Assembly: GCA_015493215.1 (NCBI GenBank)
Contig: WGDP01000327.1
Coordinates: forward strand, 1 to 45,403
Length of the DNA: 45,403 bases
Origin: Bacteroidales bacterium
Lineage (GTDB): Bacteria > Bacteroidota > Bacteroidia > Bacteroidales > F082
Direction of reading: 5' to 3'
Shown here: positions 1-45,403 of the stretch, in pieces
How the letters are laid out: every line of letters begins with the position of its first letter
Position numbering within the stretch: the first letter of the stretch is position 1
Notes under the pieces: generated by a model
Databases searched by the model: none
Seen by the model: only the letters and a program-made list of their open reading frames with translations
Told to the model about the DNA's origin: nothing
Made by a program: the position numbers and the translations under genes

Positions 1-1397
1 TTTTTTAAACTTTTCTTACTCTTGTTTATGGCTCTTCCCAATGCGGCAAAATGAGTGTGTTTGCTAAATATGGAAAAGAACATCCCAATGCTCATCAACA
101 AATATCCCAGATAGGATACGCCGGTTCCCCAACTGTCGTGGTTTACCGAAAGGATGGTTCCCTGTTCATCGGGGTCGTACGAGGATTGGAAAAAGCGGTA
201 TCCGCGATGGTTTAATACGTGGTTCATATAAATTCTGAAGGGTAGTACCAGATTTTCATCGTGGTCAATTAAAACAACTTCGCTGGCATAGGAAGAGGGG
301 CTGTTTGAGCCGGGATATCTTTCCAGTTGAAACTCGGATAACTTAATGGAGAAGGGCAACTTGATGTTTTTTGAACCGTAACTTAGCGTTACTTTTACGC
401 CATCCACATAAACGGTTTCGCGGGTGCCTTCATAACCTTTGCCACCACGCAAAATAACCTCTTTTTGTTTGCCGTTTACATCAACATTTACTATCAATGC
501 ATCCATCAGAGAGGCCTTCTTCGGGTCGTAAGGTACGTAGGTAATTTTTCCTTTGGGATAAAAATCAGTCAGCACAACAGCCAGTCCGCCAATTTGGTAT
601 AAGTATCTTTTTTCAAGCCGGTGCCATTGGTTGGGTGCCAGCATAACATGCCCGGCAGTTCCCATCGACATGCGCGAAACCGAATCGACGGATTTAAATA
701 GCAAAGTATCATTTTGGTAGTCTAATACAAAGGCGGCGGTAGCATGTTTTTTCCAGCTTACAATATACGAGCCGACCCGTTGCTCCATTCCGGGAGTCAG
801 GTAATAGTTTTGTCTTCCTGTACCTGCCGAGGCCACCAAAACCGCAAAAGGTTCCCCGTTATTGGAAGCTGTAACACTTTCGGTAGCGTTTGGAACAAAC
901 TTTTTGGTGGTGATTGAAACCTTTGCATCGCCCACTTTTATTTTATCGTGGTAATCGTTGGGAGACAACACCGACAACAAAACCTTTTTTTCACTTTTAA
1001 CCGTTTTGCCATCAGCTGTAGCGGTAGCAATTACGTAGGTATTATCTGACAACATCAAATCGGATTGTTCACCCTGACGGATGTGCATGGTTCCTTCAAA
1101 GCTGACAAATCGTGTGATGGCAGCTCCCAAAAGAATGATTAAAAACGCCGCGTGAAAGGTAAAAACCGGCCATTTTTTTAGCCGGTACATTTTATATGTG
1201 AAAATATTACTTACGAGGTTTACGGCCAGCAAGGCCAGTAAAATATCAAACCACACCGCATTGTAAACAACTGCTTTGGCGGCAATGGTACCGAAGTCGT
1301 TTTCAATAAAGGTTGCTGCTCCAATTGAAAAGGCAAATATTAAAATAAGAATTCCCATGGTTTGCATGGAAAAGAATATGTTGGATAATTTTTTCAT
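1..1397 (-). CDS. Cytochrome c biogenesis ResB-like protein (C-terminus outside the window)
   Basis: The reading frame is open from an ATG at 1397 through the left edge, so at least 465 residues are present and the C-terminus is missing. The N-terminus has three hydrophobic segments (about residues 7-27, 45-65 and 78-98), then a long soluble region rich in beta strands, then another membrane segment near residues 440-460. This is the layout of ResB/Ccs1, which with CcsA delivers heme to apocytochromes c outside the cytoplasmic membrane. In Bacteroidetes ResB is often fused to CcsA, and the fused half would lie beyond position 1. The start lies 2 nt after the upstream stop and its AGGAG ribosome site sits inside the end of the upstream gene, so the two are probably translationally coupled. 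ResB identification is by architecture and general similarity only. Confidence 0.8.
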   Translation of the reverse strand, partial: MKKLSNIFFSMQTMGILILIFAFSIGAATFIENDFGTIAAKAVVYNAVWFDILLALLAVNLVSNIFTYKMYRLKKWPVFTFHAAFLIILLGAAITRFVSFEGTMHIRQGEQSDLMLSDNTYVIATATADGKTVKSEKKVLLSVLSPNDYHDKIKVGDAKVSITTKKFVPNATESVTASNNGEPFAVLVASAGTGRQNYYLTPGMEQRVGSYIVSWKKHATAAFVLDYQNDTLLFKSVDSVSRMSMGTAGHVMLAPNQWHRLEKRYLYQIGGLAVVLTDFYPKGKITYVPYDPKKASLMDALIVNVDVNGKQKEVILRGGKGYEGTRETVYVDGVKVTLSYGSKNIKLPFSIKLSEFQLERYPGSNSPSSYASEVVLIDHDENLVLPFRIYMNHVLNHRGYRFFQSSYDPDEQGTILSVNHDSWGTGVSYLGYLLMSIGMFFSIFSKHTHFAALGRAINKSKKSLK

Positions 1398-1399
1398 GA

Positions 1400-2473
1400 T
1401 TACTCCTTTGTTTTAATCAACACATCCAGGGCACCCACCCCGAATTTTGAGATGGCAGCCATCCGGTTTTCAACACCTTCGTAGCTTTCCAGCTCTTTAA
1501 TAATGGCATTTTTTAATATCCCGTTACCAACGCCATGAATAAAGGTAACTTTTTCGTATTCGTTAACAACCGCACTTTCCAATGTTCGTTTGAAATAATC
1601 AATCTGGGTGTTTAGCATATCATGGCTCGACATGCCCAAAATATTATCGACCAGTTCGCCAATATGAAGATCGACAACGGCCTCGTTGATGGCGGTTTTG
1701 TGTTTTTCAATCAAAGGCTTCTCCACCACTGTTTCCGGTTTAGTATTTTTTCCCGAAAACCCTTGTTTTTCTGCGAGCAGGCTGTTGCTAACCGTTTCAA
1801 GTGCATTTTCAGGACTCAGGTTTACAATCAGTGCCTTGCCTCTGAGTAAGCTGCTTGAAGTATAACTTCCTTCCTTGTAAAAGCGGCCGGCTTTTACGTT
1901 AATCCTGCTGTGCAACGGCATAAGTATTTTTTGGGGAGAATCGGTGTGAAACAACATTTGTACATAACCTCTGTTCCAGTTTTCCAATTCATCGCGTTCG
2001 ATGGTTTCAATGGCTATTTTTGAGTCGGGAGGAATGGAGCCGTAGTCGATGCCGGCCAGCTCGTTATCCTGTTCCAAAAAAAGGCTGTATAAAACTTCGT
2101 ATTTGGTGTGATTGATTAAAAAGATGTCAACATCGCCCGTAAGCAACCACTGCTGGTCGTGTGGCTCGTAAGCCAAATAGAGGCCTTTTTCCTCTTTAAC
2201 CTCAAAGTAGGGACTTATCTCGCTAACGCGTTCCGGTTCCTGACTTTCGGGTTGTGCTTCCGGCTGTGGTGCAGGTGGTTTTGAGTAAAACTGATTGGTA
2301 ATGTTTTCGGCTTCTTTAGCCCTGTAGTCGAGAATCAAATCGCTCTCCATAACGGGCATCTCAAACCCACCATCCACTTCAACCTTAACCATTCTGTTGT
2401 CAACTATTGCTGTTACAACACCTCCGCCACTTTCGTTTAAAAAGTTAACTTTATCGCCTACCTTGAATTTCAT
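1400..2473 (-). CDS. DUF2027 and Smr domain protein
   Basis: A 357-residue cytoplasmic protein. The N-terminus (FKVGDKVNFLNESGGG) is a small SH3-like barrel, followed by a proline- and glutamate-rich linker and a beta-rich DUF2027-type region to about residue 240. The last 90 residues form an Smr domain, with VDLHIGEL near its start and the loop FIHGVGNGILK. Smr domains are nucleic-acid binding or nicking modules found at the end of MutS2 and in stand-alone proteins; the role of this Bacteroidetes combination is not established. The ATG at 2473 is preferred because it starts at the conserved MKFKVGDKV. A longer frame to 2515 adds 14 unlikely residues. It shares a probable operon with the ResB-like gene downstream and is divergent from the MbnP-like gene. 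Confidence 0.85.
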   Translation of the reverse strand: MKFKVGDKVNFLNESGGGVVTAIVDNRMVKVEVDGGFEMPVMESDLILDYRAKEAENITNQFYSKPPAPQPEAQPESQEPERVSEISPYFEVKEEKGLYLAYEPHDQQWLLTGDVDIFLINHTKYEVLYSLFLEQDNELAGIDYGSIPPDSKIAIETIERDELENWNRGYVQMLFHTDSPQKILMPLHSRINVKAGRFYKEGSYTSSSLLRGKALIVNLSPENALETVSNSLLAEKQGFSGKNTKPETVVEKPLIEKHKTAINEAVVDLHIGELVDNILGMSSHDMLNTQIDYFKRTLESAVVNEYEKVTFIHGVGNGILKNAIIKELESYEGVENRMAAISKFGVGALDVLIKTKE

Positions 2474-2662
2474 TTTTTCCTTTTTAATAAAAGGCGAAAA
2501 TAGTAATAAAAACAACCGACCATTTTTTTGTAATTAAAAATAATTCTAAATAAACCTTAAAATAGGAATTAGCCCGTGTTCATTGTAAGATCAATAAAAA
2601 TTTGTTAAAACAGGGAACAATTATTGCATGTAAATAGCGTTAAAAATAAAATTCTGTTTGCC

Positions 2663-3469
2663 ATGAAATTTTATAAATACCTTTCCATTCAGCTTTTAGT
2701 TATTTTAACAGCTGTAGTTGTTTTCCAATCAGGATGTTGTACCGGTAAACCGCCCGAACCCGTACCACCTGCGGGATACTTGTATTTATCGTTTCAGCAT
2801 GTGGTTGATGGCAATCCCATTGTTTTCGACACCATGATTTATCAAAACGAAGCGGGAAACCCTTATCTTGTAAGCGAAATACAATATTTTGTTTCAGATT
2901 TCACGCTTTGGAAAAACGGTCAGGCGCTACTGCTCGACAAAGATGAAGATATTCATTATGTTGACACCGATATACCAAAGTCGTTGTACTACAGCCCGTC
3001 GGACAATATTTACGAAGGGGATTATGACAGCCTTACTTTTGTGTTTGGGATTACAGAAGAAAAAAACCGGTCGTTTATGTTTGTAAATCCTCCCGAATCG
3101 TATATGTTTTGGCCTGAACATCTCGGAGGTGGTTATCATTACATGAAATTAAACGGTAAATGGCGCGATACCAATGAAGTGGTTCAGCCATTTAATTTCC
3201 ATCTTGGTATTGGCCAAACCTATGACGCTCAGGGAAACATTACAGGATTTGTTCAAAATTATTTTACCGTTCATTTACCGGCTTCCTCATTTAAAATAGT
3301 GAATGGTTTAACCACAAAAGCAGTTATTACCATGCATGTTGACGAGTGGTTTAAAGACCCCAATACATTTGATTTTAATTACTGGGGCGGCCATATTATG
3401 GAAAATCAGCAAGCCATGCGGGCAGCCATCGAAAACGGACACAACGTGTTTTCCATAAAATTTGAATAA
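2663..3469 (+). CDS. MbnP-like copper-binding lipoprotein
   Basis: A 268-residue exported protein with a hydrophobic N-terminus ending at a cysteine pair (FQSGCC), suggesting a lipoprotein. The mature part matches the MbnP family: a first strand LYLSFQHVVDG, then VSEIQYFVSDFTLW, and a core MFWPEHLGGGYHYMKLNGKW with the conserved Trp-containing stretch. In methanotrophs MbnP binds copper through a kynurenine that its partner MbnH makes from tryptophan. The next gene starts 1 nt after this stop and is an MbnH-like di-heme protein, so the pair is complete, but no methanobactin precursor or biosynthesis gene is visible. An earlier ATG at 2624 would add 13 residues. The 2663 start gives a better signal peptide. 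Confidence 0.8.
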   Translation: MKFYKYLSIQLLVILTAVVVFQSGCCTGKPPEPVPPAGYLYLSFQHVVDGNPIVFDTMIYQNEAGNPYLVSEIQYFVSDFTLWKNGQALLLDKDEDIHYVDTDIPKSLYYSPSDNIYEGDYDSLTFVFGITEEKNRSFMFVNPPESYMFWPEHLGGGYHYMKLNGKWRDTNEVVQPFNFHLGIGQTYDAQGNITGFVQNYFTVHLPASSFKIVNGLTTKAVITMHVDEWFKDPNTFDFNYWGGHIMENQQAMRAAIENGHNVFSIKFE

Positions 3470-3470
3470 A

Positions 3471-4622
3471 ATGTTACGATTAAAAGTTATTGTGCCGGTA
3501 TTTTTGTTGTTATCGGTTTTGTTTTGGGGTTGCCCCAACTCGAAACCCGTTGAGCCTTATCAGCCAACGCCATACACCATTGATATTCCCAAAGGATTTC
3601 CCACCCGGCTTAACATTCCGAAAGATAACCCCATGACCGTGGAAGGAGTTGAGCTGGGCAGATATCTGTTTTACGACGGCAGGCTTTCGGGTCGTACTCA
3701 GCCTGACTCGCTAATGAGTTGTTCCACCTGCCATGTGCAGTCAAGTTCGTTTGAAGCTGGTATCAACAATCCGCGTTTTCCCGGAGGAATTGTAAAAGGC
3801 TTAAACGGTGTGGCAACCCATCATGTGATGCTGCCCATGATTAATTTGGTTTGGAATTTTAGCGGCTATGGTTGGAACGGTTATATCTGGCCTGAAAACC
3901 CGAATCCTAATTTGCGAAACATTGAAGACATGGTATATGCTGCCGTTACGGCCAAAAACGAAATTGATGGCGACACCACGCGAATAAAAAATTTGTTTCA
4001 GTCGATTAAAGGCTATCCCGAACTGTTTGGCCGGGCCTTTGGCAGTGATAAGGTTACCTTTAAAAATATTGAAAAAGCCATTGCCCAGTTTGTACGTACG
4101 TTGATTTCGGCCAACTCGAAGTTTGATAAATATTTAAGAGGGGAGGAGCAGTTAAATCAGTCGGAACTACATGGTTACGTTTTGTTTACCACCGAGCAGG
4201 GTGCCGATTGTTTTCATTGTCATGGTGGGGCGGGTAATCCGCTGTTTACCACCCATCTGTTTTACAACAATGGAAAGGATACTGTATTTACCGATCCCAT
4301 GGACAGGTATGCCATTACCGGTAAAGAGCGTGACATAGGAGCCTATAAAGCAACCACATTGCGCAACATTGAGTTTCAGGCACCGTACATGCACGACGGA
4401 CGTTTTAAAACACTGGAAGAGGTGATTGATTTTTATTCGGAAGGCCTGCACAACAGCCCATACGTTAACCCGTTGATGCACCATGTGGCTGACGGAGGGG
4501 TTCACCTTACACCCACTGAAAAAACAGATTTGATAAATTTTATAAAGACGTTGAGAGATGATAGCTTTCTCACCAACCCTGCTTTTTCAAAACCCGATAA
4601 GTTTCCCGACGACTACAAATAG
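3471..4622 (+). CDS. MbnH/MauG-like di-heme cytochrome c peroxidase family lipoprotein
   Basis: A 383-residue exported protein with a lipoprotein-like signal (SVLFWGC). It has two CxxCH heme c sites, CSTCH in the N-terminal half and CFHCH in the C-terminal half, and the family motif APYMHDGRFKTLEEVIDFY near the C-terminus. The bacterial CcpA/MauG superfamily uses two hemes c for peroxide chemistry. Members paired with MbnP oxidise a tryptophan of MbnP to kynurenine. It begins 1 nt after the mbnP-like stop, which supports that role here rather than generic peroxide detoxification. A TTG at 3462 could add three residues; the ATG at 3471 is preferred. Its stop lies inside the convergent histidine kinase gene, giving a 10-nt tail-to-tail overlap. 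Confidence 0.85.
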   Translation: MLRLKVIVPVFLLLSVLFWGCPNSKPVEPYQPTPYTIDIPKGFPTRLNIPKDNPMTVEGVELGRYLFYDGRLSGRTQPDSLMSCSTCHVQSSSFEAGINNPRFPGGIVKGLNGVATHHVMLPMINLVWNFSGYGWNGYIWPENPNPNLRNIEDMVYAAVTAKNEIDGDTTRIKNLFQSIKGYPELFGRAFGSDKVTFKNIEKAIAQFVRTLISANSKFDKYLRGEEQLNQSELHGYVLFTTEQGADCFHCHGGAGNPLFTTHLFYNNGKDTVFTDPMDRYAITGKERDIGAYKATTLRNIEFQAPYMHDGRFKTLEEVIDFYSEGLHNSPYVNPLMHHVADGGVHLTPTEKTDLINFIKTLRDDSFLTNPAFSKPDKFPDDYK

Positions 4623-7600
4623 TTGCGAAGGATAGCAATTAACTTTCCTTTGGCAATGGGCTTCGAAATATAATCGTCGCATCCTGCCTCCAAGGCCTTG
4701 AATTTGTCATCGGAAAATGCATAGGCGGTTTGCGCAACAATTGGAATGTCAGGATGTGCTTTTTTAATAATTCTGGTGGCTTCGTAACCATCCATAATCG
4801 GCATTTTTATATCCATAAAAATAATATCAATTTCACCGGCCTTTTCGTTGGTAATATCCACAGCCTCTTTTCCTGAAAAGGCATGCATTACCTTAGCACC
4901 CAATTTGGAGAAAAAGGTTTCAAAAAACTGATAATTCTTCTCTTCATCTTCGGCAACTAAAATTACTTTGCCATCGAGCCTGAAATCATCGGTATCTCTG
5001 ACCTGGCTATAGCTGAATGCAGCTTCCTCGGTTTTTTCCAAAGGAATGGTAAAATAAAAAGTGGTGCCTTTTCCTTTTTCGGAAGAGAGCCAGATGTTGC
5101 CGTTCATTTTTTCGATAAACGCCTTGGAGATGCTTAAGCCCAGCCCTGTTCCGGGATAAACTTTCTTGCCATCCGTATCCCAGGTAATTTTGTTAAAACG
5201 CTCGAAAACAAGGTGATGATTTTCCTTGCTAATGCCAATACCCGAATCTTTTACGTAAAACTCTATCTCTTTATCCATTACCCGGTAACCCATTTCAACA
5301 TAACCTTCATCGGTAAACTTTATGGCATTGTTAATCAGGTTAACAAGTATCTGTTTTACCTTGGTCTCATCAAGCATAACTGCCTGTTCGTTGTAAAACG
5401 TATCGGGCGTAAGACGCAATTCAATATTTTTTTTGTTGGCAATAAGCAGGTGTTGGTTGTAAACTGTTTTCATTAACTGATTAACATCCGTTGGCTTTTT
5501 GTGAAGGCTGATTTGTCCAGCTTCAATTTTCGACATTTCAATAATATCGTTTATAATTTCAAGAAGTGAATAGCCGCTGGTATTAATAATATCGACAAAC
5601 TGCTTACGCTCTTCGTCGCCAATTTCTTCATCCTGCAACAGCGCGCCAAAGCCCAGTATTGCATTCATCGGAGTTCTGATTTCGTGGCTCATGTTGGCAA
5701 GAAATGCCGACTTTAATTTGTCACTCTCTTCGGCTTTGTTTTTGGCTTCTACCAGCTCTTTTTGAAATTTAATTTTATCGGAGATGTCGTGAATAACCGA
5801 GTAAAATACCTCTTTCTTTTTGCTGTTTAAAATACCGGTATATAATTCCACATCTTTTACAATACCGTTTTTTAGTTTATGTTGAAACAGAAAATGACTC
5901 TGCTCCCCGGTTCTCACTTTATTGAGGAGTGCTTTAAGTTCATCAGTATGTTTAATGTTAAATTCAAACACCGATTTTTTTACAATCTCGGTATTGGTGT
6001 ATCCGTAAAAATCGCAGGCTGCCTGATTGGCTTCCAAAATATTACCGTTGGCAGGATCGAATATCAGTATAATCGATTTATTTTCGTAAAACAACGATTT
6101 AAAACGATTTTCACTCTCTATCAGCCTTTCTTCGGCCTCACGTTTTTTGGTAATGTCCTCCTTAATCCCAACATAGTTAACAATAGTACCCGAATTGTCT
6201 TTTATGGGTACAATTAAACCCGATTCGATGTAAGTTTCACCATTTTTTCTTTTATTGATAAACTCCCCTGTCCACGAATCTCCTTGCGAAAGGTTTTTCC
6301 ACATTTCGATGTAAGTATGGAACGGTGTTAATCCGGATTGTAAAATTCTTGGATTTTTTCCAATGAGTTCTTTTTCGCTATAGCCGGTAACTTTCTGAAA
6401 AAACGGGTTTACATATTCAATATTTCCTTTTAGGTTAGTAATGATAACCGAAATAGGACTCTGTTCAACAATGGTTGAGAGTTTTTGAATCTCCTTTTCG
6501 CGTGCCACACGCTTTGATATGTCAATCCAAACAACATGAATGACCTCTTTTCCGTTGATTATTAGCAGGGTAAGAGTTACGTGAAGATAAATATTTTTAC
6601 CGTTTTTTGTAGTGTGTATCCAGTCAAAACTGACCGGTCCTTTTTCAATTGCCTGTGTAACATAGTTGCTTGCAGCCTCATGGGATGAAATTCCGCTTTC
6701 CTGAAATTCGGGTGATAAGTCGCCGGGTGTTTTATTGATTATTTCATTTTTGTCGTTATAGCCAAGCAGAACTGCCGCTGCCAGATTGCAATCGATAAAT
6801 TTAAGTTCTTTCGACAGAAGTAACTGAGGGGTAAGCGATTCGTTAAAAATACGTCTGAACTTATCTTCACTCTCTTTTAGCTCTTTTTCGGCTTTTCTTT
6901 TCCCGGTAACATCTTCGATGGATGCCAAAAATGCAATTACGTTGCCTTCATCGTCCAATTGAGGAATGTATTTGGTTATGGTAATAATTTTATGGCCGTC
7001 AGCGCTTATGCGTTCATTTTCAAACTCAATAAGTTCGCCCTTTTTAACAAGGTCTAATTTATCTTTTATGGAGTTGTAATATTCCGCAGGTAAAACATCT
7101 TTTGCATTTTTTCTGATAAAAAAGCTAAAATCCTTACCGTAAAAGTCAGCATATTTCCTGTTTACATATAAAAATTCATTTTCTTTCGAAACATAGGCCA
7201 ATAACGCCGGTACTTTGTCAATAATCAACCGGAGCAATGCCCGTTGTTGTTTAATGTGATATTGATACTCTTTTTCCTTGGAAATATCAACAATAATGAG
7301 CTGATGGCAGGCCTCTCCATCGAAGATAACTCTTTCGGCATATATTTTAACCGGAAGCCTGACACCTTTATCATTTATTAAAACTTCCTCAACGGGATAT
7401 TGTATTTCTTCGCCATTTTCAAACCGTATCATCCTGTCGAGGTTTCTTTCCCGTAATTCGGGGGGGATAAATTCAAAAATATTTTTTCCGATTACATCCC
7501 TGAATCTTTTGCTGTTGGTAAGCTTCTTGCCCGTTTGATTTATAAACCTTATATAACCGTCTTTATGGATTATTAATATGAAAGGCAGCTGATGGATTAA

Positions 7601-8455
7601 CGTCTGGTATTTACTTTCACTTTCGTCCAACAGGTCGCGGGTAATTTGTTCATCGGTAATATCTTTTAAAATAATAGCTCGAAAATTGTTATCGGCAACT
7701 ACTGATTTTAACCTGACCCAGATAACCTTTTTATTGGTTCGAAAGCGAACGGTTTCTTCATTTGCTTCGCCTTTTCTCGTTTTTCTCTGAAACCGGCGAA
7801 GTTTTTTATAGTCGGCCTTTGAGACCAGTTTTTCATAAAAAAACAGGTCTTTTGAAAACACTTCGCGGTTAATGTTAAAAAGTTGAAAAAAATTCGGGCT
7901 TACATAGATAGGTTGTTCCGATCCTCTGTTGTAAATTAGATAGGCCTCATAACTTTGGGAAATAACTTCGGGAAAGACGGCGGACAGGGGATGGTCTTGA
8001 TTCTTTTGCTTTTCAGGAATAATTTTAAATACACCTTCTATTTTTTCTCGTTGCCCGTTTTTTTCAAAGAGCCATGCGGTGTGCATAATTTCAACAATTT
8101 CCCCATTGGGAATATTTATTGTGTTTTTAAATATTTTGCCGTTATTTTCTTTTGGAAAATCAATATACGTTGAAAGGAAATCCTGATAATTGCTGTTTTT
8201 TGCAAGATTTATCAGGTTTGCAAGCGTACTGTTGTTACCAACGGGTAAACCGAATTGCTTGTATAAAAAGTCGATACCAACGATGGTTTTTTCTATAGGA
8301 TTATACGACCACCGGTACACATCTCCAAGAAAATCTTCGGAAGAAAGTATTTTTTGCCAGGATGCTACCTCCTTAAGATATTCAATTTCTGTTTCAATGG
8401 GTTTACTGTCAGATGTGTTGCTTTTATTCAAACCTGTTTTTTTCATGGTTCCCAT
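4613..8455 (-). CDS. Hybrid sensor histidine kinase with about seven PAS domains and a receiver domain
   Basis: A protein of about 1280 residues with no signal peptide or membrane segment, so it should sense in the cytoplasm. By eye there are seven PAS-like units of 110-120 residues between about 40 and 890; the first is the most divergent, and several are closed by the usual D(I/V)T or DIS plus coiled-coil linker. Then come a HisKA domain (FLANMSHEIRTPMNAILGFG, phospho-His near 924), a HATPase domain with N box (LINNAIKFTDEG) and G boxes (DSGIGIS, GTGLGLS), and a C-terminal receiver with FMDIKMPIMDG, phospho-Asp near 1215. No output regulator is adjacent, so its target is unknown. ATGs at 8455 and 8446 are both possible starts; a TTG at 8464 also exists. 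It may be co-transcribed with lon, about 100 nt upstream. Confidence 0.93.
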   Translation of the reverse strand: MGTMKKTGLNKSNTSDSKPIETEIEYLKEVASWQKILSSEDFLGDVYRWSYNPIEKTIVGIDFLYKQFGLPVGNNSTLANLINLAKNSNYQDFLSTYIDFPKENNGKIFKNTINIPNGEIVEIMHTAWLFEKNGQREKIEGVFKIIPEKQKNQDHPLSAVFPEVISQSYEAYLIYNRGSEQPIYVSPNFFQLFNINREVFSKDLFFYEKLVSKADYKKLRRFQRKTRKGEANEETVRFRTNKKVIWVRLKSVVADNNFRAIILKDITDEQITRDLLDESESKYQTLIHQLPFILIIHKDGYIRFINQTGKKLTNSKRFRDVIGKNIFEFIPPELRERNLDRMIRFENGEEIQYPVEEVLINDKGVRLPVKIYAERVIFDGEACHQLIIVDISKEKEYQYHIKQQRALLRLIIDKVPALLAYVSKENEFLYVNRKYADFYGKDFSFFIRKNAKDVLPAEYYNSIKDKLDLVKKGELIEFENERISADGHKIITITKYIPQLDDEGNVIAFLASIEDVTGKRKAEKELKESEDKFRRIFNESLTPQLLLSKELKFIDCNLAAAVLLGYNDKNEIINKTPGDLSPEFQESGISSHEAASNYVTQAIEKGPVSFDWIHTTKNGKNIYLHVTLTLLIINGKEVIHVVWIDISKRVAREKEIQKLSTIVEQSPISVIITNLKGNIEYVNPFFQKVTGYSEKELIGKNPRILQSGLTPFHTYIEMWKNLSQGDSWTGEFINKRKNGETYIESGLIVPIKDNSGTIVNYVGIKEDITKKREAEERLIESENRFKSLFYENKSIILIFDPANGNILEANQAACDFYGYTNTEIVKKSVFEFNIKHTDELKALLNKVRTGEQSHFLFQHKLKNGIVKDVELYTGILNSKKKEVFYSVIHDISDKIKFQKELVEAKNKAEESDKLKSAFLANMSHEIRTPMNAILGFGALLQDEEIGDEERKQFVDIINTSGYSLLEIINDIIEMSKIEAGQISLHKKPTDVNQLMKTVYNQHLLIANKKNIELRLTPDTFYNEQAVMLDETKVKQILVNLINNAIKFTDEGYVEMGYRVMDKEIEFYVKDSGIGISKENHHLVFERFNKITWDTDGKKVYPGTGLGLSISKAFIEKMNGNIWLSSEKGKGTTFYFTIPLEKTEEAAFSYSQVRDTDDFRLDGKVILVAEDEEKNYQFFETFFSKLGAKVMHAFSGKEAVDITNEKAGEIDIIFMDIKMPIMDGYEATRIIKKAHPDIPIVAQTAYAFSDDKFKALEAGCDDYISKPIAKGKLIAILRNYL

Positions 8456-8555
8456 GTTTTCCAATTATAGATTTAATCCCAAATATGGATATATATTTGG
8501 ATTTTTAAAAGTATAAAAAAATGGGAAACAACCGGCTTTTTTAATAAAATATCTT

Positions 8556-10991
8556 TTACTTAATGGAAACAGGGTCGTTAACTTTTTGGTTTAAAAGCGC
8601 GTAATCAATAACATCCAACAGTTTGTTAATGTATTTAAACTCAAGGCCTTTAATATAATCTTCCTTAATTTCTTCAATATCCTTCCGGTTTTCATCCGAT
8701 AGAATAATGGTATTTATTTTAGCTTGTTTGGCAGCCAGTATTTTCTCTTTTATACCTCCAACAGGCAACACCTTACCACGCAAGGTAATTTCGCCGGTCA
8801 TGGCAATTTTTGACCTGACTTTACGCTGTGTAAAGGCCGAAACCAGTGCTGTAAACATGGTAATCCCGGCTGAAGGGCCGTCTTTTGGGGTTGCCCCTTC
8901 GGGAACATGAATATGAACATTCCACTTTTCAAATACTTCCGGTTTAATGTCAAGTCTATTGGCATGTGCTTTCAGGTACTCAAGGGCTATGATGGCTGAT
9001 TCTTTCATCACGTCGCCAAGGTTTCCGGTAAGTTTCAGGTTTCCTTTTCCGGGACTCAGGCTTACTTCAATAAAGAGTATTTCGCCGCCAACGGGTGTCC
9101 ATGCCAGTCCTGTAACCACGCCGGCCACATCGTTTGATATGTCGCGGTCGCGCTGAAACTTTTTCACGCCAAGGATTTCACGTAAATCATCCTGAGTAAT
9201 GGTTTGGTTATAAGGCTCCTCCATGGCGATATATCGTGCTCGGTTACGAATTACCTTTGCAATACGTTTTTCAAGCCATCTTACGCCTGCCTCACGGGTA
9301 TAATCTTCAATAATGGTTTGCAAAACAGCCTTGCTAAATTTCAGCTGGCTTTTTTTAACACCGTGCGCTTCCAGCTGTTTGGGTAGCAAATGACGTTTTG
9401 CTATTTCAACCTTTTCTTCCATAAGGTAGCCGCTTAGTTCTATTATCTCCATACGGTCGCGGAGGGCGGGATGGATTGTTGACAGGGTGTTGGCAGTAGC
9501 AATAAACAGGATATGCGACAGGTCGAAGTTTACTTCGATATAGTTGTCGTAAAAGGCTGAGTTTTGTTCGGGGTCAAGAATTTCGAGTAGTGCTGCCTGC
9601 GGGTCGCCACTGTAGTTGTTGCCACTTACCTTATCTATTTCGTCCAACATAAACAGCGGGTTGGCCGATTTAACTTTTTTCAGACTTTGGATGATGCGGC
9701 CGGGCATGGCACCGATGTATGTTTTGCGATGCCCGCGCAGTTCGGCTTCATCACGAACACCGCCCAACGACATCCTGATGTATTTTCGTCCCAGCGATTT
9801 GGCAATGGATTTGCCCAGTGAGGTTTTACCCACTCCGGGAGGGCCTACAAAGCAAAGGATAGGCGCTTTCATGTCCTTTTTCAGCTTTAATACGGCTAAA
9901 AATTCCAGTATCCTTTCTTTAATGTCTTCCAGCCCGTAATGGTCGGCTTCCAACACCTCTTTGGCATGTTTTAAGTCGAGGTTGTCGGGAGTAAACTCAT
10001 TCCAAGGCAGTTCAACCAACAGATCCAGATAATTTAGCTGGATTGAATATTCAGCTGCAGCAGGGTTCATGCGCTTTAGCCGGGCCATCTCGTTTTTAAA
10101 CACTTCGGCTACTTCGTCCGACCATTGTTTTTTGTCGGCTTTCTCTTTTAGCTCATTAATTTCCGTTTCGTGCGGACTGCCGCCAAGCTCTTCCTGAATG
10201 GTTTTAAGTTGCTGGTTTAGCAGGTAATCGCGTTGCTGCTTGTCCATGTCAACCTTTACCTTTTTTTGGATTTGGTTTTTGAGTTCCAGCATCTGCAACT
10301 CTTTGGTAAGATGCTCCAACACCTTTTGTGCTCTGGCTTCGATGTTGGTCATCTCCAGCAATTCCTGCTTTTGGTTGTTATCGACCGATAAATTGGAAGA
10401 AACAAAATTTACAAGAAAAACAGGGCTTTCGATGTTTCGCAGGGCAAATGCGCTTTCCGAAGGCAGGTTGGGTGACTTATCAACTATTTGAATGGCGATA
10501 TCCTTCACCGAATCGATGAGTGCTACAAAATCTTTTGTGCCGGGATTTTCTTTTTTGGGTTCATAGTTGCTTACCGCTGCTTTTATGTACGGGTCTAGTT
10601 GTGTAACCGCATCAATTTGAAACCTTTTTTTACCCTGAATAATGGCAGTGGTGTTGCCGTCGGGCATTTGTAATATTTTAATAATACGGGCAACCGTACC
10701 AACCTTATGCAGGTCATCTTCAACCGGTTCTTCCACTTCGGGGTCTTTTTGAGCCACCACGCCAATGGTTTTGTCTCCTGCGTAGGCATCACGAATTAGT
10801 TTGATGGATTTATCGCGTCCAACCGTAATTGGAATAACCACACCGGGAAAAAGCACCGTATTTCGCAAGGGCAGAATAGGCAATTCATCAGGTATTACCT
10901 CTTCATTCATCACCTCCTCATCCTCGGCAGAAAGAAGCGGGAAAAATTCGGTATCGCCATCTATCATATCTGAAAAAAGTATTTCACTCAT
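8556..10991 (-). CDS. lon: ATP-dependent protease Lon (endopeptidase La)
   Basis: An 811-residue cytosolic AAA+ serine protease of the usual Lon length. The N-terminal substrate domain begins with LPILPLRNTVLFPGVVIPI. The ATPase has Walker A GPPGVGKTS and Walker B PLFMLDEIDK. The C-terminal protease has the Ser-Lys dyad: Ser near residue 707 in PKDGPSAGITM and Lys near 748 in VGGIKEK. Lon degrades misfolded and regulatory proteins. The 149 nt between this start and the upstream GlmU-like stop is large enough for its own promoter, but I could not pick a convincing box there. Confidence 0.98.
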   Translation of the reverse strand: MSEILFSDMIDGDTEFFPLLSAEDEEVMNEEVIPDELPILPLRNTVLFPGVVIPITVGRDKSIKLIRDAYAGDKTIGVVAQKDPEVEEPVEDDLHKVGTVARIIKILQMPDGNTTAIIQGKKRFQIDAVTQLDPYIKAAVSNYEPKKENPGTKDFVALIDSVKDIAIQIVDKSPNLPSESAFALRNIESPVFLVNFVSSNLSVDNNQKQELLEMTNIEARAQKVLEHLTKELQMLELKNQIQKKVKVDMDKQQRDYLLNQQLKTIQEELGGSPHETEINELKEKADKKQWSDEVAEVFKNEMARLKRMNPAAAEYSIQLNYLDLLVELPWNEFTPDNLDLKHAKEVLEADHYGLEDIKERILEFLAVLKLKKDMKAPILCFVGPPGVGKTSLGKSIAKSLGRKYIRMSLGGVRDEAELRGHRKTYIGAMPGRIIQSLKKVKSANPLFMLDEIDKVSGNNYSGDPQAALLEILDPEQNSAFYDNYIEVNFDLSHILFIATANTLSTIHPALRDRMEIIELSGYLMEEKVEIAKRHLLPKQLEAHGVKKSQLKFSKAVLQTIIEDYTREAGVRWLEKRIAKVIRNRARYIAMEEPYNQTITQDDLREILGVKKFQRDRDISNDVAGVVTGLAWTPVGGEILFIEVSLSPGKGNLKLTGNLGDVMKESAIIALEYLKAHANRLDIKPEVFEKWNVHIHVPEGATPKDGPSAGITMFTALVSAFTQRKVRSKIAMTGEITLRGKVLPVGGIKEKILAAKQAKINTIILSDENRKDIEEIKEDYIKGLEFKYINKLLDVIDYALLNQKVNDPVSIK

Positions 10992-11140
10992 ATTTTTACG
11001 TCAATTTGTCAGTATAAAAAAATATAATTCAATTAAGACAAACGCATCTTGCTAAAAGACAGCAGAATGCTTTGCCGGATATAAATTATTATTACAATTT
11101 GGTTTAACAGGTCAATTAATATGCCAAACAGCAGAAAACG

Positions 11141-12325
11141 CTAACGAAAACGTCTTTTTGCCGAATTTTCAAAAACATGGGTAAGGATGTCTTTGTCGGT
11201 TTGGCTTAAGCTGAGGCCACGTCGAGTCATAACAGCCTCCGCAACTTTAAAGGCACGGTCGATATGGTATGTTTGAAATCCGCGTGTTCCGCCCCAGCTA
11301 AAACTTGGGATAAAATTACGCTGATATCCGGCACCAAAAATATTTGATGATACCCCCACAACGGTACCTGTATTAAACATGGTGTTGATACCACATTTTG
11401 AATGGTCGCCCAACATCAACCCGCAAAATTGAAGGCCTGTATCAACAAACGATTCCTCCTCATACGACCATAAGCGTACCGAATCGTAGGTATTTTTCAG
11501 GTTAGAGGTGTTTGTGTCGGCACCAATGTTACACCATTCGCCCATCACACTGTTGCCCATAAACCCGTCGTGTGCTTTGTTGCTGTAACCAAAAATTACA
11601 ACATTATTAATTTCGCCACCCACCTTGCTGTGAGGGCCAATGGTAGTGGCACCGTAAATTTTAGCATCCATTTTAACCACACTGTGTTCGCAAAGAGCAA
11701 AGGGGCCGCGGATTTTTGCACCCTCCATAATTTCAGCATCTTTACCTATATAAACAGGGCCGTTGGTAGTGTTGATAAAGGCATATTCAACTTTGGCACC
11801 CTCTTCAAGAAATATCAAATCCTTGTCTCCGGAAATAAAGTTTGTGCCGCTAACAGGTTGTGATTTTCGATTTGTGGTTAACAATTCAAAGTCTGCCACA
11901 AGGGCACTGCCGTTATGGCGATAGATGTCCCAGTTGTTTTCAATTTGGATAAACTCCAAATTTGTTTGAACGGTTTTACCGGAATCGGAAGAATTTACAT
12001 TTTCCACATCATCCGAACCCAACCACATGGCTATTACAAAATCACCCTTTGCCAGCGTTTCACCCTTTTTCAGATTCTTAATCGCATCAATTAGTTTAGG
12101 AGTAGGCAAAACCGACCCGTTTATCAAGATGTTTTCATCGGTTTTTAACAGTGGAAACTTTTTACTTAAGTAGTCTTCGGTAAGTGTAGAGGTTTTGGCG
12201 TTTAAAAGTTTTTCCCATTTTTCACGAATGGTTAAAATTCCCACCCGGATATCAGCCACAGGCCGTGTATATACAAATGGAAGCAGTTTGTTACGGTTAA
12301 AGCTGTCAAAAAGTATGTAGTTCAT
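11141..12325 (-). CDS. GlmU-like sugar nucleotidyltransferase/acyltransferase, Bacteroidetes type
   Basis: A 394-residue protein beginning MNYILFDSFNRNKLLPFVYTRP, the N-terminus of the Bacteroidetes family annotated as UDP-N-acetylglucosamine diphosphorylase/glucosamine-1-phosphate N-acetyltransferase. The N-terminal third is a reduced nucleotidyltransferase-like domain without the usual LAAGxGTRM loop of classical GlmU. Residues of about 180-350 form a left-handed beta helix of hexapeptide repeats (AKIYGATTIGPHSKVGGEI and on). If the family assignment holds, it makes UDP-GlcNAc for peptidoglycan and LPS. The missing classical loop means nucleotide transfer is less certain than acyl transfer. 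It lies 24 nt after the acyl-CoA dehydrogenase stop, so the two probably share a transcript. Confidence 0.8.
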   Translation of the reverse strand: MNYILFDSFNRNKLLPFVYTRPVADIRVGILTIREKWEKLLNAKTSTLTEDYLSKKFPLLKTDENILINGSVLPTPKLIDAIKNLKKGETLAKGDFVIAMWLGSDDVENVNSSDSGKTVQTNLEFIQIENNWDIYRHNGSALVADFELLTTNRKSQPVSGTNFISGDKDLIFLEEGAKVEYAFINTTNGPVYIGKDAEIMEGAKIRGPFALCEHSVVKMDAKIYGATTIGPHSKVGGEINNVVIFGYSNKAHDGFMGNSVMGEWCNIGADTNTSNLKNTYDSVRLWSYEEESFVDTGLQFCGLMLGDHSKCGINTMFNTGTVVGVSSNIFGAGYQRNFIPSFSWGGTRGFQTYHIDRAFKVAEAVMTRRGLSLSQTDKDILTHVFENSAKRRFR

Positions 12326-12349
12326 TTTACTTTGAATAATAGAATGAAA

Positions 12350-14122
12350 TTAAAAATTATAAAAGTTATCGTCAATAAGCTTGTCGGCCACCCGTCTGCG
12401 AGCCTCTTTAATGTTGAAAGGTTTTATTTTTACAAAATTTTCAAAAAGCGACAACAGGTTTTCCTGCTCATCGTCTTCGGTAAACGATCCAATGGCTTCA
12501 TAACCTGCCTGATAGATTTCGCCGGCAAGCGTTTGGGTTAAGATGTCGAGGATGTCTTTATATACTGAGATATCGTTTTTCAAACCTTTGCTATCAAGTT
12601 TTTCAACACGCAGCAGGGTTGACTCCAATACATAAACATTCATCATCATGTCGGCCAGTTTCATCAATATCTCTTCTTCAAACATGAGCTTGCGGCCAAA
12701 TTTTTCCTGAACGATGGGGATAAGATGGAGTAAGATATTTTTGAAATTATCAACCATTGCATGCTTGTCGGCGAAATAGTCGCCGGTAAGTTTGGCAGGG
12801 GCAAGATTTTGTTTAATCTCCTCAATTTTCTCGTAGAGGTCAATTTTATGTTTTTTACCTTTTTTAGTGATGGAATCAATCACAATCATGCGATTAATTT
12901 CGTTGGTTCCTTCGAAAATACGGTTAATTCTTGAGTCGCGATAACCACGTTCAATGGGAGTTTCGGCAGAATAACCCATCCCTCCGTGAATTTGAACCCC
13001 TTCGTCAACAATAAAGTCGAGCGCCTCGGAACCATACACTTTCAGCATGGCGCATTCGGGTTCATATTCGGCTATGCCTTCAATATTGGCGGCGCCGTAA
13101 GGTTTTCCTTGTTCTTTATATGATTCAATGGTATCTTCAATGTCTTTGCTGGCGCGATAAACTGCCGATTCGGTTGAAAAGGCTTTTACAACCTGATCGG
13201 CCAGTTTTTGTTTAATGGCACCGAAATTAGCAAGTTGCGAGCCGAACTGTTTGCGTTCGTTGGCGTAGTTTACCGACTGTTTAATGGCGCGTCGCATGCT
13301 GCCAATTACGGTTGCCCCCAGTTTTATTCTGCCCACATGCAAAATATTCAGGGCAATGCGAAAGCCTTCACCACGACGTCCCAGCAGGTTTTCAGCCGGA
13401 ACTTTTACATCGTTAAAGAAAATCTGACGGGTGGAAGAGCCTTTAATACCCATTTTATTTTCTTCGGGGTTCATGGTAATTCCGTCGCTGTGTGCTTCAA
13501 CCAAAAAGGCACTTAAAACGCGGTCGTTGTCAATTTTAGCAAAAACGGTTAGCAAATCAGCAAATCCGGCATTGGTAATCCACATTTTTTGTCCGTTGAG
13601 GATATAGTGTTTGCCGTCATCGCTTAAAACAGCTTTGGTAGAGCCGGCATTGGCATCCGAGCCTGCACCGGGTTCGGTTAAGCAGTATGAAGCAAGCCAT
13701 TCGCCGGTTGCCAGCTTGGGTAGGTATTTTTCGTGTTGCGATTGGTTTCCGTAATAGAGCAGGGGCAGCGTACCGATTCCGGTGTGTGCCATAAATGCCA
13801 CCGAAAAGGAATAGCCGGAGCCAATGGCTTCGTTGGCTTTCATATTGGTTAAAAACGACTGGCCAAAGCCATCATATTCTTCGGGAACGGAAATTCCGAG
13901 AAGGCCAAGCTCTCCGGCCTGTTTAAGCAACATGGGCATAACACCCTCTTTGTGCTTATCTAAATCGTCAAAATATTGTTCTACCTGGGTTTCAATAAAG
14001 TCTTCGCATGTTTGCGCAATCATTTGTTGTTCTTCGTCAAACTCTTCGGGAATAAAAACATCGTTAACGTTTACGTTTTTAATAAGGAATTCTCCTCCTT
14101 TTAATGCGGCTTTGGTATCCAT
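12350..14122 (-). CDS. Acyl-CoA dehydrogenase
   Basis: A 590-residue flavoprotein of the long acyl-CoA dehydrogenase type, with the usual catalytic core plus a C-terminal helical extension of about 170 residues as in VLCAD/ACAD9-like enzymes. Visible family motifs are YCLTEPGAGSDANAG and KMWITNAGFAD in the FAD/substrate region, IQIHGGMGYS-like VQIHGGMGYSAE, and FEGTNEINRMIV, which carries the expected catalytic Glu. It catalyses the first step of beta-oxidation and passes electrons to ETF, which is not encoded in this window. A good promoter-like box lies just upstream (14151-14158), and a terminator at 14203-14240 isolates it from the adhesin operon. Confidence 0.94.
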   Translation of the reverse strand: MDTKAALKGGEFLIKNVNVNDVFIPEEFDEEQQMIAQTCEDFIETQVEQYFDDLDKHKEGVMPMLLKQAGELGLLGISVPEEYDGFGQSFLTNMKANEAIGSGYSFSVAFMAHTGIGTLPLLYYGNQSQHEKYLPKLATGEWLASYCLTEPGAGSDANAGSTKAVLSDDGKHYILNGQKMWITNAGFADLLTVFAKIDNDRVLSAFLVEAHSDGITMNPEENKMGIKGSSTRQIFFNDVKVPAENLLGRRGEGFRIALNILHVGRIKLGATVIGSMRRAIKQSVNYANERKQFGSQLANFGAIKQKLADQVVKAFSTESAVYRASKDIEDTIESYKEQGKPYGAANIEGIAEYEPECAMLKVYGSEALDFIVDEGVQIHGGMGYSAETPIERGYRDSRINRIFEGTNEINRMIVIDSITKKGKKHKIDLYEKIEEIKQNLAPAKLTGDYFADKHAMVDNFKNILLHLIPIVQEKFGRKLMFEEEILMKLADMMMNVYVLESTLLRVEKLDSKGLKNDISVYKDILDILTQTLAGEIYQAGYEAIGSFTEDDEQENLLSLFENFVKIKPFNIKEARRRVADKLIDDNFYNF

Positions 14123-14150
14123 AAAAATTAGGTTTAAAATTTATACGTGC

Positions 14151-14182
14151 CAAAGATATACTATGTAACGAAAAGAGAAAGG
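14151..14182 (-). promoter_or_regulatory. Probable promoter of the acyl-CoA dehydrogenase gene
   Basis: On the minus strand TATCTTTG (14158-14151) matches the Bacteroidetes -7 consensus TAnnTTTG exactly. About 20 nt upstream is TTTC (in CCTTTC), a weak match to the -33 TTTG. It sits 29 nt upstream of the start codon and downstream of the terminator of the previous operon. Confidence 0.5.
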
Positions 14183-14202
14183 TTTAAAAGGAAATTTTAT
14201 TC

Positions 14203-14240
14203 AACAAAAAACCCCGCCAGGAGTCTCGTGGCGGGGTTAG
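14203..14240 (-). terminator. Rho-independent terminator after the adhesin/small-protein operon
   Basis: The 10-nt arms AACCCCGCCA (14210-14219 on the plus strand) and TGGCGGGGTT (14229-14238) are perfect complements around a 9-nt loop. Read on the minus strand the hairpin is followed by a run of six T. It lies just after the stop of the 75-residue gene at 14262. Confidence 0.9.
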
Positions 14241-14261
14241 GGTCAGGTTTCCATAATCGGA

Positions 14262-14489
14262 CTAGTCGTCCAATTCCTTTTTATTCATGTTATAAACTTT
14301 TTTACCGCCGTAGGCAGCGCCAAGTCCGAGGAGGATAAACAATCCGCCTCCAATGGGCGCGCCACCACCAATGGGCTGGCCTTGCGGTGTTCCGTCAGGG
14401 TCGGAGGGACCCATAACCTGTGCGGTTGATAACAAAGGTAAAATTGTCAGGAAGCTTATTACAATAAATGTTCTGAATATATTTTTCAT
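14262..14489 (-). CDS. Small exported protein with a PIDGG-like C-terminal sorting tail
   Basis: A 75-residue protein: signal peptide to about residue 23 (FLTILPLLSTAQ), a short Gly/Pro linker, then PIGGGLFILLGLGAAYGGKK, a glycine-rich hydrophobic helix followed by lysines. This tail resembles the Bacteroidetes PID-CTERM group (PIDGG, hydrophobic stretch, basic end), here with PIGGG. The function of such mini-proteins is unknown; they may be substrates of a dedicated sorting or processing enzyme. An AAGGA site lies 9 nt before the ATG. It begins 18 nt after the T9SS adhesin stop and is followed by a strong terminator, so it is the last gene of that operon. Family membership is recalled from memory, not searched. 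Confidence 0.75.
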   Translation of the reverse strand: MKNIFRTFIVISFLTILPLLSTAQVMGPSDPDGTPQGQPIGGGAPIGGGLFILLGLGAAYGGKKVYNMNKKELDD

Positions 14490-14507
14490 TTTTTTATCCT
14501 TTCTTTA

Positions 14508-17500
14508 TTATTTAATGAAAACTTTGGTTGTATAAACTTCTCCGTTGCTTATAACTTTTACTACTACGTAAGTATTGGAAGCATTAACCGGAACTCTTAC
14601 AATATCTCCCGGTGGCAGTATTTTGTTCACCAACGTTCGACCGGTAATGTCGTAAACGGTTAAGACCTTTTTCTCATTAGCAAGTTCTTTGTTGCTTAAA
14701 ACATATACATTTTTCTCGTAAGAATAAGCACGTATGGCCGAATGGGCATTGTTGTTATCAATTCCCGTAACCGAACGATTAAAGTGTAACCTGAAACGGT
14801 CGGGATCCTGATAGGTCGTTGCTTCAAAAGTATAAACCGGATTGTTGTTCAGGTTTTGAACTTTATTCAGTTTGAGGTCTTCAAGCACGACATCTGTTTC
14901 AGGCAGGCTGCTTAAGTCGGCAACAAGTGTTTGAGTACCATCTACACCGGCTTTGTAACCAACGGTAACAGTTCTTTCGTCACCGGGGTTTAAGGCAGGT
15001 AAGCTGTTCTGACTCAGCTCCTCATCAGGAATAATGGCATAAACCTGAGGTGCTTCGCCGCTAAAGGAAAACATCTTACGGGTATCGCGGTTTTCAAACA
15101 ATTCGCTTGCACCATCAATAAACAGGATGTTCAATTCATCATAGTTGTCGTTATCAAACATGGCTCTGAGTTTCATCATGTCCAAATCATTGATACGGGT
15201 GCTTTTGTAATAAGCCTGTGATGAATGAACTCTGGCAGCCAACGGAATGGTAAAGGTTGGGCTTGCGGCATTGGCATGGATAAAGAATCCCTGTCCCATT
15301 GGGATGATACCGCCTGTTAAAGCACCGGTTTTGGTAGTAGTGTTATAATCTTTGTACAAAGTATTACTCCATACCCAGAAAGTACTGTCCACGTTGGCCA
15401 TGTTCCACGCACCGGAGTCGAGGGCAATGGGGCTGGCAAACGGGTTACCAATTAAGTTGTAGCCCAGCGGGTCGGCTCCAGTAAAACTCAATGCAGGGGT
15501 GCTTGCAGTGGTAAGTGCAACATCGGCACGGTTTAAGGTACCGGTAAAATTAAATGTCTGCGCAGCAGAACCACCAACCCAAAGCTCATAACCTGCTCCC
15601 ACATCCAAGGGGTCAGTAAGAGTGGTCATATAAGTTCTTGAGTTGTCAGGCTCATTATAATGCGTTATCCAAACATCAGGTGAACCACCCAAATACAAAT
15701 TATTTAAGGTTTGGCCTTGTACGGGAGACGAAAAGTCGTGCCATACACCGGCTGTAGTGTAGCGCTGTACTGTGGCGTGACCCGAAACAATTAACAGCCC
15801 GTCATTTAATATAGATGCATCACCGGAGGCATCCGATTCAATAACCAGACTGTCGATGGTGGTGGCACTATTAACGGTTGGGTAATTTGTTAACCCGGTG
15901 GGGATGGTTACCACAGATGTTGACGATGGTAATCCGGGGTTCCAGTTTCCGGTTGTATCCCAGTCACTTCCTGAGGCACCGGTCCAGGTAGCTGTGGCCA
16001 CTACTTCAACAACTTTGATGTCGTCAACATATAGATTAAATTGATCAGCATCGCTATAACCGTGGAAGCCGATATAATAGGTTTCTGTTGTTGTCGGCGT
16101 AAAGGTTCCAGTGCCTATAAACCAGCTTGTGTTGGAAACATTGCTATTGTCAAATATGGATGTTCCTGACATGGCGGTGGAGGCAGGTAAGTTACCCCAG
16201 TCAACAGCCAGTTTTTCAGGAAAGCTGGAGCTGGCAGCTCTATAAGCAAATGAAACTTCATAGGTTACCCCGGCAGTTAAATTAAGCCCCCTTGTAAAGA
16301 ACCAGTCATCCATAGCTTCGTTTGAATTGTAGCGAATCTTTGCAGCATTCGGCGCACTTAAGCCATCTGTTGATGTTTCCCATGTATAAGCATCACCGTT
16401 GGTATTTTCTACGGTCATACAGAATGGAAAATCAGGAGCTGTTATAGCATCAAAGTTTTGGAAGTAGGGTACAGAGGTTGCATCACATTCTGTTGAAAAA
16501 CTCCATTCAGTTCCTGCAACGGTATCACTTGTACCATTGTACACCGTGCTTACCGTCCAAAAATATTGAGTGCTGTAATCCCAGTTTGAACCACGTTTAT
16601 AGAGGGTGTCGGTAAGACTGTAATTGGCAAGCACATCACTTCCACCGGAAGTTGTTCCGATATTTAGTAGGTATTTGGTAGCATTGTCAACAGGATTCCA
16701 TGCTAAAGTATCTGAAGTAACTAATACTTTTTGGCTACCATCAGCAGGGTAAGGCCCTGTTGTCAACCCGCTGGAGGTTGTAAACGGAGTAGGTGATTTA
16801 ACCCACACACTGTTTGAACCACTACCGCATGATGCACGTACATACCATTCGTAAGCAGTAGAAGCTAACAGGGTATCAACGGTTAAAAAGGTGTCGGCGG
16901 TCACAGTATAATAGGCGGCACCGGTAGTATCAAATCCTGTTTCGCCAATTCTGACATTCCATGTGGTTGCCGAACCGGATTCTTTCCAGTGCATTTTAAC
17001 CGAATTTAATTTAATACTATCTTCAGTTAGTGATAGAGGCTCAGGACAGGCAGGAGGAACTCTTACCTTAAAGTTGTCAATAAATACATCATTGTCTTTG
17101 TTGGTAATAGAAGATGATCCGTAAAAACCAATCTTCACTGTTGAGGAGTAAGCTGTTAAGTCGATGGTAACATGCTCTCCGGTGTTGGAAATAATTTCAG
17201 GGTAAGTCCATACTTCCAATGTGTCATTAAGATTCCATGTTGCACCATTATCTGTTGAAATAACAACAGCAAGTGTGTCATCGGGGCCTAAAGTATCGGC
17301 ATTTGTATTACCATACTGAGTTAAAGCCAAATCAAATTCCAACTGATAAGCATCACCGCTTAGGTCAATTGAAGGTGAAATTAACCAATCTTTTTTAGTG
17401 GTACCATAAAGATCTAGTTTGGCACTTTTACCATTTGCTACAACGTTGGCAAAATCATCCTGTATCCATGCAGACGAAGTTCCTGTTAAAACGGAGGGAT

Positions 17501-20147
17501 TATTCAGATACCCAGTGGTTTCGGTCCAGCAAATGGGTATATAAGCAGCAAAACCCTGTGTGTATTCGGGTGTATATACACCACATTCAGTTGTGAAGTC
17601 CCATTCAGTACCACTAACAGTATCGTTGGTTCCGTTGTAAACAGTGTTTACAGTCCAAAAATACTGAGTATTATAATCCCATGGGTTGCCAGCGATATAA
17701 ATGGTGTCAGCAATACTGTAATTGGCTAAAATATCACTTCCGCCTGAAGTAGTTCCAATATTTAACAGGTATTTTGTGGCATTGTCAACAGGATTCCATT
17801 TTAAGGTATCAGACGAAACAAGTACGGGGTCTGTTCCATCAGCCGGGTAAGGGCCTGTAGCCTTTCCGTTTGTGGTTGTAAAGCTATGAGGGCCAATCCA
17901 ATCGCTGTAATCGCCACCTCCGCAGGATGCTCTTACATACCAGTCGTAGGTAGTGGAAGCAAGCAGGGTGTCAACAGTGATGGTATCGTTGGTAACAACT
18001 GAATAGCTTGTTCCGGTAGTGTCAAAACCGGAAGTACCGATTCGAATGTTCCACTCGGTAGCAGAACCATTTTCTGTCCAACTCAATTGAGCACTGTTCA
18101 GTTTTAAGCTGTCTTCAACCTGAGATGTAGGAGCAGGACAGGTAGGTGCTTCATCAACCTGAAATAAATCAATGGCAAAATCATTTTCATATGACGTTCC
18201 TGAAGAACTAACAACCGCTTTTACCTTAAATATTACTGTATCTGCAGAATAAGAAGATAGATAAGCTAAAGCTTGATACCACTGGTTTCCCTGATTTCCG
18301 GATTTTGACCAAATACTTACATAGGATACACCATTGTCATTTGAAATACTGACTTCTATTGTGCCGTCAGGATCCATTCCTGCACCATACATATGATACC
18401 AGAAATTAAGTCTTGGAGAAGTAAACCCTGTTAAGTCAATTGAGCCGGTATAAACAATTGCACTGTCGCCATTTGTTACAGGTGAAGAAGATTCAGTATA
18501 CAGGTAGTAAGTACCGTCGTAAGCAGAAGAAGGCCCTGTATTACTAGATGCCGTACTGCCGGAGTGTACTGTCCAGTCAAAATCATCATTAGTTTCCTGA
18601 CTCCAGCAAATAGGAAATGACCCGGTTTCAAAGCTTTCATTTAAAGTGGTTTGCACTTCACATTGGGTTGAGAACGTACTTGGCCCTACCCAGGCACTGG
18701 TACCTGTATTATCCTGATCGCAGTCGCTACGTACATACCAGTCGTAGGTGGTTGCTGCTGTTCCCCCCGTCCATGTATAAGGGTTGGCAGTTACATCGTT
18801 GGCGGTGGGTGTAGTTGATTGTTTAGGAGCAGGATCGCCTGTCGGTACAACATAAATATCCCAATGGGAACCACTGGCATCTGTCCAGCCCAAATCAGCA
18901 CCTGTGGTGGTGAAGTTGGTTTCGGTTTGGGCAGTAGGGTCGGGACAAGCAGCACATGAAGTTAATCCGGAAGGAACAGCCGGGTCGCCAATATCACCAG
19001 GTGTGGTTCCACCGGTACCTTCATCAGCTACCATATTACCACCTTCATCATACACTTTGTATTCATTCTCTGTAGAGTAATTCCCTGCAGTATAATCAAA
19101 TGATAAAATATCACCTATGTCGGTAGGTATGCCATGCGACTCAGGACCAGAACCACTTGATAATGTTAAATCATCATAATATAATGTTCCATTTACATAT
19201 ACATCAAGTACGCCACCATTCCACCCATCACCATATGAATCAATTAAATCTACATGCCAAACACCGCAAGTTCCGGAAGTAGTAAACGTAGTTGGTCCTG
19301 TCCACGAACTACCGCAATCATTTTGTACATAAGCATCATATGTTGTTTTAGAGGTTAATCCTGTAGCTGTTGCAGTGGTGTCGTTCCCAGCTGTTGTGCT
19401 ACCCGAAGAAACAGCAGTACCTGTACCCGGTGTGCCACCTGATGCAACAACTTCCCAATTATATCCAGTTGAACCTGATATTTGCGTCCATGCAAGTTCT
19501 GCCGTGGTAGTTGTAGCATTGGAAACGGTTAAAGAGATTGGTGAGGGGCAGGATTGTGCAATGCCATCAAAAATAATATTAGCTATGTAACTTCTCAAAT
19601 ATGATGCTGTAGGTGGGCTTGCAGGATCAGGGTTCGTATTATCATTTCTATACATAATACCTCTATTTTCGGCAACGGATGTACAAAAGAAATCATCACT
19701 AGAGCCATCATAACCGGAAGCATTTTCGTCAACAGCCACAACAATGTTATCAGTTCCATTATAAGCCCAGTCGGTAATGTCAAAAGTTATCCAACCGGCA
19801 GCACCGGGATCAGGAAATGTACCAGAATACACTTGAGTCATGCTTGACACAGGTATCCAGTCGGATGTGGATGAAAAACTGGTTTTACTTGTATGGCCGA
19901 TGTATATGGTCCAGTCGTTGGAATTACTTAACGAAGTGCCATCAAAGTACCACTCTAACTGCGTTATTGTTCCGGAGGCATTAACTTCAGAAGCTAAATA
20001 AATAACCTGTGAGTAGCTGAAACCATAAAAAGGTTCAATCGGGAGACCTTGACCAGTCGTGGTACCAGTTCCAATTTGTACCTGAGCATTTCCAATCCAT
20101 GGAATTAAAAATGTTGCCATCAACATTAATAGTAATTTTCTTTTCAT
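14508..20147 (-). CDS. Giant T9SS-secreted multidomain adhesin (fibronectin III, MAM/choice-of-anchor domains)
   Basis: A 1879-residue surface or secreted protein. Residues 1-22 form a Sec signal peptide (PWIGNAQ end). Several fibronectin III-like domains follow (for example TTTAELAWTQISGSTGYNWEV), with one segment carrying DSYGDGWNGG. About residue 500 is a MAM-like domain (LNESFETGSFPICWSQ), then alternating FN3 modules and cleaved-adhesin/choice-of-anchor J modules (two FN3 pairs nearly identical), then a Cys-poor region with a GYNLIGNPFASPI motif typical of T9SS cargo. The last 75 residues (VYDITGRTLVNKILPPGDIV and a final TTKVFIK) are a type A T9SS sorting domain. The ligand is unknown. 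No T9SS machinery genes are nearby. Two direct repeats 100-130 nt upstream may be a regulatory site. Confidence 0.93.
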   Translation of the reverse strand: MKRKLLLMLMATFLIPWIGNAQVQIGTGTTTGQGLPIEPFYGFSYSQVIYLASEVNASGTITQLEWYFDGTSLSNSNDWTIYIGHTSKTSFSSTSDWIPVSSMTQVYSGTFPDPGAAGWITFDITDWAYNGTDNIVVAVDENASGYDGSSDDFFCTSVAENRGIMYRNDNTNPDPASPPTASYLRSYIANIIFDGIAQSCPSPISLTVSNATTTTAELAWTQISGSTGYNWEVVASGGTPGTGTAVSSGSTTAGNDTTATATGLTSKTTYDAYVQNDCGSSWTGPTTFTTSGTCGVWHVDLIDSYGDGWNGGVLDVYVNGTLYYDDLTLSSGSGPESHGIPTDIGDILSFDYTAGNYSTENEYKVYDEGGNMVADEGTGGTTPGDIGDPAVPSGLTSCAACPDPTAQTETNFTTTGADLGWTDASGSHWDIYVVPTGDPAPKQSTTPTANDVTANPYTWTGGTAATTYDWYVRSDCDQDNTGTSAWVGPSTFSTQCEVQTTLNESFETGSFPICWSQETNDDFDWTVHSGSTASSNTGPSSAYDGTYYLYTESSSPVTNGDSAIVYTGSIDLTGFTSPRLNFWYHMYGAGMDPDGTIEVSISNDNGVSYVSIWSKSGNQGNQWYQALAYLSSYSADTVIFKVKAVVSSSGTSYENDFAIDLFQVDEAPTCPAPTSQVEDSLKLNSAQLSWTENGSATEWNIRIGTSGFDTTGTSYSVVTNDTITVDTLLASTTYDWYVRASCGGGDYSDWIGPHSFTTTNGKATGPYPADGTDPVLVSSDTLKWNPVDNATKYLLNIGTTSGGSDILANYSIADTIYIAGNPWDYNTQYFWTVNTVYNGTNDTVSGTEWDFTTECGVYTPEYTQGFAAYIPICWTETTGYLNNPSVLTGTSSAWIQDDFANVVANGKSAKLDLYGTTKKDWLISPSIDLSGDAYQLEFDLALTQYGNTNADTLGPDDTLAVVISTDNGATWNLNDTLEVWTYPEIISNTGEHVTIDLTAYSSTVKIGFYGSSSITNKDNDVFIDNFKVRVPPACPEPLSLTEDSIKLNSVKMHWKESGSATTWNVRIGETGFDTTGAAYYTVTADTFLTVDTLLASTAYEWYVRASCGSGSNSVWVKSPTPFTTSSGLTTGPYPADGSQKVLVTSDTLAWNPVDNATKYLLNIGTTSGGSDVLANYSLTDTLYKRGSNWDYSTQYFWTVSTVYNGTSDTVAGTEWSFSTECDATSVPYFQNFDAITAPDFPFCMTVENTNGDAYTWETSTDGLSAPNAAKIRYNSNEAMDDWFFTRGLNLTAGVTYEVSFAYRAASSSFPEKLAVDWGNLPASTAMSGTSIFDNSNVSNTSWFIGTGTFTPTTTETYYIGFHGYSDADQFNLYVDDIKVVEVVATATWTGASGSDWDTTGNWNPGLPSSTSVVTIPTGLTNYPTVNSATTIDSLVIESDASGDASILNDGLLIVSGHATVQRYTTAGVWHDFSSPVQGQTLNNLYLGGSPDVWITHYNEPDNSRTYMTTLTDPLDVGAGYELWVGGSAAQTFNFTGTLNRADVALTTASTPALSFTGADPLGYNLIGNPFASPIALDSGAWNMANVDSTFWVWSNTLYKDYNTTTKTGALTGGIIPMGQGFFIHANAASPTFTIPLAARVHSSQAYYKSTRINDLDMMKLRAMFDNDNYDELNILFIDGASELFENRDTRKMFSFSGEAPQVYAIIPDEELSQNSLPALNPGDERTVTVGYKAGVDGTQTLVADLSSLPETDVVLEDLKLNKVQNLNNNPVYTFEATTYQDPDRFRLHFNRSVTGIDNNNAHSAIRAYSYEKNVYVLSNKELANEKKVLTVYDITGRTLVNKILPPGDIVRVPVNASNTYVVVKVISNGEVYTTKVFIK
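16484..17056 (-). repeat. Internal adhesin module, copy B
   Basis: Encodes two adjacent FN3-like domains starting CPEPLSLTEDSIKLNS and including WNPVDNATKYLLNIGTTSGG. It is duplicated about 1.09 kb away at 17580-18146; several stretches are identical at protein level. Confidence 0.85.
17580..18146 (-). repeat. Internal adhesin module, copy A
   Basis: The partner of the module at 16484-17056, starting CPAPTSQVEDSLKLNS and including the same WNPVDNATKYLLNIGTTSGG. The copies differ at many third codon positions, so the duplication is not very recent. Confidence 0.85.
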
Positions 20148-20246
20148 AATTAATAGATATTTAGTTAAAAAATATAAAATTTCTTTATTTAAAAGGTGCT
20201 AAAATTAGATAAAGAAAATTGAATAACAGAAGATTTGTTTTGTGAG

Positions 20247-20278
20247 TTTATAAGTGGTATCATTTAATTTATAAGTGG
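20247..20278. promoter_or_regulatory. Pair of direct repeats upstream of the adhesin, candidate activator site
   Basis: TTTATAAGTGG occurs at 20247-20257 and again, identical, at 20268-20278, exactly 21 bp apart (two helical turns). The pair lies 100-131 nt upstream of the adhesin start. Direct repeats with this spacing are typical of LytTR-type response regulators, but no such regulator is in the window. The binding protein is unknown. Confidence 0.45.
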
Positions 20279-20499
20279 GAAGTTTTGGGCTGTTCCACAG
20301 CTGGATTAAATCTCAATTTCCAAAATCCAAATTCCAAACTTGTCTGCCGTAAAGGCAGTTAAATTCCAAATCTCAATTTTCTAAAAAAATTACATTGTTG
20401 CTGCTTTGGATATTGAGATTTGGTTGTTGGGTATTTCTTGAGATTTGTGTTTTGTTTATTGGAATTTTATTCTTAAATTAAGTTGGAACAGGATGAAAA
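20279..20499. repeat. Gene-free segment with inverted repeats
   Basis: This is the rest of the 352-nt gap between the adhesin start and the LacI stop. It holds an inverted repeat CCAAATCTCAAT (20366-20377) / ATTGAGATTTGG (20412-20423), a short hairpin CTGCC/GGCAG (20344-20358), and several near copies of AAATTCCAAATCTC. It looks like decayed dispersed-repeat DNA; no gene is visible. Confidence 0.6.
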
Positions 20500-21513
20500 T
20501 CAAATTCGTATGGCAGATTGTTTTAAAATAAAATCGGCAGGAATAACAACTGTTCTGTTTAGTGTTTCTTCGCCGTTAATTTGCGATAGCAACAGCTTTG
20601 CGGCTTCTGCCCCCATTTTAAAGGCAGGAATTTTTAACATGGAGATTCCTGAAGTCAGATTTTGTAACGAACAATCGGAACCAACTCCAATGAGCATCAG
20701 ATCATCGGGGATGGTCATCCCATTTTTTTGCGCAAAAGTGTAAAATTCGAGGGTGGATGTCATATCTTTTACAACAAAAGCCATCTCCTGTCCGGTATTT
20801 TGCAGCAGTGTTTCAATTTGCCTGTCAGCCTCACCTGAATAAATTACAGTAAGGTCTTTTAGGTTTAAACCAAGGTTGTCAAATACCATTTCAAAGGTGG
20901 AAACAAGGTTGTTGTCAACAGGATTGTTTTTATCCTTTAACAGCATTGTTATTTTGAAAGCATTGTTGGCTTTAAGGTGGTTTACAATTCTGCTTACGCC
21001 TTTAAATAAATCGGGAACTATCCGGCAGGTGTTTAAATCGCTCTCCGTATCGAACAGGGTAACCAAAGGGATGTTGTCTTTTTGAACGGCAGCATAAAAA
21101 CCGGCAGGCAACAAGCGGTTTGAATTAACATGAACAATACCGCTGATGCCATATTTTCGAAAAGTTTTAAAAAAAGCATTTTCCTGTGTTTCATCACCGT
21201 TTAAGTTTACAACAAGGGCGAGGTAGTCCTCTTTTTCAATTTCTGCGGTAACACCTTCAATTATTTTTTGGTGAATACACGATTGGATTGTGGGAACCAC
21301 TATGGCGATGGCATTGGTTTTGTCGGGGGTCATGAGTTCGGGGACTCCGGGAAAATACCCCAGTTTGGTGGCTGCTCTGCGTACACGCTCCTTGGTTTGC
21401 CTGCTAATGCGCGGATGGTTGTTCAACGCCCTCGATACGGTTGATACCGAAACGTTTAACTCTCTGGCTATATGAGTAAGCCCGATTTTGTCCTTGTTTA
21501 TTTCCTCTTTCAA
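20500..21513 (-). CDS. LacI-family transcriptional regulator
   Basis: About 337 residues. The N-terminal HTH reads LTHIARELNVSVSTVSRALN followed by the hinge region ISRQTKERVRRAATKLGYFP, which is the LacI/GalR DNA-binding signature. The remaining 270 residues form a periplasmic-binding-protein-like sensor domain (NAIAIVVPTIQSCIHQKIIEG to IPDDLMLIGVG). The start is uncertain: no ATG lies ahead of the HTH. TTG at 21513 gives the normal LacI length and is preferred; a TTG at 21588 would add 25 atypical residues. These proteins usually repress sugar genes beside them, but no catabolic gene is adjacent, so the regulon and effector are unknown. Confidence 0.9.
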   Translation of the reverse strand: MKEEINKDKIGLTHIARELNVSVSTVSRALNNHPRISRQTKERVRRAATKLGYFPGVPELMTPDKTNAIAIVVPTIQSCIHQKIIEGVTAEIEKEDYLALVVNLNGDETQENAFFKTFRKYGISGIVHVNSNRLLPAGFYAAVQKDNIPLVTLFDTESDLNTCRIVPDLFKGVSRIVNHLKANNAFKITMLLKDKNNPVDNNLVSTFEMVFDNLGLNLKDLTVIYSGEADRQIETLLQNTGQEMAFVVKDMTSTLEFYTFAQKNGMTIPDDLMLIGVGSDCSLQNLTSGISMLKIPAFKMGAEAAKLLLSQINGEETLNRTVVIPADFILKQSAIRI

Positions 21514-21591
21514 AATAGCTTTTAAATGTGCTTTTGCTAAAAAAATACAAGTATAGTAAAAACAATTGTATCCTGAATAAAATTGCAACTA

Positions 21592-21651
21592 ATTCGGCTA
21601 ATTTCTATTTTGATGTGATAATTTATTTAGAGATATATTGCTAATGATGTT
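21592..21651. repeat. 60-bp direct repeat, copy 1
   Basis: Begins ATTCGGCTAATTTCTATTTT and matches 21856-21915 at 59 of 60 positions. It lies in the 785-nt gap between the LacI gene and the sugar-nucleotide operon. Confidence 0.95.
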
Positions 21652-21754
21652 GCGTTAGTTGTCTAACGGGATTTTACACTACACTGTTCCCTCACACCCT
21701 GATAGCACGTTTGGGCGGGTAATTTGAAAAATGTCAATAATAAGTTTGGGGTAG

Positions 21755-21826
21755 CTCCGGGCTGGACCCCGGAGGAGTGTAGAAGGTTCTTGATATCATC
21801 CTCTCTCACCCGGGGTTTAGCCCGGG
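21755..21826. repeat. Two GC-rich hairpins between the 60-bp repeats
   Basis: CTCCGGG/CCCGGAG (21755-21761 and 21768-21774) and CCCGGG/CCCGGG (21809-21814 and 21821-21826) form two short strong hairpins. They are embedded in AT-rich DNA and have no T-tract, so they look like mobile palindromic repeats rather than terminators. Confidence 0.7.
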
Positions 21827-21855
21827 GAATGTAACAGGCAACTGCCTTTTATGTT

Positions 21856-21915
21856 ATTCGGCTAATTTCTATTTTGATGTGATGATTTATTTAGAGATAT
21901 ATTGCTAATGATGTT
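21856..21915. repeat. 60-bp direct repeat, copy 2
   Basis: Second copy, differing from 21592-21651 only in the A/G of GATAATTT versus GATGATTT. A shorter diverged copy lies at 44885-44909 after uvrA. Confidence 0.95.
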
Positions 21916-21994
21916 ACTTTTGTTGGTGTAAATCAGTCATTACTTTCCAAAAAAGAGACAAGATAAAAGACAGAACCTTAAGCAAAAACCATGT

Positions 21995-22145
21995 GTCATC
22001 CCGACCAACGGGAGGGAACTCCCGGGTATCAGCCTTCCCCTCCCGCCACACTTCGACTACCTGACCGACGACCGGACGGGCAGACCCGCCTGACCGGACG
22101 GGCAGGGATATTCATCCGGGCGGGCTTCGGAGCCTGCGCCCCTCG
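21995..22145. repeat. GC-rich dispersed-repeat block
   Basis: Starts TGTCATCCCGACCAACGGGA. Contains the hairpin CGGGAG/CTCCCG (22009-22014 and 22019-22024) and a 14-bp direct repeat GACCGGACGGGCAG at 22070-22083 and 22092-22105. A long frame crosses this block, but its composition follows the repeat and it has no recognisable protein features. The rest of the gap up to the promoter at 22225 holds nothing I can name. Confidence 0.7.
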
Positions 22146-22224
22146 CAAATTAGCAGCTTCGTTACTTAGTTTATTGGTTAAATGTAAAACTACCTATCAA
22201 AAATTACAAAAGAAAAATATTTTA

Positions 22225-22259
22225 TTTGTGTGCAAATCCTGCAACAATGTTTATATTTG
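22225..22259 (+). promoter_or_regulatory. Probable promoter of the sugar-nucleotide operon
   Basis: TATATTTG (22252-22259) matches the -7 consensus TAnnTTTG exactly. TTTG at 22225-22228 is a possible -33 box, though the 23-nt spacing is slightly long. The start codon follows 39 nt downstream. Confidence 0.55.
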
Positions 22260-22298
22260 TGAAAAAAATATAGTAAACTATAAATTATTCTGCATTAC

Positions 22299-22877
22299 AT
22301 GGAAAAAAAATATTTTGCACACGAAACAGCAGTTATCGACGAAGGGTGTACCATAGGAGAGGGGACAAAAATCTGGCATTTTTCACACATAATGAGCGAC
22401 TGTGTTTTGGGTGAGCATTGTAACATCGGCCAAAATGTGGTGGTGTCGCCGCAGGTTGTGCTTGGCAAAAATGTCAAGGTTCAAAACAATGTATCTATTT
22501 ATACGGGAGTAACTTGCGAGGATGATGTGTTTTTGGGTCCATCCATGGTTTTTACCAATGTTGTTAATCCGCGCAGCAATGTAAACCGGCGGGGGCAATA
22601 TACCAAAACAGTTGTAAAGCGGGGTGTGAGCATTGGCGCCAATGCCACTATTGTTTGCGGGCACGATATCGGGGAGTTTGCTTTTATAGGTGCCGGAGCT
22701 GTGGTTACCAAAGAGGTGCCTGCCTATGCACTTGTTGTTGGCAACCCTGCACGGCAAATAGGTTGGATGAGCGAATATGGCCACCGGCTTAATTTCGATG
22801 AAAATAACCTTGCAACCTGCCCTGAAAGCGGAGAAAAATATAAATTGGAAAATAATACCGTAACTAAAATAAAATAA
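22299..22877 (+). CDS. WbpD/WlbB-like sugar-nucleotide N-acetyltransferase
   Basis: A 192-residue left-handed beta-helix acyltransferase. Hexapeptide repeats run through most of the protein (IGEGTKIWHFSHIM, LGEHCNIGQNVVVS, IGANATIVCGHDIGEFAFIG), ending in the family's VVGNPARQIGWMSEYG. The closest family by eye acetylates the 3-amino group of UDP-2-acetamido-3-amino-2,3-dideoxy-glucuronate in O-antigen synthesis. The oxidase and aminotransferase that would make that substrate are not in the window, so the substrate is tentative. It leads an operon: galE starts 2 nt after its stop. Confidence 0.85.
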   Translation: MEKKYFAHETAVIDEGCTIGEGTKIWHFSHIMSDCVLGEHCNIGQNVVVSPQVVLGKNVKVQNNVSIYTGVTCEDDVFLGPSMVFTNVVNPRSNVNRRGQYTKTVVKRGVSIGANATIVCGHDIGEFAFIGAGAVVTKEVPAYALVVGNPARQIGWMSEYGHRLNFDENNLATCPESGEKYKLENNTVTKIK

Positions 22878-22879
22878 TT

Positions 22880-23908
22880 ATGAAAATACTTGTAACAGGA
22901 GGAACGGGCTACATAGGGTCGCACACCGTTGTTGAGCTGCAAAACAAAGGCTTTGAAGTGGTGATTGTTGATAACCTGTCCAACTCAAAAAAAGAGGTGG
23001 TTGACAGCATTGAAAAAATTACAGGAACTAAACCCGTGTTGGAAGTTTTTGATTTGGTTGACCGTGAGAAGACAGCCGATTTTTTTAAGCGCCATAATGA
23101 TATAAAAGGAGTTATCCATTTTGCGGCCTATAAAGCTGTTGGCGAGAGTGTTCAAAAGCCGTTGATGTACTATCGGAATAATCTGGTTTCGCTGATGAAT
23201 GTGATGGAAAGTATGATTGAAAACAACATTGACAATTTGGTTTTCTCATCATCCTGTACGGTTTATGGCCAGCCTGATGAATTGCCTGTTTCAGAAAATG
23301 CACCCATAAAAAAAGCCGAATCGCCCTATGGCAACACCAAACAAATTGCCGAAGAGATAATTGCCGACACCGTAAATGTTGAACCCATTAAAACCATTGC
23401 CCTGCGCTATTTCAATCCCATTGGAGCACACGACAGCGCACTGATTGGCGAACTACCGCTTGGTGTTCCTAACAACCTGGTTCCCTTTATCACCCAAACG
23501 GCCATTGGTATCAGAGAGCAGCTGAGTGTTTTTGGCGAGGATTACAACACTCCCGATGGCACAGCCATTCGCGATTATATTCATGTTGTTGATCTGGCAA
23601 AAGCTCATGTAATTGCCGTTAACAGAATGATTGAAGGTAACATGAAAAAAGATTTTGAGGTGTTTAACCTCGGAACGGGCAACGGCTATTCAGTGTTGGA
23701 GGTTATTAAGTCATTCGAAAAAGTCAGCGGGCAAAAGCTGAATTACAAAATTGTAGATCGCCGTCCCGGTGACATCGAAAAAGTTTGGGCTAATCCTGAT
23801 TTCTCCAATCGTGAACTGGGGTGGAAAGCCGAACGCGGGCTTGACGAAATGACCCTCTCGGCATGGAAATGGGAAAAAGCTCTCAGAAACAATCAAACCG
23901 AATCATAA
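22880..23908 (+). CDS. galE: UDP-glucose 4-epimerase GalE
   Basis: A 342-residue short-chain dehydrogenase of the extended type. It has the NAD-binding GGTGYIGSH at the N-terminus, FSSSCTVYGQP containing the catalytic Ser/Thr region, and the catalytic Tyr-Lys pair in SPYGNTKQ. The substrate-binding segment RYFNPIGAHDSALIGE is characteristic of GalE. It interconverts UDP-glucose and UDP-galactose (or the GlcNAc/GalNAc forms). The context with an acetyltransferase and RmlB suggests surface-polysaccharide supply rather than galactose catabolism. Confidence 0.95.
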   Translation: MKILVTGGTGYIGSHTVVELQNKGFEVVIVDNLSNSKKEVVDSIEKITGTKPVLEVFDLVDREKTADFFKRHNDIKGVIHFAAYKAVGESVQKPLMYYRNNLVSLMNVMESMIENNIDNLVFSSSCTVYGQPDELPVSENAPIKKAESPYGNTKQIAEEIIADTVNVEPIKTIALRYFNPIGAHDSALIGELPLGVPNNLVPFITQTAIGIREQLSVFGEDYNTPDGTAIRDYIHVVDLAKAHVIAVNRMIEGNMKKDFEVFNLGTGNGYSVLEVIKSFEKVSGQKLNYKIVDRRPGDIEKVWANPDFSNRELGWKAERGLDEMTLSAWKWEKALRNNQTES

Positions 23909-23932
23909 AAATAAAAGTAAATTTATATTACC

Positions 23933-24985
23933 ATGAAAAAAATCTTAATTACGGGCGGCGCCGGTTTTATCGGTTCGCATGTTGTACGCCTCTTTGTAAA
24001 TAAATATCCCGACTACCATATTTTCAACCTCGACAAATTAACCTATGCAGGCAACCTGCTCAACCTTACCGATATTGAAAATAAGCCGAACTACACCTTC
24101 ATTAAAGGTGATATTGTGGATGGCGATTTAATGCTCAGCCTTTTTAAAACGCATCAATTTGACGGCGTTATCCATCTTGCAGCCGAGTCGCATGTTGATC
24201 GTTCCATTGAAAATCCCATGGAGTTTGTAATGACCAATGTGGTGGGGACGGTTAATTTGCTTAATGCAGCCAAAGCCGTTTGGAAGGATAACCTAGAAGG
24301 CAAGCGCTTTTATCATGTTTCAACCGATGAGGTTTATGGTGCGTTGGGGCACGAAGGGTTTTTTACCGAAGAAACGGCCTACGATCCACATAGTCCCTAT
24401 TCAGCTTCAAAAGCAAGCTCCGACCACTTTGTAAGGGCTTACCACGATACCTACGGCCTGCCAACCATTATTTCGAACTGTTCCAATAATTACGGGCCGA
24501 ATCAGTTTCCTGAAAAGCTTATTCCCTTGTTTTTAAATAACATACGAAACAATAAACCTCTGCCTGTTTACGGAAAGGGTGAAAACGTTCGCGACTGGCT
24601 TTATGTTATCGACCATGCTGCCGCCATTGATGTAATTTATCACAAGGGGCCTGACGGCGAAACCTATAATATTGGCGGACACAATGAATGGAAAAACATC
24701 GACCTGATTAAGGTGATGATAAAAGCCATGGATAAAAAACTGGGGCGCGAACCCGGCTCGTCCGAAAAACTGATTACCTATGTTACCGACCGTGCCGGCC
24801 ACGATTTGCGCTATGCCATCGATTCGTCAAAATTGCAAAACGAACTGGGCTGGAAACCGTCGCTTCAGTTTGAAGAGGGGATTGAAAAAACCATCGACTG
24901 GTACTTTAACAACGAGGATTGGCTCGATAGCACCACCTCCGGCGATTATCAAAAGTATTACGATAAAATGTACGGAAACAGATAA
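23933..24985 (+). CDS. rfbB: dTDP-glucose 4,6-dehydratase RmlB
   Basis: A 350-residue protein with the NAD motif GGAGFIGSH, the catalytic STDEVYGALG and the Tyr-Lys pair in YSASKASSDH, and the conserved NCSNNYGPNQFPEKLIPL. It converts dTDP-glucose to dTDP-4-keto-6-deoxyglucose, the second step of dTDP-rhamnose synthesis. It follows galE by 24 nt. RmlC is encoded 14.5 kb away at 39482; RmlA and RmlD are not in the window. Confidence 0.96.
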   Translation: MKKILITGGAGFIGSHVVRLFVNKYPDYHIFNLDKLTYAGNLLNLTDIENKPNYTFIKGDIVDGDLMLSLFKTHQFDGVIHLAAESHVDRSIENPMEFVMTNVVGTVNLLNAAKAVWKDNLEGKRFYHVSTDEVYGALGHEGFFTEETAYDPHSPYSASKASSDHFVRAYHDTYGLPTIISNCSNNYGPNQFPEKLIPLFLNNIRNNKPLPVYGKGENVRDWLYVIDHAAAIDVIYHKGPDGETYNIGGHNEWKNIDLIKVMIKAMDKKLGREPGSSEKLITYVTDRAGHDLRYAIDSSKLQNELGWKPSLQFEEGIEKTIDWYFNNEDWLDSTTSGDYQKYYDKMYGNR

Positions 24986-25114
24986 TTGTTTTGCTTTAGA
25001 TATATAGGTGAGTATTTTATGGTTTAACAATCTAAAAACAGGAATTGTTGCCCGTAATCCTATTTTATTAACAACAAATTGTTATTTCTTTTTTGTTTAA
25101 AAAAGCAAAAATAG

Positions 25115-25146
25115 TTGCGTTTTTAACTGATTTATTGATACTTTTG
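25115..25146 (+). promoter_or_regulatory. Probable rpmB promoter
   Basis: TTG at 25115-25117, 21 nt, then TACTTTTG at 25139-25146, an exact TAnnTTTG match. A second weaker candidate (TTG at 25174, then GTTCTTTG at 25197-25204) lies closer to the gene. The rest of the 256-nt gap after rmlB holds nothing else I can name. Confidence 0.5.
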
Positions 25147-25241
25147 CCGCGAAATAAAAATATGGGGATTTGCTTGAATATTTAAAAAAATAATACGTTC
25201 TTTGCACTCCCTTTTTAAAAACGACTTAAAAACACGGAACG

Positions 25242-25481
25242 ATGTCAAGAATTTGTCAGATTACAGGAAAAAAAGTGATTACAGGAAACCACGTTTCGCA
25301 TTCACATATTAAAACAAGAAGAAGATTTCATCCTAATCTTCACACCAAACGGTTTTTTATCCCAGAAAGCAATGAATGGGTAACACTGCGTGTTTCTGCA
25401 GCCGGTATCCGGGTTATCAATAAAAAAGGTATTTTCAATGCCATTAAGGATGCCAAGGAGAAGGGCTATTTTAACGCTTAA
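25242..25481 (+). CDS. rpmB: 50S ribosomal protein L28
   Basis: A 79-residue basic protein with the L28 signature: MSRICQITGKKVITGNHVSH at the N-terminus, then KTRRRFHPNLHTKRFFIPES. It is part of the large ribosomal subunit. In many Bacteroidetes rpmB is followed by rpmG (L33); here a terminator follows directly and no L33 gene is visible, so rpmG must be elsewhere. Confidence 0.97.
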   Translation: MSRICQITGKKVITGNHVSHSHIKTRRRFHPNLHTKRFFIPESNEWVTLRVSAAGIRVINKKGIFNAIKDAKEKGYFNA

Positions 25482-25504
25482 TTCCTATTTACAAAACAAA
25501 AAAA

Positions 25505-25533
25505 ACGCTGCATCATTTGATGCGGCGTTTTTT
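25505..25533 (+). terminator. Rho-independent terminator after rpmB
   Basis: ACGCTGCATC (25505-25514) pairs with GATGCGGCGT (25519-25528) with one G-T pair and an ATTT loop, followed by six T. The A-tract on the other side means it could also end the convergent adenylate kinase transcript. Confidence 0.88.
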
Positions 25534-25566
25534 GTTTGTTTATGAAATCATTTGTTTAATCCTTGT

Positions 25567-25610
25567 AATTTGATGATAAAAATCATCGAATTACACGGAT
25601 TACACGAATT
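25567..25610. repeat. Short hairpin and ATTACACG repeats
   Basis: AATTTGATGAT (25567-25577) pairs with ATCATCGAATT (25582-25592), followed by a directly repeated ATTACACG. It resembles the dispersed ATTACACGGATTACACGAATT filler common between Bacteroidetes genes. Confidence 0.5.
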
Positions 25611-25700
25611 AAGGTTTTTCTCTATGCCTTTGACATAAAGGTAAACCGTTTAACAAATATTTTACTCTCATTAACATCAGGTTAACTTTAAACAACCTTA

Positions 25701-26870
25701 TTAATAATTTTCCTTAATTATTTGGTCGATAAGCTTGTTAAGCTTTTCAAAAACTTCCTGCTCCGAGCCTGTGCCATCAATGGCGTAGTATTTACTTTGC
25801 TTCCGGTAATAATCAATTACGGGTTTGGTTTTTTGTTTGTATTGCTCCAGGCGGTTTATAATTAACTCTACCGATTTATCGTAAGGACGTGCTCTTTTGG
25901 TTGCAGCACGGGCATTAAGCCGCTTTAAAGCGGTAATGGTATCTATCTCCATCTCTATTACTGCCGAAACTTTCATGTGTTCTTTCATCAAAAGCCCGTC
26001 AAGAATATACGACTGAATCATGGTACGGGGAAAACCTTTAAAGATAAATCCTTTTGAATCAGGGTGATTTCCAATACGCTTTTCAATAAGCTTAATGGGA
26101 ATTTCATCTTGTACAATTTCTCCCTTTTCCATAAAAGGCTCAACCTTTTTACCCAACTCTGTCCCGTTGGCGATTTCCATACGAAGCATTTTTCCGGTGG
26201 AAATATAAACCAGATTATGTTCTTTGGCAATCAGTTGTCCCTGTGTGCCTTTACCCGAGCCGGGTTTTCCCAGCAACACAATATTTGTGTGAACTGTTTT
26301 ACGGTGTTCCTCAATAACCGATGTTATTTGCTCAAAAATTTCATCAATTTCACCCACACCGTTAATTTCATAATATTTACCCCGTTCCTTATAGTAATCG
26401 GCAACAGGAGCAGTTTTGTTATGATACTCCTTTATTCTTACCTTAATAACATCAAGGGTATCATCGCTTCGCCCCGAATCTTTTGCTCTGGCTAACAATC
26501 GCTCGGTTAACACTTCATCCGGAACATTTAAAGCAATCATCATGTCTAATTGGGTATCCAGCTTAAGTAGCAGGCCGTCAAGAATATATGATTGGACTAC
26601 TGTTCGTGGGAAGCCGTCAAATAAGATGCCTTGCTTATCAGACGAATCAACAATGTTTTTTTCAATCATTTGTACTACCAGCTCATCTGAAACGAGTCCT
26701 CCCATTTCGATAACGCCTTTGGCTTCCATCCCCAAAGCTGAACCGGATGCAATTTCCGAACGCAACATGTCGCCGGTAGAAATGTAAGTAAGGTTGTATG
26801 TTTCAAGTAATTTTTTCGATTGAGTTCCCTTACCCGCTCCCGGAGGGCCAAAAAGTGCAATGTTTAGCAT
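25701..26870 (-). CDS. adk: Tandem adenylate kinase fusion with a degenerate second domain
   Basis: A 389-residue protein made of two adenylate kinase domains. Domain 1 (about 1-190) has all main motifs: P-loop GPPGAGKGTQ (8-17), STGDMLR, DGFPRT (85-90), a short LID with SGRSDD and the later Arg in VIKVRI. Domain 2 (about 193-389) keeps P-loop GKPGSGKGTQ (201-210) and its Arg residues, but the Asp of TGDM is Lys (STGKMLR) and the Asp of DGFPRT is Lys (KGFPRT). Those two Asp residues help place magnesium and the nucleotides, so domain 2 may bind nucleotide without normal catalysis. Domain 1 should interconvert ATP + AMP and 2 ADP. It lies 11 nt after hpt, the usual Bacteroidetes neighbour. Confidence 0.93.
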   Translation of the reverse strand: MLNIALFGPPGAGKGTQSKKLLETYNLTYISTGDMLRSEIASGSALGMEAKGVIEMGGLVSDELVVQMIEKNIVDSSDKQGILFDGFPRTVVQSYILDGLLLKLDTQLDMMIALNVPDEVLTERLLARAKDSGRSDDTLDVIKVRIKEYHNKTAPVADYYKERGKYYEINGVGEIDEIFEQITSVIEEHRKTVHTNIVLLGKPGSGKGTQGQLIAKEHNLVYISTGKMLRMEIANGTELGKKVEPFMEKGEIVQDEIPIKLIEKRIGNHPDSKGFIFKGFPRTMIQSYILDGLLMKEHMKVSAVIEMEIDTITALKRLNARAATKRARPYDKSVELIINRLEQYKQKTKPVIDYYRKQSKYYAIDGTGSEQEVFEKLNKLIDQIIKENY

Positions 26871-26881
26871 AATTTTAAATT

Positions 26882-27421
26882 TTATTGGTCAATCACTTTG
26901 TAAATATCTTTTAAATTTCGTCCCTGTTCATAATAATCAAGTCCGTAGCCTACAATAAAGTCGTTGGGTATTTCAATGCCGATGTAATCAATCGGGTAAT
27001 CTTCTTTAAATGCTTTTGGTTTGAAAAGTAATGTGGCAATTTTAACATCGTTGGCACCCATCGACAGCAGCTGTTTTGTTAAACCGGCAAGGGTAAGGCC
27101 ACTGTCAACAATGTCCTCCACAATTACAATGGTTCTTCCTTTTATATCCTGATTAAACCCAATCAATTCCTTTACTTTGTTTGTAGATTGCGTTCCCGAA
27201 TAGGAAGCCAGCTTAATAAATGAAATCTCGCAGGGGAAATCGAGCTTCTTCATTAAATCACCTGCAAACATAAATGACCCGTTCAGGATAACCAGAAATA
27301 TGGGTGTTTTGTCTTTCATTTCATCGCTAATCGCCACAGCCACTTTTTCAATGGCGGCATCAATTTCTTCGTAGCGAATAAAGGTTTCAAATTCCCTGTC
27401 TAAAATTTTTATAATACTCAT
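26882..27421 (-). CDS. hpt: Hypoxanthine phosphoribosyltransferase
   Basis: A 179-residue purine salvage enzyme converting hypoxanthine or guanine plus PRPP to IMP or GMP. It carries the PRPP-binding motif IVIVEDIVDSGLTLAGL and the family's FMFAGDLMKKL and FIVGYGLDYYEQGRNL. ATG at 27421 (MSIIKILDREF) is preferred; a longer frame to 27466 adds a hydrophobic leader not expected in this family. It is followed by the adenylate kinase gene, so both act in purine nucleotide supply. Confidence 0.95.
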   Translation of the reverse strand: MSIIKILDREFETFIRYEEIDAAIEKVAVAISDEMKDKTPIFLVILNGSFMFAGDLMKKLDFPCEISFIKLASYSGTQSTNKVKELIGFNQDIKGRTIVIVEDIVDSGLTLAGLTKQLLSMGANDVKIATLLFKPKAFKEDYPIDYIGIEIPNDFIVGYGLDYYEQGRNLKDIYKVIDQ

Positions 27422-27445
27422 TACAGATGTTTTAATAGCAAACGG

Positions 27446-27453
27446 CAAATATA
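27446..27453 (-). promoter_or_regulatory. Probable -7 box of the hpt-adk operon
   Basis: TATATTTG on the minus strand matches TAnnTTTG exactly, 24 nt upstream of the hpt ATG. No good -33 box at the usual spacing is evident. Confidence 0.4.
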
Positions 27454-27531
27454 AAAAATATGACAACTACTTTTAACCGGGTTAAAATTTTGTTGTCAAA
27501 CCTTAAATTTTCCAAATTTTATTTCCTTCGG

Positions 27532-27562
27532 TTGCTTTTTGTACTTTTTTTTCGTATCTTTA
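27532..27562 (+). promoter_or_regulatory. Probable promoter of the phosphatase-like gene
   Basis: TTG at 27532-27534, 20 nt, then TATCTTTA at 27555-27562 (seven of the eight positions fit TAnnTTTG). A strong AGGAGG ribosome site follows at 27574-27579, 5 nt before the ATG. Confidence 0.45.
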
Positions 27563-27584
27563 AAATTCAAAAAAGGAGGAAGCT

Positions 27585-28070
27585 ATGAATGTTTTATTTG
27601 TTGATTTACAGAATGTTTGCCGTTCGCCAATGGCAGAAGCAATTTTAAAGAGGAAGTTTTTAGACAATAACATTATCGGATTGGTTGATTCGGCAGGTTT
27701 CGAATCGTTTAATATTAACGAACCACCGGATCCGAGAGCTGTTAATACAGCCGCCGAATACGGGGTGCTTGTTGACGGAAGAGCTAGAATTTTTGTCAAA
27801 GATGATTTTGACATTTACGACAAGATTTATGTAATGGATACCCAAAACTATTGGGATGTAATGGAGCTTACGAGAAACGAAAAAGATAAAGCAAAGGTTG
27901 ATTATTTGCTTAATTTGTTAGAGCCGGGGCTGAACAAAACAGTTCCAAATCCATATAGTTCGGGGGTTGCGGATTGTAAGCAAATTTTCAGGATGCTAAA
28001 CAAAGCAGCTGATAAAATTGTTGAAATGGTAAAACTTGAGGAGGAGAAAAAAGCCGTTGCCAACAATTAA
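27585..28070 (+). CDS. Low-molecular-weight phosphotyrosine phosphatase homologue lacking catalytic residues
   Basis: A 161-residue protein with the LMW-PTP fold signature, but the active-site loop is altered. The family loop is CxxNxCRSP. Here it reads VDLQNVCRSPMAEA, so the nucleophilic Cys is Asp7 (codon GAT), while Cys12 and Arg13 remain. The general-acid loop, normally PDPY/F, is VPNPYSSG, so the acid Asp is Asn122. Both chemical residues of the standard mechanism are missing, so it is probably a pseudophosphatase, a phosphopeptide-binding protein, or an enzyme with different chemistry. The rest of the chain, including the C-terminal helix, is intact and the gene has a strong ribosome site, arguing against simple decay. 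The next gene, threonine dehydratase-like, overlaps its end. Confidence 0.85.
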   Translation: MNVLFVDLQNVCRSPMAEAILKRKFLDNNIIGLVDSAGFESFNINEPPDPRAVNTAAEYGVLVDGRARIFVKDDFDIYDKIYVMDTQNYWDVMELTRNEKDKAKVDYLLNLLEPGLNKTVPNPYSSGVADCKQIFRMLNKAADKIVEMVKLEEEKKAVANN

Positions 28071-29007
28071 AATTCCATCGAAAAAAGAGGTTGTTGAGGC
28101 TCATAATCGTATAAAGCCTTACATTCACCACACACAGGTGCTGACATCGGAAACTTTTAACCGACAGTTCAGCACCCGTTTTTTCTTTAAATGTGAAAAT
28201 TTTCAAAAAGTTGGTGCTTTTAAGTCCAGAGGCGCAGTTAATGCGGTTTTTTCATTGTCGGAAAGCGAGGCTGAAAAAGGTGTGGCCACCCACTCATCGG
28301 GCAACCATGCACAAGCGGTGGCTCGTGCTGCTGCACTGAGGGGAATAAAAGCTTATATTGTGATGCCCGACAATGCACCATCGGTAAAGGTTGATGCAGT
28401 TAAAGGATATGGCGGCATAATAACTTTTTGCAAACCCACTTTGCAAGCCCGTGAAACCAGTTTAAATGAGGTTGTAAAAAAAACAGGTGCTTGTGAAATT
28501 CATCCTTACGACAGATTTGAAATTGTTTGCGGACAGGCTACAGCAGCAAAAGAACTTTTGGAAGATATTCCGAACCTTGATATCATTCTTGCTCCTGTTG
28601 GCGGTGGCGGTTTGCTGGCCGGAACCGCGTTGGCAGCCCGATACTTTGGTAACCAAACAAAAGTTATAGCCTGCGAACCTGCCGGTGCCGACGATGCATT
28701 TCGCTCGTTTAAAGCAGGCAGGATTGTTCCGTCGGAGAACCCCCAAACCATTGCTGACGGCCTCCTTACATCGCTTGGTGTGCTTAACTTTGAAATTATT
28801 AAAAATGAGGTTGCCGATATTGTAACTGTTTCGGAGAAGAGCATTAAACAGGCCATGAAACTGATTTGGGAACGTATGAAAATTATTATTGAACCCTCTT
28901 CGGCAGTTCCCTTTGCGGCGGTTCTGGAAAACAAAGTTGATGTCGAAAACAAAAAGGTTGGAATTATTATCTCAGGCGGCAATGTTGATTTGAAAGCATT
29001 TTTATAA
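28057..29007 (+). CDS. Threonine/serine dehydratase (PLP fold type II)
   Basis: About 316 residues. The PLP lysine is in VGAFKSRGAVNA, the substrate loop is HSSGNHAQAVA, and the cofactor phosphate loop is PVGGGGLLAG. This is the serine racemase / catabolic threonine deaminase family: threonine to 2-oxobutanoate and ammonia, or serine to pyruvate. There is no C-terminal ACT domain, so it is not the isoleucine-inhibited IlvA type. The family also contains serine racemases and the reading cannot separate them. The TTG at 28057 gives MPTIKIPSKKE and has a GAGGAG site upstream; another TTG at 28036 adds seven residues. It overlaps the pseudophosphatase gene by 14 nt, so translation is probably coupled. 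Confidence 0.88.
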   Translation: MPTIKIPSKKEVVEAHNRIKPYIHHTQVLTSETFNRQFSTRFFFKCENFQKVGAFKSRGAVNAVFSLSESEAEKGVATHSSGNHAQAVARAAALRGIKAYIVMPDNAPSVKVDAVKGYGGIITFCKPTLQARETSLNEVVKKTGACEIHPYDRFEIVCGQATAAKELLEDIPNLDIILAPVGGGGLLAGTALAARYFGNQTKVIACEPAGADDAFRSFKAGRIVPSENPQTIADGLLTSLGVLNFEIIKNEVADIVTVSEKSIKQAMKLIWERMKIIIEPSSAVPFAAVLENKVDVENKKVGIIISGGNVDLKAFL

Positions 29008-29043
29008 CCCATTCTTTTTCAAAGACCATATTAAATTAATAAA

Positions 29044-29088
29044 ATGTTTCGTTTATTTTGGATATTTCGTATATTTCGTTTATATTTG
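29044..29088 (+). promoter_or_regulatory. Promoter of the HTH-PIN pair with nine-base repeats
   Basis: TTTG (29057-29060), 20 nt, TATATTTG (29081-29088) is a textbook Bacteroidetes promoter. The spacer holds ATATTTCGT twice in tandem (29062-29070, 29071-29079), and ATGTTTCGT lies 18 bp before the first (29044-29052). Repeats between the two promoter boxes suggest an operator for autorepression by the HTH protein. Confidence 0.65.
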
Positions 29089-29114
29089 CTCAAATATTTA
29101 ATAAAAAAGAGATT

Positions 29115-29570
29115 ATGAATTTACTTGATAATTTATCAAAACCCTCCAAAGAAGAGCAAAAGGCAGCTATGTTGTCTTACAATGCTCTTGTTGCATCGCT
29201 TAATGAAATAAAAGATAAAAATCCTGAAATAGAAATTGAAGAAACGCAGGAAAGAATAAGAATTCCATTAAACGCTTTAAAGTTATTAGCTGACATTCTG
29301 AAGGAAACAAGCAGGGGAAAGCCGGTTTCCATAGTTCCGGTTGCTACAGAAGTTACAACTCAGGCAGCTGCAGAAATGCTTGGATGTTCAAGGCCACACA
29401 TTGTAAAGCTTCTGGAAACAGGAAAAATTAAATTTACAAAGGTGGGGAAGCATCGCCGAATACGATATGAAGATATTGTTTCATATAAAAAAGAAATGAA
29501 AGCAGAGCAAGAACGTTTAATTAACCAAATAATGAATACAGACGAAAAAACCGGATTGTATGATTCATAG
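29115..29570 (+). CDS. Excisionase-type HTH antitoxin of a PIN toxin
   Basis: About 151 residues. The N-terminal half is a helical region (PSKEEQKAAMLSYNALVASL). The middle-to-C-terminal part is an excisionase/MerR-like helix-turn-helix: VTTQAAAEMLGCSRPHIVKLLETGKIKFTKVGKHRRI... with the YEDIVSYKKEM wing. This is the pattern of antitoxins that sit upstream of PIN-domain toxins. The ATG at 29115 is preferred over 29058, which falls inside the promoter. The PIN-like gene overlaps its end by 11 nt. The protein looks intact although its partner is not. Confidence 0.85.
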   Translation: MNLLDNLSKPSKEEQKAAMLSYNALVASLNEIKDKNPEIEIEETQERIRIPLNALKLLADILKETSRGKPVSIVPVATEVTTQAAAEMLGCSRPHIVKLLETGKIKFTKVGKHRRIRYEDIVSYKKEMKAEQERLINQIMNTDEKTGLYDS

Positions 29571-29847
29571 CGTTCGCTTTAAATGTGTTTTAGACACAAA
29601 TGTTATTTATCCGCTCTGGACAAGAGATTTACTATTGTGGTTCGCATTTTATGACCTCTACACACCAAAATGGAGTAACAATATATTCTCAGAATGGATT
29701 GATGTAAACCAAAGACTATCAATCCTGGCATTTAGAAAACTTGTTTTGAATAAAAAGAATCCACCTTATGACGAATATGATGTTCTGGAAATATTTAGAA
29801 ACAATGGTTTAAAGCGAACAGCAGACTATTTACATTCTTTAATTTGA
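29560..29847 (+). pseudogene. PIN-domain toxin with an internal in-frame deletion
   Basis: Only 95 residues, where PIN toxins of this type have about 180-190. The N-terminus is normal (SVRFKCVLDTNVIYPLWTRDLLLWFA... to WSNNIFSEW) and keeps the first catalytic Asp (12). The C-terminus is also normal for the family (LNKKNPPYDEYDVL, then RNNGLKRTADYL). The roughly 90 residues between, which carry the other metal-binding acids (the PDxxDRH and NxxDF regions), are missing at about residues 48-52. The junction keeps the frame, so a short product could still be made, but it cannot be an active RNase. It may still bind the antitoxin. Confidence 0.8.
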
Positions 29848-29860
29848 TTAATAAAATATT

Positions 29861-31990
29861 TTGGAAGACACGATTAAAAAAATTGCCGGTAAGCTGAATA
29901 AAGCATCATGGCAAATAAACAATGCGCTTACTTTGTTAAAAGAGGGGGCTACCATTCCGTTTGTTGCGCGGTATCGTAAGGAAAGAACCGGTAATCTTGC
30001 CGACTTTGAACTGTTGGAAATAGAAAAACTTTGGAAACAAGCGCTGTTGCTTTCCGACCGGAAAAAGGCCGTTTTAAAAAGTTTACAGGAGCAGCAATTG
30101 CTTACGGATGCATTAAAAACTCAAATTGAAAAGGCTGAAACCATTAACGATGTTGAAGACATCTATCTTCCTTACAAACCCAAACGAAAGACACGAGCTA
30201 CCATAGCCAAAGCCAAAGGGCTTGAACCGCTGGCAAAAATGATATATTCCGAAAATGTTGTATCCATCCATTCGGCAGCATCTAAATTTATAAGTGCCCG
30301 AAATGAGGTCAACACCCTTGAAGAGGCATTGCAGGGGGCACGCGACATTATTGCCGAATGGATAAACGAAAATATTAAAGCCCGGAATATTGTCAGGCAC
30401 CTTTTCAACAAAGAGGCAAACATCGTTTCAAAGGTTGTTAAAGGCAAAGAGCAGGAGGGTATAAAATATAAAGCTTGGTTTGACTGGAGCGAAATAGCTT
30501 CGCGGGCACCCTCTCATAGGATATTGGCCATGTTAAGGGCTGAAAAAGAAGGTTTTATAAAGCTTAAAATAAACCCTGACAAGCAACGAACATTTGAAAA
30601 ACTTGAACGCTTAATTATCAGGTACCATGGTGAAGCATCAGAAGAAAAGAAAAAAGCCCTAAAAGACAGCATTCAAAGGTTGCTTTTTCCATCCATCGAA
30701 ACCGAATTCCGTCACGAATTAAAACAAAAAGCCGACGAAGAAGCCATCAGGGTTTTTGCCGACAACCTGAAACAACTGTTGCTGGCACCACCCCTGGGAC
30801 AAAAGAATGTGTTGGCCATTGATCCGGGATTTAGAACAGGATGTAAGGTGGTTTGCTTAGATTCAAATGGCAACCTTGTTCACAATGAAACCATTTTTCC
30901 GCATCCTCCTCAAAATGAAAAAGGGATGGCCATGAAAAAAATCAGCAGCCTTGTTGATGCCTATAAAATTGAGGCAATAGCCATTGGAAACGGTACGGCC
31001 GGACGCGAAACCGAAGAGCTGATTAGCAGAATGAAATTTAATAAAGATATTGTCGCAGTAATGGTCAACGAAAATGGTGCTTCCGTTTATTCTGCTTCGG
31101 CAACAGCTCGCGAAGAGTTTCCCGATTATGATGTTACCGTGCGTGGCGCCGTGTCCATCGGGCGAAGATTAATGGATCCACTTTCGGAACTGGTTAAAAT
31201 CGATCCCAAATCAATTGGAGTGGGTCAGTATCAGCACGATGTAAATCAAAAACTTCTGAACGAAAGTTTACAAACAACGGTTGAATTTTGTGTGAACTCT
31301 GTTGGTGTTGACCTGAACACTGCCGGTAGGGAGTTGCTGACTTATGTATCCGGAATCGGGCCTGTTTTGGCTTCTGCGATTGTGGAATATAGGAAAGGTA
31401 ATGGTGATTTTAAAAATCGCGAATCACTTAAAAAAGTAAAAGGCATGGGAGCAAAATCGTTTGAGCAGGCGGCCGGATTTTTACGAATAAAAAACGGTAC
31501 CAATCCGCTTGACAGAAGTGCCGTGCATCCTGAGAGTTACCATATCGTCAGGCAAATAGCTGCTACTTTAAAAGTAAAACCTGATGAGCTGATTGGAAAC
31601 AAAAAACTGTTGGAAAAGGTAAATCCTCAGGCGTTTGTTACAGCCGAAACGGGGCTGCCAACTATTATTGATATTTTAACGGAACTGGAAAAGCCCGGGC
31701 GCGATCCCCGAAAGCAATTTAAGTTGTTTGAGTTTGATAAAAATATCAGAACCATCAACGATATTAAAGAGGGTATGACTGTAAACGGCATTGTAATTAA
31801 TCTGACCAATTTTGGTGCTTTTGTTGATTTGGGTATCAAGGAAAACGGTCTCATTCACAAAAGTCAGATTGCTGACGAATATGTTTCCGATCCCGGAAAC
31901 TACCTCAAATTAAACCAGCAGGTCAGAGTTAAAGTGCTTGAAGTGGATTATACAAGAAAAAGAATTGCATTAACTTTGAGAGGTTTGTAG
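29861..31990 (+). CDS. tex: Tex-family RNA-binding transcription accessory protein
   Basis: A 709-residue cytoplasmic protein with the Tex layout: N-terminal helical region with EGATIPFVARYRKERTG, a YqgF/RuvC-like domain around residues 310-450 (VLAIDPGFRTGCKVVCLD), helix-hairpin-helix units (SGIGPVLASAIVEYR, KVKGMGAKSFEQAAGFL), and a C-terminal S1 domain (GIVINLTNFGAFVDLG). Tex binds nucleic acid and affects transcription and stress tolerance; its exact reaction is unsettled. The start is a TTG 13 nt after the PIN remnant; no ATG fits the conserved N-terminus. Confidence 0.95.
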   Translation: MEDTIKKIAGKLNKASWQINNALTLLKEGATIPFVARYRKERTGNLADFELLEIEKLWKQALLLSDRKKAVLKSLQEQQLLTDALKTQIEKAETINDVEDIYLPYKPKRKTRATIAKAKGLEPLAKMIYSENVVSIHSAASKFISARNEVNTLEEALQGARDIIAEWINENIKARNIVRHLFNKEANIVSKVVKGKEQEGIKYKAWFDWSEIASRAPSHRILAMLRAEKEGFIKLKINPDKQRTFEKLERLIIRYHGEASEEKKKALKDSIQRLLFPSIETEFRHELKQKADEEAIRVFADNLKQLLLAPPLGQKNVLAIDPGFRTGCKVVCLDSNGNLVHNETIFPHPPQNEKGMAMKKISSLVDAYKIEAIAIGNGTAGRETEELISRMKFNKDIVAVMVNENGASVYSASATAREEFPDYDVTVRGAVSIGRRLMDPLSELVKIDPKSIGVGQYQHDVNQKLLNESLQTTVEFCVNSVGVDLNTAGRELLTYVSGIGPVLASAIVEYRKGNGDFKNRESLKKVKGMGAKSFEQAAGFLRIKNGTNPLDRSAVHPESYHIVRQIAATLKVKPDELIGNKKLLEKVNPQAFVTAETGLPTIIDILTELEKPGRDPRKQFKLFEFDKNIRTINDIKEGMTVNGIVINLTNFGAFVDLGIKENGLIHKSQIADEYVSDPGNYLKLNQQVRVKVLEVDYTRKRIALTLRGL

Positions 31991-32190
31991 CAGGATGAAT
32001 AGTGTCAATATGATTGTCGGGTAAATGGAACATTGATAACGATTGGCGTTTCACCCCCTAAAGCATCAACTCTTGAAAGTACCTGCTACAACATAAACAG
32101 GGCTGTGTCCGTTGATTATGTCTGAATTTAAGTTAGTTTCGTAAACAGAAAAAAACGTGAATTTTATTTACGTTTTTGAAAAGTCAAAAC

Positions 32191-32305
32191 ATAAATCATG
32201 CAAAAGGAATAAAAGTGAAGTCAAGGAATTGAAAATTTAGTAACTTGCCCAAAAATTAAACCAAGGCCACCGCTAGAAAAGTTATTCTGAAGTTTTTTTT
32301 GGACA
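32191..32305 (+). repeat. Dispersed repeat, copy 1 (before the sensor kinase)
   Basis: Shares ATAAATCAT, then GGAATAAAAG, and GAAAATTTAGTAACTTGCCC with 38482-38602, about 80-85 percent alike by eye over roughly 110 nt. It ends 48 nt before the kinase start. The earlier part of this 363-nt gap after tex holds only a weak hairpin AAAAACGT/ACGTTTTT (32151-32158 and 32170-32177) and no gene. Confidence 0.8.
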
Positions 32306-32346
32306 CTTTCAAAGGCCTAAAAAAAAATCTTCGAAATAACTTTTCT
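32275..32346 (+). other. Long hairpin just upstream of the sensor kinase start
   Basis: AGAAAAGTTATTCTGAAG (32275-32292) pairs with CTTCGAAATAACTTTTCT (32329-32346) with two mismatches, and the stem can continue inward as T8GG against CCTA9. It ends 7 nt before the kinase ATG and overlaps the dispersed repeat. It could be an RNA control element or a transposition remnant. Confidence 0.6.
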
Positions 32347-32353
32347 CAAGGAA

Positions 32354-35143
32354 ATGAACAAAATAATTAAACAAAAAAAGGTCAACATATTTCGGTATAA
32401 TTCACTATTTCAACACAATACACTGAGGTTAAATACTGTCTTTTCAATCTTTAATATTGCTTTAGCAAAAGCATTTATTTTTATCTTGTTGTTGCCGGGT
32501 TTGCAGGCTAGCAGCCAATCATTCCCCAAAACAATTAAACTCGATGTTCAAAATGGCCTAATACAAAATACTATATGGGGTATTGAGGAAGATGCAAGCC
32601 ACCGAATTTGGATAGGGACACCAGGAGGTTTACAAATATACGATGGTTTTGAACTCATCACCATACCAAAAATAGAAGGAACTATATTACGTTTACAAAA
32701 ACACGATTCTTCCATTTACTGTATCACTATCAGTAACTTGTATAAATTTAACCCAACTGATCTAAGCTTCTCAAAGACAACTTTTCCAAGAACTTATTTC
32801 TATTTATCCGAGTTTTCGGAAAAAGGAATTATACTGTCAGCAGATAAAGATAGTTTGTTGCTTTTTTACGATTACAATCTTCGTAAGACAACCAGACATT
32901 TACAAATAAAAAAAAATGCTTCCCGCTTATTTGAATTTACACTATCCGGAATACCGTTTTTTGGGGGTGTAAATGGCTTGTTCGTAAATGACTCTATTCC
33001 CATTTCTAAATCTTATTGTAAACAATACGTTAAATATAACCTGCATCGCGCATTTATTGCATCGCATAAAGGCCTGCTTGAGCTTTTGGTAACTAATGGC
33101 AAATTGCAGGTAAAGCGACATTTTCAGGATTTGAGAATTACGCATTTACTTGTGGATGTTAACAAGAATTTATGGGTGGCAACTGCCGACAATGGTATTT
33201 TTATGATTCACGGAAACTCGTTAAAATCGGAGTTTTTCTCAAAAACAAAACCTGACGGAAATCCATTAAGTTGTTGGAGGTTCAGCAAAATTGGCGGACA
33301 ACTTTACGTTAATACAGCTTATGGATTGGTGTCTGTCAATGAAAAAAACTGGCAAAACGAAAAGGTTCATCAAATTACTAAAAACCTGGCCTGCAACACT
33401 GCCGTTGAAGGTGATGATTTTATTTTGATAGGCAGCAGAAGTAATGGTATTTATCGATTGAAGAGTAATAAATTAGAGCAGGTTTTCGTAAATAATTCCG
33501 AACAACTGGATAATATAATCGTTCAAATTGAAAAGAACAAAAAAGGTTTTTTGGCTTCTTCCAAATATTCATTTATTCAGCTTGACAAAAAGGGAAATTT
33601 TATCTCCCAGAGACTTAGCGATTTCGATGATGTATTTGGCTATACCATGGAGTTTTTACAATTTCCCAACGGAATAATGAACTCCCGGACAACCGGTGTA
33701 GTTGAGTTAGATTCAAATTTGAAAGTGGTAGGGAACTTCAAAGGCGATTCCATTCAGGTGGTTTCGATGATGCGCAAATATCAAAATGAATGGTGGGGCG
33801 TTTCCATGGATGCCGGCTTAATAAAACTGGAACACAAACAATTGGTTAAACAAAGATTTCCCGACAGACATTTGTTTACTTTGAATAATTGGAACGACAG
33901 CACACTTTGGATTAGTGGAATTCATGGTATTTATCAATATGCCGATAATTATATCCGTCCATTTAAACCACAAAATGGCTTTCCCTTAAAAGAGTATAAC
34001 CAAAATGCAGTTTATAAAGACTCGTTGGGATTTTTATACTATGCAGGAGTTGGGGGAATTCAAAAATTTCATCCCGACAGTTTGACTTTTTTTCCAAATC
34101 CCCCAACGGTTGTAATCGAAAGAAATGGAACTCGCTTACACCCACACGATCTTAGCCACTTGAATTTCGACCAGTCACAAATAATTATTGATGTACATCC
34201 TGTTTCCATAACCAATCAAAATTATTTTAAAATTGAAATAACTATCGACACACAATGGGTTGAAATCAAACAGCCTGAACAGTTGAAATTTTCATTAAAT
34301 TATGGCACTTCTAAATTAAAAGTAAAAGTTACCGACTTGGTTCATAAAACCAATAGCACCACTATTTATACTTTTAGCAGGTCGTTTCCTTTCTGGCAAA
34401 AACCATGGTTTATTATATTTGTATTTCTGTTGGTAATATTACTAATTGTGGGTTTAGTAAGTTTTATTGGCTTTACACGAACCAGAAAACAGCATAAAAT
34501 AGATCAGATTCGGATTGAAGAACAGAAAAAAGGGCTTACAGCTGTAATTCAGGCACAGGAAAACGAGCGTAAAAGAATTGCCAAAGATTTACATGATGGC
34601 ATAGTCCAGCAATTAGGGGGGCTGAAACTGGGATTGCAAAAAGCATTTATGAACTCGGAAACTGAAGAAAGCAGTAAATTGGTTAAGGTACTTGATGATT
34701 CTACAAAAGAATTACGCGATTTGTCGCATAAAATGATGCCTCGTGCCCTAAGCGAGTTAGGCTTGATTCCGGCTTTGGAAGATATGCTTGAAAATAGCTT
34801 GGGACATTCCGATATCAAATATCAGTTTGAACATTTTGGAATAAACAGCCGATTTAACGAAAACATAGAAATTGTACTTTACCGAATTGCTCAGGAACTG
34901 ATTAACAACGTAATAAAACACAGTAATGCCAATAAAGTAAATATACAATTGTTTAAAACTTCAAACGATATTCTGTTAATTGTTGAAGATAACGGTAAGG
35001 GAATCGTTGATTTACAACATAAAAAAGGAATAGGTTTAATGAATATCTCAAGTCGTTTAGATACCATAAATGGAAAAGTGAAGTTTGAACCCAGCCCCGA
35101 AAGCGGGACATTAGTAACAATTAAAATACCAATTCAACAATGA
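32354..35143 (+). CDS. Membrane histidine kinase with extracytoplasmic propeller sensor
   Basis: A 929-residue protein. A signal/anchor segment (about 38-55) is followed by a large periplasmic region to about 680 with propeller repeats, such as IWGIEEDASHRIWIGTPGGL and ITHLLVDVNKNLWVATADNGI, and a Y_Y_Y-like strand domain. A membrane helix (about 689-712) leads to a HisKA_3 domain with ERKRIAKDLHDGIVQQLGGL (phospho-His near 747) and a HATPase domain (RIAQELINNVIKH, EDNGKGI). This is the NarX-type kinase class. The next gene, a NarL-type regulator, overlaps by ATGA, so they form one operon and a cognate pair. The signal sensed is unknown. Confidence 0.93.
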   Translation: MNKIIKQKKVNIFRYNSLFQHNTLRLNTVFSIFNIALAKAFIFILLLPGLQASSQSFPKTIKLDVQNGLIQNTIWGIEEDASHRIWIGTPGGLQIYDGFELITIPKIEGTILRLQKHDSSIYCITISNLYKFNPTDLSFSKTTFPRTYFYLSEFSEKGIILSADKDSLLLFYDYNLRKTTRHLQIKKNASRLFEFTLSGIPFFGGVNGLFVNDSIPISKSYCKQYVKYNLHRAFIASHKGLLELLVTNGKLQVKRHFQDLRITHLLVDVNKNLWVATADNGIFMIHGNSLKSEFFSKTKPDGNPLSCWRFSKIGGQLYVNTAYGLVSVNEKNWQNEKVHQITKNLACNTAVEGDDFILIGSRSNGIYRLKSNKLEQVFVNNSEQLDNIIVQIEKNKKGFLASSKYSFIQLDKKGNFISQRLSDFDDVFGYTMEFLQFPNGIMNSRTTGVVELDSNLKVVGNFKGDSIQVVSMMRKYQNEWWGVSMDAGLIKLEHKQLVKQRFPDRHLFTLNNWNDSTLWISGIHGIYQYADNYIRPFKPQNGFPLKEYNQNAVYKDSLGFLYYAGVGGIQKFHPDSLTFFPNPPTVVIERNGTRLHPHDLSHLNFDQSQIIIDVHPVSITNQNYFKIEITIDTQWVEIKQPEQLKFSLNYGTSKLKVKVTDLVHKTNSTTIYTFSRSFPFWQKPWFIIFVFLLVILLIVGLVSFIGFTRTRKQHKIDQIRIEEQKKGLTAVIQAQENERKRIAKDLHDGIVQQLGGLKLGLQKAFMNSETEESSKLVKVLDDSTKELRDLSHKMMPRALSELGLIPALEDMLENSLGHSDIKYQFEHFGINSRFNENIEIVLYRIAQELINNVIKHSNANKVNIQLFKTSNDILLIVEDNGKGIVDLQHKKGIGLMNISSRLDTINGKVKFEPSPESGTLVTIKIPIQQ

Positions 35144-35781
35144 TAAATATAATTTTAGCAGACGATCATCACCTGATAATCGAAGGTATTTCCAAACTTT
35201 TGGAAGATGATGCTGATATCAATATCGTAGCCACTTGTGAAAATGGAAGCAAAGTATTGGAGATACTGCCCAAAATAAATGTAGATGTATTATTGCTCGA
35301 TTTGGACATGCCAATCATGAACGGCATGCAATGCGCGGAGGCTGTTAAACAAAAATATCCGGAAGTTAAAATTGCAATCCTGACAATGCATAAGGAAAAC
35401 TCACTGATACAAAAGTTTATTGAGTTTGGCGTAAATGGATATTTCCTAAAAACTATTCAAAAAAATGAATTAACACATGCTATAAAAACAATAGCTGCCG
35501 GTGGGGATTATTTTACCTCCGACGTAACTAAAGCTTTATTGAAAAAACAATCAACTCATCCCGATGTTACCCAAAGCCCTTTATTAAAGGAACTAACCCG
35601 CCGCGAAATAGAAATAATTAATTTGGTTGCACAGGGGCTTTCAAATAACGAAATTGGAAAGAAACTGTTTATCAGCCCACGCACCGCCGACACACATAGG
35701 ACAAATATTATGCGCAAACTCGACTTGCACAATGTTGCCGAAATTGTCCGCTTTGCTTTTCAGAATAAGTTGATTGACTAG
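35140..35781 (+). CDS. NarL/LuxR-family response regulator
   Basis: A 213-residue protein with an N-terminal receiver (ADDHH acid pocket, phospho-Asp54 in LLLDLDMPIMNG) and a C-terminal LuxR-type HTH (LTRREIEIINLVAQGLSNNE followed by ISPRTADTHRTNIMRKL). It starts in a 4-nt ATGA overlap with the propeller kinase gene. Regulators of this class bind short inverted repeats as dimers; a perfect palindrome lies 51 nt after its stop, ahead of the exported-protein gene. Confidence 0.95.
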   Translation: MINIILADDHHLIIEGISKLLEDDADINIVATCENGSKVLEILPKINVDVLLLDLDMPIMNGMQCAEAVKQKYPEVKIAILTMHKENSLIQKFIEFGVNGYFLKTIQKNELTHAIKTIAAGGDYFTSDVTKALLKKQSTHPDVTQSPLLKELTRREIEIINLVAQGLSNNEIGKKLFISPRTADTHRTNIMRKLDLHNVAEIVRFAFQNKLID

Positions 35782-35832
35782 TGTGCCTGTGTTCCGCACG
35801 CAGAAAATAACAAACAAAAGCATAACAAAACC

Positions 35833-35848
35833 TACGGTATGTACCGTA
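35833..35848. promoter_or_regulatory. Perfect palindrome, candidate operator for the adjacent response regulator
   Basis: TACGGTA TG TACCGTA: two 7-nt arms, perfectly complementary, with a 2-nt centre. A further half site TACCGT lies at 35855-35860. The palindrome centre is about 55-60 nt upstream of the -7 box at 35894-35901, a normal distance for an activator. Binding by the regulator is an inference. Confidence 0.55.
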
Positions 35849-35870
35849 TAAAAATACCGTTGCCCCTCTA

Positions 35871-35901
35871 TTTCACAACTACCTGATTGTCTTCATCTTT
35901 G
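35871..35901 (+). promoter_or_regulatory. Promoter-like box for the exported-protein gene
   Basis: TTTC (35871-35874), 19 nt, CATCTTTG (35894-35901). Each box is one base from consensus. A weak promoter next to a palindrome would suit activation by the response regulator. Transcription from here would give a leader of about 115 nt. Confidence 0.45.
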
Positions 35902-35942
35902 CACTGTTGATTTTTACACCTAAAAGCATGTAAAAGTATTTT

Positions 35943-36025
35943 GCAGAGTTGCTCGCCCAAAAATTGCTTTAAGGTAAATCAACTAAGGGGAAGAGCACTC
36001 TGCTTAACTAAAACCTTAAAGCAAT
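35943..36025 (+). other. Structured 5' leader with two interleaved stems covering the start codon
   Basis: Stem A: GCAGAGTTGCTC (35943-35954) with GAGCACTCTGC (35993-36003), 11 pairs and one bulge. Stem B: ATTGCTTTAAGGT (35963-35975) with ACCTTAAAGCAAT (36013-36025), 13 perfect pairs. The order A-B-A'-B' means the stems form either a pseudoknot or two exclusive folds. The 3' arm of stem B ends on the AT of the ATG at 36024, so stem B would block translation. This is a candidate cis-regulatory RNA of unknown type. Confidence 0.6.
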
Positions 36026-37046
36026 GAAAACATTCATTCAACAAAAAACAATTCGTAGAAAAAGATTCCTCTCTACAATCTTCATCACTTTATGCTTATT
36101 CCTAATTCATACAAGCGTTGATGCACAATCAAGAGCAATGAAATCCGCCAAAAAAAACTATGAAAAAGAGCTGGTAGCTTTCCAAAAGTTAATGGATAAC
36201 CAAAAGCAATTAAATAAGATGATGCGTTATCAATATGGAGTTGCAGGTAGCTATGAAAAAAAATATAATAGAAAACATGGCCTTGCTACAAAAGAAGATT
36301 ATAAGATTCCAAAAAAAGTGGGCATTATGGCATTTTATATTTCTGATAACGACTATTCTATTATTGGAGACGAGTGGATTACCACCTATAAATCAACCAA
36401 GAAAAAAGTAAACGTAATTGTTCAGCGTATTTACGATCAATGCATCGATGGCATCAAAAAACAATATGCCTCCATGGGGATGGAATTGTTAAGCCCTGAC
36501 GAATTTTTAACAACCGAAAAGCTTAAAAATTTCTACCATAATTATCCATTACCAAATTTAGAAGGCAAAGCTGGCGTGTTTGATATAGCTGGAAACGGGG
36601 CAGCTGTTCCCGATGGCTACAGGTTACTTCCGTATGGATCTGTTTGGGGATTACATAAGTTTGCAAAGGAGCAGCGCGATTATTTTATGGGCCTTGATTT
36701 GGATGCTTTTATAATAGTTGAAATAAAGCTTACTTCTGCTGATAATACCTTAAACGGTATTATTGCAAAATTTTATTATAAAAACCCCGGATTTAAAGAA
36801 TCTGATCATGCTAAGAGCGATAAATTTGTTGCAGGATATACTGCATATTCAACAGGCAATGTTGATATAAACTTTAAACCACCCATAAGAGGAATTTATA
36901 TAAAACAAGTAATGGATTACACCAATAAAAGAGGTAAGACTAATAAAAAATTAGCACCCGTTGATATGAATCCAAACGTCAGTAAATTGGTGGAACATGT
37001 AGTTGCAAGTCTGGGCAGAAATTCTGTAAAGCAAATTACTAAATAA
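36024..37046 (+). CDS. Exported protein of unknown function
   Basis: A 340-residue protein that I do not recognise. It has a long basic N-terminus and a hydrophobic segment ending VDAQS, a likely Sec signal peptide of about 35 residues. The mature part is Lys-rich, with a coiled-coil-like stretch (KSAKKNYEKELVAFQKLMDN), then alternating strands and helices (KKVGIMAFYISDNDYSIIGD, LDLDAFIIVEIKLT) that loosely recall lipoprotein folds such as CsgG or LpoB; that resemblance is weak. It is downstream of the kinase/regulator pair, behind a palindrome and a structured leader, and is followed by two small lipoproteins, which suggests an envelope response. Confidence 0.85.
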   Translation: MKTFIQQKTIRRKRFLSTIFITLCLFLIHTSVDAQSRAMKSAKKNYEKELVAFQKLMDNQKQLNKMMRYQYGVAGSYEKKYNRKHGLATKEDYKIPKKVGIMAFYISDNDYSIIGDEWITTYKSTKKKVNVIVQRIYDQCIDGIKKQYASMGMELLSPDEFLTTEKLKNFYHNYPLPNLEGKAGVFDIAGNGAAVPDGYRLLPYGSVWGLHKFAKEQRDYFMGLDLDAFIIVEIKLTSADNTLNGIIAKFYYKNPGFKESDHAKSDKFVAGYTAYSTGNVDINFKPPIRGIYIKQVMDYTNKRGKTNKKLAPVDMNPNVSKLVEHVVASLGRNSVKQITK

Positions 37047-37093
37047 TCATAAATAGCTAAACCTTACACCGTTAATTTCAAAAACAAAATATT

Positions 37094-37618
37094 ATGAAAA
37101 AAATTACAACTATTTTATTAATAGCAACGCTTATCCTTAATTTTAACTCTTGCAAGAAAGCAAATGAAACAACACCTGATGGCGGTAATACTCCGTCACA
37201 AGAGGAATTTGTTAAATGCAAGATTGACGGGGTCGATTTCATTTCGAAAGATGACAATCTTTTTAACCATGCTAAGATCATTTCACTTGGCGGTCTAACC
37301 ATGCATCAGCTACGAGGTGCCGATGAAGCTACTGAAGCCATCCTGTTAAGCCTATACGATTTTGATGGCACAGGCGTGTACGATGTTGCTGATCCTGACA
37401 AAAACACAACTTGTCAGTGGCTAACGGTTGGACCATATGCCACTTACGGTTGTGATCGGAAAAATGCTTTAGCAGGAAAGGTTTCCGGTAAAGTAGAAAT
37501 TACCTTTAATAGTGCCGAAAGAATTGAAGGAACCTTTGAATTTACAGCTATCAATGGTGAAAACGAAACAGATAAAGTTACCATAACCGAAGGTGAGTTT
37601 AGGTTGAATTACAAATAA
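37094..37618 (+). CDS. Small putative lipoprotein, DUF6252-like, paralogue 1
   Basis: A 174-residue protein with a lipoprotein signal (ILNFNSCKK), a short polar linker, and one beta-rich domain: VKCKIDGVDF at the start, GTGVYDV in the middle and KVEITFNSAERIEGTFEFTA, then VTITEGEFRLNYK at the end. The pattern matches Bacteroidetes lipoproteins of the DUF6252 kind, whose function is unknown. It has the same framework as the next gene, so the pair arose by duplication. It follows the unknown exported-protein gene by 47 nt and may share its transcript. Confidence 0.85.
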   Translation: MKKITTILLIATLILNFNSCKKANETTPDGGNTPSQEEFVKCKIDGVDFISKDDNLFNHAKIISLGGLTMHQLRGADEATEAILLSLYDFDGTGVYDVADPDKNTTCQWLTVGPYATYGCDRKNALAGKVSGKVEITFNSAERIEGTFEFTAINGENETDKVTITEGEFRLNYK

Positions 37619-37723
37619 TTAATCGGTTTATTTTAGGTTTGGTAGTTTTCAAAGCCTTCAATTTTCAAATAAAAGACTTTAAACAAGTTCTATAAATTAA
37701 TCACTAATTAAAAACAATAATTT

Positions 37724-38227
37724 ATGAATTACATGAAATTTTTATCATTGCTGTTAGTTTTTGGAGCAATACTTAGTTTTGGTAGTTGTACCAAAAATAA
37801 TGATACTGCTAATCCGGACAATTCGGATGTGTATCTTACTTGTAAAATTGACGGCACTGTCTTTTCTGCCGAACCTTTAACAGTGGGAGGAACAAGCAAT
37901 GGCAACAATTTTACTGTTCAAGGAAATGGTTCCGGTCTAGATGCTCTTTCGGTTTCCATGATATTGAATTCTTCTTATAAAGGGGTGGGAACTTATGGTT
38001 TTGGCAAGAATTACCTGGCCAATACCGCTATATATCTACCAAAAGCTCTCAATCCTGCTGAGGCATTTTCGGCTGTTTTTGCCGGGAATGATGCCGGGCA
38101 AATAAAAATTACTTTAGATGATGGAACATATGTGGAAGGTACTTTTTATTTCAATTGTGCAAACCAGAATAATACTTCTCAAACAGCAAATATAACTGAG
38201 GGTAAGTTCAGAATGAAATTGCCATAG
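37724..38227 (+). CDS. Small putative lipoprotein, DUF6252-like, paralogue 2
   Basis: A 167-residue protein with a lipoprotein signal (LSFGSCTKN) and the same domain as the previous gene: YLTCKIDGTVF, KGVGTYGFG, GQIKITLDDGTYVEGTFYF and ITEGKFRMKLP. The two domains align along their length but are clearly diverged. A 105-nt AT-rich spacer separates them. Role unknown; probably anchored in the outer membrane or periplasm. Confidence 0.85.
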   Translation: MNYMKFLSLLLVFGAILSFGSCTKNNDTANPDNSDVYLTCKIDGTVFSAEPLTVGGTSNGNNFTVQGNGSGLDALSVSMILNSSYKGVGTYGFGKNYLANTAIYLPKALNPAEAFSAVFAGNDAGQIKITLDDGTYVEGTFYFNCANQNNTSQTANITEGKFRMKLP

Positions 38228-38481
38228 TGTGTGGCTTTATGTCAGCCCCTGACTTACACCAATTTATATGCCTATTGCAACACAAAATACACAGAGTTTG
38301 CAGAGTCCAATGGTATAGCAATGAGTATGACAAAAAAGTATGAGTCATATGAAAACGCGGTAACAGAATGTATTAACAAAACGCTCAAGTACAAATATTA
38401 TCTAAAGTAAACCATAAAGACCACATTTAAGTTTAAATCTTATAAAACCATCGGAAGCATACCTAAATTCAATTGTAACCT
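38228..38481. other. Gene-free segment, possibly with a gene remnant
   Basis: This is the first part of a 405-nt gap. The only frame of note is 38321-38410 (29 codons, MSMTKKYESYENAV and on), without a ribosome site or recognisable family. No hairpin terminator is evident after the lipoprotein gene. Confidence 0.4.
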
Positions 38482-38602
38482 ATAAATCATAGAAGGAATA
38501 AAAGGAATAAAAGGGAAGTTAAGGGATTGAAAATTTAGTAACTTGCCCGAAAATTAAAACAAGGACATCGGCAGAAAAGTTCTTTCAGGATTTGTTGGAT
38601 GT
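38482..38602 (+). repeat. Dispersed repeat, copy 2 (before the Fic gene)
   Basis: Matches 32191-32305 in the same orientation, including GAAAATTTAGTAACTTGCCC and GCAGAAAAGTT. A local GGAATAAAA duplication makes it slightly longer. The similarity stops inside the first hairpin arm of copy 1; the second arm is absent here. It ends 30 nt before the fic start. Confidence 0.8.
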
Positions 38603-38632
38603 TTGATTATAAGATTAATAATTGATTAACAG

Positions 38633-39391
38633 ATGATATTATTTCCACCAAAATTATTAAACGTAAGTCAAACTAAAATTATTGAAATTGACCATAAGCT
38701 TAAATCTATATATCGGAATGTTATTTTTGACAGAACGATTTCATCAAGAAAGCTATTGGATACTTTTGCAAACAGCACAAATAATTTGACAGAACTTTTG
38801 AGTATTAAAAATGCTCAAATGGAAGCACAAGATGAGTCGGAATTAAAAGTTTATCATAAAAATTTACAAAAAACAATTAATTATGTTTTAAACGAAATTA
38901 AAAATGATAAACCCTTTAGTAAACAAGTGCAGCTGTTTCAGTTATTTAGATTGTTGTCCCCGGAATCATATCGACTACATCCCAATAGATATAGAGATGG
39001 TTTAGTAATGGTTGGAAATCATATATGCCCAGAGTCCAAAGAAATAGAAAGCCTTATTTCTCAACTTTTTTATAATATCGAAAATATTGAACATCCAATA
39101 ATAAAAGCCATTTATTTCCATCACGAATTAATCAGAATCCATCCATTTTCTGATGGTAATGGAAGAGTAACGAGAATAGCAAAAAATTGGATATTAATGT
39201 TTGATTTATATCCACCAATTTTTATAAAAAATGAGATAGAAAAAAAAGATTATATAAAAACTTTAAGTGATAGTTTTGATTATTTAAGACACACAAAACC
39301 AATTTGGAATAGTTATATTTCAGATTTTTTTAATCAAGAAATTAATCGTATTTTACAAAACACAAATTTAATTTTAAAAGAGATAAAATAA
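38633..39391 (+). CDS. Fic-domain protein (putative AMP transferase)
   Basis: A 252-residue protein with the complete Fic motif HPFSDGNGRVTR preceded by AIYFHHELIRI. Fic proteins usually move AMP from ATP to a hydroxyl side chain of a target protein. An N-terminal inhibitory helix of the [S/T]xxxE[G/N] kind is not clear: the nearest match, NAQMEAQ, lacks the Ser/Thr. There is no obvious second DNA-binding domain. The DNA is strongly AT-rich (39241-39300 has 12 G/C in 60), unlike rmlC next to it, which suggests acquisition. The target and any antitoxin are unknown. Confidence 0.9.
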   Translation: MILFPPKLLNVSQTKIIEIDHKLKSIYRNVIFDRTISSRKLLDTFANSTNNLTELLSIKNAQMEAQDESELKVYHKNLQKTINYVLNEIKNDKPFSKQVQLFQLFRLLSPESYRLHPNRYRDGLVMVGNHICPESKEIESLISQLFYNIENIEHPIIKAIYFHHELIRIHPFSDGNGRVTRIAKNWILMFDLYPPIFIKNEIEKKDYIKTLSDSFDYLRHTKPIWNSYISDFFNQEINRILQNTNLILKEIK

Positions 39392-39401
39392 ATAATTAAA
39401 G

Positions 39402-39491
39402 ATGGATAAAACTCAACTTCAGTTATTCAAAAATTTGATTAATTTTGAATATGAAGAAAATATCAGTAAAATAATATTAATATGGAAATAG
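39402..39491 (+). other. Possible truncated gene start between fic and rmlC
   Basis: A 29-codon frame starting MDKTQLQLFKNLINFEYEEN, 10 nt after the fic stop and running 10 nt into rmlC. Composition is AT-rich like fic. It may be the beginning of a gene cut off where the AT-rich segment meets the rmlC region; a real small protein is less likely. Confidence 0.3.
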
Positions 39492-40027
39492 TTGAAACGC
39501 AAATCCCTGATCTTTACATAGTAAAACCGACTGTGTTCAAAGACAGCAGAGGGTACTTTTTTGAATCATACAATAAAGAAGCGTTTTTAAGAAGTGGTAT
39601 CGATCAAAATTTTGTACAAGACAACGAATCTAAATCTGCCAAAGGTGTATTGCGGGGTTTGCATTTTCAAAAACCGCCCTTTGCACAGGGAAAACTGGTA
39701 AGGGTAATTAAAGGAGCTGTCAGGGATGTGGCTGTTGATTTGCGTATATCATCGCCAACTTACGGCAAGTGGGCCTCAATCGACCTTACCGAAGATAACA
39801 AATGGATGTATTGGGTGCCGCCCGGATTTGCCCATGGGTTTGTTACCCTGGAAGACGATACGGTTTTCTTTTACAAATGTACCAATGTTTATAACAAAGC
39901 TTCGGAAGGAGCCATTCGCTGGGACGATCCCGATTTAAACATTGACTGGGGAATCGACAACCCTTTACTTTCGGATAAAGATAAAATTGCACCGCTGTTT
40001 GCCGATTTTAAATCTCCTTTTAAGTAA
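39482..40027 (+). CDS. rfbC: dTDP-4-dehydrorhamnose 3,5-epimerase RmlC
   Basis: A 181-residue cupin of normal length. Conserved features are FKDSRGYFFESYN, QDNESKSAKGVLRGLHFQ with the catalytic His, VIKGAVRDVAVDLR and WVPPGFAHGFVTLED. It performs the third step of dTDP-rhamnose synthesis. Unusually it stands apart from rmlB (23933) and has no rml neighbour; the upstream gene is fic. The start is supported by the conserved N-terminus. Confidence 0.96.
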   Translation: MEIVETQIPDLYIVKPTVFKDSRGYFFESYNKEAFLRSGIDQNFVQDNESKSAKGVLRGLHFQKPPFAQGKLVRVIKGAVRDVAVDLRISSPTYGKWASIDLTEDNKWMYWVPPGFAHGFVTLEDDTVFFYKCTNVYNKASEGAIRWDDPDLNIDWGIDNPLLSDKDKIAPLFADFKSPFK

Positions 40028-40083
40028 TAATTGTAGCAGCCCGTTTAATAAAATGATTTTACCATCTTTATCAGCATAAAATT

Positions 40084-40998
40084 ATGATATATACGCTGGG
40101 TGAAACATTAATGGACATTATTTTTGACAGCAACGGGCAGGTGTCGGCAACGCCCGGAGGTGCCATGCTTAATGTGTCGGTTTCACTGGCAAGAAAGAAA
40201 ACAGCTGTAGGTTTAATTTCGGAACTGGGTGATGACGTAACAGGTTTCAAAATTAATAACTTCTTAAAGGAAAATGGTGTTGCCACGGAGTTTGTCTCGG
40301 TTTATCCTCAATCAAAAACTTCGCTGGCACTGGCTTTTTTGGATGAAAATGCAAAACCAACATACAGTTTCTACAAAACCTATCCCCCAAAACGATTTTT
40401 AAATACCAACATTGGCTTTACTGCAAACGACTATCTTTTATTTGGTTCGGTCTATTCGCTGGATGAGGCCATCAGACCCGATATTATTAAAATTGTTGAA
40501 GCAGCAAAGGGCAGGCAGGCTGTTGTTGTTTACGACCCCAACATTCGTCATGCACATCATTTGTCAAACCAAATTTTACGTAAAGCTGTTTATGAAAATA
40601 TGGCCTTAGCCGATATTGTGAAAGGCTCTGACGAGGATTTTGCCAATATCTTCGGTGCCGGTAACCCCGCGTTTTGGAAAAATAAAATAAACGAAATTAA
40701 TCCTGTCGCAACAGTTATCATTACTTTGGGACAAGCAGGTTCGATTATTTATTTTCAGGATAAAATAATCGAGCTTCCGGCGCCAATGGTTAAAGTAAAA
40801 AGTACAGTGGGAGCGGGCGATGCCTATAGCGCGGGACTGCTTTATAAAATTAGTCAGATAGAGAAATCAACCGAAAACATCACAACAGATGAGTGGCGTA
40901 AAATAATAAATGTGGCCACGCAATGGGCTGCTTCTGTATGTACCTCAAAAGAAAATTACATTAATCCCCACCACCTTGCCATGTTAAAGCTAAAGTAA
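40084..40998 (+). CDS. PfkB-family carbohydrate kinase (fructokinase-like)
   Basis: A 304-residue sugar kinase. The N-terminal MIYTLGETLMDIIFD and GGAMLNVSVSLARKK match the first PfkB signature, and VKSTVGAGDAYSAGLLY is the second, with the catalytic Asp in GAGD. It phosphorylates a sugar with ATP; fructose is the likely substrate by overall similarity but not proven. It follows rmlC by 56 nt and precedes the lytic transglycosylase by 50 nt. Confidence 0.9.
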   Translation: MIYTLGETLMDIIFDSNGQVSATPGGAMLNVSVSLARKKTAVGLISELGDDVTGFKINNFLKENGVATEFVSVYPQSKTSLALAFLDENAKPTYSFYKTYPPKRFLNTNIGFTANDYLLFGSVYSLDEAIRPDIIKIVEAAKGRQAVVVYDPNIRHAHHLSNQILRKAVYENMALADIVKGSDEDFANIFGAGNPAFWKNKINEINPVATVIITLGQAGSIIYFQDKIIELPAPMVKVKSTVGAGDAYSAGLLYKISQIEKSTENITTDEWRKIINVATQWAASVCTSKENYINPHHLAMLKLK

Positions 40999-41048
40999 CT
41001 ATTTTTGTGGCCATAAAATTCAGGGTTGAATCATTTCAATTTTTTTTC

Positions 41049-41999
41049 ATGCGTAAATATGCTCCTTACATTGTCTCTTTTATGGTTGTAATCGGGGTCT
41101 TCCTGTGGGAGCTTTTTCAACCTCGCGAAAAAGTTTATCTGCCGGGAACCAATGTGCAGAATTATAAAATTGTACCGCTGCCCGTACCCGATACCTTGTC
41201 GTTTGCAGGAGAGCCTGTTCCGCTTGATATCTTTTATGTTAAAGAGGCGCTTGATAAAGAGCTTGCTGTTAACACCTATTGGCATTCGTCAACACTGCAA
41301 TTAATTCGTAAATCAACGCGTTGGTTTCCATTGATTGATTCGGTGCTTACAGCCGACAGCATACCTGTCGATTTCAGGTATATTCCTTTAATCGAAAGCA
41401 ATTTGTCCAATGTAAAGTCGCCGGCAGGGGCAGTGGGCTTTTGGCAGCTGATGAAAGGCACGGCAAGAGACTACGGCCTTGAAGTTAACAAAGAAGTTGA
41501 TGAACGCTACAACGTTAAAAAGTCTGCCGAAGCTGCTTCGCGATATCTTAAAAAGAGTTACAATAAACTACACAGTTGGACTTTGGTTGCAGCTGCTTAT
41601 AATGCAGGAATGAAACGCATTACATCGCTCATGGAAAAGCAAAAAGCCGATAACTTTTACGATTTACTGGTTCCTGACGAAACAAACAGGTACATTTATC
41701 GAATTCTCGCGGTAAAGCTTATCTTCAGCCATCCGCAGGATTATGGATTTTATCTGAATGATGAGGATTATTACGAACCATTACCCTATCATATTGTTGA
41801 AGTTGACGGCAAAGTTAAAAGTTGGGCTGATTTTGCTTTCGAGCATGGAATTACTTACCGGCTTTTAAAATATTACAACCCGTGGTTACGTAAAACTTAT
41901 CTGAAAAACAGAAAGAAAAAAACATACAGGATTCGCATACCTGATGAACCCTACAATTTAACTTTTAAAAGGTTACAAAACGAACAAAGTGCAAATTGA
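41049..41999 (+). CDS. MltD-like lytic transglycosylase
   Basis: About 316 residues. A single membrane anchor at residues 5-22 ([19 protein letters not shown]) is followed by an SLT domain with the catalytic Glu in PLIESNLSN, then [20 protein letters not shown] and [11 protein letters not shown]. The C-terminal part ends in a single LysM-like segment ([22 protein letters not shown]). It cuts peptidoglycan in the periplasm. The ATG at 41049 is preferred to a GTG at 41007. Its TGA overlaps the TTG start of uvrA. Confidence 0.9.
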
Positions 42000-44866
42000 A
42001 AGTAAAAAGCAACATAGAACAGCAGACCTTTAAATCTGAAGATGAATACCTTGAGGTTTTCGGTGCTCGTGTGCATAACCTCAAAAACATTGATGTTGTT
42101 ATCCCACGCGATAAGTTTGTGGTTATTACGGGGCTTAGCGGCAGCGGTAAATCGTCGTTGGCGTTCGATACCATTTATGCCGAGGGACAGCGCCGGTATA
42201 TGGAAACCTTTTCGGCTTATGCCCGCCAGTTTATTGGCAATATGGAACGCCCTGATGTTGATAAAATTAGCGGACTTAGTCCTGTTATTTCCATCGAACA
42301 AAAATCAGTAAACCGCAATCCCCGCTCCACGGTGGGTACCATTACCGAAATTTTTGATTTTTTCAGGTTGCTTTTTGCCCGGGCAGCCGATGCCTATTCG
42401 TACGCTTCGGGCGAAAAAATGGTTCAATATACCGAAGAGCAGATAATAAGCCTGATAACTAAGCAGTACGCCAACAAAAAAGTGGCCATATTGGCACCCC
42501 TGGTGAAGGGCAGAAAAGGCCATTACCGCGAACTTTTTGAACAGGTGAGGCAGCAGGGTTTTCTGCGCGTGAGGGTGGATTCTGAAATCAGGGAAATAGC
42601 CTTTGGCATGCAGCTCGACCGGTACAAAATTCACGATATTGAGGTGGTTGTTGATAGAATTGTTGTGAAGGAGGCCGACCACGACAGGCTGAAACGAACC
42701 ATTCAAACAGCCATGAAATATGGAAAAGGAGCCTTAATGATTCTGGATGACGAATCCAACGAAATTCGTCATTTTAGCAGTAAACTCATGTGCCCGGTTA
42801 CAGGCCTTTCGTATGAGCTACCCGAGCCGAATACCTTTTCGTTTAACTCTCCTTACGGAGCCTGCCAGCGTTGCAACGGACTGGGGCAGGTGCATGAAAT
42901 TGATTTGAAAAAGGTGATGCCCAATCCGTCAGCCTCCATTAAAAGGGGAGGGCTTGCCCCTTTGGGCGAGTATAAAAAAAACTGGGTGTTTAGTCAAATT
43001 GAAGCCATCGGCTATAAATACGGCTTTACCATGGATACGCCGGTAAAAGATATTCCAAAGCAGGCAATGGATATGATTCTGTACGGTTCCAACGAAACCA
43101 TCGTGGTTAAAAAGGAATATATGGGAATCACATCCTCCTACAACCTCAATTTTGAAGGAGTGGTGAATTACGTGTTGCAGCATCAAAAAAACGAAAACAC
43201 TTCACAAACCTCAAAAAAATGGGCCGAAAGTTTTATGAACCTGAAAACCTGTCCCGATTGTAACGGACAACGCCTGAAAAAGGAATCATTACACTATAAA
43301 ATCGGAGGGAAAAATATTGCCGATTTGGCAACAATGGATTTGGTAACACTTAAAGATTGGGTTGATAACGCCCATTTGGTAATGAGCGATAACCAGCTTA
43401 CCATTGCCCGCGAAATATTGCGCGAAATAAGCACCCGTCTTTCGTTTTTATTAAATGTAGGTATTGATTACCTGCATCTTAACAGGCCTGCAAAAAGTCT
43501 TTCCGGCGGCGAAGCGCAACGAATCAGACTGGCCACACAAATAGGCTCTCAGCTTACAGGGGTGCTTTATATTTTAGATGAACCCTCCATCGGATTGCAT
43601 CAGCGCGATAACCATAAGCTGATTCATGCTTTAAAAGATTTGCGGGATGTGGGAAACTCGGTTATTGTGGTTGAACACGATGAAGATACCATGCTGGCTG
43701 CCGATTTTGTGCTGGACGTGGGCCCCGGGGCAGGCCGCCATGGGGGTGAAATTGTAGCAGCAGGAACTCCTGATGAAATTTTGAAACAGGATACGGTTAC
43801 CGCCGACTATCTGACCGGCAGAAAGTCCATTCCCATTCCTGCTGTGCGACGCGAAGGCAATGGGAAAAAGCTGGTTATTAAAGGAGCTTCAGGCAATAAT
43901 TTAAAGAATGTTGATGTTGAATTTCCGCTTGGTAAGTTTATTTGCGTTACCGGCGTTTCGGGAAGTGGAAAATCAACACTGATTAACAATACCCTCTATC
44001 CTGTTTTAAACAAATATTTTTATCGTGCGGTAAAGGAACCGCTGCCATACAAGTCTGTTGAGGGACTTGAGTTTATTGATAAAGTTATTGAAATCGACCA
44101 GTCACCCATCGGACGAACACCCCGCTCGAACCCGGCTACCTATACCAAGGTTTTTGATGAAATAAGGAAACTTTTCGGACAGCTTCCCGAGGCAAAAATA
44201 AGGGGCTATAAACCGGGCCGCTTTTCGTTTAACGTTAAAGGTGGCCGTTGCGAAACATGTAAAGGTGCCGGTGTGCAGGTGATAGAAATGAATTTTTTGC
44301 CCGATGTGCATGTGCTGTGCAACGAGTGCCAGGGCAAAAGATACAACCGTGAAACCCTTGAAGTAAGATATCGTGGAAAATCGATTAACGATGTGCTGAA
44401 TATGACCATTAACACGGCTGTTGACTTTTTTGAAAACATTCCGTCCATTGTGCAAAAAATAAAAACCATTCAGGATGTGGGGTTGGGCTATTTAACATTG
44501 GGACAGTCGTCAACAACGCTGTCGGGTGGCGAAGCGCAGCGGGTTAAGCTTGCTGCCGAACTCTCCAAAAAAGATACCGGAAAAACACTCTATATTTTGG
44601 ATGAACCCACCACAGGCCTGCATTTTGAAGATGTGAAGGTTTTGCTTGGTGTGCTGAATAAACTGATTGGAAAAGGAAATACCGTTATCGTTATTGAACA
44701 CAACATGGAGGTGATAAAGGTTGCCGACCATGTAATCGACCTTGGGCCCGAGGGCGGGCAAAGGGGAGGAGAGGTGGTGTGTGCAGGTACGCCGGAAGAA
44801 ATATCTGATATTAAACGCAGCCACACAGCTTACTATTTAAAAAAGGTGTTGGAAAACACCAAATAG
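41996..44866 (+). CDS. uvrA: Excinuclease ABC subunit A (UvrA)
   Basis: A 956-residue double ABC ATPase that recognises DNA damage in nucleotide excision repair. Walker A motifs are GLSGSGKSS and GVSGSGKST; signature motifs are [12 protein letters not shown] and [12 protein letters not shown]. The second zinc site is complete (CETCKGAG ... CNECQGKR). The first has CPVT in place of the usual CPxC (with CQRC later), leaving three Cys. Start is TTG at 41996 in a TTGA overlap with the transglycosylase stop; no ATG fits. Confidence 0.97.
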
Positions 44867-44884
44867 CTAACCAATTTTGTTGCT

Positions 44885-44909
44885 GGCTAATTCCTGTTTT
44901 GATGCGATA
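44885..44909. repeat. Diverged third copy of the GGCTAATT repeat
   Basis: GGCTAATTCCTGTTTTGATG and five more bases match 21596-21620 with three transitions in 25 positions. It is the first recognisable element after the uvrA stop. Confidence 0.6.
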
Positions 44910-44982
44910 GCGGTTTTATCAAACCAAATAATACTTTACATTTTTTTATAGAACGTTACATCGAAGAAGAAAATGAATAGGT

Positions 44983-45052
44983 ATTTTGTCCCGTTGGGGA
45001 CAAAATATTTATAGAACATAATTTATCAACATCTAACAGTCCCGTTAGGGAC
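44983..45052. repeat. Pair of GTCCC/GGGAC palindromes, first pair
   Basis: ATTTTGTCCC/GGGACAAAAT (44983-44992 and 44997-45006) and GTCCC/GGGAC (45039-45043 and 45048-45052), separated by ATATTTATAGAA-type sequence. This is a dispersed Bacteroidetes-style palindromic repeat. Confidence 0.8.
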
Positions 45053-45332
45053 GGAATTTGCCTGACGGCGAGGCAGGTATTAATACGAATGGTTAATACC
45101 TATATCTAATTGTAAATTCAATTTGTTTTTGCTGTTTAAATCCAGGTTTCATTGATTCAGCCTGCTTTTTCCTATTCTCATTCTCATATTGCCAGGGTTG
45201 TGTAATATATTCTAAATCGGAGATATCATCACAAAAAGAAATCATTTTGAGAAGAATATTTTGGAATTACTAACCAAATTTGAAATTGAATACAATGACG
45301 GATACGTACTAAATAACATATATTAATATTTC
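45053..45332. other. Gene-free segment between palindrome pairs
   Basis: No convincing gene. A 50-codon minus-strand frame (45245 to 45093, ending IEFTIRYRY) has a beta-barrel-like C-terminus and could be a gene remnant, but no family is recognised. A small hairpin GCCT/AGGC lies near 45060-45075. Confidence 0.4.
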
Positions 45333-45395
45333 GTCCCTGACGGGACTTCTTGCCGCTTATGATATTTTTCTAGAAATATGCCGTCCCTACGGGAC
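45333..45395. repeat. Pair of GTCCC/GGGAC palindromes, second pair, opposite orientation
   Basis: GTCCC/GGGAC at 45333-45337 and 45342-45346, and again at 45383-45387 and 45391-45395. The spacer, read on the minus strand, has ATATTTCTAGAA, matching ATATTTATAGAA of the first pair, so the two pairs face each other. Confidence 0.8.
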
Positions 45396-45403
45396 ATCTA
45401 TAT

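Follow-up and report, generated by a model that had tools for sequence, protein, structure and literature searches.

A probable LMW-PTP-fold pseudophosphatase encoded beside a serine racemase-like gene in Bacteroidales

Pseudophosphatases are already known in folds other than that of the LMW-PTPs. In YwlE, Thr11 selects phosphoarginine, and in the D2 domains of RPTP-gamma and RPTP-zeta the catalytic cysteine is replaced by aspartate. The head-to-toe dimer of RPTP-gamma indicates that an inactive, or nearly inactive, D2 domain can regulate its partner (PMC2638020), and a paper on PRL (PTP4A) and the CNNM transporters describes a phosphatase fold that acts through binding of a partner (PMC12192612). 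In Etp, Cys13 is the catalytic cysteine and Asp119 an essential acid, a D119A mutant being inactive (PMC3366997). A review of pseudophosphatases names no case from the LMW-PTP family (PMC9464862). In the open-access literature that we searched, outside which most subscription papers lie, we found no natural clade of LMW-PTP pseudophosphatases, no pairing of an LMW-PTP with a serine racemase and no paper on the locus described here.

We analyzed a 45,403-nucleotide contig from a Bacteroidales bacterium (WGDP01000327.1, assembly GCA_015493215.1; hereafter the window), in which a gene that we call ptp lies immediately upstream of, and overlaps, a gene for a dehydratase-like enzyme. The features of the locus are as follows:

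27531..27562, + strand: possible Bacteroidota-type promoter (GTTG at 27531-27534, 20 bp, TATCTTTA at 27555-27562), by consensus match only
27574..27579, + strand: AGGAGG, ribosome-binding site of ptp, from the sequence and conserved in the sister species G004
27585..28070, + strand: ptp, LMW-PTP-fold pseudophosphatase gene, by open reading frame, Pfam, phmmer and predicted fold
27597..27629, + strand: P-loop region FVDLQNVCRSP, by sequence and alignment
27603-27605, + strand: codon GAT for Asp7, aligned to the nucleophilic Cys
27609-27611, + strand: codon CAG for Gln9, in place of P-loop Gly9
27618-27620, + strand: codon TGC for Cys12, retained
27621-27623, + strand: codon CGT for Arg13, retained
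27948..27950, + strand: codon AAT for Asn122 (NPY for DPY), aligned to the general-acid Asp
28038..28044, + strand: GAGGAGG within ptp, the likely ribosome-binding site of the downstream dehydratase gene
28057..29007, + strand: serine racemase/threo-3-hydroxyaspartate dehydratase-like PLP enzyme of 316 amino acids, with a PALP domain

The ptp frame (27585-28070) is intact and encodes 161 amino acids plus a stop, its AGGAGG lying 5 nt upstream of the ATG. The element upstream matches the Bacteroidota-type consensus and is possibly a promoter. Pfam LMWPc (PF01451) matched residues 3-144 with a score of 86.1 bits, against a cut-off of 23.2, and AlphaFold2 returned a model (mean pLDDT 95.5, pTM 0.91) that was weaker only at the NPY loop and the C terminus. 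The solved structures closest to this model are LMW-PTPs, with Z scores of 20-25. By both domain and fold, the protein belongs to the LMW-PTP family.

Alignment by phmmer with the bovine, human and mouse LMW-PTPs placed Asp7 at the site of the nucleophilic cysteine and Asn122 at that of the general-acid aspartate of the DPY loop; alignment and codons thus confirmed the two replacements named in the original prediction. That prediction had also listed the fold, Cys12, Arg13 and the ribosome-binding site as retained, which was correct (Cys12, Arg13 and Ser14 align with Cys17, Arg18 and Ser19 of mammalian LMW-PTP), but its list was incomplete, a third P-loop substitution, i.e., Gly9 to Gln, having been missed. 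The protein fails the C-x5-R signature at Asp7 and is without the acid of the DPY loop. The YwlE-type P-loop, with Cys7 and Thr11, is absent as well; position 11 is Val rather than the Thr of YwlE, so the binding of phosphoarginine that had been suggested is unsupported. From known chemistry, we judge ptp to be very probably inactive as a phosphatase, because with Cys7 gone there can be no phosphoenzyme, and with Asp122 gone no protonation of the leaving group. The protein retains the predicted fold and, in Asn10, Arg13, Ser14 and Ser36, the framework that binds phosphate, while the Cys-phosphoenzyme mechanism, deprived of both nucleophile and general acid, would be impossible.

Arsenate reductase (ArsC) was rejected as an identity for ptp, which does not combine a P-loop Cys with a redox cysteine pair; Cys7 is absent, and the only cysteines in the chain are Cys12 and Cys131. 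In the window's genome an ArsC-like protein has a gene of its own (L002), and an intact canonical LMW-PTP (L001) is encoded as well. The ArsC-like gene and its neighbor occur at two contig ends (L002 and L004; G000:C96 and C197) with the same protein sequence, which points to an assembly duplicate, a repeat or a strain mixture.

In an independent genome, that of the sister species (G004), ptp is 99% identical at the amino acid level, and codons 7, 9 and 122 match those of the window. Between it and the window's genome (G000) 14 codons differ, with two amino acid differences and a dN/dS of 0.039. In the nearest genus (g12), Asp7 is found in 10 of the 12 ptp copies and Gly7 in the other two; seven of the Asp7 copies lie near the window's ptp, six of them keeping Asp122, and the three that are further off all have Asn122. 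Close relatives with Cys7, which would have pointed to a recent mutation, were not found: the nearest relatives have Asp7, and Cys7 appears only at about 65% identity or lower. Because Asp7 is widespread in g12 and the codons are common to G004, the residue is neither a sequencing error nor recent; the change from Cys to Asp also requires two base substitutions. A decaying pseudogene is ruled out for the window lineage by the dN/dS value, and this lineage is under purifying selection. The protein is thus probably a pseudophosphatase, combining a phosphatase fold without catalytic residues with an intact gene under purifying selection. An intact, selected protein of this kind had been predicted, and the dN/dS, the prevalence of Asp7 in g12 and the repeated losses described below all bear this out. 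Asp7 holds in G004 and in most of g12, but across the clade the residues vary.

Orthologues of ptp, with 35-66% identity, were present in about 60 genomes of the same family and in many families of Bacteroidales. Within this clade, Cys7 has been replaced by Asp, Ser or Gly, Asp122 by Asn, His, Cys or Gly, and the second P-loop cysteine, Cys12, by Gly, Ser or Leu. In genus g13, four loci (L054, L055, L063 and L064) keep the catalytic Cys while Cys12 has become Gly (MGNMGRSP, TGNIGRSP). Cys7 and/or Asp122 are missing from 24 of the 60 family orthologues, whereas the second, canonical LMW-PTP of the same family has intact catalytic residues at all 62 loci (Fisher p 2e-9, without correction for kinship). 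On a tree of 89 rows, made using IQ-TREE with the trait columns left out, 12 catalytic losses were needed (10-15 over 300 bootstraps), with five to nine losses of Cys alone. Catalytic residues have thus been lost repeatedly in this Bacteroidales clade, about a dozen times. Asn10, Cys12, Arg13, Ser14, Ser36 and Asp85 are nonetheless kept at 93-100% in the 29 catalytically lost members; relaxation at Cys7 and Asp122 in that group is circular by definition, and only this retention of other residues is informative. Replacement of Gly9 by Glu or Gln goes together with that of Asp122 by Asn (12/14, versus 7/153 otherwise); strong as these raw counts are, the supported branches of the tree hold only three independent pairs.

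The tree gave no firm support for a single origin of Asp7, the window's genus (g1) and the main g12 group being monophyletic in 80 of 300 bootstraps and all Asp7 rows in only two; there was at least one gain of Asp7, and probably there were two. This history of gain, and the retention of the general acid Asp122 in six of the 12 Asp7 proteins, would suit catalysis that has been altered rather than lost, with Asp7 serving as nucleophile via an acyl-phosphate in HAD-like fashion, or with weak phosphatase activity from another nucleophile; the title of PDB entry 4kk4 states that YwlE C7S can be phosphorylated on Ser. We consider this highly improbable, as other lineages have Ser or Gly in place of Cys7, Asp122 has also gone from the window's ptp and the geometry of the P-loop suits a thiolate. 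The LMW-PTP fold is also not known to have a HAD-type Mg2+ site, which argues in the same direction.

The best start of the dehydratase gene is a TTG at 28057, giving a 14-nt overlap with ptp, so that the intact frame overlapping a dehydratase gene was as originally described. The closest solved structures are serine racemases (6lut, E 5e-104), and the PALP domain is present with its catalytic Lys (Lys56 is invariant). The nearest named models, i.e., BhcB and 3-hydroxyaspartate dehydratase, all scored under their cut-offs, the curated BhcB equivalog NF045641 reaching 445 bits with a cut-off of 550. The enzyme is short and has no regulatory domain of its own. Across Bacteroidales, gene order supports a link between ptp and this enzyme. 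Of the 167 distinct orthologues, 134 have the dehydratase as their immediate 3' neighbor (median gap 6 nt; overlap in 32/132), and dehydratase sequence, whole or truncated, adjoins ptp on the 3' side in all 60 clade members of the family. The dehydratase does not need ptp, because at least seven genomes of the family (G013-G016, G033, G038 and G040) have it but not the clade ptp. We looked for a site in the dehydratase that tracks ptp inactivation and found none, and among the frames listed there was no ptp-dehydratase fusion.

The overlapping frames, and the dehydratase ribosome-binding site within ptp, raise the question of whether ptp might be a relic that has mostly lost its function and whose frame persists via coupled translation of the dehydratase. 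Lineages with Ser7 have dN/dS values of 0.19-0.30, and their rate of evolution exceeds that of most intact lineages, which makes a degree of relaxation likely. We regard a relic as quite unlikely, given the dN/dS of the window lineage, the full-length frames and conserved core residues of the lost members, and the median gap in relatives, which requires no overlap. In addition, full-length ptp of the inactive type has been kept in three genomes in which the dehydratase is lost or truncated, leaving residues 4-104 (101 amino acids) in L017, residues 272-301 (30 amino acids) in L092 and no remnant in L106.

The wider flanks place ptp just downstream of dnaA in 132 of 167 orthologues, and an rsmI-like methyltransferase gene lies downstream in 141/167. 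The ancestral locus is dnaA-ptp-rsmI across Bacteroidota, with ptp of the active type. Because Owenweeksia, Chitinophaga and Salinimicrobium (L175, L210 and L227) have this cluster without a dehydratase, and with catalytic residues intact, the dehydratase appears to have entered it; in the Bacteroidales lineage a dehydratase-like gene stands between ptp and rsmI. A definition of the locus by the dehydratase alone was corrected, since loci without that gene show dnaA upstream and rsmI downstream. Every loss of Cys falls in lineages that have, or once had, the dehydratase, and three losses of the catalytic Asp outside the cluster (L129, L134 and L142) have retained Cys. The LMW-PTP homologues at these three loci (family f76) combine Cys7 with His9 and carry a second His where the acid would be, IPHIADME replacing DPY; their chemistry has possibly changed.

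The cluster has come apart in the window's genus. In G000 and G004, ptp and the dehydratase lie beside hpt and adk, with dnaA and the rsmI-like gene on other contigs (C134 and C283 in the window's genome); three other species of the genus, G001, G002 and G003, have dnaA and rsmI, and in them both the clade ptp and the dehydratase went undetected. That the two genes are jointly away from the old site, or jointly absent, argues for a functional pair. Elsewhere in the window, 25701-26870 (- strand) encodes a 389-amino-acid protein with two tandem adenylate kinase domains (Pfam ADK, two stretches), and 29103-29847 (+ strand), between the dehydratase and tex, encodes an HTH_17 protein (PF12728) and holds a 95-amino-acid frame without a Pfam match. 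In G004 (L006) tex follows the dehydratase directly, suggesting that the window has gained these frames by insertion or that G004 has lost them by deletion.

The conserved P-loop frame of the lost members would also be expected if ptp worked in phosphotyrosine signaling rather than on the dehydratase, shielding or competing for phosphosites that the genome's BY-kinase generates, in the manner of STYX, with the canonical LMW-PTP paralogue turning these sites over. The window's genome encodes both that intact paralogue and a BY-kinase-type protein (C346; TIGR01007, 174.8 bits, above cut-off), and relatives with Ser7 or Gly7 resemble substrate-trap mutants. This explanation seems unlikely to us. 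With an Asp carboxylate at its base, the anion pocket should disfavor phosphate; phosphotyrosine binding is less likely than in the Ser7 and Gly7 relatives because Asp7, beside Arg13, probably fills the anion site. Moreover, seven Asp7 genomes of g12 gave a single LMW-PTP match each, so that no canonical partner was detected, and gene linkage favors the dehydratase over a kinase.

The explanation that we prefer, and hold with about as much confidence as doubt, is that ptp is a pseudophosphatase whose retention reflects a role other than catalysis; as gene order suggests, it most likely binds or regulates the dehydratase. By gene order and tree, the ancestor of the protein was a phosphatase of the active type, its gene lying between dnaA and the rsmI-like gene; once the dehydratase had, as it appears, entered between ptp and rsmI, the catalytic residues were lost many times and the protein was retained. 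It may be a co-translated partner of the dehydratase that binds the enzyme itself, one of its phospho-forms or one of its ligands, and such binding would tune the activity, stability or assembly of the enzyme. In the pocket, Asp7 probably pairs with Arg13, mimicking a bound oxyanion. The retained P-loop frame fits a binding role, and the dehydratase is the partner best supported by gene order, although that order could simply have been inherited with the dnaA locus, the two genes being functionally unconnected. Also counting against such a role are the genomes in which either gene stands without an intact other, the lack of a tracking site or a fusion, and the faster evolution of the Ser7 lineages. 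More tentatively, it is possible that in Bacteroidales the LMW-PTP of the dnaA locus became a non-catalytic, regulatory subunit of a serine racemase-like enzyme about a dozen times, with its pocket recurrently rebuilt (Cys7 becoming Asp, Ser or Gly, and Gly9 becoming Glu or Gln in company with the Asp122-to-Asn change). If true, this would be an enzyme family caught repeatedly switching from phosphatase to regulator.

Since the catalytic residues went missing about a dozen times while sister lineages stayed intact, the active and inactive types of a single protein are open to direct comparison against a shared genomic partner. The course and the causes of an enzyme's conversion into a regulator thereby become testable. 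The locus points to possible control of an enzyme of the D-serine or 3-hydroxyaspartate type. Automatic annotation will label such pseudophosphatases as tyrosine phosphatases.

Compared with the LMW-PTP family (PF01451; bovine and human ACP1, Escherichia coli Wzb and Etp, Vibrio cholerae 4lrq), ptp has the same fold over its whole chain, the P-loop frame NxCRSP, Ser36 and the PY of the DPY loop, but its nucleophilic Cys, acid Asp and Gly9 are replaced. As in STYX, MK-STYX and other pseudophosphatases, the catalytic Cys is replaced while the fold and the Arg are kept under selection; unlike ptp, the known examples that we found are eukaryotic, with classical PTP or dual-specificity folds. PRL differs in that it retains its Cys and has a transporter as partner. 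As with the D2 domains of RPTP-gamma and RPTP-zeta, ptp is a retained phosphatase domain of the inactive type, although those domains belong to an unrelated fold lineage and lie within a tandem receptor, whereas ptp is separately encoded.
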